NCBI GenBank assembly: GCA_029260495.1
Contig: JAJDDD010000005.1
Span: 1-64,000, forward strand
Direction of reading: 5' to 3'
DNA length: 64,000 nucleotides
Origin: Phycisphaerales bacterium
GTDB lineage: Bacteria > Planctomycetota > Phycisphaerae > Phycisphaerales > UBA1924
Positions 1-64,000 of this stretch are shown piece after piece. The stretch's first letter is position 1. The number at the start of each line of letters is the position of its first letter. A program made the translations under genes and the position numbers. The notes beneath the pieces were generated by a model. It ran no database searches, was not told where the DNA came from, and saw only the letters and a program-made list of their open reading frames with translations.

Positions 1-1
1 G

Positions 2-232
2 TGGCCGATCGAAGCGCTGGCGATGGAGCGTGTGAATCCTGATCCCAACGGCAACGGGCTGGATGGGTCATTTGTGATGCCGGACTGGAATGACCCGGGC
101 TTTGGTTGGGAAGATGATGATGGCGGCATTTTCGATGACGATGATGACGACAGCAGTCATTACAACCAGACTCAGACTCAGATTCTGGGCGGGCTCGGGG
201 GCTTGGTGTCGCCGATTCTGGAGCAGCCATAA
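2..232 (+). CDS. C-terminal part of an unrecognised protein (truncated by the window edge)
   Basis: The frame is open from base 2 to a TAA at 230-232, so this is the tail of a gene that starts outside the window. The visible 76 residues are Asp/Gly/Asn-rich, with an acidic run of six Asp (DDDDDD) and a Gln/Thr-rich stretch before a hydrophobic LGGLGGL end. I do not recognise a family. Because a pseudopilin-like gene follows in the same direction 57 bases later, it may belong to a type II secretion or pilus-like cluster, but that is inference from position only. Confidence 0.55.
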   Translation, partial: WPIEALAMERVNPDPNGNGLDGSFVMPDWNDPGFGWEDDDGGIFDDDDDDSSHYNQTQTQILGGLGGLVSPILEQP

Positions 233-288
233 GCCGCTGGCGTCTGCGCGGTGAGTTTTTGAAGGAGAGGATCAGCAAGCAGCCCATT

Positions 289-804
289 ATGAAGCGAAGT
301 CCTGGATATTATTTTGTGCGAGTGCGGGCGTTCACGCTGGTGGACATCCTGGTGACGATTGCTGTGATGGCGATTGTGATCGCGGTCGCGGCGCCTTCGT
401 TTACGCCTGATGATCGGGCCCGGCTGATCGGCGCGGTGAACATGATGGTTGCGGATATTGAGTATGCGCAGTCGCTGAGTTTGTCGGCGCCGAGCAATCA
501 TGCGTTGGTGCGATTTGGGGATGATGGCGCTTCGTACTGGGTCGCGTATGAATCTGATCCGGAGACACCGGCGACGATGCCGGGGGCTGCGGGCGATCCG
601 TTCCTGGTGCAGTTTGGAGTGGACCGGGCGTCGCTGCTTTTTGATGTGTCGTTCACGACGGTGGGTGTGACGGATAGCAAGCTGGTTTTTGATGAGTTTG
701 CCCGGCTCGCGACGCTGGATGAAGCGCGGATCACGCTGACGAACGCGGGCGGGTCGATGGAGATTGTCATCAGCTCGGCGACGGGTTCAGTGCGGATTGA
801 GTGA
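289..804 (+). CDS. GspH-like type II secretion pseudopilin / prepilin-type protein
   Basis: A 171-aa protein with a basic leader, then the prepilin-like sequence AFTLVDILVTIAVMAIVIAV and a globular domain of about 120 residues, the layout of GspH/FimT minor pseudopilins. Such proteins are cut by prepilin peptidase after the residue before Phe and enter the periplasmic pseudopilus. Two key positions differ: Ala instead of Gly at -1 and Asp instead of Glu at +5. I chose ATG 289, which follows GGAGAGG at 264-270, although the spacing is long; a TTG at 259 is also in frame. It sits between an unknown upstream gene and the possible nuclease gene at 837. Confidence 0.7.
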   Translation: MKRSPGYYFVRVRAFTLVDILVTIAVMAIVIAVAAPSFTPDDRARLIGAVNMMVADIEYAQSLSLSAPSNHALVRFGDDGASYWVAYESDPETPATMPGAAGDPFLVQFGVDRASLLFDVSFTTVGVTDSKLVFDEFARLATLDEARITLTNAGGSMEIVISSATGSVRIE

Positions 805-823
805 AGCGATGTGCCGGGCGTGG

Positions 824-829
824 TATTCT
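824..829 (+). promoter_or_regulatory. -10-like hexamer TATTCT, leaderless arrangement
   Basis: TATTCT ends 7 bases before the ATG at 837 and there is no Shine-Dalgarno sequence between them. Transcription would begin at or next to the start codon. No good -35 is visible at normal spacing. Confidence 0.35.
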
Positions 830-836
830 GGCGGTC

Positions 837-1475
837 ATGGGAACGCGGGGCGGGCATTACGAGCGGGGCTTTGAGGCGTATCTTCGGGCCCGGCGGATTC
901 CGTACATCTCAATTGATGAAGCGAAGAAGGCGATCCTGCCTGAAGGTGCGGCGCTCAAGGCGCCCATCGCGGATGGCGTGGGGAACGCTGCGACGTTGAA
1001 GTCGTTTGATTTCGTTGTGCATGCGCCGGAGAAGAGCTACATCCTTGATGTGAAGGGCCGGAAGGTTGCGGGGCGTGTGGGGGCGGATGGCGCGGTGAAG
1101 CCGACAACGCGCTCGAGCTTGCAGAGTTGGGTGACGCAGGATGATGTTCGGTCGCTTCAGGTCTGGCAGGGTCTTTTTGGGGGGAAGTTTCAGGCGGCGT
1201 TTTTGTTTTTGTATTGGTGTGAGGATCAGCCGCCTGATGCGCTTTTTCAGGAGGTCTTTGAGCACGGGGGCAGATGGTATGCGATGCGCGCGGTGTCTTT
1301 GACGGCATATATCGGGGAGATGAAGCTGCGGAGTCGGCGTTGGAAGACGGTGCATGTGCCGACGGCGGCGTTTGAGCTGATCAGCCAGCCATTCTGCGGA
1401 ATCGAGGGTTCGGCGCTGACGCAAGCGGGGGGGCGGCGAGGGGGGCGTCTGGCGGGTGCGGGCGCCGGGGAGTGA
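837..1475 (+). CDS. Conserved hypothetical protein with PD-(D/E)xK-like nuclease motif
   Basis: The 212-aa product begins MGTRGGHYERGFEAYLRARR. It contains D58 followed by a strand-like segment and D71-V72-K73 (in YILDVKGRK), which resembles the D...(D/E)xK core of the PD-(D/E)xK nuclease superfamily. No catalytic activity can be claimed from this alone. The C-terminus is Gly/Arg-rich and probably disordered. A GTG at 801 would add 12 residues, but ATG 837 sits 7 bases after a -10-like TATTCT and gives the cleaner N-terminus. The next gene starts about 70 bases downstream on the same strand. Confidence 0.6.
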   Translation: MGTRGGHYERGFEAYLRARRIPYISIDEAKKAILPEGAALKAPIADGVGNAATLKSFDFVVHAPEKSYILDVKGRKVAGRVGADGAVKPTTRSSLQSWVTQDDVRSLQVWQGLFGGKFQAAFLFLYWCEDQPPDALFQEVFEHGGRWYAMRAVSLTAYIGEMKLRSRRWKTVHVPTAAFELISQPFCGIEGSALTQAGGRRGGRLAGAGAGE

Positions 1476-1547
1476 ATGAGCGGGGCGGTTTGTGCGTTCG
1501 GGCGATGGATGCTTTACATGGGGGGTGGGCAGTCGTATCGTCAGGCG

Positions 1548-1814
1548 ATGAGAAAACGCAAACAGATGATGCTGTTGTCGGCGCTGGCTGGGAGTGCGAT
1601 GTTACTTTTGGCGCCAGTCGCTGAGGCGCAGCTTGGGCGCAGCGGCGGGGGTCAGAATCAGCAAGCGTCGAGCGCGAGGAAGTCGAATCGGCCGCCGTCG
1701 CCTGAGAAGGCGGATGGGCCGACGCCGGTGATTTTTTATGGTCTGCTGTTCGTTCTGACCGCGGGAACGGTTGCGATGTCGGTGATGCCGAGCAAGCGGG
1801 GGCATCAGGATTAG
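1548..1814 (+). CDS. Small exported or membrane protein, unknown function
   Basis: An 88-aa product starting MRKRKQMM, followed by a signal-peptide-like hydrophobic stretch ending APVAEAQ. Then come a Gly/Gln/Ser/Pro-rich linker and a C-terminal transmembrane segment (VIFYGLLFVLTAGTVAMSV) with a short basic tail. The frame is open from about 1476, but the ATG at 1548 puts the basic residues directly before the hydrophobic core. I do not recognise a family. Confidence 0.55.
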   Translation: MRKRKQMMLLSALAGSAMLLLAPVAEAQLGRSGGGQNQQASSARKSNRPPSPEKADGPTPVIFYGLLFVLTAGTVAMSVMPSKRGHQD

Positions 1815-1880
1815 GATGGCTGTTGCGAGGGTTGGCTTCTTCTACGGAACCGAACAGGCGTCAGAGACGAAGAGAACATT

Positions 1881-2192
1881 ATGAATGAGATCAAGTCAGA
1901 GAGAATGTCCGCCACGCGCGGGCTGATAGCGCTGAATATTGCGATGGTTGGGCTTCTGGGCGTGGTGACGCTTGTGCCTGCCGCGGACGCTCAGCGATCG
2001 CGCCGGGCTCGCGGTGAATACACGATGGTCGCAGGCAAGGTGACCGGCCTGGAGGCGGCGGGTGTGTACATCATCGACGCGAACAACGAGGAGTTGGTCG
2101 CGGTGCGATGGAATCAGAGTCAGAACAAGCTTGAGCCGCTGGGGTATCGCAACCTGGCAGAAGACGCCGCAGCAGCGAGGAGCGGACGCTGA
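1881..2192 (+). CDS. Small exported protein, unknown function (first of a coupled pair)
   Basis: A 103-aa product with an N-terminal hydrophobic segment ending PAADAQ, a likely signal peptide. The mature part contains GEYTMVAGKVTGLEAAGVYIID, which reads like a small beta-rich domain. Its stop codon overlaps the start of the next gene (TGATG), so the two are probably translationally coupled. No enzyme motif is visible and I do not recognise a family. Confidence 0.6.
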   Translation: MNEIKSERMSATRGLIALNIAMVGLLGVVTLVPAADAQRSRRARGEYTMVAGKVTGLEAAGVYIIDANNEELVAVRWNQSQNKLEPLGYRNLAEDAAAARSGR

Positions 2193-2536
2193 TGAAAACG
2201 ACACATGAACAACCGATGCGCGGGCGTGTGAATGGGTCTGCGGCGCTGTGGGCGAGCGCGTTTGTGATTTTCGCGATTGCGATCGTGCAGGCGGGCCGGT
2301 TCGGGCCGATGAGCGCCGCTGACGCAGGGGATGTGGCTTCGATCCGCGATCTGACCATTCTGACCGCAGCGTCGGGTTCTGATGAAGACATTTTGATGAT
2401 TCTGGATACGCGGGCCCAGACGCTTTACATCTACGGGCCGAAAAATCGCAACTCGGTGGAGCTCTTTGGCACGCATCAGGTTGGCGATTTGTTCGAGAAC
2501 GCCGCCCGGGCGTATGGGACCGGCCGCAGGCCGTAG
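2192..2536 (+). CDS. Small membrane-anchored protein, unknown function (second of a coupled pair)
   Basis: A 114-aa product with one N-terminal transmembrane segment (AALWASAFVIFAIAIVQAG) and a periplasmic domain containing LTILTAASGSDEDILMILDTRAQTLY, which reads as beta strands. The start overlaps the stop of the preceding gene. Its role is unknown; the coupling suggests the two products act together. Confidence 0.6.
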   Translation: MKTTHEQPMRGRVNGSAALWASAFVIFAIAIVQAGRFGPMSAADAGDVASIRDLTILTAASGSDEDILMILDTRAQTLYIYGPKNRNSVELFGTHQVGDLFENAARAYGTGRRP

Positions 2537-2636
2537 GAGCGGTTTTCAGCGCTGAGCACAGCGCAGGGCAGCCCGCCACGACCCCGGCGATTTCCCCGGG
2601 TTGGCGGCGTGTGTGAAAAAATGATTGCTGTCCTCC

Positions 2637-2677
2637 GACAGATGTAGTAGATTGCCAGCTCCTACCCATGTAGGAGC
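2637..2677. promoter_or_regulatory. Two candidate BlaI/MecI-type operators
   Basis: At 2658-2677 there is a perfect inverted repeat: 8-bp arms GCTCCTAC / GTAGGAGC around CCAT. Its core TACCCATGTA differs by one base from the TACAnnTGTA core known for BlaI/MecI/CopY repressors. A second one-mismatch core, GACAGATGTA, lies at 2637-2646. The centres are 26 bp apart. They precede a BlaI-family gene, so autoregulation is the natural reading. Confidence 0.55.
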
Positions 2678-2741
2678 CGGGTTGGCCTGGGCCGGCCTGA
2701 GCTGGCTTGTTGATGTCTGCTTCACGTTGGAGGCCTGCGGG

Positions 2742-3179
2742 ATGACACGTTCTCATCGGCGCGAGATTGAGCTTGGCGACGCTGAGCTTGAGATTCTCAA
2801 GGCGCTGTGGGAGACGGGGCCGGCGACGGTTCGTGAGGTGATGAACCGGCTTCGTGAAACTTCCGGGCGTGAGCTGGCGTATACAACAGTGCAGACGACG
2901 CTCACCCGCCTTGAAAAAAAGGGCTGCGTCACCAGCCGGAAAGCTGCGGATTCAGGGCAGGCGCATGTGTTTCGCGCCAAGGTTTCGCGAGAGCGGATTT
3001 CCCAGTCCCGGCTGCGGGCGCTTCTTGAGCAGCTCTACGACGGGTCAGCGGCGCCGTTGGTGGTGCAGCTCATGGAAACTGAACGTTTCACGCCTGATGA
3101 AATCGTGCAGCTTCAATCGCTCATCGAGCGGCTGGATGACGTCGCGGTGAACAAAAAGAAGAAGGGGAAGGGCGGATGA
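2742..3179 (+). CDS. BlaI/MecI/CopY-family transcriptional repressor
   Basis: The 145-aa product has the family's winged-helix signature: LGDAELEILKALWE, then VREVMNRL, then YTTVQTTLTRLEKKG, followed by a C-terminal dimerisation helix. Such repressors bind operators as dimers and are inactivated by proteolysis triggered by a BlaR1/MecR1-type membrane protease. The start is ATG 2742, with GGAGG at 2729-2733. The gene overlaps the M56 peptidase gene by ATGA, the classic blaI-blaR1 arrangement. In planctomycetes such pairs are common and need not concern beta-lactams; there is no beta-lactamase gene in this window. Confidence 0.85.
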   Translation: MTRSHRREIELGDAELEILKALWETGPATVREVMNRLRETSGRELAYTTVQTTLTRLEKKGCVTSRKAADSGQAHVFRAKVSRERISQSRLRALLEQLYDGSAAPLVVQLMETERFTPDEIVQLQSLIERLDDVAVNKKKKGKGG

Positions 3180-6091
3180 ACTACTTCTCCCTCGAACTCT
3201 TCTGGCGCAACGCGTTGATCGCGATTCCGCTGACATTGGGCGTGATGGTGTTGTGCAGATGTGCGCCGCTGCGTCCATCGACGAAACACGCGCTGTGGCT
3301 GATCGCGATGTTGAGCCTGCTCGCGCCGCCGACAATTCCCGGCGCCGGACTTGTGCGCGATGGCGCAGCGAACCTCGGTGCGCGTGTGGTGGCGATTGTT
3401 GACGATATGAGAAGCAGCGCCGGCGACGTTGTCGTAGAACCCGGTGCGCCAGCAGCCCGCGATTCCGACGTGAATGTGAAGTTCGGCGCGCCGCTTGCTG
3501 TTCCGAACGAGCATCGCATCAGAACAAGGGCTCGTGTCGATGACCAGACCATGGTTGATCGAGCGCCGGCGCCCTTGGGTAAGCTGGCGCTCCTGCCTCA
3601 CGTGTCGGAGTTGACCGATGACCTGCCTGCAGCGTCATTTGTTGAGCCGGAGCGGCTGCCGGGAGGCGCCCATCGAAGAATCACCCGGCGCAGCGACTGG
3701 TTGACAGCGCCGTTGGCGAAACGGGAGCCGGCGCCTGTTGAAGTCGAGATAGATTACAACCTGAGCACGGGCTTGCTGGCGCCGACACCCACAACTCCGG
3801 GCGTGGCTGATAGAGTGGCGATCGCGCCAAAGCAGCGAGTCGCGCGGGTTGGCGATGGCGAGGCCAACAAAGACAGAACGAAGGCAACGGGCGACGAGTC
3901 GGGTTATTTCACAGCCTTTGCAAGGCCCGAGGTATGGCGTTCGTGGGGCGCGAAGCTTGGCGCGATCCGTGATGAAGCGATGACGCTCCCTCCCATCCCG
4001 CCGATGATCTGGCTCTTCGGGGCGGTTATCGCGTTGGCAATGGCGAGTGTGCGCATGGCGCGTTTTCGCAGGATGTTGGCCAAAGCCGTTGAAGCGCCGG
4101 CTTGTGTGCAAGCTCTCGTCGAGGAGACGGCGCGGGAGTTGAAAATGCGCAAGACGCCGGACGTTGTGCTGGTCGAAGCGCCGACGCCGCCGATGTTGTG
4201 GTGCGGGGCGCGTCGGCTGCTCATTTTGCCGGCGCCACTGTGGGAGCAGCTGAATGATGACGCTCAGCGAGCGATTGTGCTGCATGAACTGGCGCATCTG
4301 AAGCGTCGGGATCACTGGGTTTGCTGGCTGGAGTTGCTGATTGCGGGGCTTTACTGGTGGCATCCGGCGGTGTGGTTGATTCGTCGCCGGCTGCATGAAG
4401 AGGCTGATATTTGCTGTGACGCGTGGGTGACATCGGTGGCGCCGCAGCGTCGCCGGGCGTATGCGCACGCGCTTCTTTGGACACGAACATATCTATCCGA
4501 CGCGCATCGGCCGCTTCCCGCGGTTGGGCTTGGGGTGATGACGGGTCGGGCTCACAAGTTTGGACGGAGGCTCACCATGGTATTGACGCAGGAAACCAAA
4601 CCACGCATGTCCTTTCGCGGGCTTCTCGCAACAGGATTGATGAGCGCGATCGTGCTGGCAGCGGCGCCGGCGCTCGCGTGCAACGATCAGGCGAAGGCGC
4701 CCGAATGTGAAAAGGAGAAGAGCGGGCAGACTCTTGAGAAGAACAATCAGGCGCCGGCGGATGATGCGACGACGTTTGAAAGACACCTGCGCGGTTTGAG
4801 CGCCGCTCAGAGTGGACTGAACAGTCAGGCTCCGGCGCGTTTGCTGCGCGCGAGCGACGACCATGGGAACATCGACGCGCGTCTCAGCAGGCTGGAAGAA
4901 CGGCTGGATGTGCTGGCGCGAGCTCTGGAAAAGGTGGGGAAGGGTCGCGGCGGAGCTGTGTATTCGCAGGCTGCGCCGGGCGCTCAAGGACGGAGCGGGG
5001 TGCGCACGGCCAAGCCGGCGCCGCCTGCGCCGCCTGCGCAGATGGCCCCGCGTGTTCATGTTGGCGATGGGGGGCTTGAAGTTCGTTCATATGAGTTGCC
5101 TGCGGACAAGCTGAAGGCGCTGACGAAGCTGATGTCGCGCGATGATGTGCCTATTTTGATCGAGCCAGGCGATGGCGCGATCAAAGTCCACGCGACGCAT
5201 CCGCAGCACATGGTTTTCAATGCGTTTGTGACGATGATTAATCAGGAAGACCAGAAAAAGCCATATCAGCTGTCTGATGGCAAGCTCGACGCGATGACTG
5301 AGTTGATGGTGCTGAATACGGTGCCGATTCTGGTTTCACCCGGTGATGAAGCGATCGTGCTGCACGGGACAGATCTGGAGCAGCTCATCTTCGGCGCGTT
5401 TGTCCAGATGATCGATCCGGACAAGGCTCAGGCCCGCGACGATCGTCAGCAGGCCAAATCGTATGTCAAGAAGGCTGAAGAGTTGGCGAGAGCCCAGTTG
5501 AAGAAAGAGCGCAATAGAGAAGTCGATGAGCGCTTGATCGCCCGGCAGCGCGCCGCAGAGATAGAGCGCGCTTTGAAGAGCGAGCGCCGAGTCATCGAGC
5601 AGAAGGCGCGTGAGCTGGGAACCCAGCGGAAGATGCTTGAGCGCGAAATGCACGAGCTGGATCGCAAACGTGAAAAGCTTGAGCGCGAAGCAAGTCAACT
5701 GGAGCGCCAAGCTGAAAGATTGCATCGTCAAGCACAGGCACTGCAGGAGCGCGCTGCGAGCACGCTTGATGAAGTTGGCGAAGTTAATGGCGAGCGGCGT
5801 CTGGCGATGATCGCGGAAGCTGAAGAGCTGGCGGTTCACGCAGCCGAGCTTTCAGATCAGGCTGCAGAGCTTGAAGAGGCGGCGGAGCGGATTGAGTTTG
5901 AAGCGGAGGATATCGAGCGCGAGGCAGAGCTTCGCGAGGAGGCCGCTGAGCAGATCGAAGAAGCCGCCGACGATATGGAAGAACGCTGGGAAGACCTCGA
6001 AGAGCAGTATGAAGAGGCGCTGGAAGAAATCGAGGATGAAGAAAGCGAAGAGGATGAGGAGGCGGAAGAGTCCATCGCGGCGATTCACTGA
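3176..6091 (+). CDS. BlaR1-like M56 family membrane metalloprotease with long coiled-coil C-terminus
   Basis: The 971-aa product has N-terminal transmembrane segments and an M56 zinc-protease domain with HELAH at 370-374 and the downstream acidic ligand region HEEAD near 407-411. A further hydrophobic segment lies around residues 480-500. The usual penicillin-binding sensor of BlaR1 is not visible. Instead there are two related segments (about 636-690 and 696-750), each with a PILxxPGDxAIxxH core. From about 755 to 965 there is a very Glu/Arg-rich coiled coil. The gene is coupled to the BlaI gene by ATGA. I infer a signal-responsive protease that inactivates the repressor; the signal is unknown. 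Confidence 0.8.
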   Translation: MNYFSLELFWRNALIAIPLTLGVMVLCRCAPLRPSTKHALWLIAMLSLLAPPTIPGAGLVRDGAANLGARVVAIVDDMRSSAGDVVVEPGAPAARDSDVNVKFGAPLAVPNEHRIRTRARVDDQTMVDRAPAPLGKLALLPHVSELTDDLPAASFVEPERLPGGAHRRITRRSDWLTAPLAKREPAPVEVEIDYNLSTGLLAPTPTTPGVADRVAIAPKQRVARVGDGEANKDRTKATGDESGYFTAFARPEVWRSWGAKLGAIRDEAMTLPPIPPMIWLFGAVIALAMASVRMARFRRMLAKAVEAPACVQALVEETARELKMRKTPDVVLVEAPTPPMLWCGARRLLILPAPLWEQLNDDAQRAIVLHELAHLKRRDHWVCWLELLIAGLYWWHPAVWLIRRRLHEEADICCDAWVTSVAPQRRRAYAHALLWTRTYLSDAHRPLPAVGLGVMTGRAHKFGRRLTMVLTQETKPRMSFRGLLATGLMSAIVLAAAPALACNDQAKAPECEKEKSGQTLEKNNQAPADDATTFERHLRGLSAAQSGLNSQAPARLLRASDDHGNIDARLSRLEERLDVLARALEKVGKGRGGAVYSQAAPGAQGRSGVRTAKPAPPAPPAQMAPRVHVGDGGLEVRSYELPADKLKALTKLMSRDDVPILIEPGDGAIKVHATHPQHMVFNAFVTMINQEDQKKPYQLSDGKLDAMTELMVLNTVPILVSPGDEAIVLHGTDLEQLIFGAFVQMIDPDKAQARDDRQQAKSYVKKAEELARAQLKKERNREVDERLIARQRAAEIERALKSERRVIEQKARELGTQRKMLEREMHELDRKREKLEREASQLERQAERLHRQAQALQERAASTLDEVGEVNGERRLAMIAEAEELAVHAAELSDQAAELEEAAERIEFEAEDIEREAELREEAAEQIEEAADDMEERWEDLEEQYEEALEEIEDEESEEDEEAEESIAAIH

Positions 6092-6390
6092 TTCAATGTG
6101 AAAATGTTTGTGGGTGATTGCAACGCAGTGGCAAGGCGATCGACCTGCGAACAAGATGCGTACACGAGCGCTCTGATGGCCATGGTCCGTGGCGCACCTT
6201 CGCGGGGATGCGCCCGGACCCGCTGGCCCCTCTCGATGGTGCAGGGTGTTCGCCGCAAAACCGCCTATTTTCACACCTTCGTCATTTTCTCCACGAACGC
6301 CAAACACTTCCACAACAGGCTGTCTGTTCCCCGAGCGCGGCGCCTGCGCGCCCTACACTGGCGATTCCACGAAGCAGGAGGCCGACGGTC
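6092..6390. other. Intergenic region upstream of the TPR-ExbBD operon
   Basis: About 300 bases without a convincing gene. A frame in phase with the TPR gene is open across most of it, but its predicted peptide has no signal sequence or conserved look. The only signal I see is a TACACT at 6354-6359, a -10-like hexamer also found ahead of other genes in the window, and the ribosome-binding site AGGAGG at 6376-6381. Confidence 0.4.
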
Positions 6391-9300
6391 ATGAGCGCAT
6401 TTCAAACATCCCTTCACACCCAATATTCCTACCCCTATCAGCCGCGCACGCGTTGGCTCTCGCGCTGGCGCCGTCGTGTGTGTGTTGGGCTTGCGGGCGT
6501 CTTGCTGGCGTTGGTGACTGCATCGACTGCGCAGGCGGGTGCTGTCGATCCTGCGGTGAAGTCCTTTCGCGCCGCCAACGGCTTTCTCTCGCGCGGGATG
6601 AACGAGCTGGCGATTGAGGAGTATCGACTCTTTCTGAACGCGAGCCCGCGTCATGAAAAAGTTCCCACGGCGCAATACGGGCTCGGTGTGGCGCTCTTTC
6701 GATTGAGCAAGTATGCGGATTCCATCGCAGCGCTTGGGCAAATCAGTATTGATGACACAGATTTTCCATTCGCCGCGGAGACGTTGCTTATCCGCGGGCA
6801 GTCGCATCTGGCGCTGGGAGACAGCGGTCGGGCGGCGGCAGAGCTTGGCGAGCTTGTATCGCAGTATCCAAGTCACGAGTCAGCAGGCGCGGCGCATGCG
6901 CTGCTCGTCGAGGCGCTGCATCGAAGCGGGGCCCACGCGCAGGCTGTGAAGAGTGCGGACGAGTTCCTCGCTCAGAATCGCGCGCCCGACCGAAGAGAGC
7001 GTGTGGCGTTCTTTGCAGCGTTGTCCCTGGTGGCGAGCGGGGACTACGCCAGCGCCAGCGATCGTCTGCAAACAATGCTCGACGCTCAGCCCGAAGGGGA
7101 GTTGAGCGATCGGGGGGAGTTGTTGCTCGCGCAGTGTCTGCAGCAGCAGGGGTTTCTGGAGCAGGCGCTGCGCAAACATGAAAATGTGCTGAGTCGGAAG
7201 TCGGCGGCGCTTGAGCCTGACGCGCTCTTTGGCGCGGGGTCCGCGTTGGTCGGGTTGAACCGTTTCCAGGAGGCGACACCGGCGCTTGAGCAGTTGCTTT
7301 CGCGCTATCCCGAAAATGAGCTGTCGCAGCGGGCCCGGGTGCTCCTGGCGCGGGCGTATCTGGCTCAGGATGACGCGCAGCGGGCGGCCCGGGCGATCGA
7401 GCCGGTTGCGGCTGAGGACGCTTCGCTGGGTGACGATCGCGCCTACTGGCTCGCCAAAGCAGCGATGGCGCGCGGGGATGACGCTGAGGCGGTCCGGCAG
7501 ATCGGGCGGGCCCTCGATTGGTTCCCGAAGTCGGAGCTGCGCGTTTCGATGCTCTATGACCTTGGTGTTGCGCAGCGGAATCGGGGCAAGCTTAATGAGG
7601 CCCGCGAAGCGCTGGTTGCGCTATTGAAAAGCGATCCCGATGCAAACCTCGCGGCGCCGGCAACGCATCTCCTGGCGCACACACTGCACGAGCTTGATCA
7701 GTTTGATGAAAGTTTGGCGCTGTGCGAGCAGTTTGCACAGGCATTCCCGCAGCATGAGCTTGGTCGGTCGTTGGAGTTCCTGCGGGCGGAGAACTTGTAT
7801 CTTTCCGGCGAGCGCCAAGTTGCGATCGATGCGTACACAGCGTTCCTGCAGAAGTATGACGGGTCGCCGGAATCGCGCGACGCGACATACCGGCTTGGGA
7901 TGGCGCTGTATCAGGAAGGTCGGTATGAGCAGGCGTGGCCGATCCTGACGATCGTTTCGAAGTCCAATGCGGCAGACGGTCGGCGGTCGGCGTCGCTGCT
8001 CGCGCTGGGTGAGATTGCCTTTTCCGAACGCAAGTGGGCCAATGCAGAGGCGGCGCTGCGCGAGCATCTGGAGTTGGTCCATCCGGGCGATGCGAGCGAG
8101 ACAGAGGCGGCGCGGCTGAAGCTTGCGCTCGCGATCGTGCGGCAGGATCGACCGCAGGAGGCGGCGCCGTTGCTCTCGGATATTACGCAAGAGGCGAAGG
8201 ATGATGAAGTGCGGTTGCACGCCCGGTTTGAACTCGCCCAGGCGCTTTCGACTCTGGAACGCGATGAAGAAGCCGAGCAACTCTTCGCCCGAGTTGTGGA
8301 GGAAGCGCCGGAGTCGCGATTCGCGCTGCACGCCCGGCGGAAGCTGGCCGACATGGCGATGGCTCGCGGCGATAACGAAACCGCCCAGACGCTGTTGGCG
8401 GAGGTCGGCCGGGCGGCTCAGGATGACGCTCTGCTAAGCCAGACGCTCTTCGCACAAGCCCAGGCGTTGATGGGATCGGGGAAATACGCCGAAGCGGGGA
8501 TGGCGCTGGATGCGGCGCTGCTTGCGAATCCGGAAATGGATGCAGCCTTGACAGCGCGGGCGCAGCGGGCGGTCTGCGCGGCGCGGGCGGGTGATGGTGA
8601 TGAAGCGCTGAAGCTTTTCGATGTTTTCTCACCGCGCGAGATGGACCTGCTGGAAGAGCCGTTGCGGGCAGCGCTTCTGTATGAGCGGGGGTATCTGCTG
8701 CGCCAGCGCGAGCGGGATGATGAAGCGGCACAGGCCTATCGACAGCTGCTCGGGCTCGAACGGACGGACGCTCTCAGTGCGCACGCGATTTTAGATTTGG
8801 CGGATATCGCTTCAAATAGAGGTGAGTATGAAGAGGCGCTTGGATATCTGGATCAGTTCTCAGCCATGCTGGCCTCAGCCACAGCGCCGAAAGTGACGGC
8901 CCAGACGCGGGCCCAGGCGCTCTATCGACAAGCGGCAGCGGCGTATCGACTGGGCCAGCTCAAGCGGGCGGCGCCGCTCTTTGACGCATTTCTTGCTGAG
9001 TTCAGCGATCATGAGCTGGCGGGCTCGGCGCTCCTGCTCGCGGGCGAATCGCATCTGGCTCAAGGCCATCATTCCGAGGCGGCGAACCGATTGGCGCGAT
9101 TCGCGAACAACTACAAGCAAGATGAAAACCTTCCCGCAGCCCTGCTTCGTCTGGGTGAAGCGTACGCGGCGCTCCAGGACTGGCCATCTTCATACAAAGC
9201 CTTCAACGCCAGATTGAAGCGTTTCCCAGATGATCCGCTTTCGTTCCAGGCGCAGTTCGGCAGGGGCTGGGCGCTTGAAAACCAGCAGCAATATGATGAA

Positions 9301-9651
9301 GCGATCCAAGACTATTCCACCATCGTCGCGTCGCACGATGGACCCACGGCCGCACGGGCTCAGTTTCAGATTGGCGAATCGCTCTTTGCGCAGAACAAGT
9401 ATTCAGAGGCGACACGCGAGCTTCTGAAGGTGGACATTTTGTATGCGTATCCGGAGTGGTCCGCTGCGGCGCTGTATGAGGCAGCAAGATGCTTCCGGGC
9501 GATGGGTGACGAAGCCCAGGCGAGCAGTCATTTTCAACGTGTGATTGATGAACATGCTGAAACCGAGTGGGCGGCGCTCGCGACGCGGGAGCTTGCCTCG
9601 GCGGCGCCAGATGGAAACGGGCGGGCGCAGAACGCTCGCGCTAATGATTGA
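6391..9651 (+). CDS. Large exported tetratricopeptide-repeat protein
   Basis: A 1086-aa product. The start at ATG 6391 is chosen because a strong ribosome-binding site (GCAGGAGG) precedes it and a signal peptide (hydrophobic core to STAQAG) follows. The rest is a continuous array of TPR-type helical hairpins, with repeated patterns such as AxYxLGxALFxxxKYxxA and YPxxExxxxA, from about residue 55 to 1070. TPR arrays are protein-protein scaffolds. It is the first gene of an operon with ExbB, ExbD and a TonB-like protein, so a periplasmic adaptor role in that machine is likely (inference). Confidence 0.8.
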   Translation: MSAFQTSLHTQYSYPYQPRTRWLSRWRRRVCVGLAGVLLALVTASTAQAGAVDPAVKSFRAANGFLSRGMNELAIEEYRLFLNASPRHEKVPTAQYGLGVALFRLSKYADSIAALGQISIDDTDFPFAAETLLIRGQSHLALGDSGRAAAELGELVSQYPSHESAGAAHALLVEALHRSGAHAQAVKSADEFLAQNRAPDRRERVAFFAALSLVASGDYASASDRLQTMLDAQPEGELSDRGELLLAQCLQQQGFLEQALRKHENVLSRKSAALEPDALFGAGSALVGLNRFQEATPALEQLLSRYPENELSQRARVLLARAYLAQDDAQRAARAIEPVAAEDASLGDDRAYWLAKAAMARGDDAEAVRQIGRALDWFPKSELRVSMLYDLGVAQRNRGKLNEAREALVALLKSDPDANLAAPATHLLAHTLHELDQFDESLALCEQFAQAFPQHELGRSLEFLRAENLYLSGERQVAIDAYTAFLQKYDGSPESRDATYRLGMALYQEGRYEQAWPILTIVSKSNAADGRRSASLLALGEIAFSERKWANAEAALREHLELVHPGDASETEAARLKLALAIVRQDRPQEAAPLLSDITQEAKDDEVRLHARFELAQALSTLERDEEAEQLFARVVEEAPESRFALHARRKLADMAMARGDNETAQTLLAEVGRAAQDDALLSQTLFAQAQALMGSGKYAEAGMALDAALLANPEMDAALTARAQRAVCAARAGDGDEALKLFDVFSPREMDLLEEPLRAALLYERGYLLRQRERDDEAAQAYRQLLGLERTDALSAHAILDLADIASNRGEYEEALGYLDQFSAMLASATAPKVTAQTRAQALYRQAAAAYRLGQLKRAAPLFDAFLAEFSDHELAGSALLLAGESHLAQGHHSEAANRLARFANNYKQDENLPAALLRLGEAYAALQDWPSSYKAFNARLKRFPDDPLSFQAQFGRGWALENQQQYDEAIQDYSTIVASHDGPTAARAQFQIGESLFAQNKYSEATRELLKVDILYAYPEWSAAALYEAARCFRAMGDEAQASSHFQRVIDEHAETEWAALATRELASAAPDGNGRAQNARAND

Positions 9652-9722
9652 TCGCGCCGAGTTGCATCGCATCTTTGTGTGAAGCGCTGCGTTCTATTCG
9701 TTCTTTTTCGGAGCAGACACTG

Positions 9723-10652
9723 ATGACAATAATGAACACACTTCTCGAAGTGGCGCTCCTCACGCTGGGGCAGGTGGATCCGCAAGCGCCGGCAGCAGCG
9801 GCAGACGCTGTGAACGCAGCTCAGCCAGCTGTAGAAGCGGCTGCGTCGGAGGCTGGGGGCGGCGGTCTGACGGTTGCCTCTGTTTGGGATTTTCTCATCA
9901 AGGGCGGGCCGGTCATTCTTCCGATCGCGCTGTGTTCGCTGGTTGCATTTGCAGTGTTTCTTGAGCGGCTGATGAATCTTCGGCGCAGCGCCGTGATCCC
10001 GCGCCGCCTGTACAAGCGAGTCGCCGAGGCGATGGAGAGTGGGGGAGGGCCCGAAGAAGCGAAGAAGCTTTGTGAAAAGAACGGAAGCGCATTGGCGCAG
10101 GTGCTTGCGGCGGGTTTGCGCCGGCTGGGCGAACCGACTGAACTCCTGGAGAAGCATGTCGCCGAGGCGGGAATGCGACAGGTGCGGCGTCTGAAGCGCC
10201 GGCTGCGCGTGCTCGCGGTGATTGGCGCTGTCACGCCGTTGCTTGGTCTCTTGGGAACAATTCTCGGCATGATCGGCGCCTTCCAGACGGTCGCTTCTTC
10301 AGCAGAGGCGCTCGGGCGCACAGAGCTTCTTGCTGAGGGGATTTATGAAGCGATGATTTCAACCGCAGCAGGATTGACGGTCGCGATTCCAGTCATCATC
10401 GCCCACCATTGGCTGCTGGCGCGCATCGATCGCTTGATTAGCGACATTGATGAAATCGCAGTGAACTTCGTCGAGCGCTTCGCCCGGCCCTCAGCGGCGG
10501 CGAATGGCCATCATCGGGATGTCGCGCCGACTCCGCACGCCGGGGAGAACAATGTCGCTTTGGCAAAGGATCCCGGCGTGAAGGTTGTGACAGGCAGCAG
10601 CGCGCCGACGTCGTTGCGGTCGCCAACCAGCGCCGAGCCGGCGCCACACTGA
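9723..10652 (+). CDS. exbB: MotA/TolQ/ExbB proton-channel family protein
   Basis: A 309-aa product with the family layout. It has an N-terminal Ala-rich exported region, a first transmembrane helix (VILPIALCSLVAFAVFLERL), a cytoplasmic loop, and two further helices within LAVIGAVTPLLGLLGTILGMIGAF and ISTAAGLTVAIPVIIAHHWL. The GLLGTxxGMIxAF signature is clear. ExbB/TolQ pentamers with an ExbD/TolR dimer conduct protons and drive TonB or TolA. ATG 9723 has GGAG at 9710-9713. The ExbD gene follows after about 40 bases. Confidence 0.88.
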   Translation: MTIMNTLLEVALLTLGQVDPQAPAAAADAVNAAQPAVEAAASEAGGGGLTVASVWDFLIKGGPVILPIALCSLVAFAVFLERLMNLRRSAVIPRRLYKRVAEAMESGGGPEEAKKLCEKNGSALAQVLAAGLRRLGEPTELLEKHVAEAGMRQVRRLKRRLRVLAVIGAVTPLLGLLGTILGMIGAFQTVASSAEALGRTELLAEGIYEAMISTAAGLTVAIPVIIAHHWLLARIDRLISDIDEIAVNFVERFARPSAAANGHHRDVAPTPHAGENNVALAKDPGVKVVTGSSAPTSLRSPTSAEPAPH

Positions 10653-10689
10653 TTTGGAAACAAGAACTTGACGCAATGTGAGGCCTGCC

Positions 10690-11103
10690 ATGTTGATTGA
10701 TATGGAAAATGAAGTCGAAACGCCGGCGGTGGAACTCACGCCGTTGATCGACATGGTGTTTTTGCTTCTCATTTTCTTTCTCGTTGCGACGACGTTTCAT
10801 CAGACAGAGCGCGAGATGCAAATCGCGCTTCCCGCAGCCCAGGCCGCCGGGCCGATCAGCGCACAGATGCGCGAGCTTGTCGTCAATGTCGATGCAGAGG
10901 GCGTGATCCATGTCGGCGGGCGCGAGATCACTAGCAATGATCTCCAGTCCATCATCACGGACGCTCTTGCGCGCAATCCCGATCAAAAAGTGACCGTGCG
11001 CGGCGACCGATCCGCAGCGTACGAACATATTGTCGTCGTGCTCGACGTCTGCAAAGGGGCGGGCGTCATTGAGCCGTACTTGGACACAGTTCTTCTTCGT
11101 TAG
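10690..11103 (+). CDS. exbD: ExbD/TolR family biopolymer transport protein
   Basis: A 137-aa product starting MLIDMENE. It has the family signature VELTPLIDMVFLLLIFFLVATTF, which includes the membrane Asp used in proton translocation, and a periplasmic domain ending in the usual VxVRGDxxxxYxxIVxVLDxCKGAG pattern. ATG 10690 follows TGAGG; a GTG at 10678 and an ATG at 10702 are also in frame. It works with the ExbB encoded just upstream. Confidence 0.88.
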   Translation: MLIDMENEVETPAVELTPLIDMVFLLLIFFLVATTFHQTEREMQIALPAAQAAGPISAQMRELVVNVDAEGVIHVGGREITSNDLQSIITDALARNPDQKVTVRGDRSAAYEHIVVVLDVCKGAGVIEPYLDTVLLR

Positions 11104-11163
11104 ATTGCTCCGGCGCGCCGCGATCAGCGAGCAGCGACGCCGTTCACAAGTTGATTCTTTGCA

Positions 11164-14100
11164 ATGATGACGCGCCCGACCGTTGATCCCGTCAGTCTGC
11201 TTTCTCCCAAGCGATGGTTGCGCGCCGGCGCCGTGGCGATCTTCATCCTCGCCGCCGTTCTCGCGCTTGTCGCGATTGGCTGGCTCGCCGCGGGAGCGCC
11301 CGGAGTCTACTACACCGATGATGGCTCAATCCGAGCCCCGGCCCAGAGCGCAAGCCTGCGCTCGATTCTCTGGCGTCCTGCCCAGTCGCTGCCACCGCAC
11401 ATCAATACGTTTGAGAATGATGAATATGAGCCGCGCGTCAGCGCCGACGGTTTCTCGCTTCTCTTTGTACGCGGCAAGACCGGCGCGAATGCGGATATCT
11501 ATTTCTCCACGCGCTCGCCCGCCGGCTGGTCCGCGCCGGCGCCCATAGAAGCGATCAACACTGAAGCTGACGAAATAAGCCCCGCCCTCTCCCCTGACGG
11601 AAACACACTTTACTTTTCGTCAAACCGCGCCGGCGGGCTCGGCGGCTACGACATCTACCGCGCCACGCGCGATGTGCAAACCGGCGCGTTCGGCGCCGCG
11701 ATCAACCTCGGCGATTCAATCAACACCCGCTTCAACGAGTATTCACCCGCGCTCTCGCCGGATTCCGGCTGGATCGTCTTCGCATCCAATCGTCCCGGGC
11801 AATCTGCACAAAACGCGAATGAGCCCGAGCGCTGGGCTGCGACGATGCGCGAGAGCCTCGCCCGGCGCGATCATGACCTCTATCGCGCTGACCTCATCGA
11901 TGGGGGCAGCTTATTTTCCAAGGCGGCGCCGATCGAGGCGCTCAACACCGATCACAACGACGGTTCGCCCTCGTTCAGTCCGGTGGGGGATTTTCTCTAC
12001 TTTGCCTCCGATCGTCCTGAAGGCGTTGGCGGGTTTGATCTTTACCGATCGCGCATTTTTAGGGGCGCGGTCAGCAGCGTTGAACCCATCGGCGCGCCCA
12101 TCAATACATCTGCAAATGAGCTGGACCCCGCCCCAGCGATGGAGGGGTTCGGTCTTTATTTCGCGACGGATCGTGCGCTCGCGCCCCCCGGAAGCGACCT
12201 TGCGGACATCGCGCCCCAACAGCCGGCAAGTTACAATCTGGCATTCACATCTTCGCGCGAAGTTCGCCGGGCGATTGATGCGCCAGTGATCGAATGGGCC
12301 AGCCTGTGGGACAATGTCCTGCCGTGGCTGTGGTGGGCGTTGATCGCACTCCTCTCGCTGGCATTGCTTGCGATGCTCGCATGGCTCCTCTCCCGGCGCA
12401 GCGAGGAGCGCATGGGTGTGATGGCCAAGTGCGTGCTCGCCTCCATCATGGCGCATGTCATTTTACTGTTGCTGCTGAGCGTCTGGCAGGTCTCGGTGGG
12501 AGTGGGTGAGGCCCTGCGATCGACAGGAACGCGCGTCGCGATCATTTCAACGCCGCGCTCAGATGGGGTGGCGTCGCAAGTCGCAGCCCTCACCACGACG
12601 GCGGACCTTGCGCCGATCGAGGCGCCGCCAGCTGAGCGCATCGCAGCCACACTCGAACGGCCGCCAGCGCCGGCGCTCGTTCAGCTTGATCCAACGCTTC
12701 GTGAACAAGAAACCCAGCCGCTCGTGCGCATGGAACAGCCCACTCCTATCGAATCGACAGCGCCGATGATCGAGCTGGATCGGCCCCAAGCCAAAGCGCC
12801 CGAGCCACTTCCACAAGCTGACATGCAAACCCCGGCGCTCGCCCAGCGCACACACACAAGCGAAGCGAAACAACCTCTGCCCGATCCAGTCCGGGAAACC
12901 CCAACGCCGGCGACGCTCGCGCCGACAGCGCTTGGTCTTGAAGTGTCTCCCGTCGATCGTGTTGAAATAGACCCGACAACCCAGCTCGCTGTCGATGCAA
13001 CACTTGCGCCACTGACCCCCCCGACAGCAATCGCGCTGAACAGTGAGCAACTGGCCAGCCCGATCGAGCCCGAGATGCGAATTGAACCAGTCGAAGGCGT
13101 CGTTCTCGCCGACGCGCGCACGCCGGAACAATCGCCTGCTCGACCTGAACAGGAAGCCTCCACGGTTTCGCCACAGGCTGAAATGAATCTTCCAACCCTT
13201 GATGCGCCCGCGAGCGCAGCGCCCGCCGTCGAAGTGGCAGAGTCAATCAGCGTGGCGATTAATCCCGATCAACCGCTCGAACTTATGCACGATGAACGGC
13301 TGGCGCCGCCACCGGCGCTCGAGCATGAGTCCTCCAGTTTGCTGACGGCGCCTGATCGTGATGCCGTCGCATTGATCGAAACTCCCGAGCTGAGCGATCC
13401 AGCCCACGTCGCTGGTCCATTAACGTCGCCCACCCGGGCCCGCGCGGAGGAAGCTGCTCCGAAATCTCCCGAGCCGCCGGTTGTCAACACCGTCGATCGC
13501 GCCGCAGCGTCGGCGCCCGTCGCGACAACTCCGCTGACATCCGAGTCCGTGCGCATCGATCCGGAGCTGCCGGCAGTTGAGATCACGCCTGATCGGTTTG
13601 CTCCTCTGGTGGATGCGCATCTGCCAACAGCCCTTCCTGAAAACTCACTCGCGCCCTCGCCTGACATCGAGCTCAATCTTGCGCTGCAGGCGCCCGTAGA
13701 GATTGACTCCCCCGCGCTTGATGGCGCCGGCGCGCAGGCGGACGAGTTGGCCTCGGAAACCTTGGCGCCGGAATCACTCGACGCGCGCTCCCTGGCGCGG
13801 GCTGAGCCGGAGACAGCGATTTCGATGAATGATTTGCCGCCTGTCGCGCTCGTCGAGCTCGCGGCGCCGACAGCTCTTCAACCAGAGGCTGCGCTGGAGC
13901 GAATGGCTCACGAGATCGTTGCGCCGGAAGTATCCATTACTCGTGAGACGTTGGACGCCCCGAGCCCGCGCGTGGATATCGCAATCGAAGCTCCGCCTGC
14001 GCTCGCGCTTTCGAGGACCCCCGATCTGAACGAAGCGCCTGCTCCGACAAGTGAACGCCACGCGGCAGCCGCCGCGCCAGTCGAGATTGACGCCAGGCCA

Positions 14101-15405
14101 AGTCGGTCAGCCGATCAGCTTGCAGCCTCAAAGGCCGCCTCGGCGCCAGAGCGCATCGAGCTTGAGACGCCGGCGCTCACATCAAACCCGCGTGCTGCCG
14201 AAGTGGCGCTCGCCCCAGCGCAGCAAATCAAGCCCTCAGATCTTCCTCCGCCATCCATGCCGATCGACGCCCCCGCCTTCGTCAGTGAATCGGTGGCGAC
14301 GCCAACAGCCAGCGCGCCGATCGCGGTGGATATTTCGATTCCACATGAAGTGAAGATCATTGAAAACCCCTACGCCCAGCGCGCGCCCGAAGCTCGCATC
14401 GAGCTGCTCGAACAGCACGGCGGGAGTGACGAAACCGAACAAGCAGTTCAGCGGGCGCTGGATTGGCTCGCGCGCCACCAGAGTCCTGACGGCCGATGGG
14501 ACTCAGATGGGTTTGACGATCACTGCGGCCAGTGCGCCGGCGCCACGGACATTGATTCAGACATCGCGCTCACCGGCCTTTCGCTCCTGTGTTTTCTTGG
14601 CGCCGACCACACGCATCTGAAAAACGGCCCCTATCAACAGGTGATTCAGTCAGGACTTGATTTTCTGCTCCGACACCAGGAAGCCAACGGTGACCTGCGC
14701 CAGGGTGAAACCATGTATTCGCATGGAATCGCAACCATCGCCCTCTCAGAAGCCTACGCAATGACCAGCGATGGACTCCTGCGCAAACCCGTCCAGCGCG
14801 CCATTGATTTCATCGTCGTGTCGCGCAATCGAACGGTTGGCGGCTGGCGCTATGATCCCGGACAAGTGGGGGACACCTCCGTTCTCGGCTGGCAGGTGTT
14901 GGCGATGAAAAGCGCCCGCAGATCAGGGTTCGATGTTCCCGAGCAGGCGATGAACAACGCCCGCATCTGGCTTTCCCGCATCTCCTCCGCTGCAAGGCCC
15001 GGTTTGTGCGCCTATCAGCCGGGCATGCGCCCCACAGCGCCCATGACCGCAGAGGCGCTCTTTGTGCGCGAAGTGCTCGGCGCCGACCGCAACGCGGAAG
15101 AAGTCGTCAACGCTGCTGAGTTTATTTCCGATGAGCTACCAAGCTGGGCTCGCGACGCCAACACCTACTATTGGTATTACGGCACGCTCGCCCTTTTCCA
15201 ACGCCAGGGCGAACAATGGACGCGCTGGAATGATCGCCTCAAACGAGAGCTACTCAAAATGCAGAGCGATCGCGGGCGCAGCGCTGGAAGCTGGCCGGTC
15301 GAAGACAAGTGGTCGCAGATCGGCGGGCGCGTCTACCAGACCGCGATTTGTTGCCTGAGTCTTGAGGTCTATTACAGGTACTTGCCGGTGTATACGCTGG
15401 AATAG
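11164..15405 (+). CDS. Multi-domain protein: PD40 repeats, TonB-like membrane anchor and linker, squalene-cyclase-fold domain
   Basis: The 1413-aa product has an N-terminal transmembrane helix (about 20-40) and four or more PD40/TolB-type propeller repeats (about 80-330; SPALSPDGNTLYFSSNRAGG). Two more helices lie at about 385-410 and 422-441. The last resembles the N-terminal anchor of TonB-type transducers (SIMAHVILLLLLSVW). Next is a Pro/Ala/Glu-rich linker of about 630 residues. The end (about 1090-1413) is a prenyltransferase/squalene-oxidase-like alpha/alpha barrel (ALDWLARHQSPDGRW; GGWRYDPGQ). Catalytic Asp-rich cyclase motifs are not evident, so the barrel may be a binding domain. Being last in the TPR-ExbB-ExbD operon supports an energy-transducing role (inference). 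Confidence 0.75.
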   Translation: MMTRPTVDPVSLLSPKRWLRAGAVAIFILAAVLALVAIGWLAAGAPGVYYTDDGSIRAPAQSASLRSILWRPAQSLPPHINTFENDEYEPRVSADGFSLLFVRGKTGANADIYFSTRSPAGWSAPAPIEAINTEADEISPALSPDGNTLYFSSNRAGGLGGYDIYRATRDVQTGAFGAAINLGDSINTRFNEYSPALSPDSGWIVFASNRPGQSAQNANEPERWAATMRESLARRDHDLYRADLIDGGSLFSKAAPIEALNTDHNDGSPSFSPVGDFLYFASDRPEGVGGFDLYRSRIFRGAVSSVEPIGAPINTSANELDPAPAMEGFGLYFATDRALAPPGSDLADIAPQQPASYNLAFTSSREVRRAIDAPVIEWASLWDNVLPWLWWALIALLSLALLAMLAWLLSRRSEERMGVMAKCVLASIMAHVILLLLLSVWQVSVGVGEALRSTGTRVAIISTPRSDGVASQVAALTTTADLAPIEAPPAERIAATLERPPAPALVQLDPTLREQETQPLVRMEQPTPIESTAPMIELDRPQAKAPEPLPQADMQTPALAQRTHTSEAKQPLPDPVRETPTPATLAPTALGLEVSPVDRVEIDPTTQLAVDATLAPLTPPTAIALNSEQLASPIEPEMRIEPVEGVVLADARTPEQSPARPEQEASTVSPQAEMNLPTLDAPASAAPAVEVAESISVAINPDQPLELMHDERLAPPPALEHESSSLLTAPDRDAVALIETPELSDPAHVAGPLTSPTRARAEEAAPKSPEPPVVNTVDRAAASAPVATTPLTSESVRIDPELPAVEITPDRFAPLVDAHLPTALPENSLAPSPDIELNLALQAPVEIDSPALDGAGAQADELASETLAPESLDARSLARAEPETAISMNDLPPVALVELAAPTALQPEAALERMAHEIVAPEVSITRETLDAPSPRVDIAIEAPPALALSRTPDLNEAPAPTSERHAAAAAPVEIDARPSRSADQLAASKAASAPERIELETPALTSNPRAAEVALAPAQQIKPSDLPPPSMPIDAPAFVSESVATPTASAPIAVDISIPHEVKIIENPYAQRAPEARIELLEQHGGSDETEQAVQRALDWLARHQSPDGRWDSDGFDDHCGQCAGATDIDSDIALTGLSLLCFLGADHTHLKNGPYQQVIQSGLDFLLRHQEANGDLRQGETMYSHGIATIALSEAYAMTSDGLLRKPVQRAIDFIVVSRNRTVGGWRYDPGQVGDTSVLGWQVLAMKSARRSGFDVPEQAMNNARIWLSRISSAARPGLCAYQPGMRPTAPMTAEALFVREVLGADRNAEEVVNAAEFISDELPSWARDANTYYWYYGTLALFQRQGEQWTRWNDRLKRELLKMQSDRGRSAGSWPVEDKWSQIGGRVYQTAICCLSLEVYYRYLPVYTLE

Positions 15406-15740
15406 TGCGCGCGCTGTGACGCCTTTCGCGCACACCAGGCGCAATTCCGAAGAGATGCAGCACATTCAGCCGGGACTTTCACCAGATTGCGCCCAGGAAC
15501 AGCGCTCAAAGCGAAACCTCGGAGCAGGCAAACCGAATAACAATGGTGGCGGTGATTTACTCATCGCTGACGCACACAATCTCTGATCCGCGGCCGCGTC
15601 GTGGTGGCCCTCTCATACAGCGACGCGGTCGCGTTTTCTTTTGCGCACACTTGAGAGTTCAGAGTCGACCCGGCGCGCGATCGCTCCCCCGCCCGCGATC
15701 CGGGCAGTTCAGTCAAATTCACCTCAGATCAAGTTTGCAC
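15406..15740. other. Non-coding stretch after the TPR-ExbBD operon
   Basis: No convincing coding frame. The one structure I see is a short hairpin at 15620-15632 (GCGAC, loop GCG, GTCGC) followed by GTTTTCTTTT, a weak candidate intrinsic terminator. It lies more than 200 bases after the operon's last stop. Confidence 0.35.
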
Positions 15741-15785
15741 TTGACTCAACTATAGTGAACACTAATATATTTACTAGTATTCACT
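15741..15785 (+). promoter_or_regulatory. AT-rich promoter overlapped by a long inverted repeat
   Basis: TTGACT (15741-15746) and TAATAT (15763-15768) are 16 bp apart and look like -35 and -10 boxes. An inverted repeat with 11-bp arms (AGTGAACACTA at 15754-15764, TAGTATTCACT at 15775-15785, one mismatch) covers the -10 box and start site. This is a typical repressor-operator position. No regulator gene is adjacent. Confidence 0.55.
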
Positions 15786-15814
15786 AATCAAAGGAGCCTC
15801 ACGGAGGTCGATGC

Positions 15815-16417
15815 GTGAATTTCCAACTACTGATCTTGCTGGGTCTGGGGCTGACATTCCCCACAGCTATCGACCGGGCGATGAAACGGGCCGGGGTTGC
15901 GGGAGGGCGTCGGATGATTCCCGCGTGGATTGTCGGCGCCACGTTCCCCCTTTGGTTCATGGCGGTTTCTATCGGGATCGGCAAACTCATCGCGCCGGCG
16001 TCCAATGCGCCAGCAGGCTTCGGACCGGGTCTTATGCCAGCCATCATCGTGGGCTCCGCGTTGTCATGGATCGCGATCGCGCACGCGACGGGCTCGCGCC
16101 GGGCCGCGGTGGGCGCAATCTGGGGCGCGATCGCAGCGATCTTTATCGGGGCTGTTGAACTCGTATTCACAAGACAGCTTGCGGGCGGGATGATCTTCCG
16201 CGCCGTGCTCTTGTCGCTTGTCCTGGTGATTGTCTGGCGCTCGCTAGTGGGTTTGGGTCTGGCGCGCTGGAGCAAGCAGGCGCGGGCCAGCCGCAACGAC
16301 AGCCTGTGTGCGAAATGCGCATACGACCTGACGGGTTTGCCCGCAGGGACGCTGTGTCCGGAGTGCGGCGCGCCGACGCACGGGCGCTATTGCGAGGTGA
16401 AGAACAACGATGACTAA
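15815..16417 (+). CDS. Membrane protein with C-terminal zinc ribbon
   Basis: A 200-aa product with about five transmembrane helices and a C-terminal four-cysteine ribbon (LCAKCAYDLTGLPAGTLCPEC). This CxxCxYDLxGLP...CPECG module is frequent at the ends of planctomycete membrane proteins; its function is unknown. The start is GTG 15815, seven bases after GGAGG (15803-15807). An ATG at 15811 is in a different frame that loses the ribbon. The gene overlaps the next by 8 bases. Confidence 0.65.
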   Translation: MNFQLLILLGLGLTFPTAIDRAMKRAGVAGGRRMIPAWIVGATFPLWFMAVSIGIGKLIAPASNAPAGFGPGLMPAIIVGSALSWIAIAHATGSRRAAVGAIWGAIAAIFIGAVELVFTRQLAGGMIFRAVLLSLVLVIVWRSLVGLGLARWSKQARASRNDSLCAKCAYDLTGLPAGTLCPECGAPTHGRYCEVKNNDD

Positions 16418-17075
16418 TCGTGGCTTCATTCTGGTTTATTTTGTTGTGCCCGGAGTTGTTCTTCTTGCCAATGGCCTGGTGTTTTCGAGCATTCTATCCC
16501 AGGCGCTGCGCCGAGCATACAAGCGCGACACTTGGCGTTATGTGCTCGCGTGGGGCGCCGGGCTGAGCTTTCCAGTTTGGTATGGCGGTATGTTCTACAC
16601 GCTCTTGGGGACGCTCGACTCATGGGGAAAAGTTGATCCGTGGGTCGCCTACATCCTTCCATTGTTAATCCTTGTCGGGTCGGCTGTCGCAGCGATTACA
16701 ATCCGACTTGCGACCGGACACTGGCGCGCCACCGCCGGCTGCGCATTTGGTTTGGTGATGTTTGTGTTGCCTGTTGTTTGGACGATGAGTGAGGGCTCCT
16801 ATGTATGGCTTGCCTTGTTCGCCTGTTCCGTGATCTTGTGGCACTTCTTCGTGCGACGATCCTTGCTCGCATGGGTTCCCCTGGCGCTCGCTGCTCGGGG
16901 GCGCTTGTGCTGGTCGTGTGATTATGACCTATCAGGCCTCCCGACAATCACCCTATGTCCCGAGTGCAGCCTGTGGAACGGGTGCAGCTGTCGGGCGCGA
17001 CGCTCGTGTCTGCGTTGCGGGTATGACCTCATCGGGCTGCCTGCACACGCAAAATGCCCTGAATGTGGGGTGTGA
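16410..17075 (+). CDS. Membrane protein with two C-terminal zinc ribbons
   Basis: A 221-aa product with about five hydrophobic helices and two consecutive ribbon modules at the C-terminus: CWSCDYDLSGLP...CPEC and CLRCGYDLIGLP...CPEC. The first module is followed by an extra CSC. The preceding gene has the same overall layout with one ribbon, and the two overlap by 8 bases. They are probably co-expressed and may be paralogues. Function is unknown. Confidence 0.62.
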   Translation: MTNRGFILVYFVVPGVVLLANGLVFSSILSQALRRAYKRDTWRYVLAWGAGLSFPVWYGGMFYTLLGTLDSWGKVDPWVAYILPLLILVGSAVAAITIRLATGHWRATAGCAFGLVMFVLPVVWTMSEGSYVWLALFACSVILWHFFVRRSLLAWVPLALAARGRLCWSCDYDLSGLPTITLCPECSLWNGCSCRARRSCLRCGYDLIGLPAHAKCPECGV

Positions 17076-17119
17076 GACGGGCGCTCTTGCCGCGAATGTG
17101 ATAGTCAGCCTTTCAATGT

Positions 17120-17140
17120 TAGAATATAGTTCGGTCGAAC
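17120..17140 (+). promoter_or_regulatory. Possible promoter and small palindrome before the ClpP-class protease
   Basis: TAGAAT at 17120-17125 is a good -10-like box in a locally AT-rich stretch. The palindrome GTTCG-GT-CGAAC follows at 17129-17140, where it could act as an operator at the transcription start. No clear -35 box is seen. Confidence 0.3.
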
Positions 17141-17173
17141 CCAGCGGCTCCTTACTTCAAGAGAGGGCGCGCC

Positions 17174-18562
17174 ATGCACAAATTCATCGCCCGTTTCATT
17201 TCAGCTGTGAGTCTCGGTCTTGTTCTGAGCAGCGCGTGCATGGCGGATGTGCTTTATCTTCGCGATGGGCGCTCGTTCCAGGGCGTCATCGTCGAGGACA
17301 ACTCCCGGGAAGTGGCGATCGACACCAAAATTTCCGGCATCCGAACCACGCTCACATTCAGCAAACGCGAGGTTGAGCGCGTCGAACACAAGACCCTCCC
17401 CGACAACTTCTTTGAAGAAGAAAGCGACGTTCCGCAGCAACAACCCGCAAACGAAGACAACCTCCCAGCCCGCATCAAACGAAGCAAACACTCATCCACG
17501 CCTTACCTTGAGATTCCCATGGAGGGAACCTTCGGCGAAGACATCCTCCCCGGCGGTGTTTCTGACGCGCTGGACTTCGCGAGCAGGCGCCAGATCGAGC
17601 ACATCGTGTTTCGCATTGATAGTCCCGGCGGCGCCATCTGGGCAGCGGAAGAAATCGCGGAGATCATGAAGAACCGCGATGATGAGTTCGTCTATCACGC
17701 GGTCGTCCAGAGCGCCATCAGCGCCTCGATCTGGGTCGTGTTTTCTTGTGATGACATCCACATCGCGCCGGAGGGAACGATCGGCGCTGCGGTGGTCTTT
17801 CTGCTTGATAGAACAACGGGCGAGATTGATGTCGATAAGAAGATGAACTCCGCCCTCGCAGCCTCCGTCGCAGCCATCTGCGAGCGCAAGGGTCATGAGC
17901 CCGCCCTCGCCCGCGCGATGATGCTTCCCGAAGCAGAGTTGTGGGCGTATCGGGATGAGCTTGGCAGGATGCGCCTCTCGGGCGCCCACATTGATGAAGC
18001 GGTCGCTTCAGATATTGAAGAGGTGGACTCTGCGGAAACCATTCTCACGCTCACCGCGCAAGAGGCCCTTCGGTATGGCGTCGCGTCGGCGGTCGGCAAA
18101 GAGAGCGTCGCGGATGTCGGCGCGTCACTTGCGCTGGCGGGGTGGCGCAAGATCGGAAACTTCGGCGAAGCTGCGATGCGCAAAGCCAGGGATCGCCAGC
18201 AAGACCTTGACGGCGACGCGACAGACCTGCGCAAGGAAGTTCCGTTGCTGCTCATGCGCATCAACGACAACAAGAGCCTGGCGGAGTTTAAAGATCCGCT
18301 TCGCTATTCCTATGACTACAACTACAGAACCAATATTCTCTCTCAGCATGCTCAGCGCGTCTGGCGCCAGCGCACCGATGAATGTCACAGCTACTGGGAC
18401 AAAGTCCAGCGACACGCCAAAGAGCTGCAGCGAGTTCTCGAAATGGGTGAGCGCGTTGGCGTGGAGCCGCCCGAGTTGGGCTTTGATATCGCCGACCTGC
18501 TCGATCGCTGTAAAACGGAGATGGATCGGCTGAAAAAGCAACGCAATCGCATCTATCGTTGA
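17174..18562 (+). CDS. Exported ClpP-class (NfeD/SppA-like) serine protease domain protein
   Basis: A 462-aa product with a signal peptide (to about residue 24). A small beta domain of about 60 residues follows (LYLRDGRSFQGVIVEDNSREVAI). A ClpP/crotonase-fold domain spans about 115-320, with RIDSPGGAIWAAEEI and the stretch AISASIWVVF. S183 aligns with the nucleophile of NfeD/SppA-type proteases, whose motif is usually SAG; here it reads SAS. The C-terminal 150 residues are helical and charged. The family cleaves membrane-associated peptides; activity here is unproven. It stands alone, followed by tmk. Confidence 0.65.
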   Translation: MHKFIARFISAVSLGLVLSSACMADVLYLRDGRSFQGVIVEDNSREVAIDTKISGIRTTLTFSKREVERVEHKTLPDNFFEEESDVPQQQPANEDNLPARIKRSKHSSTPYLEIPMEGTFGEDILPGGVSDALDFASRRQIEHIVFRIDSPGGAIWAAEEIAEIMKNRDDEFVYHAVVQSAISASIWVVFSCDDIHIAPEGTIGAAVVFLLDRTTGEIDVDKKMNSALAASVAAICERKGHEPALARAMMLPEAELWAYRDELGRMRLSGAHIDEAVASDIEEVDSAETILTLTAQEALRYGVASAVGKESVADVGASLALAGWRKIGNFGEAAMRKARDRQQDLDGDATDLRKEVPLLLMRINDNKSLAEFKDPLRYSYDYNYRTNILSQHAQRVWRQRTDECHSYWDKVQRHAKELQRVLEMGERVGVEPPELGFDIADLLDRCKTEMDRLKKQRNRIYR

Positions 18563-18640
18563 GATGAGGGCAGCCTTTCGCCGGATGCCGATCTCAGCCT
18601 CGACCGAGCCCCGGGCGTGCGCGTCTCTCGCATTGCCCGC

Positions 18641-18646
18641 TACACT
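18641..18646 (+). promoter_or_regulatory. -10-like TACACT ahead of tmk
   Basis: TACACT lies 64 bases before the tmk start. The same hexamer occurs before the TPR gene (6354), the cystathionine beta-synthase gene (45928) and thiE (48655). The -35 side shows no clear box. Confidence 0.3.
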
Positions 18647-18709
18647 TCCGAGAGTCAGCCGGCGCGCCTTCGGGGCGCCAACGTTGCATTCATGGAGGAA
18701 GCGGTAGGC

Positions 18710-19375
18710 ATGGCGGATATTTCAGGATTGGCAGGGCGGTTCATCGTCTTTGACGGGCCTGACGGCTCGGGCAAGACGACCCAGTTCAACCGTTTTCTCG
18801 CGCTGTGTCAGAGCGAGGGAACGCCGGTCTGTGAGGTGCGCGAGCCCGGAGGAACATCCATCGGCGAGCGCATCCGCGACATTCTCCTGGACAACGATCA
18901 CACAGAAATGTCTCTTCGCTGCGAGATGATGCTCTACATGGCCAGCCGCTCCCAGCTTGTCGAGGAGCGCATTCGCCCTGCGCTCGGGCAGGGGAAGCTG
19001 GTGCTGGCGGATCGGTTTATCTCCAGCACGCTGGCGTATCAGGGCGCCGCCGGGGGGTTGGCGCTGGATGAAATTCTCGCCGTCGCCCGCGTCGCCTGCC
19101 GGGACGCCTGGCCTGATCTTGTCGTGATCTTTGATGTTGATGAAGAGACCGCCACCCGCAGGATGGGCAATGCGCATGACCGGATGGAAGCCAAGGGCAG
19201 GGCGTATCATCGCAAGGTGCGAGCGGGATATCTCAAGCAGGCCTCCAGCGAGCCGGAGCGCCATCTTGTGCTCGACGCTTCCAAGCCGGAAGACGAGGTC
19301 GCGCGCGAACTGGTGGATTCCCTGGCGTCGCGGCGCTGGCCTGATTCATCCGCTCGTCGGTTTGCAGCTCAATAA
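18710..19375 (+). CDS. tmk: Thymidylate kinase
   Basis: A 221-aa product. It phosphorylates dTMP to dTDP with ATP in thymidine nucleotide synthesis. Visible motifs are the P-loop GPDGSGKTT (16-24), REPGGTxIGERIRxILL after it, and LADRFISSTLAYQG (the DRY/F motif). The length fits the family. ATG 18710 is preceded by GGAGGA; the earlier in-frame ATG at 18692 lies on top of that ribosome-binding site. Confidence 0.93.
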   Translation: MADISGLAGRFIVFDGPDGSGKTTQFNRFLALCQSEGTPVCEVREPGGTSIGERIRDILLDNDHTEMSLRCEMMLYMASRSQLVEERIRPALGQGKLVLADRFISSTLAYQGAAGGLALDEILAVARVACRDAWPDLVVIFDVDEETATRRMGNAHDRMEAKGRAYHRKVRAGYLKQASSEPERHLVLDASKPEDEVARELVDSLASRRWPDSSARRFAAQ

Positions 19376-19476
19376 GAGCGACCGGCCGGCTTCACGTCCG
19401 AAAACACCATCCGTTTCACACACCGCTCATTCGAAATCGCTGATGCGTGCGTCCGATCACGCCGACGATTCAGCAT

Positions 19477-19950
19477 ATGGCGGCGAATCGTTTTCATCTC
19501 TGTTGCAAGGTTGGCCTGATTGCGCATCAGCGCAGCCGCCAGGCGTTCATGGTGGTTCTTCTCGTGTGCTGTTTGTTCCTGACCGCGTGCGAAGATCGAG
19601 AAGTGAAGATTGTTTACAACCGCGAAGCGAAAGTTCATTTCGATGTTCTTCGCGCCGGCGTTGGACCCTCAGCTGAAGTGGGGCGCACTGTGCAGGTGCG
19701 CTATATCGGCTCGCTTGCCACCGGCGAGATCTTCATGAACTCCTACGAGTGGGACAAGCCTCACGAGTGGACGATTGGCGATGACACCGTCATCGTGGGC
19801 ATGGATCGGGCCGTCACCGGCATGAAACTTGGAGAGATTCGCAGCGTGACGCTTCCGCCGGAGCTTCATTGGGGGCGCGTGGGTTATGCGGATAAAATTC
19901 CTCCCAATACAACCGTTCATTTCAAAGTCGAACTCGTCGGCATGCACTGA
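19477..19950 (+). CDS. FKBP-type peptidyl-prolyl isomerase-like lipoprotein
   Basis: A 157-aa product with a lipobox (LFLTAC) after a hydrophobic stretch, so it is probably lipid-anchored. The second half carries the FKBP pattern VGRTVQVRYIGSLATGEIFMNS, then GMDRAVTGMKLGEIRSVTLPPELHWG and FKVELVGMH. FKBPs catalyse cis-trans isomerisation of Xaa-Pro bonds. The domain is a single, short FKBP. The start is uncertain: ATG 19477 gives a 35-residue leader, while ATG 19549 gives a leader without positive charges; neither has a clear ribosome-binding site. Confidence 0.75.
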   Translation: MAANRFHLCCKVGLIAHQRSRQAFMVVLLVCCLFLTACEDREVKIVYNREAKVHFDVLRAGVGPSAEVGRTVQVRYIGSLATGEIFMNSYEWDKPHEWTIGDDTVIVGMDRAVTGMKLGEIRSVTLPPELHWGRVGYADKIPPNTTVHFKVELVGMH

Positions 19951-19973
19951 GTATCTCGTATTCTCCGGCGGCT

Positions 19974-20282
19974 TCACTCAAGCTGGTCGAGATACGACGC
20001 CAACTCACTTTCAGCCTTGGCGTCCCGGGCGGCGCGCGCCAACGCCAAGCCCTGAGTAAGCGCATCCTTCGCTTCGACGATCTGATCCAGCGCCTCCAGC
20101 GATCTCGCCTTGTGAAAATACGCGTAGAGATACGCCTGATTCAGCGCCAGGCACTCGTCATAACGCTGGACAGCGCGCTCATGCTCGTCGGCTTTCGCCT
20201 CCTCCTGCGCGAGCATATACCGCACATCTGCGTCATCAGGGTCCGCAGCGAGAAGTGTTTCGAGTTGGCTGATGCGTGACAT
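19974..20282 (-). CDS. Small tetratricopeptide-repeat protein
   Basis: A 102-aa cytoplasmic product with about two and a half TPR units: DPDDADVRYMLAQEEAKADEHERAVQRYDECL, then LNQAYLYAYFHKARSLEALDQIVEAKDAL. There is no signal peptide. It is probably the distal gene of a small leftward unit with the 53-aa gene that ends 49 bases upstream. It converges with the FKBP gene. Its partner is unknown. Confidence 0.7.
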   Translation of the reverse strand: MSRISQLETLLAADPDDADVRYMLAQEEAKADEHERAVQRYDECLALNQAYLYAYFHKARSLEALDQIVEAKDALTQGLALARAARDAKAESELASYLDQLE

Positions 20283-20331
20283 GGGCGCAGGCTCTCTGAG
20301 TTTTGCGCCCGCGTCAGGAGCGCGCGACTGA

Positions 20332-20493
20332 TCATTCAGACTGTAACGGCTCTTTTTCCGGGGCAGGATGCTGAGGATTCTTTTTTTCGCGCTCAGCTTC
20401 GTTCCGCTGGCGAAGACGCTGGGCCCGATCCGCGTCGTCCTCGTACGAAACGCCGTTCAGCAAGCAGAGCAATCTCCAGAGCTTCTTGAGCAT
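20332..20493 (-). CDS. Small 53-aa protein, unknown function
   Basis: On the minus strand, ATG at 20493-20491 opens a frame ending in TGA at 20334-20332. The product starts MLKKLWRLLCLLNG and becomes a charged helix (DADRAQRLRQRNEAEREKK) with a Pro/Glu tail. A promoter-like pair (TTGTCA, 16 bp, TAGAAT) lies just upstream. The amphipathic start plus charged helix looks like a membrane-surface peptide. The evidence is the frame, the promoter and its location between two leftward genes; there is no Shine-Dalgarno sequence. Confidence 0.45.
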   Translation of the reverse strand: MLKKLWRLLCLLNGVSYEDDADRAQRLRQRNEAEREKKNPQHPAPEKEPLQSE

Positions 20494-20502
20494 AAGCAGG
20501 TG

Positions 20503-20530
20503 ATTCTAGGGGCTTCTCCGCGCCTGACAA
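20503..20530 (-). promoter_or_regulatory. Promoter-like elements for the 53-aa gene
   Basis: Read on the minus strand: TTGTCA (20530-20525), a 16-bp spacer, then TAGAAT (20508-20503), 9 bases before the ATG. Each hexamer matches the sigma-70 consensus at five of six positions. Confidence 0.45.
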
Positions 20531-20553
20531 ACCCGCCCGCCCGTTCGAGTCTT

Positions 20554-22074
20554 TCACCGCATCGCGGGGACGCCATGCTCGATCGACTTCACCTGCACAC
20601 GAAGATTCCCAAGCGCCGGCGCCAATCCCGCCATTGAGTTGACGATTTCGCCATCCGCCAAGCTTGAAATATCCAGCGCAATGTGGGCAGCGTCGTAAGG
20701 AGTTTCGTCGCCAAGCGTCGCGTCGAGATCCACCCAGCGCGTCGTCCCGTCTTCTTCAAGAAGAGCCTGCGTCCACATGTGGTAGCCGAAAATATTGTTC
20801 TCACCCAGGAACTGATCAACATAGATGAGGCCGCTGACCGTTCGCGAGGGGATCCCCGCAGCCCGCAGCATCGCCGCAGTGAGGACCGCGTGCTCCGTGC
20901 AGTCGCCCTCGCCCGTTCGGCACACCTGCGACGCAGACGCAAACCCGACGCCAAGATTCTTGGAGTTGATGTGTCTGTGAACAAATCGGCGGATCGCCTC
21001 CGCTCGCTCCGCCGGCGACTCACCGGCGCTGCGCAAGGCGCGATCGGTCAACTTGATGATCTGCGCATCTTCGGAATCGATCATGCTCGATGGCGTTCGA
21101 TAGGCGCTCTCCGCCGCCGTCTCTTTGTCTGCGGTCGCCACCTTTTCAAGATCAATAGTCACGCGCCAGCGGTTGTCGCCGAGTCGCTGGGCGTGTTGAG
21201 CGCCCGCGGTGGGTATCTCCAGCCCGTCGCCCGCATCGATAATGTACACCGCGCGCTGCGTTTGGCGCGGATTCTTGATGGATCTGTTTGGCCTGACCAG
21301 CGTGCTCGCCATGATCTCCGCCGGCTCAAGGTTGGAAGTCGCCAACTCCTTGTCACTTGCCAGGATCGTCAGCTTCATGCCGCCGACCGCCTGCTCCGAT
21401 CGCAGCAGTTCTCCATCCTCATCCACGAACTCAACACTCGTCACGCCGGGCATGTAGTCCTGCGTCACCTCCCATTTCATCGCGGGTACAGTTTTTCCCA
21501 GCGCCTCCACCTTGGTGGATTCGATCACGCGATACCGCGTTGTGATGACACTCGCTCCCGCCGAAGGATCCATCGTCGCGATGGAAAACTCTTCGTCACC
21601 CTCTTCGAGATAAGCGCCGACGCGCTCGCCCGCTTGCCCTGGCGTCAGCCATTCTTTTTGGGGCGCTGGCTCGAATCGTTCGTGCGAACCCGTCGCGGTC
21701 GCTGTGCGCACGCGAATGCGCCCATCATCCAAAAACTCAAATTTCGTGCGCGTCACGCCGCCCATATCCATGACCGACTCCATGCGCACGGGTTCGCCCT
21801 GGGCTGTTTCCAGAAACGAAGTGGAGAGCGCCACCGAGATAACGGTGAGCCCGCGCTTGATCTCAAGACGCATCTCCGTCTCGGTGCGCAGGTTCCCGTC
21901 TTCAACCTCGATCTCCGCCATCCGCAGCCAGCCCGCCCTGGACCCCATGAACTGCACGACGTACCACCGCTCCTCATCCGCACGAGCGGCGCTGGTGAAC
22001 GCGACAGCAAAGAGGACAGCCATCGCTGGAATGAGAGGGCGGAACAAAATCCATGAACGCACGCGCATGAGCAT
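20554..22074 (-). CDS. Exported transglutaminase-like (cysteine protease fold) protein
   Basis: A 506-aa product with a signal peptide (cleavage near AARADE), a beta-rich N-terminal half and a transglutaminase-like domain at the C-terminus. The triad is complete: C392 in GEGDCTEHAVL, H432 in FGYHMWTQ, D449 in WVDLDATL. Bacterial members are usually proteases or amidases rather than protein cross-linkers. It diverges from the tatD gene with 111 bases between. The N-terminal half resembles no domain I can name. Confidence 0.8.
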   Translation of the reverse strand: MLMRVRSWILFRPLIPAMAVLFAVAFTSAARADEERWYVVQFMGSRAGWLRMAEIEVEDGNLRTETEMRLEIKRGLTVISVALSTSFLETAQGEPVRMESVMDMGGVTRTKFEFLDDGRIRVRTATATGSHERFEPAPQKEWLTPGQAGERVGAYLEEGDEEFSIATMDPSAGASVITTRYRVIESTKVEALGKTVPAMKWEVTQDYMPGVTSVEFVDEDGELLRSEQAVGGMKLTILASDKELATSNLEPAEIMASTLVRPNRSIKNPRQTQRAVYIIDAGDGLEIPTAGAQHAQRLGDNRWRVTIDLEKVATADKETAAESAYRTPSSMIDSEDAQIIKLTDRALRSAGESPAERAEAIRRFVHRHINSKNLGVGFASASQVCRTGEGDCTEHAVLTAAMLRAAGIPSRTVSGLIYVDQFLGENNIFGYHMWTQALLEEDGTTRWVDLDATLGDETPYDAAHIALDISSLADGEIVNSMAGLAPALGNLRVQVKSIEHGVPAMR

Positions 22075-22185
22075 CTCCCGGGAGAAAGCAAAGAACCAGT
22101 TGCAGATTTCAACTCTCTATGATGATACCGGCCACACCAGCCCGGGCCGCAGTTTCTGCTCCACCAACCAGCGCCATACACACGC

Positions 22186-22986
22186 ATGATCGACACGCAC
22201 TGCCATCTCACGTTTGACGACTACGAGGGCCGGATTGACCAGGTTCTCGCCGACGCCCATGCTGAGGGTGTCACCGGGGCGATCACCATCTCCACCACCA
22301 CCCACGACTGCCTGGACGCCCTCGCAATCGCCCGCCGACATGACAACGTCTGGTGCACCGCAGGCGTGCATCCACTCTACGCAGACCGATCCGAGCACAT
22401 CTGGGAGAACCTGCGCACGGTCGCGCATGAACCCGCCTGCGTCGCTTGGGGCGAGCTGGGTCTTGACAATCATTACAACAAACCGCCGCGCGATGTTCAG
22501 AGAAAAGTGCTGACGGACGAACTCGCCTTTATTGAGTCATGCGCACAGGCCGCCGGCGAAGAAGCCATCAGCCTACCCATCGTTCTGCACTGTCGTGATG
22601 CTTTTGCTGACCTCATCCCGATTCTGAAGGAAACGAATCTCCCAGCCGATCGGTTTGTCTTCCACTGTTTCACCGGCGGCGAAGCGGACATGCGCCTGCT
22701 GCTTGATTTTGGCGCCATGGTGAGCTTCACCGGCGTCGTCACCTATAAAAACGCGCCGGAAGTGCGTCTGGCAGCCAAACTCGCGCCTCTGGAGCGAATT
22801 ATGGTGGAGACGGATGCGCCCTTTCTCTCGCCCGAGCCCCACCGGAAGATTCGCCCGAACGAGCCGCAATACGCCATCGTCACCGCGCGATTTCTCGCGG
22901 AGCTGCGCGATGAAGCGTGGCCAATGTTTCATGACGCAATCAATGAGAACACAGAGCGCTTTTTCGGGATCAAGGTTCCGGGTTGA
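22186..22986 (+). CDS. tatD: TatD-family metal-dependent hydrolase (DNase)
   Basis: A 266-aa product with the TatD signatures: DTHCHL at the N-terminus (metal ligands H5 and H7), GELGLDNH, VLHCRDA, FHCFTGG and VETDAPFLSPEPHR. TatD proteins are TIM-barrel metalloenzymes with 3'-5' exonuclease or deoxyribonuclease activity. The length is typical. Annotation as tatD rather than ycfH is not decidable by eye. Confidence 0.9.
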   Translation: MIDTHCHLTFDDYEGRIDQVLADAHAEGVTGAITISTTTHDCLDALAIARRHDNVWCTAGVHPLYADRSEHIWENLRTVAHEPACVAWGELGLDNHYNKPPRDVQRKVLTDELAFIESCAQAAGEEAISLPIVLHCRDAFADLIPILKETNLPADRFVFHCFTGGEADMRLLLDFGAMVSFTGVVTYKNAPEVRLAAKLAPLERIMVETDAPFLSPEPHRKIRPNEPQYAIVTARFLAELRDEAWPMFHDAINENTERFFGIKVPG

Positions 22987-23067
22987 GATATTTGTCCTGC
23001 GTTGCGAACCCTTTTACGCTCGTGTCTTGCGTTTCGTATCCATTATTGCGACAAAGAACAACGTTCC

Positions 23068-23430
23068 TCACTCCGGACACCGAAAGGGCGCGGGTCCAAG
23101 GCCAGCCAGATCGTATTTGCACGCAGGGCAAGTGTCCGGTGGAGATTCAGGAAACACGGGCAGCCTGGCGCGGGCGCGATGCAAGTAAAATCGCTCCAAA
23201 TATAAATTGGCAATGACAGCCCAGCCGGCAACTGCAATCGCTATGTAAACCCCCATGCGCGTCTCATCAATCTCATCAAACAACGGCTCCGCCGTTATTG
23301 CGTTGATCGTCGCCACCATCGTGATGAGACCGAGCACCAGAAGCACAGGCAATACACCGCGCAAAAGAAATTTTCGATGGATGAATAAAGACGGGTCATA
23401 GAGTTCAAGTTTTTTCTTCCGTCGGCCCAT
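23068..23430 (-). CDS. Membrane protein with a zinc ribbon interrupted by TGA at its last cysteine
   Basis: A 120-aa product with two transmembrane helices and a C-terminal ribbon that begins CPACKYDLAGLG and ends CPE. The family pattern is CPECG; here the codon after CPE is TGA and the next codon is GGA (Gly). Readthrough would restore CPExG and continue 17 more residues to a TAA at 23016-23014. So the gene carries either a nonsense mutation at the fourth zinc-binding cysteine or, much less likely, a selenocysteine codon. It lies 11 bases after the M61 peptidase stop, with GGAG before its ATG, so the two form an operon. Confidence 0.6.
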   Translation of the reverse strand: MGRRKKKLELYDPSLFIHRKFLLRGVLPVLLVLGLITMVATINAITAEPLFDEIDETRMGVYIAIAVAGWAVIANLYLERFYLHRARARLPVFPESPPDTCPACKYDLAGLGPAPFRCPE

Positions 23431-23441
23431 TTCCTCATCTC

Positions 23442-25421
23442 CTACCGCGGCGCGATGATTTCTCCGATTAAGTCATCATCGCTCTCCCGAGCCAGTCTTG
23501 GGTAGATGTGTCCCTGCGCGTATTCGAGTGTAAATGTTTGCGTCGTCTCGCCGTCAATGGAGACGAGCAGGTCAATCGCGCCGGTCGACGGGCTTTCCTG
23601 CACCCCGTCGCGCAGCGCATCCGGGCTGAAAACATTGCTGTTCACAGTGACAATCTTCATTCCATACCCAAGCCGGGCCCGATCCGCGACGCTTTGCGGC
23701 ACAATGCTTGTCACCATTCCATCCTCGTCAACACTCAGGCCGATGGAGTTGCGCAGGTTGGCGCCCTTCTCTTTAATAACGTCCGCCTCCTGAAGCTTGG
23801 TGGGCTCTCGGGAGTCTTCCAGCAGGTAGCCAAGCGTTTGGGGCAGCGAAATGCTCAGTTCATGCGCCGGTGTCTCAATGCGCTCACGAATCAGAGCCTC
23901 CCAATCGTGCCCGGCGTAGATACTGGTCAAGCCGTCAACAACATCGGTGCGCGTGTATTCGATCGGGCTTCCAACATGTTCAAAGCGAACGTCGAAGAAC
24001 AGCTTGCAGAAGTCATCAAGACTTTTCCCGCCTTCCGTGCCGCGCCGTATGATTGCGTCACACTCCATCCAGAAGAGCGCTCCTTCGCTGTAGTAATCCT
24101 GCCGGCGTCGAAGATCACCCCAAAACCTTGAGCCGCCTCGCAGGAACCGCAAGCCCGCTGCCGTATCCTCCACGCTGCGCCACCGTCGCCCCGCCTGCAG
24201 CTCATACCCGCGAATCCGCCGGGCGAGGCGATGATGAAAGGCTTCTTCATCAAGCAACCCTGCGCGGGCCGCGAGCACATCCGTGTAATACGTCGTTAAC
24301 CCCTCGTACACCCACATGAGCTGGGTGTGTCCTGGCGTGTGATAGTTGTCGTGTAGTAAATCAGCCGGCGCCCGCAGCTTGCCGTTCCAGCAATGAATGT
24401 ACTCATGCGGAATCACCGTCATCGGATCCCCGCCGGGCCTCTCGGGATCATCCATCTCATCCTCTTCCATGGAGACATAGGTGGACTGCGTGTGCTCCAC
24501 GCCGAAGCCCGGCAGCTCATCCCCGGCTAGAAGCAAAAAGTGAAACTCGTCATACGGAAACGGCCCGAAGATATGCCCCGCCTGCTCGCACACCGCGCGG
24601 AACTTTTCAAGCCGCTCCTCGGGGAGTTCTGTCAGCTCATCATTGCGCGCAGCCAAATGCACAGCGTGCGGCGCCCGCCCTCCCAATGCTGACGGGTAAT
24701 CGCCAAGCTCATAGGTGCGCACGCTCGAACTCAGAATCACGGGTGAATCCACAAGCTCCGCCAGGCTCACGCGCTCAAAGGCGATCGTCCCTCGCGGCCC
24801 CTGCATCGGGCCTGCCTGTTTTGCGTCAAGAGATGTCGCGAGTATCCATCCTTCCGGCGCCAGTAGTTTGGCGTCGTACATCAGCGCGTCCTTGTCCGTC
24901 TTGCCCGGATAGACCAGCACGGTGTTCCAGTTCATCCCGCCATAACGAGCGTGGCCGTAAGAATCGGTCGAGCGGGAAGTCACGCTGGGTTGATTCGCGA
25001 TGTACGCCATCTCGACAATGATCGTCGGCGAATTTGGCGGCACAGTCACCGATACACGATGCACATGCGTCGGATCGCGGCGCCAATCGAGCAGATTCCC
25101 CGCAGCGTCGCGCACGAAGAAGTCCACTACGTTTTGAATCGGCCCCGATGGGTTGTGATTTCCCGGCGACCACTCAACGTAATACAAATCCAAGGGCCCC
25201 GGATCGACCGGAATCTGCATCACGCTGCGCAAGAGCCCCCGCTGAATGTCCGACGCATTCACAAAGAGCTGCACTGCGTCGAGGGCGCCCTTCTGAGCGC
25301 CTCGGTCTCTCTGCGCGAACGCCTGTGGCGACGCATGAAGCGCGATCATCAGAAGCAGGCTGACTGAAAGGCCCACAATGGCGGATTGAAGGAGACGTGC
25401 TGCAGAGCGGGACAGCTTCAT
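23442..25421 (-). CDS. M61 family (glycyl aminopeptidase-like) metallopeptidase with PDZ domain
   Basis: A 659-aa exported product. It has a signal peptide (to about ASPQAFAQ), a beta-rich N-terminal domain and the M61 active site HEYIHCWNGK, with zinc ligands H339 and H343 and catalytic E340. A PDZ-like domain follows near the end (SVDEDGMVTSIVPQSVADRARLGYGMKIV). M61 enzymes release N-terminal Gly or Ala and are often fused to PDZ. I chose ATG 25421, which gives a normal signal peptide. A TTG at 25454 with GGAGAG upstream is an alternative that would add 11 residues. Confidence 0.82.
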   Translation of the reverse strand: MKLSRSAARLLQSAIVGLSVSLLLMIALHASPQAFAQRDRGAQKGALDAVQLFVNASDIQRGLLRSVMQIPVDPGPLDLYYVEWSPGNHNPSGPIQNVVDFFVRDAAGNLLDWRRDPTHVHRVSVTVPPNSPTIIVEMAYIANQPSVTSRSTDSYGHARYGGMNWNTVLVYPGKTDKDALMYDAKLLAPEGWILATSLDAKQAGPMQGPRGTIAFERVSLAELVDSPVILSSSVRTYELGDYPSALGGRAPHAVHLAARNDELTELPEERLEKFRAVCEQAGHIFGPFPYDEFHFLLLAGDELPGFGVEHTQSTYVSMEEDEMDDPERPGGDPMTVIPHEYIHCWNGKLRAPADLLHDNYHTPGHTQLMWVYEGLTTYYTDVLAARAGLLDEEAFHHRLARRIRGYELQAGRRWRSVEDTAAGLRFLRGGSRFWGDLRRRQDYYSEGALFWMECDAIIRRGTEGGKSLDDFCKLFFDVRFEHVGSPIEYTRTDVVDGLTSIYAGHDWEALIRERIETPAHELSISLPQTLGYLLEDSREPTKLQEADVIKEKGANLRNSIGLSVDEDGMVTSIVPQSVADRARLGYGMKIVTVNSNVFSPDALRDGVQESPSTGAIDLLVSIDGETTQTFTLEYAQGHIYPRLARESDDDLIGEIIAPR

Positions 25422-25725
25422 GTCTATGAAGGAACGTGTGGATGAATAAGCCAAGGACTCTCTCCAATTTGATGATTCACGTCAGTGCGACGACCAACGC
25501 CCAGAAAGAACACGCTTTCCCACAGTCTACAGGGCGACCGATGAACCCCATTCCAGCCAACGTCGCAGGACGTATCCAGCCCCGCGGCCCGCGGCCGGTT
25601 GCAAAGCCGACTCGCTGGCTTCACAATCTGCCTCCGCGAGCGCTCCCCGGATCGCCTCGCCGACGTGCTCGATCCCAAACAGAAACCCACCGCCAACTTT
25701 TATATTAACACCGAAAGATCACACC
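25422..25725. other. Intergenic region between the M61 and DUF3467 genes
   Basis: About 300 bases separating divergent genes. I see no gene. TATATT at 25701-25706 in an AT-rich patch is a plausible -10 box for the rightward DUF3467 gene. On the other side GGAGAG lies before the alternative TTG start of the M61 gene. A GC-rich palindromic patch (CCCGCGGCCCGCGGCCGG) lies near 25585. Confidence 0.35.
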
Positions 25726-26046
25726 ATGGCTGACGAACAGCAACGACAAGTCCAGCTCCGCATCGATGAATCGCGGATGAACACCACCTACGCCAACACC
25801 ATCCGCACCTCGACCACCCCGGACGAGGTCGTCATGGATTACGGCTTCAATCTTCCCAGCCAGATGCCCGGCCCCGACGGCAAGCCCCAGCATGTCATGG
25901 TCTTTGCGGTTGGGTCGCGCGTCATCATGAACTGGGCTGGCGCAAAGAGACTTGCCCAGAATCTCGCATCTGCAGTGCATGCGTATGAGGACGCCAACGG
26001 CGAAATCGCGCTTCCCGGTGCGCAGGCGCCAGTTCAACAAGGCTGA
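25726..26046 (+). CDS. DUF3467 domain protein
   Basis: A 106-aa cytoplasmic product. It matches the DUF3467 pattern: short strands, YANTIRTSTTPDEVVMDYGF, then a segment ending VGSRVIMNWAGAKRLAQNLASAVHAYE. The family is widespread and its function is unknown. The gene converges with pheA, with 6 bases between stop codons and a T-run (TTTTTTT) just after its stop. Confidence 0.8.
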   Translation: MADEQQRQVQLRIDESRMNTTYANTIRTSTTPDEVVMDYGFNLPSQMPGPDGKPQHVMVFAVGSRVIMNWAGAKRLAQNLASAVHAYEDANGEIALPGAQAPVQQG

Positions 26047-26052
26047 CTTTTT

Positions 26053-27219
26053 TTAGAGAATCCGTGTCGCCCGGGGATAGCTTCCAAGCACGCGCAGCTC
26101 CTGGCAGTGGGCTGTCGCCTCGCGGATCGCGTATGCGATGTTGGGGTCGTCCTTGTGCCCCTGCAGGTCAATGAAGAACGAGTAGTGCCAGTTCACGCGC
26201 CCGCTCGGGCGCTTGTCGATGTGGGTGAGGTTGATCCCCGCACGATCGAAGACAGAGAGCACGCGCACCAGAGCGCCGGGATTATCGTCCGTCATGAACA
26301 TGATGGAGGTCTTGTCATCTTTGGAAGGCTGGGCGTGCTGGCGCGCAATGATGAAAAACCTCGTGATGTTGTTGGGATTATCTTCAACATCCTGAAACAG
26401 CATGCGCACGCCGTAGAGATCACCCGCAAGTGCAGATCCGATCGCAGCCGAGCCCGATGTCGAATCCGCTTCCATCTCTTTTTTCGCGGTCATCACCGCC
26501 TGGCTTGAACTCGCCGCCGCGATCAGCTCCGCCTTTGGATACTGCGTGATCAGCCATTTTCGACATTGCGCAAAAATCTCAGGCTTGGAGTGAATCCGCT
26601 TCACCTCCGCCGGCTCGCAGTTCGCCAGCAGCGTATGGCGAATCGTCACCAGCGATTCCCCGTACACAGTCACCTCATCGCCCGCGTCCCGGAAGGCGTC
26701 CATTGTTTCGACGATGCTCCCGCCGGTCGTGTTTTCGATCGGCGCCAGCCCGTAATCAACATGCCCGCGCCGCACTTCCGTAAAGACGCCTTCAATCTCG
26801 TGCAAATCCTCAAAGCTCACCGACGAGCCAAAATGAATCACCGAAGCAGCATGACTAAACGAGCCCGGCGGTCCGAGGTAGCCGATGCGCAGCGGCTGCT
26901 CCAGCGCGAATGATCCACTCATCAACTCCCGATACACACCCTCAATCGCGCGATCAGGCAGCGGGCCCTTGTTCGCGCTCATCGCCCGGCGAAGCACATC
27001 CTGCTCACGATGCGGCGCATAGATCGGAATGTCCGACCCACGCTTCACGCTTCCCACATCCACCACAAGCCTGGCTCGCTCATTGAGCAGTTCGACGAGC
27101 TTCTCATCCATCTGGTTGATGCGCAGCCGCAAGTCGTCGAGCTTCGCCTCCCCGGCTGCGTCCGGGGGACTGTCGCCGCCGGAACCGGCTTTCGTCTTTT
27201 CCGAATCATGGTTGGGCAT
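26053..27219 (-). CDS. pheA: Bifunctional chorismate mutase / prephenate dehydratase (P-protein)
   Basis: The 388-aa product converts chorismate to prephenate and then to phenylpyruvate in phenylalanine synthesis. It has a chorismate mutase domain of the AroQ type (about 25-105; LRLRINQMDEKLVELLNERARL), a prephenate dehydratase domain (about 108-290; GYLGPPGSFSHAA, PIENTTGGSI, NNITRFFII) and a C-terminal ACT domain (about 302-385; NPGALVRVLSVFDRAGINLTHIDKRP), which usually binds phenylalanine for feedback control. The start is ambiguous: in-frame starts at 27255, 27231, 27228 and 27219 are possible. Confidence 0.92.
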   Translation of the reverse strand: MPNHDSEKTKAGSGGDSPPDAAGEAKLDDLRLRINQMDEKLVELLNERARLVVDVGSVKRGSDIPIYAPHREQDVLRRAMSANKGPLPDRAIEGVYRELMSGSFALEQPLRIGYLGPPGSFSHAASVIHFGSSVSFEDLHEIEGVFTEVRRGHVDYGLAPIENTTGGSIVETMDAFRDAGDEVTVYGESLVTIRHTLLANCEPAEVKRIHSKPEIFAQCRKWLITQYPKAELIAAASSSQAVMTAKKEMEADSTSGSAAIGSALAGDLYGVRMLFQDVEDNPNNITRFFIIARQHAQPSKDDKTSIMFMTDDNPGALVRVLSVFDRAGINLTHIDKRPSGRVNWHYSFFIDLQGHKDDPNIAYAIREATAHCQELRVLGSYPRATRIL

Positions 27220-27410
27220 CAACGGCATCATCGGGTTCCCAGACCGCCCAGCCAAGTCCAGACAACAGAGAAAAGCCTCTTTTCTCGGACGGGCAGCCTG
27301 TTTTTCGCCAGGCGCCTGCTCACATGCGACAGAAGCGTGCCTTTTCTCCCTCGCCCGGCGCTTCTGAGCAGGTACCCTTCAGTAGAGCGAATCGTAAAGG
27401 GGATATCCAT

Positions 27411-28322
27411 ATGGCGGTCATCGCGACCATCACCGAGACAGCGACCATGAGCCTCAACGCCCTGCCGTGGAGTGCGGATGTCGTGCTCGCCGTCCTGCTG
27501 ATCTCCGGGCTACTCATGTGGGGATTTGGTCGACGACTCGTTCGCCCGCTTTTTCTCCTTGTTGCAGCCGCCGTCATTGGTTCCGCGGGTTTCTTCATTC
27601 TCCCTGAGTTTGCACCCGTCTCACCAGGCGCCGGCCTGCTGGTGGGCGCGATCGGCGGCGCGATCGCCGGCCTTTTGCTCTTTCGCATCGCGATGGCTTC
27701 CATTCTCGCAGCCGTCCTCACCATCACCTTCCCCGCCGCCGCCTGTGTCGTCATGCAGGTCCAGCCGTCGTGGTCGCAAACCGCAGCCACCAACGAACGC
27801 CCCTCCGAAAGCGAACCTCTTTTTCTTGATGATGTCCCCGTCATCCTCGATGGACTGTCCGATAACTCGAATCAAGACAGTTCAGACAGATATTCATATG
27901 AAGATGCCCGCGAGCGCGTCAGCCAGGTTCTTGAAGATGAACGCGTCAAAGCCGGGACGGACCGCGCTCGTGAGTTTCTCATTCAACTCGGCGACGAACT
28001 TCAATCAGAATGGCGCCAGCTTCCAGACAACCAACGCTGGGTCATCGTCACAACATCACTCTTAGGCAGCCTGATCGGCTTCTTTTTCGGACTTACCTGG
28101 CCCAAACACGTCGCGGCCCTCACCACCGCCTCCGCCGGCGCGGCTGTCTGGATTCCCGCAGGCTCCGCCATCGCCGTCGCCAACAATGCGCCGGGAGTCC
28201 ATCTCCTGCCCGACTCCGCCCGCATGTGGATTGGCATCTGGATGCTCGTCGCAGCGTGCGGCGCCCTCCTTCAATGGACCGCGTTGAAGCCTCGCACCGA
28301 TAAGAAGAACCAGAGCGACTGA
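27411..28322 (+). CDS. Multi-pass membrane protein, unknown function
   Basis: A 303-aa product with about three N-terminal transmembrane helices (including VVLAVLLISGLLMWGFGRRL), a soluble acidic segment of about 100 residues, and two or three C-terminal helices. The pattern of Gly-rich helices is loosely like TMEM198/DUF4203-type proteins. ATG 27411 has AAGGGG upstream. The next gene has a similar architecture and starts 38 bases later, so the pair is probably one operon. Confidence 0.6.
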   Translation: MAVIATITETATMSLNALPWSADVVLAVLLISGLLMWGFGRRLVRPLFLLVAAAVIGSAGFFILPEFAPVSPGAGLLVGAIGGAIAGLLLFRIAMASILAAVLTITFPAAACVVMQVQPSWSQTAATNERPSESEPLFLDDVPVILDGLSDNSNQDSSDRYSYEDARERVSQVLEDERVKAGTDRAREFLIQLGDELQSEWRQLPDNQRWVIVTTSLLGSLIGFFFGLTWPKHVAALTTASAGAAVWIPAGSAIAVANNAPGVHLLPDSARMWIGIWMLVAACGALLQWTALKPRTDKKNQSD

Positions 28323-28360
28323 TCCGTCGCGCCGTTTTTCTTCTCAATCACTCAAATAGC

Positions 28361-29164
28361 TTGCGCGAGGCTGCCACTGTGCTGTGCTCATTGCCATTGC
28401 TTGTCGCCCAGGAATCCGGCTGGACAGGCGCCACCGAAGAACTCTCCCAAACAGGGGACAACCCCACCACCATGTTCAGCGACGTGCTCGTCGGCCGGCT
28501 CGATATTCTCAGCCATCCCGACGAAATGCTCACCGCCCTCACCAACGTTCACCCCGTTTGGGCGACCATCTTCGTCGTCACCGGCGGCATCTGCCTCTTC
28601 AATGGCTACCGCTGGCACAAAGGCGTCATCCTCATCCTGGCGGGGATGCTCGGAATCTGGGCCGGGCTCTCGCTTGGCGATCAGATCGGGGGCGCCCACA
28701 CCGTCGCCGCCGCCTCCGTCGCGCTGCTCTTCGTTGTCCTCGCGCTTCCCGGCCTGCGCTTCGCCGTCGCTCTCTTCGGCGGGCTGGCTGGCGGGTTCTG
28801 CGGCGCCAACGCATGGACCGCGTTCGGCGGCGAGGCCGACCTTCACTACGTCGGCGCCATCGTCGGGCTCATCGCGGTCAGCATGCTCGCATTCCTCGCC
28901 TTCCGACTTGTCATCGTTCTCTTCACATCGATCGGCGGCGCGTCCCTCGTCGTCCTGGGCGCACTGGCGCTCATGCTGCGCGTCGAATCATGGAGCGGGG
29001 GATTGGTCAATGGTCTTGAAACCAACCCGCGCGTCGTGCCCCTCGTCGTCGCCGTCCTCGCTGCGGTGAGCCTCATCACCCAACTCGGCGGAGGCGTGCG
29101 CGGGCTCAATGCAGTCGCGGACAAGGCAGACCCGAAGAAGAAACCCGGCGCACAGCCGGCGTAG
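28361..29164 (+). CDS. Multi-pass membrane protein, TMEM198/DUF4203-like
   Basis: Up to 267 aa with about seven hydrophobic helices rich in Gly and Ala. These include GVILILAGMLGIWAGLSLG and FAVALFGGLAGGFCGANAW, a repeating pattern like DUF4203 proteins, and a Lys/Pro-rich tail. The start is uncertain: the frame opens at TTG 28361, which gives a signal-like N-terminus (VLCSLPLLVAQ), while the first ATG is at 28472. Function unknown. Confidence 0.58.
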   Translation: MREAATVLCSLPLLVAQESGWTGATEELSQTGDNPTTMFSDVLVGRLDILSHPDEMLTALTNVHPVWATIFVVTGGICLFNGYRWHKGVILILAGMLGIWAGLSLGDQIGGAHTVAAASVALLFVVLALPGLRFAVALFGGLAGGFCGANAWTAFGGEADLHYVGAIVGLIAVSMLAFLAFRLVIVLFTSIGGASLVVLGALALMLRVESWSGGLVNGLETNPRVVPLVVAVLAAVSLITQLGGGVRGLNAVADKADPKKKPGAQPA

Positions 29165-29196
29165 AGAAGTACGCCAACAAGCACCACGATATCGCG

Positions 29197-30690
29197 CTAC
29201 TCAAACAACCCCGCAAGCAAACGCACACCAAACCCCGTCGGCGTGTCCTTCGCAAACGGCCCCGTGTCGCTCTCCACCCGATGCACGCCCGCAATGTCCA
29301 GATGACACCACGGCATCGAATCATCTACGAAGTAGCTCAAAAACGCAGCCCCCTGAATCGGATGCGCCTTCCGCGTTGCGCTTGAGTTCACAATGTCCGC
29401 GATCGGTGACTTCATCAAATCTCGATACTCCTGATGCAAGGGCAGTCGCCACACACGCTCATCACACCTCGCCGCAGACGCCTCAACGCGCCCGCGCAGC
29501 GCATCATCATCACACCACATCCCAGCGAACGTTGACCCCAATGCTGTAATAACACCCCCCGTCAGCGTCGCGATGTCCACGATAAACGCCGGCTTTTCCT
29601 TGTCCTTCGCCCAGCACAGACCGTCAGCCAGCACCAGCCGCCCTTCCGCGTCTGTGTTCGTCACTTCCACCGTCACGCCATTGCGAAACGTCATCACGTC
29701 ATCCGGGCGATACGCATCATCCGAAACAGAGTTTTCCGCAGCCACCAGCAATCCCACCACAGGCTGTTTCGGTTTAATCACCTTCGCGATCGCGTGCATC
29801 GCCCCAAGCACCGCGCACCCGCCATCCTTGTCGCTCTTCATCCCGCGCATCCCCGCCGGCGGCTTAAGCGAAAGCCCGCCCGTGTCGTAGGTCACCGTCT
29901 TGCCCACAAACACCGCCGGCTTCTTCTTCCCCGCAGCTCCCGCCGGCGTGTACGCGATGCGAATCAAACAAGGCGGATTCTCAGAAGCCTGCCCGACGAT
30001 GACATGCCCGATCATCTTCTCCTTCTTCAGCGCTTCACCCTTGATGATGCGCACACTCACCGTCTCATCACCGCGCGCCATCGTCTTCGCCTGCGTCGCC
30101 ATCCACTCCGGCGTCGCGATGTTCGGCGGCGTGTTTGCGCACATCCGCGCAAAGTTAATCGACTCCGCCAGCGCCAATCCGCGCTTCATTCTCTTCGCAA
30201 ATGACTTATCCGGCGAGTTGATCGCCAGCTTCACACGGTCCGTCTTGGTCGTCGCCGCCCCACGATATTCATCAACGTTGAACGCGATCAGCCCCATCCC
30301 CTCGCCAAACGCTCCGCCGAACGTCTCAGAATCCACCTTCGCCTCTTTGAGTGGGCCACGAAAATCAACCTCCGCCGACTTCGCTTTGATCGAAGCCAGC
30401 CGTCTCCCGACGGCGCCCGCGATGTTGTCGCCTCGCTCGATAGATGCTTTCTTCCCAAGCCCCACAACCAGGATACGCTGCGCCGACTTGCCCTTCTTGA
30501 TGAAGGCTTCTGCGATCGTCCCCGCAGCCCCCGTGCATTCCGCCCGCTTGACAGCCCCCGCAATCATGCCCCCGACATCGCGCGACTTCGTCTGGGCATC
30601 GAGCGCAGGCGATCCCTTCTCCGGCTGAAAGACGCCAACAACAAGAACTTCCGGGTTCTGGCTGGCGGAAACGCGAACAGAGTCAAACAT
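29197..30690 (-). CDS. pepA: Leucyl aminopeptidase (M17)
   Basis: The 497-aa cytoplasmic product removes N-terminal residues, preferring Leu, using two metal ions. It has the M17 catalytic domain in its C-terminal half: VGKTVTYDTGGLSLKP, MKSDKDGGCAVLGAM and the family signature NTDAEGRL at about 345-352. The C-terminus has HPIQGAAFLSYFV and WCHLDIAGV. No Shine-Dalgarno sequence precedes the ATG; GACACT lies 6 bases upstream and could be a weak -10 box. It diverges from the HIT gene with 92 bases between. Confidence 0.93.
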   Translation of the reverse strand: MFDSVRVSASQNPEVLVVGVFQPEKGSPALDAQTKSRDVGGMIAGAVKRAECTGAAGTIAEAFIKKGKSAQRILVVGLGKKASIERGDNIAGAVGRRLASIKAKSAEVDFRGPLKEAKVDSETFGGAFGEGMGLIAFNVDEYRGAATTKTDRVKLAINSPDKSFAKRMKRGLALAESINFARMCANTPPNIATPEWMATQAKTMARGDETVSVRIIKGEALKKEKMIGHVIVGQASENPPCLIRIAYTPAGAAGKKKPAVFVGKTVTYDTGGLSLKPPAGMRGMKSDKDGGCAVLGAMHAIAKVIKPKQPVVGLLVAAENSVSDDAYRPDDVMTFRNGVTVEVTNTDAEGRLVLADGLCWAKDKEKPAFIVDIATLTGGVITALGSTFAGMWCDDDALRGRVEASAARCDERVWRLPLHQEYRDLMKSPIADIVNSSATRKAHPIQGAAFLSYFVDDSMPWCHLDIAGVHRVESDTGPFAKDTPTGFGVRLLAGLFE

Positions 30691-30782
30691 CGGTGTAGTG
30701 TCCTGAGGTGTGTGTGAACGCCCCGCGCACTTCCAGAGCGAAGTGGCGAGTGTACCGCCGCGCCGCTAGCGTGGCGTTTCCA

Positions 30783-31355
30783 ATGAGCGCACGCCCTGAA
30801 CAAACACCGCATCGCCCCAGCAACCTTGAAGCGCCCTGGCGCGACAAGTACCTCCAGACTCTCGCCCGGGACGAAAAAGCAGGCCCCAAGCCCGATGCTC
30901 CCCCCGGGGCTTTCCTCGCGGAATACTGGGCCCATCCCGAGCATGACGAAGCCAACCACGTCGTCGCCCGCGCCGGCGATCAAGACGGCGCCGGCATGAT
31001 CCTCCTCAACAAATACCCCTACGCCAACGGCCACCTTCTCATTGCGCTCGGACAAGGTCGGGCCCGCCTGCTCGACTACGACGCCGAGCAGCGCGCATCG
31101 TTATGGCGCATTGTCGATCTCGCCACAGACCTCATCGAACGCACACTCGACCCTCAGGGCGTCAACATCGGTGTCAATCAGGGGCGCGCCGCCGGCGCGG
31201 GCGTTCCCGGCCATCTGCATGTCCATCTCGTCCCGCGCTGGCACGGCGATGTGAACTTCATCACAACCGTTGGCCAGGTCCGCGTGAATCCCTCCGCCCT
31301 CGCAGACGTCGCTGCCCGCTATCGCGCAATGTGGGCGCAAATGAACACAGCGTGA
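30783..31355 (+). CDS. HIT-family nucleotide hydrolase or phosphorylase
   Basis: A 190-aa product with the histidine triad HLHVHLV (H144, H146, H148) in the context GAGVPGHLHVHLVPRW. Upstream is NKYPYANGHLLIALG. This matches the branch that includes Ap4A phosphorylases and dinucleoside polyphosphate hydrolases. The substrate cannot be assigned from sequence alone. An N-terminal extension of about 50 residues precedes the domain. ATG 30783 is chosen because the residues further upstream in the frame look non-coding. Confidence 0.83.
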   Translation: MSARPEQTPHRPSNLEAPWRDKYLQTLARDEKAGPKPDAPPGAFLAEYWAHPEHDEANHVVARAGDQDGAGMILLNKYPYANGHLLIALGQGRARLLDYDAEQRASLWRIVDLATDLIERTLDPQGVNIGVNQGRAAGAGVPGHLHVHLVPRWHGDVNFITTVGQVRVNPSALADVAARYRAMWAQMNTA

Positions 31356-31418
31356 CTCCTCCAAGCACGCCGCGCCCATATTTGTTTGCTGTCTAAGTCG
31401 CCCGGCGCTCAGCCCGGT

Positions 31419-31772
31419 TCACGCCGCCCGGCGCAAGCTGTACGCAACAGCAATCCGATACCCATGCCCCGTCGGCATGCATCGAAGCACCGTGCCCTCG
31501 CGCCATAAATCCATTCCCGGCGTCGTCTTGATCGACAAGCACGCGCCCGGCGAGAGTGGCTTGGAAGTCTCCGCCGACAACCCGCCTTCGCTCTCGTCAA
31601 TCAGATTCAGAAACATCGTTCGCCCCAGCCCGGCGCCATCCCGTCGTATCGCGGGCAAGCGCCCAAGCGCTGTCCATCTCTCGGCGGCTCGTCGCTCAAA
31701 TGGAAGCGGCGCCGGTGGTTCTTCCTCAATAGCGCCAGTCAAAACGCCGGTCTGGACCTGTGTGTCCTGCAT
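31419..31772 (-). CDS. PilZ domain protein (putative c-di-GMP receptor)
   Basis: A 117-aa product that is essentially one PilZ domain. It shows the two c-di-GMP-binding motifs: RxxxR (R28, R32 in RRAAERW) and DxSxxG (D59, S61, G64 in DESEGG), then the beta strands ending YRIAVAYS. ATG follows GGGAG with good spacing. A diguanylate cyclase is encoded at 44.9 kb in this window, but no direct partner is adjacent. Confidence 0.72.
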   Translation of the reverse strand: MQDTQVQTGVLTGAIEEEPPAPLPFERRAAERWTALGRLPAIRRDGAGLGRTMFLNLIDESEGGLSAETSKPLSPGACLSIKTTPGMDLWREGTVLRCMPTGHGYRIAVAYSLRRAA

Positions 31773-31865
31773 GGTTCAGCTCCCGGGCAAGTTGGGAGGC
31801 AGCCCGGAATCGCGCTGCGTCCCGCTCACCCATGACGCTGCCTATCGGCCCGAACCAACCCGGAC

Positions 31866-32402
31866 TCAAGCACCGCCCGGCTCGATCACCCCATCAACCT
31901 TGCGCGCAATCTTTCGGATCGCCTCCTGCGCGTTCGCGACCGCCGCCCGCTCGCTCTTTTTCCACATCCGAGGCAGCATGAAGGGCAGTGGCACAATCAC
32001 CAGCGGCAAATACCACCACCACGTCGGCCACCAGCCCCACGATGCGGGGATCAGCGCATCCGTCAGCGGCAGACCCGGCCACACCGAAACCACCACCAGC
32101 ACAATGAAAATCACCGGCAGCTTCCACAAAAGCCTCGACCGAAACCGCACCCTCACCCCGCTCCCCGTCCCCGCCTCGATCGCCCCAACAAGCTCCCGGT
32201 CAAAGGGATCTCCAAACGCCGCGACAACAAATGAACCCTCGCCGCGCTTCTCAAACCCTGGCAATCGACCCCGACGCGACGCTTTGCTCAGCGCCTGAAG
32301 AACTTCATCAGCAGAGAGCGACGTTGTGATTATCGGAAGCGCCGCGCCCGGATCTACGGGCGCCGCAGTTTCTTCCTTCTTCGATGTGGATTCATCACTC
32401 AT
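31866..32402 (-). CDS. Membrane protein, unknown function
   Basis: A 178-aa product. The N-terminus is disordered and acidic. Then comes a soluble domain of about 70 residues (ADEVLQALSKASRRGRLPGF...VAAFGDPFDRELVG), two transmembrane helices separated by a Trp-rich loop (WGWWPTWWWYLP) and a basic C-terminal helix. I do not recognise a family. It diverges from the gene at 32521 across 118 bases. Confidence 0.58.
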   Translation of the reverse strand: MSDESTSKKEETAAPVDPGAALPIITTSLSADEVLQALSKASRRGRLPGFEKRGEGSFVVAAFGDPFDRELVGAIEAGTGSGVRVRFRSRLLWKLPVIFIVLVVVSVWPGLPLTDALIPASWGWWPTWWWYLPLVIVPLPFMLPRMWKKSERAAVANAQEAIRKIARKVDGVIEPGGA

Positions 32403-32520
32403 TGTGGTTTACTTCGCTCTTGCGCACTGCTCATCGATAACCCACAACGGACGTGGACGGCGCGTGGAACTCCGGGCGCCTCACCGCATCGGCCGCTGTT
32501 CTGCGCGAGTCTAGCCCAAC

Positions 32521-33063
32521 ATGTCCCCACAACAAAATCACGCCCTCAAACTTCTCAAGACCAATGCCCTGACCGATGCAACAATAGATCAGATGGCAAA
32601 CATCCGGCCCAACCCGCGTCTCCGCTTGGTCTTCGGCCCAATGGAAGAAAAAGATATCAGCGCGCTCGCCGAAGCCAGCGCACGTCAGGAAATCGAAAGC
32701 GCCAACATCCGCGCCGCAGCGATGAGTGTTGATGACGCCAGGCAAATCTTCGCCGCCTCCGTCGCCGACCGCATCGAAGGCGGAACCGCCGCGATCCTTC
32801 GCCCGGGCGATCGCAGAGCGCTCGTCAACGCGGCGCAAGGCATGGGCATGCGCGTCTTCGACGCCAACCTGATCATCGCGCTGGTTCAGGAAAGCGCAAG
32901 GAATGGCGAAGATACACGCGACTCCGCCGGCCTGCTGCGCCTCATACCCGCTCCAGCAGACCGAAGCCGATCACACATGGCAGGCCCCATCCTCGCCATC
33001 TTCGCCTTCGCCGCCGCCATCCTTGCGCTGCTCATCGCCTGGGTGCTGCGCGGCGCGTCATAA
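32521..33063 (+). CDS. Tail-anchored membrane protein, unknown function
   Basis: A 180-aa product that is soluble and helical for about 150 residues and ends in one transmembrane helix (PILAIFAFAAAILALLIAWVL) with a two-residue basic tail, so the N-terminal domain should face the cytoplasm. No Shine-Dalgarno sequence is clear before ATG 32521. No family recognised. Confidence 0.6.
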   Translation: MSPQQNHALKLLKTNALTDATIDQMANIRPNPRLRLVFGPMEEKDISALAEASARQEIESANIRAAAMSVDDARQIFAASVADRIEGGTAAILRPGDRRALVNAAQGMGMRVFDANLIIALVQESARNGEDTRDSAGLLRLIPAPADRSRSHMAGPILAIFAFAAAILALLIAWVLRGAS

Positions 33064-33138
33064 ACATACCCAGCGTCCGCGCTCGTTCAACAACACAGCT
33101 ACCATGGCGCCTCCAAATCCCCATCGATGGAGATCGCG

Positions 33139-33606
33139 ATGCCCGTTATTGAAGTTGGACGCAAGGCCCCTGCATTCACTCTTGAAGATCAAGCTGGAAA
33201 AACACACAAACTCACCGACTACGCCGGCAAGACCGTTGTGCTCTACTTTTATCCCAAGGACGACACCTCCGGCTGCACAACTCAGGCCTGCGCCTTTCGC
33301 GATGATCTCCCAAAGTTCAAACGCTCCAAAGCTGTCATTCTCGGCGTCAGCCCGCAAGATGTGAAGAGCAAAGCAAAGTTCGCACAAAAGCTCGATCTCA
33401 ACTTTCCCATACTCGCTGACAACGACGCAATCATCTGCGACAAGTACGGCGTGTGGCAGGAAAAATCCATGTACGGCAAAAAATACATGGGCGTCGTGCG
33501 CACAACATTCCTCCTCAACCAATCCGGCAAAATCGTAAAACGCTGGGACAAAGTAAAAGTTCCCGGCCACGCAGAGGAAGTGCTCCAGGCGATCAAAGAG
33601 CAATGA
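33139..33606 (+). CDS. bcp: Thiol peroxidase (peroxiredoxin), Bcp/PrxQ type
   Basis: A 155-aa product that reduces peroxides using thioredoxin. It has the Bcp active site YPKDDTSGCTTQAC: peroxidatic C46 and resolving C51, spaced as in two-Cys PrxQ enzymes. The C-terminal half has the conserved TTFLLNQSGKIV. ATG 33139 has GGAG 6 bases upstream; an ATG at 33127 overlaps that site. The stop overlaps the DinB gene start (ATGA). Confidence 0.92.
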   Translation: MPVIEVGRKAPAFTLEDQAGKTHKLTDYAGKTVVLYFYPKDDTSGCTTQACAFRDDLPKFKRSKAVILGVSPQDVKSKAKFAQKLDLNFPILADNDAIICDKYGVWQEKSMYGKKYMGVVRTTFLLNQSGKIVKRWDKVKVPGHAEEVLQAIKEQ

Positions 33607-34142
33607 CCGCACTCATCGACCGCTATGAAGCAGGAGCCCAGCGACTCTCGCGCGCCCTCGATGGACTAGGCGCCCACGAGCTCGACGCGCAACCCGGCCC
33701 CGGCGCATTCTCCATTCGTCAGCTGCTCGCCCATTGTCTTGACGCCGACTTCGCCTACGCTGACCGAATCAAACGAATCATCGCAATGGATCGCCCCACA
33801 TTGCTCGGCTGGGATCAAAACGCCTTCGCGCGCAACCTGGTCTACGACACACTCAACGCCGAACTCGCCCTCGATGTCTTCATAGAAAACCGACAACTCA
33901 TCACCGCCATACTGCGCGCAGCGCCGCCCAACGCATGGGCGCGAGTCGGCGAACTGCGCGATCGCCACTCCGCATTCGGCGCGCCGGATGCATCAGGCGC
34001 CAAAACAACCGTCGGCGCCGCAGACGGCGAAGTCACACTCGAGCGCATCGTCACCATCGCCTGCGACCATCTCGATCATCACATGCAGTTTCTTTGTGCC
34101 AAACGCGACCGGCTCGGCCTCCCGCCCCAAGAACAAAACTAA
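33603..34142 (+). CDS. DinB-like four-helix-bundle protein
   Basis: A 179-aa product with the DinB/YfiT layout: IDRYEAGAQRLSRALDGL, then a helix with LLAHCLDADF, and a late helix ACDHLDHHMQF. The histidines in these positions usually bind one metal ion. Some members are thiol-dependent transferases that use bacillithiol or mycothiol. The start overlaps the bcp stop, so the two are translationally coupled, consistent with a thiol or stress context (inference). Confidence 0.78.
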   Translation: MTALIDRYEAGAQRLSRALDGLGAHELDAQPGPGAFSIRQLLAHCLDADFAYADRIKRIIAMDRPTLLGWDQNAFARNLVYDTLNAELALDVFIENRQLITAILRAAPPNAWARVGELRDRHSAFGAPDASGAKTTVGAADGEVTLERIVTIACDHLDHHMQFLCAKRDRLGLPPQEQN

Positions 34143-34160
34143 CTTCATTCCCTGAACAAC

Positions 34161-34233
34161 CCATTGTGATAGTGCGCACTGGCGAATATTCACCAGTTTG
34201 TTGTGGCCTTTGCGCACAACAATGTCACAATGG
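34161..34233 (+). other. Nested inverted repeats forming a possible three-way junction
   Basis: Outer arms CCATTGTGA (34161-34169) and TCACAATGG (34225-34233) are perfectly complementary. Inside lie an 18-base near-palindrome, CTGGCGAATATTCACCAG (34179-34196), and a 6-bp hairpin, GTTGTG (34200-34205) with CACAAC (34215-34220). The self-complementary TGCGCA occurs twice (34173, 34211). It lies upstream of an exported-protein gene and matches no RNA class I know. Confidence 0.4.
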
Positions 34234-34421
34234 AGGTTTATCTGCGCCCCCATGCAATCTGCCCGTTGCTTTCGCGTTCTGCCTCCTGGAGCATGCGCGT
34301 AGGCATGAAACTTCCGGGAGCGGGTCGGCCCCGTTTCAATCGCGGCCCCGGTGAATGTGTGCTCTGGTCATTGCAGACGCCGCCGATAACTACGGCGCCG
34401 ATCACAAGAAGGAGTATCAGG

Positions 34422-35483
34422 ATGAAGGTCAGAGGTTTTAGCAAGTTATTCGCCAGCAGCGCCTTCGCGCTCGCAGCAATCACATTGGCGCCCCCCGCCA
34501 CAGCTCAAGAAGATGATTCCCCCCGCCCCGACTTCGCAGACCCCGTCGCAATCTGCGTTCACCAGATCGCAACCATCGCGCACAACGGAACCGAAGAAAT
34601 CAGCCAGACCGCCCAGCAAGGCGTCATGGCGATCAAACGCCTTGATGAAGCCGGCGCTCCCAACGAAGCAATCGTCGAAGCAGCCCAGCGAACACACCAG
34701 GCAATCGTTGGCATTGCCCACCGCGCCGCCCACGCTGTTCGCGCCGTCAGCCGTGAATGTCTCGATATCGGCCCGCGCGGCGAAACCGATGCGCCCGATC
34801 ATCCACGACCCGACTTCCGCCCCAGACCCGTCCGCATCCTCGCAGCAGCCCGACATCGCGCTCTGCACGCCCTGCGCTTCACAGCCCATCGCGCCAATCA
34901 TGCTGTCGCCCGCGCCGCCCGCATCGCTCTACACAATGACGGCGACAACGACCCAACAGATGGTGATGCACCCGCAGCCCTCGCCTTAGTGATGAGCGTC
35001 AACCCCGGCGGCGACAACGCATACGATGAATCCGCCTTCGAGGATCTCGCACTCGATCCCAACGCGCTCGTCGAGCTGGATCTCGCCGCCGCCGACCTCG
35101 CGGACACACTCACCATCATGGGCCAGGCCAACCTCGCCGGCGCCCTGTCCATTCACGTCGCCACCGATGCGCTCATCGCGGTCGGCGATGAGTTCGACAT
35201 CATCACCGCCGGCGCCATCTCGGGCAGCTTCGTAAGCGTCAATGTGATCGGCCTGCCCGAAGGTCTCGCCTTCCAAACTGTCTACACAGAACAGGGCGCT
35301 TCGCTTCTCGTCACACGCCCCGCCGACCTCAATGCCGACCTCATCATCAACGGCCCCGATCTCGCCCAGATGCTCGGTGCCTGGGGTGTCGAGGGATCGT
35401 CCCCGGCCGACCTGAACTCGGACGGCGTCGTCAACGCGCTCGATCTCGCCCAGATTCTCGGCGCCTGGGGCTCGGCGCTCTAA
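34422..35483 (+). CDS. Exported protein with His/Ala-rich helices and dockerin-like C-terminus
   Basis: A 353-aa product with a signal peptide (to about TLAPPATAQE). A helical region follows (about 35-180) with many His and Ala residues (THQAIVGIAHRAAHAVRAV). Next is a beta-rich domain, then two dockerin-like repeats, each containing D-x-N-x-D and ending DLAQMLGAWG or DLAQILGAWG. These calcium-loop-like repeats are typical ends of Phycisphaerae exported proteins and may act in sorting or anchoring. ATG 34422 has AAGGAG upstream. A strong terminator follows. No enzyme motif. Confidence 0.68.
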   Translation: MKVRGFSKLFASSAFALAAITLAPPATAQEDDSPRPDFADPVAICVHQIATIAHNGTEEISQTAQQGVMAIKRLDEAGAPNEAIVEAAQRTHQAIVGIAHRAAHAVRAVSRECLDIGPRGETDAPDHPRPDFRPRPVRILAAARHRALHALRFTAHRANHAVARAARIALHNDGDNDPTDGDAPAALALVMSVNPGGDNAYDESAFEDLALDPNALVELDLAAADLADTLTIMGQANLAGALSIHVATDALIAVGDEFDIITAGAISGSFVSVNVIGLPEGLAFQTVYTEQGASLLVTRPADLNADLIINGPDLAQMLGAWGVEGSSPADLNSDGVVNALDLAQILGAWGSAL

Positions 35484-35535
35484 GCGCCATCCAATAACCC
35501 TGACAGCAAACTTCGGCAGTCCAGCTTTTTCTCGA

Positions 35536-35565
35536 AAGCGCATCCTCTACGGATGCGCTTTTTTT
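35536..35565 (+). terminator. Intrinsic terminator
   Basis: Perfect 10-bp stem AAGCGCATCC / GGATGCGCTT with loop TCTAC, followed by a T-run. It sits 53 bases after the stop of the exported protein gene at 34422-35483. Confidence 0.85.
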
Positions 35566-35753
35566 GCGCTGATACCGGTTCTCGGGCTTCTCAGTTGAGA
35601 TTTGAGAAATTTCCAGTGAATCCGCGCCGCCTTCAGGCACACTTGTCGCTGACCTATACGTGGGACAAACGGGCCTGTGGAGGGCCCACCCGAACAAAAA
35701 AGAAGGCGATTCCGTTGGCCGCCTTACGGTCAATCCTCGAAAGGAGATTGCAA

Positions 35754-36635
35754 ATGAAGAATCTTATGAAGAAGTTGGTGACAACAGCCCTCGCAATGGG
35801 TTGTTCAACCGCTGCCGTCCTCGCATGTGGCACACCACCCGAGCCGCCCCCGCCCCCGCCGGATCCCCCGATTGTCTGCTGCTTCGTCATCGACTGGTGG
35901 ATCGATCCCGCTGACCCGGGCTTCGAGTATCTCACCGTTCGCTACGTTCGCGATGACGGGCTCCCGCTCTTCCAAAGCAACCCCATGCCCCTCCCGCCGA
36001 CCCAGCAGTGCGCCTGCGCTCTTCCGCCGCTGCCTCAGAGCGCTGCTGCAGCCGGTGTGCAGGTTGTCGGCCTCTCCTTCGGTGATATTCTCCCGAGCTG
36101 GCAGGGCCTCCCGCCAGACGTTCCAGGCTACGGCCCCTTCGAGCCCATCGATCCCACCGACAACACCCAGTTCCAGGTCGATAGCTTCTTCGACATCTAC
36201 TACCAGCTCGGCGGAATTCCGATTCCCCCAGCAGGCGAAAGGCTTTCCAGCGTCTTCCAGTTCGGCGGCCCCGGCGACATCCCCCCCGGTCAGGTCTTCG
36301 ATGTCTACCAGCTCCTGCGCATCCCCGCTGGCTTTGACCCCAACCAGCTCTGCCTGCCTCAGCAACTCGGTGGCCTCGGCCTCTTCCTCGTCGATAACGG
36401 CCAGGTCTTCGTTGAGCCGCCCGCACCCGGCGCTCCCCCGCTGAACCTCGCCCAGTTCGCAGCCAATGGCGGCAACGCCGCCTTCTACAAGTTCCGCTGG
36501 TATCCCCTGCATGTCCCCCCGCCCTGCCCCATCATCATCGGCCCGAATCCCTGCCCGTGGGACTTCAACGGTGACGGCAACGTCGGCGCCGCCGACCTCG
36601 CCCAGCTCCTGGGCGCCTGGGGATTCTGCCCGTAA
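35754..36635 (+). CDS. Exported protein with poly-Pro start and dockerin-like C-terminus
   Basis: A 293-aa product with a signal peptide ending AAVLACG; the Cys could be a lipobox cysteine, although Leu at -2 is unusual. A poly-Pro stretch follows (EPPPPPPDPP), then a beta-rich domain of about 200 residues with scattered cysteines. The C-terminus is CPWDFNGDGNVGAADLAQLLGAWG plus FCP. I see no catalytic motif. ATG 35754 has AAGGAG upstream. It is monocistronic, with terminators on both sides. Confidence 0.65.
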   Translation: MKNLMKKLVTTALAMGCSTAAVLACGTPPEPPPPPPDPPIVCCFVIDWWIDPADPGFEYLTVRYVRDDGLPLFQSNPMPLPPTQQCACALPPLPQSAAAAGVQVVGLSFGDILPSWQGLPPDVPGYGPFEPIDPTDNTQFQVDSFFDIYYQLGGIPIPPAGERLSSVFQFGGPGDIPPGQVFDVYQLLRIPAGFDPNQLCLPQQLGGLGLFLVDNGQVFVEPPAPGAPPLNLAQFAANGGNAAFYKFRWYPLHVPPPCPIIIGPNPCPWDFNGDGNVGAADLAQLLGAWGFCP

Positions 36636-36684
36636 GGCTTCATAAACCCCTCGCATTTTCACTTCACTTTTCTCTTCGCAGAGG

Positions 36685-36720
36685 CCTCTCAGCGTCAACA
36701 CACGCTGAGAGGTTTTTTTT
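36685..36720 (+). terminator. Intrinsic terminator
   Basis: Perfect 11-bp stem CCTCTCAGCGT / ACGCTGAGAGG with loop CAACAC, followed by eight T. It ends the transcript of the gene at 35754-36635 and faces the convergent pdxH gene. Confidence 0.9.
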
Positions 36721-36738
36721 GCACTCACTACCCCGCGC

Positions 36739-37443
36739 TTACGGATTCAGCCGCGTCGCGCTCCACGCACCGCGCTCAGGCGGCACGCCGACTTCAATCT
36801 CCGACTCCAACGCACGCTCCCACCGCGCCCGATCGTGCAGCCGCCCGTCGCCCCCCACCCAAAGCTCAACTCGCCGCGCCCACAATCTGAACCCGCCCCA
36901 ATGTTCCGGCCGCGGAATCTCCACATCCCCCGCCCCGTCCAGATCATCAAGCGTCAGCCCAAACCTCATCGCCACTTCCATCGCCCGCTCCATCAGCGTG
37001 TCGTTTGAATCAAGCGCTTCGCTCTGCCAGCTCGCCCACGCCCCCACGCGCGAAATAAGTCGACGCGACTGAAAGTACACATCGCTTTCGTCCCTCGTCG
37101 TGCGCACGACCAACCCTTCAATCCGCGCCTGCAAATTCAATGCATCCCAGTGAAAACAAACCGCCGCCCTCCCGGTCGCTTCCAGCGCCCGCCCCTTCAC
37201 GCTGTTGTAGTTCGTGAAAAACACAACCGACCCACCCTCAACGTCCATCCCCTTGCACAACACAATCCGCACCGAAGGCATCCCCGCCTCGTCCACGGTC
37301 GCCAACGACATCGCCTCCGGATTCGGCGTCACCTCCGCCGACCGCGCCCCCGCGAACCACGCGCCCAGCGTCGGCATCGGCTCACCCGGCAGGGGGTCAG
37401 GAAGGCTTTCCGGACGGCGAAATACATCAGGCTTGCTCTTCAC
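36739..37443 (-). CDS. pdxH: Pyridoxamine 5'-phosphate oxidase
   Basis: A 234-aa FMN enzyme that oxidises pyridoxamine or pyridoxine phosphate to pyridoxal 5'-phosphate. Matching segments are PNPEAMSLATVDEAGMPSVRIVLCKG, VFFTNYNSVKGRALEATGRAAVCFHW, VYFQSRRLISRVGAWASWQS and the C-terminal EHWGGFRLWARRVELWVGG with RWERA. The start is GTG 37443; a good -10 (TAGAAT) ends 6 bases before it and there is no Shine-Dalgarno sequence, so the mRNA is probably leaderless. Confidence 0.92.
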   Translation of the reverse strand: MKSKPDVFRRPESLPDPLPGEPMPTLGAWFAGARSAEVTPNPEAMSLATVDEAGMPSVRIVLCKGMDVEGGSVVFFTNYNSVKGRALEATGRAAVCFHWDALNLQARIEGLVVRTTRDESDVYFQSRRLISRVGAWASWQSEALDSNDTLMERAMEVAMRFGLTLDDLDGAGDVEIPRPEHWGGFRLWARRVELWVGGDGRLHDRARWERALESEIEVGVPPERGAWSATRLNP

Positions 37444-37750
37444 CCCATGATTCTAGAGACCAGCAAGAACGTCATCAGCCAACCCATTTCATCCATCATG
37501 ACACCAAATCCACACCCGCCGTCCATGTCAGAACGATCATTCCGAATCACCTTGATCCTTTTTCCCGTTGAACCCCCCTCGGACAAGGGTATTCTGACAT
37601 TCGAGAGAGCGACCGGCAGAAGCCGCTGCAGGCTTGGCAGGCGGAAACTGGGCCCCCGCGCTTGAGAGCCGCGCAACCTGGGAATTCTCGCCTGTGGCGA
37701 TGTGCGCCGACGCTCTACGAAGTGGGAAGAGAGAAGAAAGAGGAATTACC
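37444..37750. other. Intergenic region with divergent promoters and a long 5' leader
   Basis: No gene seen. It holds the pdxH -10 box (minus strand, TAGAAT, 37455-37450). On the plus strand a candidate promoter, TTGAAC (37568-37573), 16 bp, TATTCT (37590-37595), would give a leader of about 150 bases before ATG 37751. I compared the leader with the c-di-GMP, cobalamin and glycine riboswitch cores I know and found no match. Confidence 0.4.
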
Positions 37751-38602
37751 ATGTCGATCATCACACGCCGGATATGCGTCTCCGGACTCGCTGCCTTCAG
37801 CGCCACTGCAATCGCATTCGCCGGTCCCGACTGGATCGAGGGCGATCTCGGCACCGGCGAAGCCGGCTCCCTTCCGGGCGGCGCCAATCAACCCACCGGC
37901 GCCGGCGGACTCAACACCATCTCAGGCAGACTCAACGGCCCCGGACCCGCACCTCCTTCCGCGCGCGGCATCGGAACAAGCGACTTCGAAGATATGTACG
38001 TCATTTTCATCGACGATCCCATCGCATTCACCGCCCGCACAGACAACGGCGACTTCAACAAACTCTCCGGCGCCGACTTCCCAAGCTCACTCTGGCTTTT
38101 CGATTCACAAGGCCGCGGCGTCATCGCCAACCAGAACACACCCGACAACGGCGCCTCCATGCCACAGGGCGCCCTCCTTCTCCCCCAAGCCACCGATCCT
38201 CCCGCACAAATGATCCCCGGCCCCGGCATCTACTTCCTCGCAATTACGGGCGACGGCGCTCAGGCCCTCTCCGGCGGCGGCATTGATCCCATCTTCGGCT
38301 TCTTCATTCCCCAGGAAATATCAAGCCCCGACGGGCCCGGCGGCCTCAACCCCATCGATGATTGGTCCAGTTCACCCCTCTTCGGCGACTACACCATCGC
38401 CCTCACCGGCGCCTCGTTCTTCGTCACCAACTCCTGCCCCTGGAATCTCAACGGCGATGGCTTCGTCGGCGCCGCCGACCTCGCTCTCCTCCTCGGCTCC
38501 TGGGGAGTCAACCCCGGCAGCCCCGCCGACTTCAACATGGATGGCTTCGTCGGCGCCGCCGATCTCGCCCAGCTTCTCGGCGCCTGGGGACCATGCCCCT
38601 GA
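37751..38602 (+). CDS. Exported protein with two dockerin-like C-terminal repeats
   Basis: A 283-aa product with a signal peptide (ending TAIAFAGP). A beta-rich domain of about 200 residues (GTSDFEDMYVIFIDDPIAFTART...) resembles the pre-peptidase/DVUA0089-like beta sandwiches of exported proteins. It ends with two repeats, NGDGFVGAADLALLLGSWG and NMDGFVGAADLAQLLGAWG, followed by PCP. ATG 37751 has GAGGAA upstream. The stop lies one base from the stop of the convergent kinase gene. Confidence 0.65.
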   Translation: MSIITRRICVSGLAAFSATAIAFAGPDWIEGDLGTGEAGSLPGGANQPTGAGGLNTISGRLNGPGPAPPSARGIGTSDFEDMYVIFIDDPIAFTARTDNGDFNKLSGADFPSSLWLFDSQGRGVIANQNTPDNGASMPQGALLLPQATDPPAQMIPGPGIYFLAITGDGAQALSGGGIDPIFGFFIPQEISSPDGPGGLNPIDDWSSSPLFGDYTIALTGASFFVTNSCPWNLNGDGFVGAADLALLLGSWGVNPGSPADFNMDGFVGAADLAQLLGAWGPCP

Positions 38603-38603
38603 A

Positions 38604-40958
38604 TCACCCACTCGTTTTCATTTGCGCCCGACAAGCGCCAAGCCATTCCCGCGCCTCATCAAGCCGCGCATGCCCCTCGGGCCACACCGCTTCATAAATC
38701 CCCACCGCCTCATTCAAAAATGGCTCCGCCGCGCCCGCGTTTCCCATCTCCATGTGAATGCGACCCAGGAGCGCCAGCTCCGCCGCCTCCTCATGGTGCG
38801 GTGTCTTCTCAGGATTCAGCTCCCGCTGTATCGCGATCGCCTCATTGCAGATGTCAAGAGCATCGTCGAGTTTCCCCTGCGCCCGCAACACCCGCGCCAG
38901 CGAAAGCAACGTCAACGCGATCGTCGGTTTCGATGCCTCTTCGCCAAACATCCGCCGCTTCAGCGCCAGCGCCTCTGTGAAGTTCTCTTCGGCGCCATCA
39001 AGTTCACCAAGCCCAAGCTGGCACGTCGCCAAATTATGCAATGAACGCGCAACATTCCGATCCTGATGCTCATCCGGAATCGCCCGCGCCAAACGCAACG
39101 CTTCTGCAAACAACGCCGCCGCCTCTGCATATCGCCCTTGCGTGCGCAGGCACGTCGCCAGATTGTTGAGCTGCCCCGCAATCTGAAGTGATTCCTCACC
39201 GTGCAGCTCGCGCAACATCTCCAGCGCCTCGCGGAATAACCCCTCCGCGGCGCTCGGATCGCCTCGTATGTCCAGCGTCGCCGCAAGATGATTCAAACTC
39301 ATCGCCAAATTCTCATCCGGCGCTGTCAACACTTCCCGGCGCATCGTGAGCGCCTGCCGATACAGCTCCTCCGCCGCAGCAAAGTTCGCCTGGTGGTAAT
39401 AGCACCGCGCCAAATGATGCATCGCACGCGCAATGTCTTCGTGCGGCGCCTTAAGCTGCTGCCGCGTCAGCTCCAGCGCTCGCCGAAGGTGACGCTCCGC
39501 CCGACCGTATCGCTGAAAAATAATCCAGTTCTCACCAAACCGCTGATGCAAAATTCCCTCAACCAGCGGATCGCCCGGCGGATTCGTCTCAAGCTGCAAA
39601 TCCTGACGCGCAAGCAAATCCTCAACCAGAATCTTCCCCTCGCGAACGTCCTGCAGATTCAGGCTCGCCAGCGCATTGTCCATCCACGCGGTCGCCTCGG
39701 TCGTCGCCTGCGCACTTCTGTCTCGTTCGCGCCCCGCACTTGTCACGCGCACAATCGCGACCAGCGAAACCGCCAGAATTATCGCCGCCGCCGTCAGCGC
39801 CACCAGCGTCACACGCTTATTCCGCCGCACCCAGCGCGCCGACCGTTCGACAGACCCAATCCGCCGCGCCTCTACCGGACGATCGCGCAGAAACCGATCA
39901 ATATCCGCCGCAAACTCCCCCGCCCCCGCATATCGAAGCTCAGGCGCTTTCTCCAGCGCCTTGAGCAAAATCGCATCAACGTCCTTCGCAACTCCCTTGC
40001 GCACGCTTGAAGGCGCTTTGGCGTCCTGCGTTGTAATGCGCACCAGCACCGCGTCCAGCGCATCATCCACCAAGCAAGGCAGCCGCCCCGTCACCATCTC
40101 ATAACCAATCGCCCCCAGCGCATACACATCCGTGCGCACGCTGATGCGCTCAATCTGTCCTCGCGCCTGCTCGGGTGGCATGTACGCCAACGTCCCGATC
40201 AACTGCCCAGGCTGAGAAATCGAAAGCCGCTGCTGCGCATCTCGCCGGGTGTCAAACGCCTTCGCAAGTCCAAAGTCAACCAGTCTCGGCTCGCCGCGAT
40301 CGTCAAGCAAAATGTTTGACGGCTTCAAATCCCGATGAAGCACCCCACGCTGATGCGCATACTCAACCGCCTCCGCGATTCGCTTCAAAAGCTCCAGCGA
40401 ACCGCGCACATCCTGATGCCCCGGCTCCATCGCCTGATCGAGAGGCGACCCCGTCACAAACTCCATCACATAGTAAAGCCGGCTGTTGTGTACACCCGAA
40501 TCAATCACCGAGATGATGTTCGGATGCTGAAACCGCGCGATCAGCTCCACCTCGCGCTCAAAGCGCCGCCGCGCCGCCTCCGACGCCGCCGCCCGCTCAA
40601 GCATGAACTTGATCGCCACACGCCGACCCGTCGATTGCTGGTACGCCTCGTACACCATCCCCATCCCGCCCCGGCCCACCACGTCAATGACGTCGTACCC
40701 GTCAATTTCAGGAAGCTCATCATCTGCAAGCTCATCGAGCAGCCCGTCGCCAACGTCATGCAAGCTTTGGAAAGCGCTTTCACGTGACAAGCGCGAGATG
40801 ACACCGATCGCCGTCGCCCGCGCCTTCAGCTTCTGGGCTGCATCAAGCCCCTCAGCCGCATTCACCGCGTCATCAATCGATACCCGCCGCCCCTGCCGGC
40901 GCATCTTCAGAAAGCGCTCAACAATCAGTTCGACAGTCTCGTGGTGGTTTGTAGCCAT
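38604..40958 (-). CDS. Membrane Ser/Thr protein kinase with TPR sensor domain
   Basis: A 784-aa product. An N-terminal helical region (1-85) is followed by a Hanks-type kinase domain (about 88-350). Its motifs are the glycine loop GRGGMG (95-100), the ATP-binding Lys in VAIKF, HRDLKPSN (catalytic Asp near 210), DFG (228-230) and MPPEQARG. One transmembrane helix lies around 380-402, and TPRs fill about 450-780 on the outer side. It is divergent from an ECF-like sigma factor gene 86 bases away, an arrangement known for planctomycete kinase-linked ECF groups. ATG 40958 is chosen over an upstream frame start at 41006. Confidence 0.88.
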   Translation of the reverse strand: MATNHHETVELIVERFLKMRRQGRRVSIDDAVNAAEGLDAAQKLKARATAIGVISRLSRESAFQSLHDVGDGLLDELADDELPEIDGYDVIDVVGRGGMGMVYEAYQQSTGRRVAIKFMLERAAASEAARRRFEREVELIARFQHPNIISVIDSGVHNSRLYYVMEFVTGSPLDQAMEPGHQDVRGSLELLKRIAEAVEYAHQRGVLHRDLKPSNILLDDRGEPRLVDFGLAKAFDTRRDAQQRLSISQPGQLIGTLAYMPPEQARGQIERISVRTDVYALGAIGYEMVTGRLPCLVDDALDAVLVRITTQDAKAPSSVRKGVAKDVDAILLKALEKAPELRYAGAGEFAADIDRFLRDRPVEARRIGSVERSARWVRRNKRVTLVALTAAAIILAVSLVAIVRVTSAGRERDRSAQATTEATAWMDNALASLNLQDVREGKILVEDLLARQDLQLETNPPGDPLVEGILHQRFGENWIIFQRYGRAERHLRRALELTRQQLKAPHEDIARAMHHLARCYYHQANFAAAEELYRQALTMRREVLTAPDENLAMSLNHLAATLDIRGDPSAAEGLFREALEMLRELHGEESLQIAGQLNNLATCLRTQGRYAEAAALFAEALRLARAIPDEHQDRNVARSLHNLATCQLGLGELDGAEENFTEALALKRRMFGEEASKPTIALTLLSLARVLRAQGKLDDALDICNEAIAIQRELNPEKTPHHEEAAELALLGRIHMEMGNAGAAEPFLNEAVGIYEAVWPEGHARLDEAREWLGACRAQMKTSG

Positions 40959-41030
40959 CGATTTCGTCGCCGGATGGAGCCTTTCAGCGTCGCAATGCAA
41001 CCACAAGCCGGCGCCAGCACGCCCCGAGGG

Positions 41031-41036
41031 TATCCT
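41031..41036 (+). promoter_or_regulatory. -10-like TATCCT before the sigma factor gene
   Basis: TATCCT ends 8 bases before the GTG start at 41045, with no Shine-Dalgarno sequence; a leaderless transcript is likely. Confidence 0.35.
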
Positions 41037-41044
41037 ATCCAGCC

Positions 41045-41698
41045 GTGAGTAAAGTGGAAGAAGGATCTACACAACCAAGCGCCCAGGAGCTGCGCGATCT
41101 CTGCGTACACGCCGCCGCCGGCGACGAGGAAGCCATCGAGCGCCTTCTCTGGGCCCATCACGCGCGGTTTATCGGCTATGCCCAGCGCAAAATCGGTGTC
41201 GATTGGACAGGCAAGATCGACGCCGAAGATATCGTCCAGGAAGCTTACATCGACGTCTTCCGCTTGATCGGAGACTTCACACCTGAGCGCGAAGACTCCT
41301 TCTACTACTGGGCGGCGCGCATCGTTGATCACAAATTTATTGATGCGGTGCGCCGCTTGCGCCGCAAGAAGCGAGATATCGCCCGCGAAGTCGCCCGAAG
41401 CGCGCGCAGCTCATCGGGTCGTCTCACATTGCTTGAGCGCGTTCGCCCCAACACGCTGACCCCCAGCCGCGTCATGAGACACGAAGATGCGGTCGGCGCC
41501 ATGATCGGCTGCCTCGCGCGACTTCCCGAAGATCAGCGCATCGCGGTCACAAGACTTTACCTCGATCAGGCGCCAGCCAAGGAAGTCGCCGAAGAGATGA
41601 ATCGCTCGGAAGACGCCGTCCGCCGACTCGCCAGTCGCGGCGTTGAAAAACTGCGCGAAGGCATGGGCCGCGCGTCGCAATATCTCAGCCAAATGTAA
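41045..41698 (+). CDS. ECF-type RNA polymerase sigma factor
   Basis: A 217-aa product with sigma region 2 (ERLLWAHHARFIGYAQRK, DAEDIVQEAYIDVFRLI, FYYWAARIVDHKFIDAVRR) and sigma region 4 (LARLPEDQRIAVTRLYLDQAPAKEVAEEMNRSEDAVRRLASRGVEKLRE). It directs RNA polymerase to a specific regulon. Divergence from a Ser/Thr kinase suggests kinase-dependent control, as proposed for the planctomycete STK-type ECF groups. No anti-sigma factor is adjacent. The start is GTG. Confidence 0.88.
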   Translation: MSKVEEGSTQPSAQELRDLCVHAAAGDEEAIERLLWAHHARFIGYAQRKIGVDWTGKIDAEDIVQEAYIDVFRLIGDFTPEREDSFYYWAARIVDHKFIDAVRRLRRKKRDIAREVARSARSSSGRLTLLERVRPNTLTPSRVMRHEDAVGAMIGCLARLPEDQRIAVTRLYLDQAPAKEVAEEMNRSEDAVRRLASRGVEKLREGMGRASQYLSQM

Positions 41699-41713
41699 AA
41701 AGGAGATGTGTCA

Positions 41714-42064
41714 ATGGCGCACGCCAACCTTGTGCATCGGTGGAGCGATCTGCCAACCGACCGCCCCATGGAAAAGCTCGCGCGCCAGCGAGTGATCGGC
41801 GAGAAGTGCATGGTCTCACGGATCGTTCTCGAAAAAGGCTGCGATGTCCCCGCCCATGCGCACGAAAACGAACAGATCGCGATGATCATCGAAGGCGAAC
41901 TGGAGTTCCGACTCGGCGAGGAGGGCGAAGCTGTGCGCGTGCGGGCCGGCGAGTCGCTCATGCTTCCCGCCAACCTCAAGCATTCAGCTCTCGCACTTGA
42001 ACGCACAGTCGCGCTCGATGTCTTCTCCCCTCCGAGCGAGAAAACCGGGATTGATCGTTCGTGA
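41714..42064 (+). CDS. Cupin-fold protein
   Basis: A 116-aa single-domain cupin with motif 1 HAHENEQIAMIIEGELEF (His-x-His, Glu) and motif 2 AGESLMLPANLKHSA. The conserved His and Glu residues would bind a metal. The substrate cannot be deduced. ATG 41714 lies 8 bases after AAGGAG. The stop overlaps the MOSC gene start (GTGA), so the two are coupled. Confidence 0.82.
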   Translation: MAHANLVHRWSDLPTDRPMEKLARQRVIGEKCMVSRIVLEKGCDVPAHAHENEQIAMIIEGELEFRLGEEGEAVRVRAGESLMLPANLKHSALALERTVALDVFSPPSEKTGIDRS

Positions 42065-42549
42065 ACACACAGACTTTCCATGGCGTCGTGCATCAAATCA
42101 ACGCATCTCCCACAGGCGGCGTGCCCAAGCTGCCCGCAGAGTCCGCACAAGTTGAGCGCGACGGCATCGTCGGTGACGATCAACAGGACCGTCAGCATCA
42201 CGGCGGACCCGAGCGGGCGCTGTGCCTCTTTTCACTTGAGATGATCGAAGAGCTGCAACGCGAAGGGCACCCGATCGAGCCGGGAACCGCAGGGGAAAAT
42301 TTGACCATCCAGGGAATTCCATGGGGACGCGTCACACCCGGGGCGCGATTTGTCTTCGAGTCAGGCGTCGAAGCCCAGGTCGCGAGCTACACAACCCCGT
42401 GCAAAACCATCGCAGGGAGCTTCGTGGATGGCGCAAGCAAACGCATCAGCCAAAAGCTGCGCCCGGGGAATAGCCGGGTCTATGCGCGCGTTGTCAAGGA
42501 AGGCATGATTCGCACCGGCGAGCGGGTTGAACTGCACACAAGCGCCTAA
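42061..42549 (+). CDS. MOSC domain protein
   Basis: A 162-aa product. MOSC domains occur in molybdenum cofactor sulfurases and in stand-alone proteins thought to handle sulfur or molybdenum cofactor transfer. Seen here: GDDQQDRQHHGGPERALCLFS, GTAGENLTI and the conserved Cys region TTPCKTIAG (C114). It is translated from GTG 42061, overlapping the cupin stop. Confidence 0.85.
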   Translation: MNTQTFHGVVHQINASPTGGVPKLPAESAQVERDGIVGDDQQDRQHHGGPERALCLFSLEMIEELQREGHPIEPGTAGENLTIQGIPWGRVTPGARFVFESGVEAQVASYTTPCKTIAGSFVDGASKRISQKLRPGNSRVYARVVKEGMIRTGERVELHTSA

Positions 42550-42601
42550 GATGCAGAGCGTTGTATGGACGCAGAAATGGGGCATTTGACGGAGAGTGAA
42601 C

Positions 42602-44302
42602 ATGCGCATCAGAAAATGTGTTGTAGCGGCGGCGGTCGCCAGCGCGTTGGTTTTGGGTGCTGATGTGCGCGCGCAGCGTGATTTGGTGCGCACAGGAGAC
42701 TCCGACATGCGCGCGCAGGGCCCCGTTTTGAAGCGCACGCTGGAGGACGCTGCGGTGACGATGCGCAGCGGAAAAACAAAGCTTCCCGCCGAGGCGATCT
42801 ACCATGCGATGTGCGGCTCGGATGTGCAAAGCTTCGACGCTGACGATCTGGCGAGCGCCATGGCCAGGCACTTTGAGTTGCTCGATGATCCAGCCCGAGT
42901 GCAAATCATTAACAAGTCCGGCCCATCGTCGGCGCGAGGGGAGGCGCCTGGGTTTGATCTGATTTTTATCACCTCTGATATCCCAGCAGAAGCGGTTCCG
43001 GCGATTGAAGCGATCGAGGCGTACTTTGAAGGATTGTTTACGGATGTCGCAACGGTGCGCATGAATCTGACATTTCAGCCGCTTGGCGCCGGTGTTTTGG
43101 GAGCGACGGGGAGCAGTCACATTGAAGTTCCTTACACGCAAGCGCGCGATGCGCTGATCGCGGGAATGGACGGGACTGATGAGATTCAGACGTGGCTTCC
43201 CTCGACGAACGTGCTGCCGGTGCGCTATGACGGGAACAGCTCGACGGTGACCGGCGAGGATCGCGTCTTTGTGACGGTTGGAAATTTCAACGCGGTGATC
43301 GGCGCCTCGAACATCATCGCAGCAAATATGACATTCAATACGAGCTTTGCGTGGGATTACATCCCGCCAGCGATTGGGCCGGGGCAGTTTGGCTTTATGT
43401 CTGTAATTGCGCATGAGATTGGTCATGCGCTGGGGTTTGTCTCCGGCGCCGATTTTCGCAACAACGATCTTCAGATGCTGGACCTGTGGCGGTTTCAGTC
43501 CAGCGATGGGTTTGATGATCTGAATCCGGACAGCTTCGCGGAGTTTCAGACGACGCCGAGAACAGTTTCCCGCAATGCCCCGGTTCCGCCGGAGGACAAC
43601 GCGGTTTCCGATGTGATTGTGGCGCAGTATCGGATGTCGGATGGCGTGCCGAACCAGGCGTCGCATTTTCAGGCGATGAACCCGGGCATTTTCATCATGG
43701 ATCCTTCGCTGAGTTCACAGGAGACGTTTTTTCCTGATTTTTTCAGAGTGGGCGATCTGGTGATGTTCGACGCGATCGGATGGGATTATCCACCTGAGAT
43801 TCCATTGGAAGTTCTGGTTGGATTCCCGCCGGCCGTCGCGCCGGTCGGTGAGCCGATTGAAATTGATGTGATCGTGAATCCGAACTCGGACACACTGATC
43901 GAGAAGAGTCCGACTATTTTTTATCGTTTTGATGCGGGCGATTTTGTGGAAGAGCCGCTGACGCTGGTGGTTGGCAACAGCTATCGCGCGACGCTTCCGG
44001 CGGCGTCTTGCGGTGATTTGGTCGAGTATTTTGTGTCGGCCCAGAGCGCAGAGTCGGGAGTGATTTTCTTTCCAGACAATGCGCCAACATCAACGTTGAC
44101 GATCGAGATTGGCGAGCTGGTGGATGAAAAGCTGCTCTGTCTGAATCCATGCCTGGCGGATCAAAATAACGATCGGATCGTCAATGCGGTTGATCTGGCG
44201 GTGCTTTTGGGAGCGTGGGGCTTTACTGACATCAATGGGGATGGCGTGACGAACGGGCTTGATCTGGCCCTTCTGCTCGGAGCGTGGGGAGCGTGTCCCT
44301 GA
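42602..44302 (+). CDS. Exported zinc metalloprotease (NF038122-like) with dockerin-like C-terminus
   Basis: A 566-aa product with a signal peptide (to about ADVRAQ). A metalloprotease domain carries HEIGHALGF at 271-279: two zinc His and the catalytic Glu. The position of the third metzincin His is Ser here, in GFVSGADF. A beta domain lies at about 400-510, then two dockerin-like repeats (DQNNDRIVNAVDLAVLLGAWG; DINGDGVTNGLDLALLLGAWG) and ACP. The layout resembles the NF038122 metalloprotease family. ATG 42602 has GGAG at 42591. Third-position G/T use is higher than in the genes to its left. Confidence 0.75.
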   Translation: MRIRKCVVAAAVASALVLGADVRAQRDLVRTGDSDMRAQGPVLKRTLEDAAVTMRSGKTKLPAEAIYHAMCGSDVQSFDADDLASAMARHFELLDDPARVQIINKSGPSSARGEAPGFDLIFITSDIPAEAVPAIEAIEAYFEGLFTDVATVRMNLTFQPLGAGVLGATGSSHIEVPYTQARDALIAGMDGTDEIQTWLPSTNVLPVRYDGNSSTVTGEDRVFVTVGNFNAVIGASNIIAANMTFNTSFAWDYIPPAIGPGQFGFMSVIAHEIGHALGFVSGADFRNNDLQMLDLWRFQSSDGFDDLNPDSFAEFQTTPRTVSRNAPVPPEDNAVSDVIVAQYRMSDGVPNQASHFQAMNPGIFIMDPSLSSQETFFPDFFRVGDLVMFDAIGWDYPPEIPLEVLVGFPPAVAPVGEPIEIDVIVNPNSDTLIEKSPTIFYRFDAGDFVEEPLTLVVGNSYRATLPAASCGDLVEYFVSAQSAESGVIFFPDNAPTSTLTIEIGELVDEKLLCLNPCLADQNNDRIVNAVDLAVLLGAWGFTDINGDGVTNGLDLALLLGAWGACP

Positions 44303-44504
44303 GAGCGGGGCGGCGTCGGCGATATTGGACGGGGCTTGAGTCCGAGAAGGTGGTTCGGACAGGGGGGCCCGGGGCGGGGTGGTTTGGCGACATTGAGTCG
44401 GGGTCCGAAATGGTCGATTGGCACGTTGGCCGAAGGGCGCTGTGCGCATTTTTCGGCTTGAAATAGAGCGTGATCCTCAAACCTCAGACCGTGGAGCGAA
44501 CCCC

Positions 44505-44831
44505 ATGACGCAGCAGCAAGGCCAGCCGACCGCCGCCCCGATTCGTAGTGAGTTTGCCGACGATCCTGACATGCTTGAGCTTGTGGAGTTCTTTGTTCAG
44601 GAAATGCCCGAGCGCGTCCAGACGCTTGCGGAGTGTTGGCGCGACAGCAAGCTTGAGGACCTGGAAAGTCTTGCTCATCAGCTCAAGGGCGCTTCGGGTG
44701 GGTACGGGTTTGAGGTGATTTCCGAGGCGGCGTCGCGGGTTGAGCGTTCGCTGAAGGATGGCGATGAGGTTGATCAGCTGCATGCGCAGGTTGATGAGCT
44801 GATTGATTTGTGTCGGCGCGTCGCGGTGTGA
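44505..44831 (+). CDS. Histidine phosphotransfer (HPt) domain protein
   Basis: A 108-aa product that is one HPt domain: LELVEFFVQEMPERVQTL, then the phospho-acceptor motif LAHQLKGASGGYGF (H58). HPt proteins relay phosphate between hybrid histidine kinases and response regulators. The next gene encodes a receiver-GGDEF protein, an obvious candidate partner; no histidine kinase is in the window. ATG 44505 has GTGGAG upstream. Confidence 0.85.
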   Translation: MTQQQGQPTAAPIRSEFADDPDMLELVEFFVQEMPERVQTLAECWRDSKLEDLESLAHQLKGASGGYGFEVISEAASRVERSLKDGDEVDQLHAQVDELIDLCRRVAV

Positions 44832-44887
44832 TCGGGTTTGATTTCGTGGGTGTGTGTCGCGTTTGATTCGGAGGCGGAGCTTCCGTG

Positions 44888-45853
44888 ATGGGGACAATCA
44901 GGAGTGATGGGGTGGAAACAGAAACGTTCAGCCATGAATTACTGGTCATTGATGATTCGCAACTGATCCACAAGCTCCTGAAGCACAATCTGAAGGTGGA
45001 GAATGTGCACATTCTCTCCGCGAAGAACGGCGAAGAGGGCCTGCGCATGGCGCGGGACATTCAGCCGACTTTGATCCTGCTTGATCTGAATATGCCCGGG
45101 ATGGATGGTTTTGAGGTTCTTCGCGCGCTGAAGGATGACCCTGCGACGCTCCCGATTTCGGTGATTGTGATCTCGGGCTCGGATGAGACGGAAGACAAGG
45201 TGACGGGGCTTGATCTTGGCGCGGTTGATTATGTGTGTAAGCCGGTTGAGGCTGCTGAGCTGCGCGCGCGGGTGCGCTCGGCGCTACGGATCGCGGAGCT
45301 CATGGCGATGCTGGAGCAGAGGGCGCAGATCGACGGGCTGACGGGGTTATGGAACAGGAAATACTTTGACGATCGGCTGGCTGACGAGCTTTCTGCGAAG
45401 CAACGGGCCGGTCGTGACCTGAGCCTGGCGCTGTGTGATCTCGATAACTTCAAGAGTCTGAACGACACCTATGGGCATGCAGCCGGGGACGCGGTGCTGC
45501 AGAGCTTTGCGAAGATTCTGGGGAAGAGTCTGCGGCGGAGCGATATCGCGTGTCGGTACGGAGGCGAGGAGTTCGGTTTGATTCTGCCTGACACGAAGGC
45601 GAGCGCGGCGTCGATCGTGCTGGAGCGCGTTCGGGTGGATCTTGAAGAGACGGCGTGGCCGCGACACCCGGAGCGGAATGTGACGGCGTCGTTTGGTGTG
45701 TGTGACATGGTTGCGGGAGGGAGTCTGGAGCCGCTGGCTTGGATTGAGACGGCGGACAAGGCGCTGTATGTCGCGAAGTCGGGAGGGCGGAATCGCGTGC
45801 ATGTGGTGGATGCGAAGGCGATGTCTGAAGAGGCGCTTCGGGCTGCGGGGTGA
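44888..45853 (+). CDS. Response regulator with diguanylate cyclase (GGDEF) output
   Basis: A 321-aa product. The receiver domain (about 17-135) has IDD at the acidic pocket, phospho-acceptor D66 in LLDLNMPGMDG and K118. The GGDEF domain (about 150-310) has GGEEF at 225-229, an active-type sequence, and an RxxD inhibitory site (216-219). It should make c-di-GMP from two GTP when phosphorylated. This is a PleD/WspR-type architecture with a single receiver. ATG 44888 has GGAG 8 bases upstream. The HPt gene precedes it by 56 bases. Confidence 0.92.
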   Translation: MGTIRSDGVETETFSHELLVIDDSQLIHKLLKHNLKVENVHILSAKNGEEGLRMARDIQPTLILLDLNMPGMDGFEVLRALKDDPATLPISVIVISGSDETEDKVTGLDLGAVDYVCKPVEAAELRARVRSALRIAELMAMLEQRAQIDGLTGLWNRKYFDDRLADELSAKQRAGRDLSLALCDLDNFKSLNDTYGHAAGDAVLQSFAKILGKSLRRSDIACRYGGEEFGLILPDTKASAASIVLERVRVDLEETAWPRHPERNVTASFGVCDMVAGGSLEPLAWIETADKALYVAKSGGRNRVHVVDAKAMSEEALRAAG

Positions 45854-45927
45854 AGCTGGTGCGGGGTTTGGCGCGAAACGGAGCGGTTTGTGAGCGGCAC
45901 AGGCGACGCGGGGCGTTGCATGGGTGC

Positions 45928-45933
45928 TACACT
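45928..45933 (+). promoter_or_regulatory. -10-like TACACT before the transsulfuration operon
   Basis: TACACT lies 87 bases before the start of the cystathionine beta-synthase gene; the region between is otherwise featureless. Confidence 0.3.
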
Positions 45934-46020
45934 GCGTGACCCGGCTGGAGTTGGTTAAAGGCTCTGGCGGGGCGGTATCGAGACGACCGAATCAACCAAA
46001 CTCAGAGTGATACGAGCCAG

Positions 46021-47460
46021 ATGTCTGAGAGTGCTTCATCAATAGAATCCCGGCCGGCGGCTCCGGTGCTTAAGAGCATTTTGGAGCTGGTGGGCCACAC
46101 GCGAATGCTTGAGCTGCGCAAGCTCGACACGGGGCCTTGCAGGCTGTTCGCCAAGCTCGAATATGAAAACCCAGCGGGTTCGATTAAGGATCGCATCGGC
46201 GTTTCGATGATCGAGGCGGCGGAGCGCGAGGGCGTGATTGATCCTGAGCAGGAGCCGAGGCCGACGCTCATCGAAGCGACTGCGGGAAACACGGGGTTGG
46301 GGCTTGCGCTGGTTGCGGGGCAGCGCGGGTACAAGCTGATCGTGGTGGTTCCTGACAAGATGAGTCAGGAGAAGGTGCAGCATCTGCGGGCGATGGGGGC
46401 ACAAGTGCAGATGGCGCGGTCGGACGTGACGAAGGGGCATCCTGACTATTACCAGGAGGTGGCGGCGAGACTGGCGCGGAACACGCCGAACTCGCTGTTT
46501 GTGAATCAGTTCTGCAATGAAGCGAACGTCTCGGCGCACTACACGGGGACGGGGCCTGAGATGCACGCGCAGGTGATGCAGGCGACGGGGTCGCCGATCG
46601 ACGCGGTGGTGCTTGGGGTGGGTTCAGGCGGGACGGTGAGCGGAGTGGGGCGGTATTTGAAGGAGCAGAATCCGGCGTGCTGGGTTGTGCTGGCGGATCC
46701 TGAGGGGTCGGTGCTGACGCCGTTGGTCAATGAAGGCAAGTCGGTAGAGGCGGGGTCGTGGTTGATTGAGGGGATGGGCGAAGATTTCGTTCCTGACATT
46801 TGCGATCTTGAACTGGTGGATGAAGCGATTGCGATTCCTGATGCGGAGTCATTCCTCGCCGCCCGCGAGGCGCTGGCGAAGGAAGGGCTCTTTGTGGGCT
46901 CGAGCACCGGGTGCTTGCTACAGGCGGCGATGGTGTGGTGCAGACGGCAGACGAAGCCGTGCAATGTAGTGACGCTGGCGTGCGATTCGGGCGCGAAATA
47001 TCTCTCGAAGATGTTTAACGACTATTGGATGATTGATCAGGGATTCATCAAGCGCGAGAAGCGCAATGATTTGCGTGATTTAATTTCGCGTCGGCATGCG
47101 GAAAAAGAGGACTACACACTCCAGCCCAACGAGCCCCTCGAGCAGGCGGTGAAGATGATGCGGCTGTATGACGTTTCGCAGATCGCGGTGGTCGATCAGC
47201 CGGGGCGTGTCGTTGGGATGCTTGATGAGGGGGATATTCTGCTTGCGGCGGCGCAGAACTCGTCGGCCTTCAGCCAGCCGGTTTCGGACTTCATGACAAC
47301 GCGGCTTGAAACAGTTTCCCCTGAAGCTGGGGTTGAGACGTTGCTGCCGATTTTCCGGGCCGACCGCGTTGCGATTGTTGTGAATGATGATGGCTCCTAT
47401 CTCGGGCTCATCACGAAGATTGATTTGATTAACTACCTCAGGCGGCAACTCCCACGATGA
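46021..47460 (+). CDS. Cystathionine beta-synthase (PLP domain plus CBS pair)
   Basis: A 479-aa product. The N-terminal fold-type II PLP domain (about 15-330) has the PLP Lys K56 in ENPAGSIKDRIG, the loop TAGNTG (87-92) and GSGGTVSGVGRYLKE. The C-terminal 120 residues hold two CBS motifs, which in human CBS bind regulatory adenosine ligands. The enzyme joins serine (or its activated form) with homocysteine to give cystathionine. It overlaps the next gene (ATGA), which encodes the matching lyase or synthase. An O-acetylserine-dependent cysteine synthase is the alternative. Confidence 0.88.
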   Translation: MSESASSIESRPAAPVLKSILELVGHTRMLELRKLDTGPCRLFAKLEYENPAGSIKDRIGVSMIEAAEREGVIDPEQEPRPTLIEATAGNTGLGLALVAGQRGYKLIVVVPDKMSQEKVQHLRAMGAQVQMARSDVTKGHPDYYQEVAARLARNTPNSLFVNQFCNEANVSAHYTGTGPEMHAQVMQATGSPIDAVVLGVGSGGTVSGVGRYLKEQNPACWVVLADPEGSVLTPLVNEGKSVEAGSWLIEGMGEDFVPDICDLELVDEAIAIPDAESFLAAREALAKEGLFVGSSTGCLLQAAMVWCRRQTKPCNVVTLACDSGAKYLSKMFNDYWMIDQGFIKREKRNDLRDLISRRHAEKEDYTLQPNEPLEQAVKMMRLYDVSQIAVVDQPGRVVGMLDEGDILLAAAQNSSAFSQPVSDFMTTRLETVSPEAGVETLLPIFRADRVAIVVNDDGSYLGLITKIDLINYLRRQLPR

Positions 47461-48647
47461 GCGAACAACACGAAATGCGTTTAGCGACGAAGGTCATTCA
47501 TTCGGGGCAGCGCCCGGATCCGGTGACAGGCGCGGTGATGCCCTCGATTTCGGTCGCATCGACGTATGCGCAGAGTTCACCGGGCGTTCATCAGGGGTTT
47601 GAGTACAGCCGGGTGCAGAATCCGACTCGGTACGCGCTTGAGCGCATGGTTGGCGGGCTTGAGTCTGCCGGGCTTTCTGAAGAAGAAGATCCCGGGTGTG
47701 GCGGGTTTGCGTTTTGCTCGGGAATGGCGGCGATCGCCAACATTGTCGAGCTGATTCCCGCAGGGTCGCGCATCGTTGCGATGGATGATCTCTATGGCGG
47801 GACGGGGCGGCTCTTTACACAGGTGCTGGCGGAATCGCGGGGCATGCGCACGGCTTACGTCGATCTGACGGATCCGGCGGCTTTTGAGCGCGAGCTGACT
47901 CCTGAAACCAAGCTTGTTTGGTTAGAGGCGCCGACGAATCCGCTTTTGAAGCTTGTGGACCTGCCCGCGATCGCGAAGATCGCGAGGCGCCAGGCGCCGG
48001 ACGCGATTTTGGGTTGTGACAGCACGTTTACGTCGTCGATCAACATGAGGCCGCTGGAGCTTGGCTTTGACATCGCGATGCATTCATCAACGAAGTTCAT
48101 GAATGGGCATTCTGACGCAGTCGGCGGATTGATTGCGACCAATCGGCGCGACATCGCTGAGCGGCTGCGATTCTTGCAGATGTCCGTTGGAGCTGTTCTG
48201 CCGCCCTTTGACAGCTATCTGACGCTGCGCGGCATCAAGACGCTGGCGATTCGTATGGCAAAGCACAATGAGAGTTCTATGCGCATCGCAAAGTTCCTGG
48301 ATCAGCACGCCAAAGTGGAGCGGGTGCTCTATCCCGGGTTGCCTTCGCATCCGCAGCATGAGCTTGCTAAAAAGCAGTTGGACGGTTTCGGCGGGATCGT
48401 CACAATCTTCTTGAAAGACGGGCTTGAGGAAGCGCGGCGCTTGCTTGAGCGTGTGCGACTCTTTGCGCTCGCGGAGTCGCTCGGCGGCGTTGAATCGCTG
48501 GTCGAACATCCCGCGATCATGACGCATGCGTCGGTGTCTCCTGAGCGGCGGGCGGAGCTTGGCATTTCCGACTCGCTCGTGCGTTTCAGCGTGGGCATCG
48601 AGGATTGCGATGATCTCATCGCGGACATTGAGCAGGCGCTTGGTTGA
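47457..48647 (+). CDS. Cystathionine gamma-lyase / gamma-synthase family PLP enzyme
   Basis: A 396-aa Cys/Met-metabolism PLP enzyme. Seen: EYSRVQNPTRYALERMVGGLE, the PLP Lys K213 in HSSTKFMNGHSDAVGG, and the C-terminal SLGGVESLVEHPAIMTHASVSPERR. Its coupling to a cystathionine beta-synthase suggests gamma-lyase activity (cystathionine to cysteine, reverse transsulfuration). Synthase and lyase cannot be separated reliably by eye. Confidence 0.88.
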   Translation: MSEQHEMRLATKVIHSGQRPDPVTGAVMPSISVASTYAQSSPGVHQGFEYSRVQNPTRYALERMVGGLESAGLSEEEDPGCGGFAFCSGMAAIANIVELIPAGSRIVAMDDLYGGTGRLFTQVLAESRGMRTAYVDLTDPAAFERELTPETKLVWLEAPTNPLLKLVDLPAIAKIARRQAPDAILGCDSTFTSSINMRPLELGFDIAMHSSTKFMNGHSDAVGGLIATNRRDIAERLRFLQMSVGAVLPPFDSYLTLRGIKTLAIRMAKHNESSMRIAKFLDQHAKVERVLYPGLPSHPQHELAKKQLDGFGGIVTIFLKDGLEEARRLLERVRLFALAESLGGVESLVEHPAIMTHASVSPERRAELGISDSLVRFSVGIEDCDDLIADIEQALG

Positions 48648-48654
48648 AGCTGGC

Positions 48655-48660
48655 TACACT
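48655..48660 (+). promoter_or_regulatory. -10-like TACACT inside the gene junction before thiE
   Basis: TACACT ends 7 bases before GTG 48668. It would give thiE its own leaderless transcript in addition to readthrough from the operon. Confidence 0.35.
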
Positions 48661-48667
48661 GACCGTG

Positions 48668-49756
48668 GTGAACGCTCCGCTGCGAATCATGGATGCAAAT
48701 GCGAACCGGGCCCGGGAGGGGCTGCGCGTGATGGAAGATGTCGCGCGGTTTGCGCTTGGCGAAGCGGCGCTGACAAAAGAACTCAAGCGCATTCGGCATG
48801 ATCTGGCTGACGCACTCGCGCCGGCCGAGAGGCTGGGGATGATTCTCTGGCGCGACACACCCGGCGATGTTGGAACGAACATCGCGACGGCGGCTGAGGG
48901 GCATCGGCGCGGCGTGCGTGAAATGGCGCTGGCAGCGGGAAAACGCACAAGCGAAGCGCTGCGCGCCATCGAAGAATGCGCCAAGGTGATTGACAATGTT
49001 CAGGCAGGTCCGTTTGAGCAGTTGCGATATCGCGCGTATGAAGCGGAAAAGCGACTCATGATTGCGTGTGGCGCCGGCTGTGAGACTTTTCAGGGATGGA
49101 TGCTTTGTGTGCTGATTACGGAGGCCATGTGCGCGCATCACTCGTGGGTCGAGGTGGCGCAGCGAGCCTTTGCGGGCGGGGCGGATTGCATTCAGCTGCG
49201 CGAGAAAGAGCTGGCGGATGCTGAGTTTTTGCAGCGGGCGCGCAGGCTTGTTGATATCGCCCGGCGAAGTGGCGATGCGGTGATTATCAATGATCGGCCG
49301 GACATTGCGCTGCTCGCGGATGCTGACGGCGTCCATGTCGGGCAGGGCGATCTCTCGGCTATGAACGCACGGAGAGTTGTTGGATTTGACAAGCTGGTTG
49401 GCGTTTCAACCGCGCACATGAACGATGCGATCGCGGCGCGCACGGCGGGAGCGGATTACTGCGGCGTCGGGCCGATGTTCGCGGGCAACAGCAAGGGCAA
49501 AGATGTCGCTGGCGGGCTGAACTACCTGCGCGAGTATCTAGACTGTAAGCCGCAACTCCCCGGGGCGCTGGCGATCGGGGGGATCACGACGGAAAATATT
49601 GCGGAGCTGGTGGAAACTGCAGAGGGCAAAGCGTTCGGCGTCGCGGTTTCAGGCGCGGTGTGCGCCGCCAAGGATCCCGAGGCGGTATGCGCGCGATTGA
49701 TCGAGAAGATGGCAGCGGGCAGGGGCGCGGTGGCGTCGGGGGCGGCGCCGGAGTAG
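48668..49756 (+). CDS. thiE: Thiamine-phosphate synthase with N-terminal ThiD2-type domain
   Basis: A 362-aa product. The N-terminal 130 residues (RIMDANANRAREGLRVMEDVARFAL) match the ThiD2-like domain found before ThiE in some bacteria. The C-terminal TIM barrel (about 145-345) has QLREKELADAEF, VIINDRPDIALLADADGVHVGQGDL and GADYCGVGPMF. ThiE joins the pyrimidine and thiazole phosphates to form thiamine phosphate. GTG 48668 is preferred because it gives NAPLRIMDANANRA right at the conserved start. A TTG at 48644, overlapping the previous stop, is possible. Confidence 0.88.
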   Translation: MNAPLRIMDANANRAREGLRVMEDVARFALGEAALTKELKRIRHDLADALAPAERLGMILWRDTPGDVGTNIATAAEGHRRGVREMALAAGKRTSEALRAIEECAKVIDNVQAGPFEQLRYRAYEAEKRLMIACGAGCETFQGWMLCVLITEAMCAHHSWVEVAQRAFAGGADCIQLREKELADAEFLQRARRLVDIARRSGDAVIINDRPDIALLADADGVHVGQGDLSAMNARRVVGFDKLVGVSTAHMNDAIAARTAGADYCGVGPMFAGNSKGKDVAGGLNYLREYLDCKPQLPGALAIGGITTENIAELVETAEGKAFGVAVSGAVCAAKDPEAVCARLIEKMAAGRGAVASGAAPE

Positions 49757-49791
49757 TTTGCCCAGTGTCGATTACACATGGAGGAGGCAAC

Positions 49792-51012
49792 ATGGCTGTC
49801 ACATTTGAGCACGCAGAACTTGAAAACGGGCTTACGATTATTTCTGAGACCGACCCGTCGGCGCATACGTCGGCGTGCGGATTCTTTGTGCGCACGGGGG
49901 CGCGGGATGAAGCGCCCGCACAAATGGGCGTGAGCCATTTTCTTGAGCACATGATGTTCAAGGGCACAAATCGGCGATCGGCTGACGATGTCAATCGTGA
50001 GTTTGATGAAATTGGCGCCAGCTACAATGCGTATACATCAAGCGAAATCACCTGTTTTTATGCGAGTGTGCTGCCGGAATATTTCTCCAAGGCGACGGAT
50101 ATTCTTGCGGATATTCTTCGGCCTGCGATTCGGCAGGAGGATTTTGACGCTGAAAAGGGCGTGATTCTTGAAGAAATCGCCATGTATAAAGACAACCCGT
50201 TCTGGGTGCTCTATGAAGAGACGATCGCCCGGCATTACGGGGCGCATCGGATGGCGCATCGCGTGCTTGGGTTTGATGAGACGGTGACGGATCTCAAGCG
50301 CGACGAGATGCAGGCGTACTTTGACAATCGATACAGCGCAGATAACACAATTGTCGCACTGGCGGGGCGCGTGGACTTTGAGGCAGCAACAAAGCAGATT
50401 ACGCAGCTTTGCGCGGGCTGGAAGCGGACCAATGTCGAGCGCGAATATGATGCGCTTTCGATTGATGATGAAGCATTTGTCATGCGCGATGAGAAGGTGA
50501 ACAGGGCGTATCTGCTTGGACTCGCTGAGGCGCCGCCGGCGGATGATGATCGGCGCTACGCAGCGGCGATGCTGGGCAAGGTGCTCGGGGACTCTGACAA
50601 CAGCCGGCTGTATTGGTCGCTGATTGAGACGGGATTGGCTGATGAAGCGCAGGCTGCGTATGACCCGCACGATAAGGTGGGAGATTACTATGTGTACGCA
50701 TCGTGCCGACCTGATCGTGTGGACGAGGTGTGGGAGATTGTCGAGCGGGAACTGCGCAGCTTGGTTGACTCACTCGAAGAATCGGACCTTGAGAAAATGC
50801 GCAACAAGATCGCGACGGGCGTGACGCTTGCGGGCGAGCGACCGGGCGGCAGGATGCAGCGACTTGGGCGCACATGGGCATACCTGAACAAACACACCTC
50901 GCTTGACGAGGAGCTGAAAGCAATTAATGCAGTGACGCTCAGCGACATGCGCGCGGTGTATGAAGCGTTTCCATTTGCGCCGATGACATTCGGCAAGCTG
51001 CTGCCAGGTTGA
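49792..51012 (+). CDS. M16 family zinc peptidase (processing protease-like)
   Basis: A 406-aa product with the inverted zinc motif HFLEH (49-53) and the distal Glu at 128 in ILEEIAMYKDNP. The C-terminal half holds the second M16 domain (about 185-360). It belongs to the family of mitochondrial processing peptidases and bacterial PqqL/YmxG-type enzymes. Single-chain M16 proteins of this length usually act as a dimer. ATG 49792 follows GGAGGAGG. No second M16 gene is adjacent. Confidence 0.9.
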   Translation: MAVTFEHAELENGLTIISETDPSAHTSACGFFVRTGARDEAPAQMGVSHFLEHMMFKGTNRRSADDVNREFDEIGASYNAYTSSEITCFYASVLPEYFSKATDILADILRPAIRQEDFDAEKGVILEEIAMYKDNPFWVLYEETIARHYGAHRMAHRVLGFDETVTDLKRDEMQAYFDNRYSADNTIVALAGRVDFEAATKQITQLCAGWKRTNVEREYDALSIDDEAFVMRDEKVNRAYLLGLAEAPPADDDRRYAAAMLGKVLGDSDNSRLYWSLIETGLADEAQAAYDPHDKVGDYYVYASCRPDRVDEVWEIVERELRSLVDSLEESDLEKMRNKIATGVTLAGERPGGRMQRLGRTWAYLNKHTSLDEELKAINAVTLSDMRAVYEAFPFAPMTFGKLLPG

Positions 51013-51046
51013 GCTTGGTTCTACCAGAGCGCGATGGGGTTCGAAG

Positions 51047-51493
51047 ATGGATGGTGAGGTTGAGCATGGGTTGAAGCCGACCGGGACGGTGGCGGTCGCC
51101 GGTGAAGTGCGCATTCGTGTGCGGTATTCGGAGTGCGATCCGATGGGGGTGGCGCACCACAGCGCTTATTTGGTGTGGTTTGAAGAAGGACGGACGGAGC
51201 TGCTGCGGCCGAGCGGGGTGAGCTACCAGCAGCTTGAGGAGATGGGGATTCTTCTCGCGGTGACGAAGCTGGAAGTGCGATATCGCGCTCCGGCCCGGTA
51301 TGACGACGAGCTTCTGCTGCGCACACAGATCACCGGAGGCGGGCGGGCGCGGATTGATCATGCGTATGAGCTTCTGGGGACAGATGGGGCCGGAAAGGCA
51401 ACGGCGACACTGGCGACAGGGACAAGCACGATTGCGTGCCTGAATCAGGAAGGGCGACCCCGCCCGCTGCCGGAGTGGCTAGTTCCGGCGTAA
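51047..51493 (+). CDS. YbgC/4-hydroxybenzoyl-CoA thioesterase-like hotdog protein
   Basis: A 148-aa product with the hotdog thioesterase motif VRYSECDPMGVAHHSAYLVWFEEGR; D31 occupies the catalytic Asp position. It would hydrolyse acyl-CoA esters. In proteobacteria YbgC sits near tol genes; here it follows an M16 peptidase. Length is typical. Confidence 0.85.
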   Translation: MDGEVEHGLKPTGTVAVAGEVRIRVRYSECDPMGVAHHSAYLVWFEEGRTELLRPSGVSYQQLEEMGILLAVTKLEVRYRAPARYDDELLLRTQITGGGRARIDHAYELLGTDGAGKATATLATGTSTIACLNQEGRPRPLPEWLVPA

Positions 51494-51536
51494 GTCATTA
51501 TTTATAAATGAGTTACGAAAGATGGAATGGTGGATC

Positions 51537-51564
51537 TTGACATATAAGTAAATATTTATATGTT
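51537..51564 (+). promoter_or_regulatory. ArsR-type promoter with operator between -35 and -10
   Basis: TTGACA (51537-51542), a 16-bp spacer, then TATGTT (51559-51564). An inverted repeat with arms CATATAA (51541-51547) and TTATATG (51556-51562) fills the spacer and overlaps both boxes. The -10 box ends 7 bases before ATG 51572. Confidence 0.6.
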
Positions 51565-51571
51565 GTACAGA

Positions 51572-51994
51572 ATGGCGAGCCACGGCGCGATCAATACGGG
51601 AGCGGGAACACCGGCGAGTTCCGGTGGGTTGAGTGACGTTGTCTTTCAGGCGGTTTCGGATCCGACGAGGCGGGTCGTGCTCGAACTGCTCCTGCAAGGC
51701 GAGCGGGCGGTGAAGGACCTGCTTTCGCATCTTCACGGCGTGAGCCAGCCGCGCCTGAGCCAGCATTTAAAGGTGTTGCGCGAGGCGGGGTTGGTGGCGG
51801 CGGAGAAGGCGGGTCGTCGGCGGGTGTATCGACTGGAGGCGGCGCCGCTGCGGGAAGTGGCGCACTGGGTGGAGCACTTCGATGCATTTTGGGATGAGAA
51901 GCTGGACGCGTTGGGCGCTCACCTGGCGCGCACACACGAAACCGAGAATGCTCCGGGGGATCACGGCAAGAGGTCCAAAGGAGAAGAGGCGTGA
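51572..51994 (+). CDS. ArsR-family transcriptional repressor
   Basis: A 140-aa product with the ArsR/SmtB winged helix: VFQAVSDPTRRVVLELLLQGERAVKDLL, then GVSQPRLSQHLKVLREAGLVAAEKAGRRRVYRL. I see no Cys-rich metal site; members paired with SRPBCC proteins are usually not metal sensors. ATG 51572 is chosen because the promoter predicts a leaderless start there; an ATG at 51560 lies inside the operator. The stop overlaps the SRPBCC gene start (GTGA). Confidence 0.88.
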   Translation: MASHGAINTGAGTPASSGGLSDVVFQAVSDPTRRVVLELLLQGERAVKDLLSHLHGVSQPRLSQHLKVLREAGLVAAEKAGRRRVYRLEAAPLREVAHWVEHFDAFWDEKLDALGAHLARTHETENAPGDHGKRSKGEEA

Positions 51995-52512
51995 AGTGTT
52001 CGTTGCGCAAACAGATTGTGTATCCATACGCGCGGGAGAAGGTGTGGGTGGCGCTGACAGATCCTCGCGCGATCGCTGAATGGTTAATGCCAAATGACTT
52101 TGCGCCGGTGGTGGGGCATCGGTTCCGTTTTCAGACTGATCCTTCGGGGCCTTGTGGCGGCCTCTCAGAGTGTGAGGTGTTGGAAGTTGAGGCGCCAAAT
52201 CGGTTGGTGTATTCGTGGAAGCTGCATCCACGGGAAGGAAAGCGGGAGTATCCGAGCAGCACGGTTGTCGCATGGACACTTGAAGAAGTCGAGGGGGGAA
52301 CGCGACTGACGCTTGAGCAGACTGGCTACGTTGGCGCCAGGATGTGGATGATCCGCAACATCATGCTGCTTGGATGGTCGAGCATGCTCAAGCGGGGTTT
52401 CCGGCGTGTGCTGGACAACATTGATGACAAGAATGAGTTTACACCCGGCGCTGTTCCTTTGGAGAAGCGATTTTACAAGGTGAAAACCGTGCCGGATGAT
52501 CTGGTGTATTAG
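51991..52512 (+). CDS. SRPBCC / AHSA1-domain protein
   Basis: A 173-aa product with the AHSA1-type helix-grip pattern: YPYAREKVWVALTDPRAIAEWLMPNDFAPVVGHRFRF, then CEVLEVEAPNRLVYSWKL and GTRLTLEQTGY. The fold has a hydrophobic cavity for small ligands. It is translated from GTG overlapping the ArsR stop, the common ArsR-AHSA1 two-gene arrangement. The ligand is unknown. Confidence 0.85.
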   Translation: MKCSLRKQIVYPYAREKVWVALTDPRAIAEWLMPNDFAPVVGHRFRFQTDPSGPCGGLSECEVLEVEAPNRLVYSWKLHPREGKREYPSSTVVAWTLEEVEGGTRLTLEQTGYVGARMWMIRNIMLLGWSSMLKRGFRRVLDNIDDKNEFTPGAVPLEKRFYKVKTVPDDLVY

Positions 52513-52586
52513 TTGATTGTGTGTGCTGGGCAGCCGGTGGGGCGACCAGTGTTGTTACAGCGTCTTGAAAGAGCAAAGGAATAATC

Positions 52587-53240
52587 ATGGGTGCAGGAAA
52601 AGTGTGTGTGGGTGTTGCGGTCGCATGTGTGTGCGCATTTGGAGCGGGGAGAGCGGTATCGAATGGCGAGCGCGCTGCGCAGGAGACGCTGGCGCCGCCG
52701 TTTGATGTTTCAAGCATTGATCACAACAAGATGATGCAGAAGATGCAGGAGGTGGCGACTCCGGGCAAAGAGCATGAGCTCATGACTATTCAGGTAGGCA
52801 CGTGGGACACGACGATGAAACTGTGGATGGGCGGGAACAAGCCGGGATCGCAGCCGCTGGAGAGCACGGGTATCGCCGAAGTGAAGTGGGTGCTTGGCGG
52901 TCGATTCTTGGAGGAGAAATCGTCAGGCATGATTATGGGTCAGCCCTATGAGGGGATGAACCTGTTCGGGTATGACGTGTTTGCGCGCAAGTATGTCACA
53001 GTGCATGCGGACAACATGAATACAGCGATGTACACCGCCGAGGGTCACGCTTCGATGGATGGGAAGTCCATCATTCTGTATGGCGTTATGGATGAAGCGT
53101 CGCTGGATATTCACGGCCGTGAAGTGAAGTACGTGCTGCGGATCATTACGCCGGACCATTTGCAGTTTGATATGTACGATCTGCACATTGGAGAAGAGCA
53201 CAACAAGGTTGGGCAGATTGATTACCGACGGCGCGGTTGA
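52587..53240 (+). CDS. DUF1579 family exported protein
   Basis: A 217-aa product with an N-terminal hydrophobic stretch and the DUF1579 pattern: a segment HELMTIQVGTWDTTMKLWMGG, then VKWVLGGRFLEEKSSGMIMGQPYEGMNLFGYD, and a strand-rich end. The family probably forms a lipocalin-like barrel and is of unknown function. AAGGAATAATC precedes ATG 52587. A strong terminator follows 48 bases after the stop. Confidence 0.8.
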   Translation: MGAGKVCVGVAVACVCAFGAGRAVSNGERAAQETLAPPFDVSSIDHNKMMQKMQEVATPGKEHELMTIQVGTWDTTMKLWMGGNKPGSQPLESTGIAEVKWVLGGRFLEEKSSGMIMGQPYEGMNLFGYDVFARKYVTVHADNMNTAMYTAEGHASMDGKSIILYGVMDEASLDIHGREVKYVLRIITPDHLQFDMYDLHIGEEHNKVGQIDYRRRG

Positions 53241-53288
53241 TCGGGGCGTCGCCTGCGGCGCGCCATATTGATATTGACATTCAAACCA

Positions 53289-53324
53289 AACTCGCTGGCA
53301 TGAGTCAGCGAGTTTTCTTTTTTT
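53289..53324 (+). terminator. Intrinsic terminator
   Basis: Perfect 9-bp stem AACTCGCTG / CAGCGAGTT with loop GCATGAGT, followed by TTCTTTTTTT. It ends the ArsR-SRPBCC-DUF1579 stretch. Confidence 0.88.
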
Positions 53325-53388
53325 GCAGGAGTTAGAGGCTGAAGCGACCATGGGGGTTTGGGGGTGGGTATGATCCCGCCCCCTTCAT

Positions 53389-54402
53389 ATGAGGAGCAAC
53401 GCGGGCTGGATGGCACTGGCAACTGAAAAAACCAGGGGCAGCGACTTCGCCGTCGGCGTGGCGGCGGTTGTGCTGACGCTGGCCGGCTGGGCCGCTGTGC
53501 CATTGTTCTTGAAGCACTTCACGCACTCGATTGACGCATGGACAAGCAACGGTTGGCGTTATGCGTTCGCGGCGCTTTTCTGGGCGCCAGTGATGGTGAT
53601 CGGAATGTCCAAGCGGCGCATCGGCGCCCGATTGTGGCGAGCGGCGCTCATTCCCGCAGCGATCAACTGCATCGGGCAGGTGTGTTTTACGGAGGCGCAC
53701 TATCACATTGCGCCGGGGCTGCTGACATTCAGCTTGCGCATTGAAATTGTCTGCGTCGCGATTGGCGCCTTTATTCTGTTTCCCGTTGAGCGCGTGATTG
53801 TGCGTTCGGGCGTCTACATCGGGGGCTTGGCGCTTGTTCTGATCGGGACGATCGGCGTTATCTTGTTTGGCCAGTCTTCTCTCGATGCGGACCATTTGTT
53901 CGGCGTGGGGCTGGCGCTGATCTCAGGCGTGTGCTTTGCTGGGTATGGATTGTCGGTGCGTCGCTGCATTCAGCGGGCGCCGATCCTTGATGCGTTTTCC
54001 ATTATCAGTGTGTACACAGCGTTGGTGATGGTTGTTCTCATGCTGGTGTTCGGCGAGCGGGCCGGCGCCGGTGCGATGGACCTGAGCGCGACGCAGTTTG
54101 TTCTCTTGATGATCTCTTCGCTAGTGGGGATCGCGCTGGGTCATACGTTCTACTACCTGGCGATTCAGCGGCTGGGCGTCGCGGTGGCGTCGGGCGTGAT
54201 TCAACTGCAACCAGTCGTGGTTGCGGCGTTCTCTTTCTTCCTCTTCAATGAGCTGTTGACCAGCTGGCAGTGGGGGAGCGGCGCAGTCGCGATCATCGGC
54301 GCGATGCTCATGCTCAGCGTTCAGCGAATGACGCGCCGTCGCCTTGCAGCAAACGAGAGTCCGGCGGAAAGCGAAAACGCGCCAGCGCCCGCAGCGCACT
54401 AG
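53389..54402 (+). CDS. EamA/DMT-superfamily permease
   Basis: A 337-aa product with ten transmembrane helices as two EamA halves (about 20-145 and 170-320). The second half ends in the typical pattern LGVAVASGVIQLQPVVVAAFSFFLFNELL. Such permeases export amino acids or metabolites; the substrate is unknown. The start is ATG 53389, with ATG 53410 as an alternative. The TAG stop lies in a CTAG shared with the stop of the convergent gene. Confidence 0.88.
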   Translation: MRSNAGWMALATEKTRGSDFAVGVAAVVLTLAGWAAVPLFLKHFTHSIDAWTSNGWRYAFAALFWAPVMVIGMSKRRIGARLWRAALIPAAINCIGQVCFTEAHYHIAPGLLTFSLRIEIVCVAIGAFILFPVERVIVRSGVYIGGLALVLIGTIGVILFGQSSLDADHLFGVGLALISGVCFAGYGLSVRRCIQRAPILDAFSIISVYTALVMVVLMLVFGERAGAGAMDLSATQFVLLMISSLVGIALGHTFYYLAIQRLGVAVASGVIQLQPVVVAAFSFFLFNELLTSWQWGSGAVAIIGAMLMLSVQRMTRRRLAANESPAESENAPAPAAH

Positions 54403-55091
54403 CTGGAAGGCTTTTGTCGTGTTGTGGAAGTTTTTTTCTTCTTTGAAGTTGAGGACTTCTTCTTAACCGACTTTTTCGTTGCGGTCTTCGCGGGCGTCTT
54501 GGGCGCGGGTGTTTCTGGCGTTGTGTTATTTGACTCTATTTTTCCCGATGCTTTCTTCTTTGTAAGCGCCGTTGGTGTCGCGATAGTTTCGACGATGTCT
54601 TGCGCATCTTCAGGCGGCGGCGCTGGCGCCAGACGATGGCGATTCTCCGGATGCAGCGAGTCGAGCCCGAGTTCGTTATTGGGGAAATCAAAGTGACCGT
54701 CGATCAGCGCGACGCCCTTTTCGATGATGACCTGTTGCGCCTGACAGTCTCCTTTCCACTTGGACTTGGGAGCGATATGAATGGGTCCGCCTCGAACGGT
54801 TTTGGCGTCGACGATGCCGCCGCGCACATCGATGCCCATGTGGGCCTCGACAAGGTCAGCGATAAGCCGGCCGCGTTTTTCAACTGTGATTTTCCCGCAA
54901 GTCTGAAGCCTGGTGACGCCGTGCGCGTCTTTGATAGTCACATCATCGACGAGCAGACTCTTTGAGCATTTTGGGCACGAGAGCGTCATGGCGCGGGCGG
55001 AAATCTGAAAACGATTGGAACAGTGATAGCACTGGATCATCCGTGGGCCGGAGGATTGCGTCGAGGATGTCTTCTTCTTCGCCTTGGCCAT
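54399..55091 (-). CDS. Bactofilin-like protein with N-terminal zinc ribbon and basic tail
   Basis: A 230-aa product. The N-terminus has two CxxC pairs (CYHCSNRF and CPKCSK), a zinc-ribbon layout. The middle (about 50-135) has the short parallel beta repeats seen in bactofilins (KITVEKRGRLIADLVEAHMGIDVRGGIVDAKTVRGGPIHIAP). The last 60 residues are Lys/Thr/Pro-rich. Bactofilins polymerise into cytoskeletal filaments. The ribbon and basic tail could bind nucleic acid (inference). It lies next to a normal bactofilin gene, both leftward. Confidence 0.65.
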   Translation of the reverse strand: MAKAKKKTSSTQSSGPRMIQCYHCSNRFQISARAMTLSCPKCSKSLLVDDVTIKDAHGVTRLQTCGKITVEKRGRLIADLVEAHMGIDVRGGIVDAKTVRGGPIHIAPKSKWKGDCQAQQVIIEKGVALIDGHFDFPNNELGLDSLHPENRHRLAPAPPPEDAQDIVETIATPTALTKKKASGKIESNNTTPETPAPKTPAKTATKKSVKKKSSTSKKKKTSTTRQKPSS

Positions 55092-55181
55092 CTATCTGGA
55101 GCGTGCGCGCAGGTTGAAGCGGTCGCCGAACATCCCGCGCATGGGCGCGTCGGCGACAGAGTTTTACGAATCGGAATAACC

Positions 55182-55607
55182 CTATCGACGGGCGGGTTCG
55201 GGCTGCTTGTTCGCCTGCTGACTGTTTTGCGGCTTGGCTTCGGCGACCGGCGCCTTCTGGCCGACGTTCTTCGTCGCATCCGGCCCGACGCGGCAATGCC
55301 CGGTGAAGGCGGCGCCGTCCGCAACCACGAGCTTGGTCGCGACGAGATCGCCGCTGACGCGCGCCTTGGGGTTGAGCTGCACACGGTCGCGCGCGGTGAC
55401 ATCGCCTTCGACGACGCCGTCGACAAGAACCGCGTCGGCTTCGACGGTGGCTTTGCACTTTGCGCCTTCCGCGACCTGAAGCTCGCCCTTCGCGTTGATC
55501 TGCCCCTCGAAGCTTCCGAGGATGCGGGCGTTGTTGTCGAAGGACATCTCGCCCTTGATATGTGTGTCCACCCCGATGACGGTGGTCTGGTTGGTGTTCT
55601 CTGCCAT
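55182..55607 (-). CDS. Bactofilin (polymer-forming cytoskeletal protein)
   Basis: A 141-aa product starting MAENTNQTTVIGVDTHIKGEM. It shows the bactofilin repeat pattern: GSFEGQINAKGELQVAEGAKCKATVEADAVLVDGVVEGDVTARDRVQL. It ends with a disordered Gln/Pro-rich tail. Bactofilins form non-polar filaments at the inner membrane and affect cell shape or localised wall growth. AAGGAG lies 8 bases before the ATG. Confidence 0.88.
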   Translation of the reverse strand: MAENTNQTTVIGVDTHIKGEMSFDNNARILGSFEGQINAKGELQVAEGAKCKATVEADAVLVDGVVEGDVTARDRVQLNPKARVSGDLVATKLVVADGAAFTGHCRVGPDATKNVGQKAPVAEAKPQNSQQANKQPEPARR

Positions 55608-55822
55608 CCGTGTCACTCCTTGATTCGGTTGGTCTGGCGCCCCGTCAATTCCGTTCGGGACTTATTGGACGCCAGTCTAGCGAGCGATTGAAGGTCGTAT
55701 CTCCACACGGGCGTCGTGGAACATGTTGTCGATAAGTTCTTGTAGGCAGAGGGCGCCGCTCGCCGGGACGCTCGCCCCATTTTGACGGCTCGATATGGCG
55801 ACGGAAGATGAGGATGATTCCA

Positions 55823-56070
55823 ATGGCGGGATATTCAGGAACACCGCTTGTGAAGAAGCTCGGAATCAAGGACGGACATCGAGTTCTGGCGATCAACGCG
55901 CCCAAGAACCTGAAGAACACCCTTGGAAAGCTGCCCGATGGCGTCAATCTGCAATGCAGCGCTCGGGGCACGGCGCCGGTCTCGTGGATAACAAAGTCTG
56001 CGCCGTGGATGAGATATGGTCCGGGCTGCGATTTGTGTATCGCATCAAGGATCGAGGCAAGAAAAAATAA
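55823..56070 (+). pseudogene. Broken DUF3052 gene (internal deletion with frame change)
   Basis: From ATG 55823 the frame reads MAGYSGTPLVKKLGIKDG and continues to about 55940 as the start of a DUF3052 protein. The typical C-terminal end (GLVDNKVCAVDEIWSGLRFVYRIKDR) is also present, but in another frame, ending at TAA 56068-56070. The middle of the family, roughly 60-70 residues as I recall it, is missing. An out-of-frame internal deletion explains this. Read without a shift, the first frame instead continues to 56170 with unrelated sequence. Confidence 0.65.
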
Positions 56071-56202
56071 GTGGGTTATCCGTGTGATGGGCCATAGTTT
56101 CCCCGGCAGTGAGCCTGTGGTTCTCATGCAGGCTGATCGAGATTCCGATAGCGATTTCAGCGTTCGGTGAGGGTATCCGGAACGCGGAGCACGGAGTCAT
56201 CG

Positions 56203-56724
56203 ATGGCCTTCTTCGGCGAGCACCTTGTCCAGGCTGGGCTGATCACCCAGGAGCAGTTGGCCAAGGCCCTGCGCGTGCAGCAGCACGAAGGCGGACGCCT
56301 GGGGCCGATCATCTCGAATCTTGGCTACGCGGCGGCTGAAAAGCTCGACCGGCTCTGGATTGAAACCTACGTCGAGCCGGCGCTGCAGTCCGCCATCGAC
56401 CGCAACTGTGAGAATCGTTTTTCGATCTCGAACAGCCAGATCGTCTACGAGGAAGTGCATCAGCGGACAATGATCTTTTCGGACATGCTCAACTCGGGAA
56501 GCGTCTGCGGCACGGAGTTGACGATCACCGGAACCGCGATCGTGAAGATCGGCGAGCGGGACTCCCTGCCATTCCGCTTCACGATTGAGCCGGACTCAGG
56601 CTTTGCGCTCCTGGAGGAGTCGGCAGAGGTCATGATCCGACGCTGGTTTGATCTTCTGGATCGGCAGGGTGTGCTGCCCGCGCCAACGCCGAGAAAGTCA
56701 GCCCAGGACATCACCGCGGCGTAA
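56203..56724 (+). CDS. MshEN/GspE-N-domain-like protein without ATPase
   Basis: A 173-aa product. Residues 1-45 (FGEHLVQAGLITQEQLAKALRVQQ then GGRLGPIISNLGY) match the repeat of MshEN/GspE N-terminal domains, which bind c-di-GMP in some type II secretion and pilus ATPases. The rest (about 65-165) is a separate domain of unknown fold. No P-loop is present, so it is not an ATPase. An FHA-GspE gene without this domain lies 0.5 kb downstream on the other strand. ATG 56203 has GGAG upstream. Confidence 0.6.
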   Translation: MAFFGEHLVQAGLITQEQLAKALRVQQHEGGRLGPIISNLGYAAAEKLDRLWIETYVEPALQSAIDRNCENRFSISNSQIVYEEVHQRTMIFSDMLNSGSVCGTELTITGTAIVKIGERDSLPFRFTIEPDSGFALLEESAEVMIRRWFDLLDRQGVLPAPTPRKSAQDITAA

Positions 56725-56760
56725 TTGCCTTTGATATGCGCCGCATGCCCGCTGTCAGGG

Positions 56761-56766
56761 TATCCT
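56761..56766 (+). promoter_or_regulatory. -10-like TATCCT before the OsmC gene
   Basis: TATCCT ends 7 bases before ATG 56774, with no Shine-Dalgarno sequence between; leaderless transcription is likely. Confidence 0.4.
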
Positions 56767-56773
56767 CACGCGC

Positions 56774-57208
56774 ATGGCTCACGGAACGCTGGTGATCGCG
56801 ACGATTGGTCCACGGGGATACACGACGGAGCTGCGCGCCGGCGCCCACACGCTCCGCGCCGATGAGCCTCTCTCCGTCGGGGGGGCCGACCTTGGCGTTT
56901 CGCCCTATGAGCTGCTCCTGGCAGCGGTCGCATCCTGCAAAGCGATCACGATGCGCATGTATGTGGATCGAAAGGGTTGGGATCTCGCCGGCGCGACCTT
57001 GACGCTTTCATATGAAAAGATTCACGCAGAGGATTGCGCAGAGTGCGAGACCAAGACAGGGAAAGTGGATCGGATAGAATGCGTTATTGAGCTGCGCGGC
57101 GAGCTTTCCGAGGAACAACGCCGGCGCATTATCGAAATTGCAGACAAGTGCCCCGTGCATCAGACTCTTACGAGCGAGACGGTCATCAAAACGCGTGTCG
57201 CAGAGTAA
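56774..57208 (+). CDS. OsmC-family peroxiredoxin-like protein
   Basis: A 144-aa product with the OsmC/Ohr fold pattern: [28 protein letters not shown] and DKCPVHQTL. The two conserved cysteines, C55 and C125, form the peroxide-reducing pair that reacts with organic hydroperoxides. Three other cysteines (in EDCAECET and IEC) are extra. The gene converges with the FHA-GspE gene. Confidence 0.88.
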
Positions 57209-57234
57209 GCTTGTCTTTTCCAAATGTGAAAAAC

Positions 57235-58836
57235 TTAGAGCCCGCCGACGACGTGGTCGACTTCCTCGACGCTGGTCTTGCCTCGTGAAACGAGTTGCCA
57301 GCCCGATTGCGCGAGCGTCGTAAAGAGCCCGGCTTCAGCAATCTTGCGCATTGATTGAATGGATGGATTGTTGAGGACGATGTCGCGCATCTCATCGTTG
57401 AACTCGAGCAGCTCGAAGATCGCCATCCGCCCGCGATACCCGGTTTTCATGCACTCGGCGCATCCGGTGGCAGAATACACCTTGCGATTCTTCGCGAACC
57501 GCCCGAGGCGCGTTGCCTGGCCGGGTGTGAGTTCGACGGCCCGCTTACACTTATCACAGAGTACGCGAACGAGGCGCTGAGCCAACACAAGGTTGAGCGA
57601 GTTCGCGACAAGATACGGCTCAACTCCGAGATCAAGCAATCGAAACACGGAGGCGATGGTGTCGCGGGCGTGCAGCGTTGAGAAAACGACATGCCCGGTC
57701 ATCGCGGCCTGCATCGCGGTGCGGGCGGTTTCATCATCGCGCACCTCACCGACGAGAATGACATCGGGATCCTGCCTGAGGACGGATCGCAGGAGCGCGC
57801 CGAACGAGTTGCCTTTGGCTTCGTCCGCTGGAATCTGTGTGATGCCGCTAATGTGATATTCAACCGGGTCTTCGATGGTGATGACATTGCGCCGCTCGAC
57901 ATCTAGCGTGCGCATGCAGTTGTAGAGCGTCGTCGTTTTCCCGGACCCCGTGGGCCCAACAACAATCAACATGCCCGAAGATTGCTCGCACACATGGCGA
58001 ATGCGCTCGAGCATGTATCCCGGCATGCCAAGATCGGTCAGCGAGCGCGGCGTCTCACGCCCATCAAGCACGCGCAGCACAAGCTTCTGCCCGTGAACGC
58101 TCGGCGAGAAGCTGGCGCGATAGTCGACCCGGCGAGCGTTAATTGTCGCAGAATAATGCCCTTCCTGCACAACGCCGCGCCCCGCCGCCTTCATCTGACA
58201 CACCGCTTTGATGAGCCCTTCGATCAGTTCGCCGACCTGCTTCGGAAGCTTGACGATCGAGAGCATCTGCCCGTCGACGCGCATGCGCACGCCGTACGCT
58301 TCACTCTTGGGCTCGATGTGAATATCAGTCGCCCGGCTCTTGGAGGCTGCGAGCAGCAGCAGCCGCGTCGCGATCGCGCCTCCGCCTTTGCCCATGAGCG
58401 CGTCTGACACATTGCCCATCGCGTCAATCAGCGTAATGTCTTCCAGTTCATCCTTGGGCGGCAAAAGATTGATGAGCTCGAGCAGCTCAATCGACCAGCG
58501 GGATTGCTTCTCGGAGGGTTTGTCGTTGGACTTCTTCGGGACCGGGCCTTCGTGCTCGATATGAAACACATGCCCGCCGATGCGCAGCGCGTCCCCTTCT
58601 GCGAAGGGAGATTCATCAATGCGCTGATCGTTCAGTCGGGTGCCGTTGCGCGAGCCCAGATCACGGACCATGTACCCGCCGTCGGCGCCCGGTTCGATCA
58701 CACAATGAAACCTGCTGGCGAGATTGTCTTCAAGGACAACGTCATTATTGGGATGGCGACCAATCGCGACCGTGCTGCCCTTGAGGGCGACCATCCCCAG
58801 TTTGTCGTTGTCGCAGATCAGCCGATATCTCGCCAT
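57235..58836 (-). CDS. GspE/PilB-type secretion ATPase with N-terminal FHA domain
   Basis: A 533-aa product. An FHA domain (1-95; VAIGRHPNNDVVLEDNLASRFHCVIE, GSRNGTRLN) replaces the usual GspE N-terminal domains. The ATPase (about 165-500) has Walker A GPTGSGKT (294-301), an Asp-box region, PVEYHISGITQI and a tetracysteine site (C427, C430, C459, C462) as in GspE. Such ATPases power pseudopilus or pilus assembly; FHA domains bind phosphothreonine. ATG 58836 is chosen; the frame continues upstream to 59007 without motifs and would overlap ribE. Confidence 0.88.
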   Translation of the reverse strand: MARYRLICDNDKLGMVALKGSTVAIGRHPNNDVVLEDNLASRFHCVIEPGADGGYMVRDLGSRNGTRLNDQRIDESPFAEGDALRIGGHVFHIEHEGPVPKKSNDKPSEKQSRWSIELLELINLLPPKDELEDITLIDAMGNVSDALMGKGGGAIATRLLLLAASKSRATDIHIEPKSEAYGVRMRVDGQMLSIVKLPKQVGELIEGLIKAVCQMKAAGRGVVQEGHYSATINARRVDYRASFSPSVHGQKLVLRVLDGRETPRSLTDLGMPGYMLERIRHVCEQSSGMLIVVGPTGSGKTTTLYNCMRTLDVERRNVITIEDPVEYHISGITQIPADEAKGNSFGALLRSVLRQDPDVILVGEVRDDETARTAMQAAMTGHVVFSTLHARDTIASVFRLLDLGVEPYLVANSLNLVLAQRLVRVLCDKCKRAVELTPGQATRLGRFAKNRKVYSATGCAECMKTGYRGRMAIFELLEFNDEMRDIVLNNPSIQSMRKIAEAGLFTTLAQSGWQLVSRGKTSVEEVDHVVGGL

Positions 58837-59003
58837 GATGACTATGACCCCGTCGATCGGAATGGCTCCACCAGGATCGAGCCCGGATACGCATGAATCA
58901 CTCAATATGAAACTGCCATCCCAGTGAATCCATCTTACATGCCCGAGCCACACGGGCAATGAGGCTTCGATCCCGCCGTGATTCGCAGACAAAAACCGCT
59001 GCC

Positions 59004-59591
59004 TCACCTCCGGCTGAGATAATGGACCGCGGCCCGGGCGAGAATGTCGGTTTCAATATTCACCCGCCCGCCAGCCCTCAGATCACGAAGAGTGGTTCGC
59101 TCGAGCGTGGTCGGGATGAGAGCGACTGTGAATGTCGCCGCAGCCACCTCCGCGATGGTCAGCGAGACGCCATCCAGCGTGATCGAGCCCTTGGGAGCGA
59201 TGTAATCCATGAGATGGGCTGGCGGCTCGATCGTCAAACGCCAGTCTGAAGCATCCGCACGGACAGCCTGCACCACGCCGACACCATCTACGTGCCCCTG
59301 CACGAAATGCCCGCCAAGCGGATCTCCTGCTGCCAGCGAAGGCTCAAGATTGACCGGCGATCCAGCGTCCAGCTCGCCCAGAGTGGTCAGACCGAGGGTT
59401 TCAGCCACAACGTCGAACGTGAACGGCGGGCCCGGATCCCCCACAGTCAGGCAGACGCCGGCGATGCTCACGGAGTCGCCCGGCGCGGGCTGATGGCGCC
59501 ACGGCCCGGGATCAATCGCGAGTTGGACGCCGGCCTCGGTCGGCGTCAGGGCGGCGACGCGCCCAACTGCTTGAACAAGCCCTGTAAACAT
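59004..59591 (-). CDS. ribE: Riboflavin synthase, alpha subunit
   Basis: The 195-aa product dismutates two 6,7-dimethyl-8-ribityllumazine to riboflavin. It starts with the hallmark MFTGLVQAVGRV and has two lumazine-binding repeats, including VSIAGVCLTV, LGGHFVQGHVDGVG and GSITLDGVSLTI. A -10-like TATCCT ends 6 bases before the ATG. It is leftward, ahead of the FHA-GspE gene. Confidence 0.93.
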   Translation of the reverse strand: MFTGLVQAVGRVAALTPTEAGVQLAIDPGPWRHQPAPGDSVSIAGVCLTVGDPGPPFTFDVVAETLGLTTLGELDAGSPVNLEPSLAAGDPLGGHFVQGHVDGVGVVQAVRADASDWRLTIEPPAHLMDYIAPKGSITLDGVSLTIAEVAAATFTVALIPTTLERTTLRDLRAGGRVNIETDILARAAVHYLSRR

Positions 59592-59597
59592 GGTGTG

Positions 59598-59603
59598 AGG
59601 ATA
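59598..59603 (-). promoter_or_regulatory. -10-like TATCCT before ribE
   Basis: On the minus strand TATCCT is separated by six bases (CACACC) from the ribE ATG, with no room for a Shine-Dalgarno sequence; a leaderless arrangement. Confidence 0.4.
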
Positions 59604-59816
59604 GGCGAGGTCGCCATCGCGTGGGGGCGCGGTTTGACCCCCTCAGAAGGGCGGAGCATACTCGACGATTCTCAGCAGAGGTCGGCCCGCATCCTGCGCC
59701 CTCGGCGCGAACAAGGCCCGCTCTCCTGCGAAGATGAGGCTGGCGTCTCAACTTTCGATGGCGCCGGCTCAAATCCGCTGATGTCCGATCGGCTCAACTG
59801 AAGGATGGGTTCCCGA

Positions 59817-60980
59817 ATGTCTACTGTTCGACGCTGGTGTTCTCTCGGCTGCCAACTTGCCAAACAGGCCCTCTTCATCACAGCGATGGCGAGCCCCGCG
59901 CTGACGCTGAGCGCATGCGCCGCCGACAACGGCCCCGTCGCCCAGGCCCAGACAGTCCAGCAGCGGGCTGCCAATGCGCCCGAAGCACATGACACCTACG
60001 CAAAGCTCGGATATCGCTTCACCTGGCGCGGATTCCCGGTCATGGCCGCCAACGCGCGCGTCACACACTTTGATGTCTTCGATGACATCGTCATCGTTCA
60101 GGAAAACGCCAACACGCTCACCGTCATCGAGGCGACGACCGGCGCCAATCGCTGGTCCGCTGCTCTCGGGCGCCCGACAAACAAGTTCGTAGGCAATGTC
60201 CGCACCGGTGATCGCGTGCTCAGCTCCAGCGACCATGAGCTGTTCATTCTTAATGTAGACACCGGCGCCCTGCTGGATCGCCAGGGCCTCGAGGTTGTCG
60301 TCAACACCTCGCCGGTCGTCTTCGGAAGCACCGTGGTCTACGGCGCTACGTCCGGCGAAGTGATCGGACACAACATGGGGTCGCGCTACAAACGATGGGG
60401 ATATCTTCTTAAAGGGGCGATCCGCTCTGACCCGGCGACCGCGGGCGCTCTGGTTGGCGTCGTGAGTCAGGGAGGCGACGCGATCATTATTGATCCCGCG
60501 ACAGGCTCTTCAACCTCGCGCGGACGCATCTTTGATGGGCTCGCCAACGACCCCGTCGCCAACGCCTCCGCGATGTATGTCGCTGGGCTCGATCAATCCA
60601 TTTGGGCGTTTTCAACATTCGGCGGCGAGCGCCTCTGGCGCCTGCGCACTCAATACCCCATCAAGAGCCAGCCGACCGTTCACGACGGCGTGTTGTATGT
60701 GAATCTTCAGGAAAAAGGACTCACCGCAATCAACACTGCGACAGGCGAGATCATCTGGGAAACAAAGGACGCGCCCGGCGAAGTGATGGGCCAGCGCGAT
60801 GGATTGCTCTTCGTCTGGGATGGCGCCCGCGCCACACTCGTCGACAAAGAACGCGGCGGCGTCATGGAGCAAACCGAACTCCCCGGCGTGCATGAGCTGC
60901 GCATGAGCAGTTTTGAGGATGGCGATCTCTACACGGTGACGCGCTCGGGCGTCGTGTCCAAGTTCATGCCGAAAGGCTGA
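59817..60980 (+). CDS. PQQ-like beta-propeller lipoprotein (BamB-like)
   Basis: A 387-aa product with a lipobox (LTLSAC) near residue 34 and then PQQ-type propeller blades: DIVIVQENANTLTVIEATTGANRWSAALG, VSQGGDAIIIDPATGSS, LYVNLQEKGLTAINTATGEIIWET. BamB-like lipoproteins assist outer-membrane protein insertion; others are quinoprotein-like without a cofactor. No PQQ ligand set is evident. ATG 59817 is preferred over 59805, which lies on top of AAGGA. Confidence 0.78.
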   Translation: MSTVRRWCSLGCQLAKQALFITAMASPALTLSACAADNGPVAQAQTVQQRAANAPEAHDTYAKLGYRFTWRGFPVMAANARVTHFDVFDDIVIVQENANTLTVIEATTGANRWSAALGRPTNKFVGNVRTGDRVLSSSDHELFILNVDTGALLDRQGLEVVVNTSPVVFGSTVVYGATSGEVIGHNMGSRYKRWGYLLKGAIRSDPATAGALVGVVSQGGDAIIIDPATGSSTSRGRIFDGLANDPVANASAMYVAGLDQSIWAFSTFGGERLWRLRTQYPIKSQPTVHDGVLYVNLQEKGLTAINTATGEIIWETKDAPGEVMGQRDGLLFVWDGARATLVDKERGGVMEQTELPGVHELRMSSFEDGDLYTVTRSGVVSKFMPKG

Positions 60981-60987
60981 GCGTTTT

Positions 60988-61869
60988 TTATGAGCAACGC
61001 CGACGCCGCGCAGAAGCGATACCAACAAAACCCATCACAGCGATCATCGGTGACGGGCTGGGCATCGTATCTGACGGTCCATCCAATGGAATGAACGCAA
61101 AGCTGGATGAGAGCCCCGGGTTCTCCCCCGCCAGCAGGTCGCCCTGAGAGCCTACCAGGAATTCACCAGAAAAAATGTCAGACTGAAAAATCCCATGTGT
61201 GGTTTGCTCACCCAGTCGCGCGCCCGCGTCAAGACCAATGATTGAGAGCTGCGCTAGGAACACTTCAAACTGTCCGGAATCGGTATTGAACGTTGCATGA
61301 ATATCTTGGTTGGTTGGATCCGTTGCGCCCCAGCCAGAACTGATCGCATCTGGACGGCCATCTCCATCACGATCGGGGAAACCGAACCCGGGAAATCCTG
61401 TGACGGGAGACTCGCTATTTTTGACTACAGTTTTCTTGCCCACGCTGACATAAGTGTCCCACTCAAGCGTTGGCTCGATGTCAATGAACCCCTGCTTCGG
61501 GCGGAAGTCGCTGCCGAACGGCTCTGGCGTTTGGTAGAAGTAAGCGCTCTCGTTGAAATTGAAATCGCCGGCGCCAAAAAATGACTCTTTGCGTATGCCG
61601 AAGGCAGATCCAAATGGGTCGCCATCCCCGTGCGCCGCGCCGCTAAACGTACGATTCAAAAAGCCTGGATCTTCTCGGTTTGCTGATCCCGGTCCATCAA
61701 ATACAGCGTAAAAGTTAAACGTGCGAAAGCCGAGTCCTTCCGGGTCGATCTGCGCAGCAATCTCCGGCGCCGGCGCCACCTTATCCTCGCGGATGTCAAG
61801 CGTGATGAAGTCAGCGAAAGCAGGCGAGCAAAAACACAGCGCGCATGACGAAAAGGCGATAGTCCGCAT
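60988..61869 (-). CDS. Exported protein with PEP-CTERM-like sorting end
   Basis: A 293-aa product with a signal peptide (CALCFCSPAFADF), a beta-rich body with no catalytic motif, and a C-terminus consisting of PSPSP, a hydrophobic helix (MIAVMGFVGIA) and RRRR. This is the PEP-CTERM layout recognised by exosortases, but the central Glu is replaced (PSP). No exosortase gene is in the window. GGGAG precedes ATG 61869. It diverges from the M14 gene; 150 bases lie between them. Confidence 0.65.
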   Translation of the reverse strand: MRTIAFSSCALCFCSPAFADFITLDIREDKVAPAPEIAAQIDPEGLGFRTFNFYAVFDGPGSANREDPGFLNRTFSGAAHGDGDPFGSAFGIRKESFFGAGDFNFNESAYFYQTPEPFGSDFRPKQGFIDIEPTLEWDTYVSVGKKTVVKNSESPVTGFPGFGFPDRDGDGRPDAISSGWGATDPTNQDIHATFNTDSGQFEVFLAQLSIIGLDAGARLGEQTTHGIFQSDIFSGEFLVGSQGDLLAGENPGLSSSFAFIPLDGPSDTMPSPSPMIAVMGFVGIASARRRRCS

Positions 61870-62019
61870 TGGTATGAACTCCCAAATTTCCCCCTTGTGC
61901 TGCCGCATCTTACCGGACCAAGCAAACAGAGACAAGCTTTTTTCGCTGTCAAAGACAGCTTCTGGGGCTAAGCTTGGGGCAGAGCTTTTCCGTGACCCCG
62001 GCGAGACAGGAGCGAAATA

Positions 62020-64000
62020 ATGAGGCTGATGGCGAAAATGGTTGTGGCGTCTGTGTGCGCGGTGTGCGCATCGGGCGTGGTGATGGGCCAAATTGACGAT
62101 TTGGCGGGCGCCGACGTGCGCACATTATCGCCGCGCAGCACCGTCAGATACGACAACCACCGGCTGGTGCGCGCACACCTCAAGACCGCTCAGGACCTGC
62201 TTGCGATCGCTCAGATCAGCGACGATCACTGGGGCGAACGACTCGGAATCGGATCAGCATTCTTCCGTGTCGCGCCGGACCGGATGGCGCTGCTGGACGC
62301 TTCGGGGATTGAATATGAGGTTCTGCAGGAGAACATCCAGACGCTGATTGACGCTGAAGCGCAGCGGATCGCCGCTCGGGTTGCGCTGCGCGGCGCCGGC
62401 TTTGATTTCGCCGACTACCACCCGTATGCGACGGTCAATGCCTATCTCAACACACTGGATGATCTTGAGTTGCAGCCGGAGTTTTCCGCGAAGACAGAGA
62501 TTTTCAACGTCGGGCAAACGCTTGAATCGCGCGATGTTTTTGGCATACGAATCACCGGCGCGGGCAATGCTTTTCAGACCAAGCCGGCGCTGCTCCTGAA
62601 TAGCGCCCAACACGCGCGCGAGTGGGTGAGTGTTTCGACGACGATGTACATCGCGGATCAGCTCATTCGCACTTATGACACGGACCCAATGGTCAAGGCG
62701 CTGCTTGATTCGACAGAAGTGATCATCGTGCCGATCGTGAATGCGGACGGGTACGAGTATTCCTGGACGAACGTGCGTTTGTGGCGCAAGAACCGCAGGA
62801 ACAATCCGGTTGGCGGCGTTGGTGTGGATCCCAATCGAAACTGGAGCTTCCAGTGGGGCGGGCCGTTTTCGTCGGGTTCTGGCGGGGCGGAGACATATCG
62901 CGGGCCGGCGCCGTTCTCAGAGCCATGCACAGCGAACATGCGCGATTTCATCATCGCCAATAGTCATATTGTTTCGCATGTTGATCTGCACAGCTTCGCG
63001 CAGGTGGTGCTCGGGGCGTGGGGATATACGAATGATCCGGCGCCGATGGGCGAGATTCTGCTGCCTTTGGGTCAGGGTTTTAATGACGCGGTGCAGGCGG
63101 TGAATGGGGCGACGTATCAGTTCGGGACGGGCGGGTTTTTGATCGGAAATGCGGACGGGATCATGCCGGACTGGACGTTTGGCGATCAGGGGATTTTCAG
63201 CTGGACGCTTGAGCTGCGCGACACAGGAGCGAACGGATTTGTCCTGCCTCCGAGCCAGATTATTCCGACAGGGACCGAGGCGCTTGGCGGGGCGATGTTC
63301 TTGCTTGATGCGATCGCGCATCCGCTGGACATCACACATCCGAGCGGGCTGCCAGCTGCGGTAGAGCCTGGGGTTGCGCTGACAGCGAGCGCTGACATAA
63401 AAGGTGTGTTTGGCCAGCTTGATCCTGCGACAGCGAAGCTCTTTAGCCGAGTTGGCAGCGCGGGCGTCTTTACAGAATCTGCGCTGGCTTTTGTTGGCGG
63501 GAATCTTTACGAAGGAACACTTCCGGCGGGCGTGTGCGGAGACGTCATCGAATACTACTTTGAAGCGCAGACGACCGAAGGCATTGTGGCGCGCTCGCCT
63601 GATGATGCGCCGGCAAGTGTCTTCACCGTTGATGTGCGCGAATCCACGGTGACATTCGATGACAACTTTGATGCGAACACCGGCTGGAGCGGCGGCGTCG
63701 CGGGGGACACCGCTGGAACCGGCGTGTGGGAGCGCGTCGATCCCAACGGCACCGCGGCTCAGCCTGAGGATGACAACCCTGCGGGAACGGGGACGATGTG
63801 CTTTATCACTGGTCAGGGCACAGCAGGCGGCGGGATTGGTGACAACGATGTTGATGGCGGGTTCACCACACTTTTGTCCCCGGCGTTTGACGCGACTGCG
63901 GAAGCGGGCGACGCGGTGGTGTCCTATTACCGCTGGTATTCCAACGATCAGGGTGGGAACCCGAACACAGAGTCGATGCGGATTGAGATTTCTGATGACG
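62020..64000 (+). CDS. M14 family zinc carboxypeptidase (runs off the window)
   Basis: The frame from ATG 62020 is open to the last base, at least 660 residues. It has a signal peptide (cut near VVMGQ), a propeptide of about 100 residues and the M14 domain (about 130-430). The active-site set is H198 and E201 in QHAREW, zinc His H324 in DLHSFAQ, DPNRNW, and catalytic E398 in TLELRDTG. After about 550 a beta-sandwich region starts (FDDNFDANTGWSGG), like binding modules of exported enzymes. AGGAG precedes the ATG. A dockerin-like end outside the window is plausible but unseen. Confidence 0.88.
   Translation, partial: MRLMAKMVVASVCAVCASGVVMGQIDDLAGADVRTLSPRSTVRYDNHRLVRAHLKTAQDLLAIAQISDDHWGERLGIGSAFFRVAPDRMALLDASGIEYEVLQENIQTLIDAEAQRIAARVALRGAGFDFADYHPYATVNAYLNTLDDLELQPEFSAKTEIFNVGQTLESRDVFGIRITGAGNAFQTKPALLLNSAQHAREWVSVSTTMYIADQLIRTYDTDPMVKALLDSTEVIIVPIVNADGYEYSWTNVRLWRKNRRNNPVGGVGVDPNRNWSFQWGGPFSSGSGGAETYRGPAPFSEPCTANMRDFIIANSHIVSHVDLHSFAQVVLGAWGYTNDPAPMGEILLPLGQGFNDAVQAVNGATYQFGTGGFLIGNADGIMPDWTFGDQGIFSWTLELRDTGANGFVLPPSQIIPTGTEALGGAMFLLDAIAHPLDITHPSGLPAAVEPGVALTASADIKGVFGQLDPATAKLFSRVGSAGVFTESALAFVGGNLYEGTLPAGVCGDVIEYYFEAQTTEGIVARSPDDAPASVFTVDVRESTVTFDDNFDANTGWSGGVAGDTAGTGVWERVDPNGTAAQPEDDNPAGTGTMCFITGQGTAGGGIGDNDVDGGFTTLLSPAFDATAEAGDAVVSYYRWYSNDQGGNPNTESMRIEISDD

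Follow-up and report, generated by a model that had tools for sequence, protein, structure and literature searches.

A proposed proton-driven transducer locus and its gene order

The Ton and Tol systems are the textbook routes by which proton-motive energy is brought to the outer membrane, and the envelope physiology of Planctomycetota is debated. A contig of a Phycisphaerales bacterium raises the question of what is driven by ExbB- and ExbD-like subunits when their genes lie between those of a TPR protein and of a giant protein of 1413 aa. The window, that is, the whole stretch of DNA analysed, has a length of 64,000 nucleotides. The preferred answer, to which we assign a probability of about 0.6, is that the locus encodes a Ton/Tol-type force transducer of a planctomycete that crosses the envelope, is driven by the proton-motive force, and has a new architecture.

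According to the ORF and Pfam analyses, the genes encoding the TPR protein, ExbB, ExbD, and the 1413-aa protein share one direction at positions 6391–15405 (Table 1). An earlier sequence-only reading had proposed these four co-directional genes with their domains, and the ORFs, Pfam matches, hydrophobic stretches, and fold prediction agree with it. The cassette would presumably be read as one transcript.

Table 1. Coordinates of the genes, protein segments, and putative operator elements of the locus in the window.
Feature	Position	Strand	Remarks
Two operator-like dyads, 26 bp apart	2633..2676	+	in front of the BlaI-like gene
First dyad, CTCCGAC-N3-TGTAGTAG	2633-2650	+	
Second dyad, CTCCTAC-N4-GTAGGAG	2659-2676	+	
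BlaI/MecI-like repressor	2742..3179	+	open frame from 2625; Penicillinase_R E 1.3e-29
M56/BlaR1-like membrane metalloprotease, 971 aa	3176..6091	+	HELAH site, long C-terminal part; Peptidase_M56 E 8.1e-31
TPR protein, 1086 aa	6391..9651	+	open frame 6118-9651, ATG 6391; Sec-type signal sequence by eye
ExbB/TolQ-like proton-channel subunit	9648..10652	+	open frame; probable start ATG 9723 or 9732
ExbD/TolR-like subunit	10678..11103	+	transmembrane Asp is D25 in the 141-aa frame
1413-aa force-transducer candidate (P0005)	11164..15405	+	
First membrane helix, residues 15-42	11206..11289	+	N-terminus inside, positive-inside rule by eye
PD40 beta-propeller, residues ~87-374	11422..12285	+	five blades counted on the strands of the model
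Second membrane helix, residues 378-412	12295..12399	+	
Third membrane helix, residues 419-452	12418..12519	+	Ser427-x3-His431-x6-Leu438
D-box/motor-box-like strand TRVAIISTP, residues 456-464	12529..12555	+	
Pro/Ala-rich linker	12556..14385	+	composition
Alpha/alpha-toroid (squalene-cyclase-fold) tip domain	14386..15402	+	predicted fold, structure comparison

Conservation was assessed in a named set of 80 core frames from 79 named loci, in class loci, and in a phylum sample. Named and class loci share contigs, so these two sets are not independent; the profile HMMs for the named-set and phylum counts were built from the class loci, and the near-copies L129/L136 and L127/L130/L134 are each counted as rows. 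Genes were taken as open frames, and L124, L172, and L191 appear broken.

In the named set, every frame with sufficient upstream sequence has ExbB and ExbD genes ahead of the transducer (77 of 77), and the TPR gene is likewise present throughout (75 of 75). The order is intact at 24 of the 27 class loci, the remaining three ending at contig ends. The phylum sample contains ExbB and ExbD at all 16 loci and the TPR gene at 15, the 16th lying at a contig end. Conservation of the four-gene order, proposed earlier as a check, was thus observed, and homologues of the PD40-anchor protein are not found mostly without ExbB/ExbD; this test covers the best 80 of 337 relatives, so weaker relatives without the motor could exist. 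Since the order recurs across Planctomycetota, the four-gene arrangement is not due to chance. In 24 neighbourhoods, no further neighbour recurred in three or more, apart from antisense frames of the cassette genes, and no gene for an outer-membrane partner was seen near the cassette.

Anchor helix of the 1413-aa protein

Hydrophobic stretches of the 1413-aa protein start at residues 24, 392, and 423. Within the third helix, Ser and His are the sole invariant residues in 17 sequences, and Ser-x3-His is present in all 77 named-set frames reaching the helix, counted with a hydrophobicity test (which leaves out an accidental match in L172, a broken frame). In the class set, the anchor His is kept in 26 of 27 and the Ser in 24 of 27 (neither residue in L056; Ala in L061 and in L062); the phylum set has the His in 15/15 and the Ser in 10/15. 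The fourth position of the SHLS motif is mostly Glu, Gln, Gly, Lys, or Arg, and its Ser is not kept. After the helix, a D-box-like alternating pattern occurs in 67 of 77 frames, compared with 214 of 735 equal-length linker pieces; a strand was predicted at residues 454–458 for the window protein alone, in a model that ends at residue 460.

The last helix had been proposed as a TonB/TolA-type anchor, which the pair Ser427-x3-His431, conserved throughout the named set, and the upstream ExbB/ExbD genes support. At the level of sequence, the conserved order, the Ser-x3-His pair, the D-box-like strand, and the pore residues described below strengthen a TonB/TolA-like reading. The TonB C-terminal domain (PF03544) gave no Pfam match in the 1413-aa protein, as had been stated from the sequence, and none in a search of genome G000 at E 0.001. 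The Ton system shares with the cassette the motor subunits, the Ser-x3-His anchor, a D-box-like strand, and a Pro-rich linker; in contrast to it, the cassette protein lacks this terminal domain, and no recurring neighbour could be a TonB-dependent receptor.

Motor subunits, propeller, and comparison with Tol-Pal

The ExbB frame matches Pfam MotA_ExbB (97.4 bits, cut-off 22.9, E 6.8e-28) and the ExbD frame Pfam ExbD (89.1 bits, cut-off 25.4, E 3.1e-25). ExbB residues S97, T204, T239, and P248 are invariant in 78 of 78 rows, and ExbD D25 in 79 of 79. These residues resemble contact and pore residues of E. coli, as given in PMC12215075. Where the E. coli ExbB network has a Trp, the cassette rows have Leu, Met, Val, or Phe.

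The same subunits bring in a different explanation, namely a Tol-Pal-like machine made of fewer proteins and stabilising the outer membrane, in which the TPR protein would be CpoB, ExbB/ExbD would be TolQ/TolR, and the 1413-aa protein would join a TolB-like propeller to a TolA-like anchor and linker. We consider it unlikely. In NCBIfam, tolQ and tolR do outrank exbB and exbD, but at 81.6 and 62.7 bits they stay far below their cut-offs (221 and 127.3, respectively). The TPR protein, matched by many Pfam TPR models, exceeds the cut-off of TIGR02795 tol_pal_ybgF (295.9 bits, cut-off 90.1), though TPR models cross-match.

The propeller is matched by Pfam PD40 (110.3 bits, cut-off 20.9). The 16 best Foldseek matches of the N-terminal half are TolB (best E 7e-13, TM-scores 0.35–0.39 by query length), whereas VIA-align places GalNAc deacetylase first (Z 20.9), with many GH43/GH62-type propellers, and TolB at 17.8; this comparison rests on the families that VIA-align listed. 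Two OmpA/PorE-type NCBIfam models (146.5 and 126 bits, below cut-off) also score above TolB (36.5). Five blades were counted in the model, against six given for TolB in PMC12204202. TolB_N (PF04052) is absent from 41 of 42 genomes, including G000, and OmpA/Pal-type domains occur in 42 of 42, which counts in favour of the Tol-Pal-like machine; however, TolB_N is equally absent with and without the cassette, so there is no replacement signal. Membership of the propeller in TolB was dropped after the TolB_N search (a match in 1 of 42 genomes, none in G000) and the VIA-align ranking. Tol-Pal shares with the cassette a PD40 propeller and a TPR protein, besides a motor and an anchor; the cassette differs in the fusion of the propeller to the anchor, in its blade count and lack of TolB_N, in its tip, and in having no recurring Pal-like gene alongside (24 neighbourhoods), OmpA domains being encoded elsewhere in the genome. 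The Tol-Pal reading is further weakened by a second transducer in the genome of the window, which matches TonB_2 weakly.

Upstream BlaI- and M56-like genes

Directly upstream of the four-gene set lie BlaI-like and M56 genes, which overlap each other by 4 bases and had no place in the earlier reading. Among named-set loci with sufficient upstream sequence, M56 was found in 53 of 61 and BlaI in 47 of 58; neither was found in any of the 16 phylum stretches. A repressor gene, an M56 protease gene, and operator-like dyads in front are likewise features of BlaI-BlaR1/MecI-MecR1, from which the cassette differs in that the regulators precede motor genes and that Pfam detects no penicillin-binding domain in the M56 protein.

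The dyad pattern, with up to 3 mismatches, has 5 matches in the 64 kb (mean of shuffles 0.47; as many in 0 of 100); two of them are the second dyad on both strands and two lie elsewhere in the window. Of 47 blaI upstream regions, 42 contain GTAGTA/TACTAC, where 1.9 would be expected. Of 45 exact occurrences of TGTAGTAG in 49 loci, 34 lie just upstream of blaI and none upstream of the TPR gene, and no operator was found in the M56-TPR gap. The dyads are putative BlaI operators, judged from the conservation of the repeats. ATG 2742 is preferred as the blaI start because the repeats fall within the longer frame. Neither a -35/-10 pattern around the repeats (0 found) nor a promoter in a consensus scan in front of blaI was detected. 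The classical TACA-TGTA operator was also tried and rejected, its counts being at shuffle level.

This gene linkage, with operator-like repeats solely in front of blaI, might suggest a signalling complex, in which motor and anchor sense the envelope, the tip binds a ligand (as tip folds do in other proteins), and BlaI/M56 form the output arm, with little or no outer-membrane work. Such a role appears improbable, as the cassette rows keep without exception the pore Asp and Thr that a working proton motor has, and the absence of M56 from 8 of 61 loci, of BlaI from 11 of 58, and of both from the phylum stretches means that the regulators are not always required.

Linker and tip

The linker extends from about residue 443 to 1075 (~630 residues; 15% P and 18% A in the 608 residues measured) and spans 307–608 residues across 17 sequences. 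Behind it, Pfam SQHop_cyclase_C was matched at residues 1087–1180 (27.3 bits, cut-off 26.1). The C-terminal domain, whose structure had been proposed for prediction, is predicted as an alpha/alpha toroid (pLDDT 89.7), and VIA-align finds the squalene-hopene cyclase closest (Z 26.7, rmsd 2.9, 282 aligned). Squalene-hopene and other class II cyclases share this predicted alpha/alpha-barrel fold; D.DD, corresponding to DxDD, the catalytic motif of class II terpene cyclases, occurs anywhere in only 2 of 46 tips, in agreement with the suggested absence of cyclase Asp motifs from homologues. The toroid is probably not a cyclase. A membrane-tethered enzyme for terpene or glycan chemistry, delivered across the periplasm, is very improbable: many members of the fold family are enzymes and several polar tip residues are near-invariant across 46 rows (e.g. 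E1196 in 46, D1203 in 46, H1151 in 45, D1237 in 42), but the motif is rare and the domain dispensable, a beta module taking its place in 17 of 67 complete frames.

Those 67 frames, 13 of the 80 being left out because they run into a contig or locus end or contain N, comprise 25 with the cyclase fold alone, 21 with an added CarboxypepD_reg/beta tail, 17 with the tail alone, and 4 with neither, and individual classes may be wrong because of likely MAG frameshifts. The cyclase-fold domain thus did not hold up as the defining tip, CarboxypepD_reg plus a beta domain replacing it in the 17. The tip shares its domain family with the planctomycete prenyltransferase/squalene-cyclase-fold proteins, and this family occurs in 155 of 198 class genomes. 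It is also found in stand-alone proteins, near which HMMs from this cassette detected no motor gene (12 of 12 loci), whereas the cassette tip ends a motor-linked protein. A tip search in G000 gave a second match; a search of viral contigs for tip relatives gave none.

Proposed mechanism and related transducers

In the preferred force-transducer reading, ExbB and ExbD would form the inner-membrane motor, and the 1413-aa protein would have three membrane-spanning helices. The PD40 propeller, forming the first loop of this protein, would be kept in the periplasm next to the motor. The third helix may dock on ExbB through the Ser-x3-His pair, and the strand right after it may join the periplasmic domain of ExbD. 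The linker would bring the tip towards the outer envelope. Relatives carry a CarboxypepD_reg/beta module where the window protein has a toroid, so the tip most likely serves as an interchangeable grip on various envelope partners. The TPR protein would be a likely periplasmic partner and might act as a scaffold. The BlaI-like repressor and the M56/BlaR1-like protease probably turn the cassette on upon an envelope signal. Motor docking, force transmission, the outer-envelope target, and the inducing signal are all inferred here. It is more tentative, and on balance doubtful, that the cassette joins Ton and Tol as a third functional class, namely an autonomous, inducible Planctomycetota transducer with a propeller clutch, a linker, and an often exchanged plug-in tip; if true, one motor cassette would serve different outer-envelope partners.

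PMC12204202 has already described motor-driven transducers whose tip is a vWA domain and not that of TonB, and names them in arguing that further ones await discovery. As described there, they occur in Planctomycetes and share with the cassette the succession of TPR, tolQ-like, and tolR-like genes and an SHLS-helix protein, as well as a motor box and a disordered linker, followed by a C-terminal domain that has no relationship to TonB/TolA. Compared with that description, the cassette protein has a toroid or CarboxypepD_reg/beta tip in place of vWA (no vWA match by Pfam), three helices and not one, a PD40 propeller before the anchor, and the linker span given above against about 100 residues; the cassette usually has one ExbD gene against two, often with BlaI and M56 genes attached. 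The genome of the window encodes a vWA-type transducer in another motor locus (C9), and a further locus (C20) has a vWA match below cut-off; such variants therefore coexist. The cassette, found in many Planctomycetota, would add to them a transducer whose anchor is fused to a propeller and whose tip can be exchanged. No prior description of it was recognised among the matches listed in the open-access PMC literature on Planctomycetes.

Distribution

With a threshold of E 1e-40 and scoring of 6 to 9 candidates in each genome, the cassette was found in at least 36 of 198 class genomes (a lower bound, as that search missed the existing locus of G100) and in at least 16 of 294 phylum genomes. This patchy distribution points to an accessory function. 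Three members of the window genome's own family (G003, G013, and G032) have the tail-type version, without M56 or BlaI matches in the stretches examined. A tree was built from 65 rows, including the window and one frame cut at the 5' end alone, which is outside the tip count. Horizontal gain by the genome of the window is not claimed, since a single clade survives the AU test (p 0.44). When empty sites were sought by way of an NfeD-like neighbour, a close match to this neighbour was found, among 11 genomes, in G197 alone (38% over most of its length).

Gene Content and Domain Architecture

An ORF check of the window confirmed the frames that had been read from the sequence alone, and the cassette products gave Pfam matches to TPR, MotA_ExbB, ExbD, PD40 and SQHop_cyclase_C. 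In the 1413-aa protein, a transducer candidate, hydrophobic helices lie near residues 24, 392 and 423; a PD40 propeller sits between the first two, and the linker is Pro/Ala-rich. In the predicted structure of residues 1-460 (pLDDT 83.7), helix 15-42 is followed by the propeller and then by two further helices, at 378-412 and at 419-452, with a short strand beyond the last one.

Features of the cassette and its upstream region in the window
Feature	Positions	Strand
Prokaryotic N-methylation (type IV pilin-like) motif, weak match below the cut-off	259-801	
Operator-like dyads	2633-2676	
BlaI-like repressor gene	2742-3179	
M56/BlaR1-like protease gene	3176-6091	
TPR protein gene	6391-9651	+
ExbB gene	9648-10652	+
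ExbD gene	10678-11103	+
1413-aa transducer candidate gene	11164-15405	+

TolB identity was considered for the propeller, since TolB entries occupied ranks 1 to 16 in Foldseek. It was dropped because VIA-align placed other propellers above TolB (20.9 vs 17.8) and five blades were counted in the model (our own count). The domain is accordingly treated here as a PD40 propeller rather than as TolB. In four divergent relatives (L055, L057, L060 and L063), a toroid is inserted within the propeller, giving two toroids per protein. The proteins of loci L061 and L071, encoded beside TPR, ExbB and ExbD, lack the propeller and keep the three helices. In locus L217 (3-6175), two successive PD40 frames follow ExbD; a toroid but no anchor helix was found in the first, and the pair is a split or broken transducer.

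Conservation and Distribution

The four-gene order proved to be conserved, being found in 24 of the 27 class loci fetched for long proteins (L037-L063); the remaining three (L046, L054 and L058) are truncated at contig ends. When named genomes were scanned for the propeller-anchor core, the best 80 core frames of 337 relatives fell in 79 loci, nearly all labelled as Planctomycetota or a subgroup, with one labelled Alphaproteobacteria and one merely "bacterium"; many of these contigs are identical to those of the class set. The core of the Alphaproteobacteria-labelled MAG (L193) groups with that of L198 (Phycisphaerae), and its cassette reflects either a mislabelled bin or a transfer. Among the same 80 frames, counting those with enough upstream sequence, ExbD was found upstream in 77/77, ExbB in 77/77, TPR in 75/75, M56 in 53/61 and BlaI in 47/58. 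In the phylum set, ExbB and ExbD accompany all 16 fetched loci and TPR 15 of them; no M56 or BlaI match was detected in the stretches fetched for these loci. No other neighbour gene recurred in three or more of 24 neighbourhoods, save antisense frames of cassette genes. One contig (L178) carries two tandem cassettes.

Anchor Helix and Motor Residues

When the third helix of 17 sequences was aligned, the sole invariant residues were Ser427 and His431. The corresponding S-x3-H motif was present in all 77 frames of the named set (best 80 of 337) that reach the helix, the other three stopping or breaking ahead of it. His and Ser were found in 26/27 and 24/27 members of the class set, in which L046 is truncated at this check, L056 has neither residue and Ala replaces Ser in L061 and L062. 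The phylum set, where two frames are without a third helix, gave 15/15 and 10/15. The exceptions to the pair are Ala or Tyr, and His is kept in every readable frame but one. With respect to the SHLS motif, the Leu position is mostly L, F or M, and the final Ser is seldom kept.

With equivalence to E. coli residues set by motif context rather than structure, ExbB retains S97 and P248, together with the two threonines of the pore (T204 and T239), in 78/78 rows, and ExbD retains D25 in 79/79; the Trp of the E. coli network is not conserved. According to PMC10907165, the D-box is a strand that follows the TonB helix and joins ExbD. At this place, a hydrophobic-alternating pattern occurs in 67/77 frames vs 214/735 linker pieces of equal length, and the pattern with a following Pro in 31/77 vs 49/735.

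Tip Domain

The tip of the 1413-aa protein is modelled as an alpha/alpha toroid (pLDDT 89.7) and aligns in VIA-align with squalene-hopene cyclase (Z 26.7, rmsd 2.9, 282 residues aligned). The suspicion that the cyclase Asp motif might be missing was largely borne out: because D.DD occurs in just 2 of 46 toroids, cyclase activity appears unlikely. Among 67 complete frames, 25 carry the toroid alone, 21 the toroid and a tail (a CarboxypepD_reg match, then a stretch that Pfam leaves below cut-offs), 17 the tail alone and four neither. On the core tree, tip type requires 16 changes vs a shuffled mean of 30.5, and the starred branches force a minimum of 2 to 3 changes per group. Of the 198 genomes of the class, 155 gave matches to the tip domain, many in short frames. 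Stand-alone toroid proteins of 360-712 aa, of the same family as the tip, were seen at L064-L070 and L072-L076, with no motor gene found nearby.

Relation to Known Systems

As far as sequence tells, the cassette would work like a Ton/Tol-type force transducer; docking on the motor, force transmission and a target are what we infer. The cassette is nearest in kind to the vWA transducers described in PMC12204202, on which it is a new variation. Tol-Pal membership was rejected, given the absence of TolB_N and of an adjacent Pal gene and scores under the cut-off; Ton membership was rejected for want of a TonB C-terminal domain.

The genome itself contains six ExbD matches and three OmpA domains; TonB_C and TolB_N are absent from it. 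Motor loci C9 (L117) and C20 (L120) each encode two ExbD and a large protein, together with a frame that by eye is ExbB-like. Each also has a transducer in which S-x3-H was seen by eye and which matches vWA, under the cut-off in C20. These loci resemble those of the vWA-type transducers, a published PVC type, in PMC12204202. The large proteins have 920 and 771 aa, the latter with a weak TPR match. Locus C16 (L119, 5421-8228) combines ExbD with a 338-aa TonB/TolA-like protein that has a weak TonB_2 match under the cut-off and no PF03544 match; no ExbB was identified beside this ExbD in L119. The genome thus has several motor systems, of which the cassette is one. It looks accessory, with detection in at least 36 of 198 class genomes and at least 16 of 294 genomes of the phylum sample (E 1e-40).

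Upstream Genes and Putative Regulation

The BlaI-like and M56 genes overlap by four bases, and 299 bases separate this pair from the TPR gene that follows. Two dyads, 26 bp apart, lie ahead of blaI. The 6-mer GTAGTA occurs in 42 of 47 regions upstream of blaI vs 1.9 expected. Of 45 exact TGTAGTAG sites in 49 loci, 34 cluster upstream of blaI, and none lies before the TPR gene in these loci. The simplest reading would be a single autoregulated promoter. The C-terminal part of the M56 protein contains two similar segments of approximately 50 residues (YELPADKLKALTKLM... and YQLSDGKLDAMTELM...), and its end is, by eye, long, acidic and coiled-coil-like.
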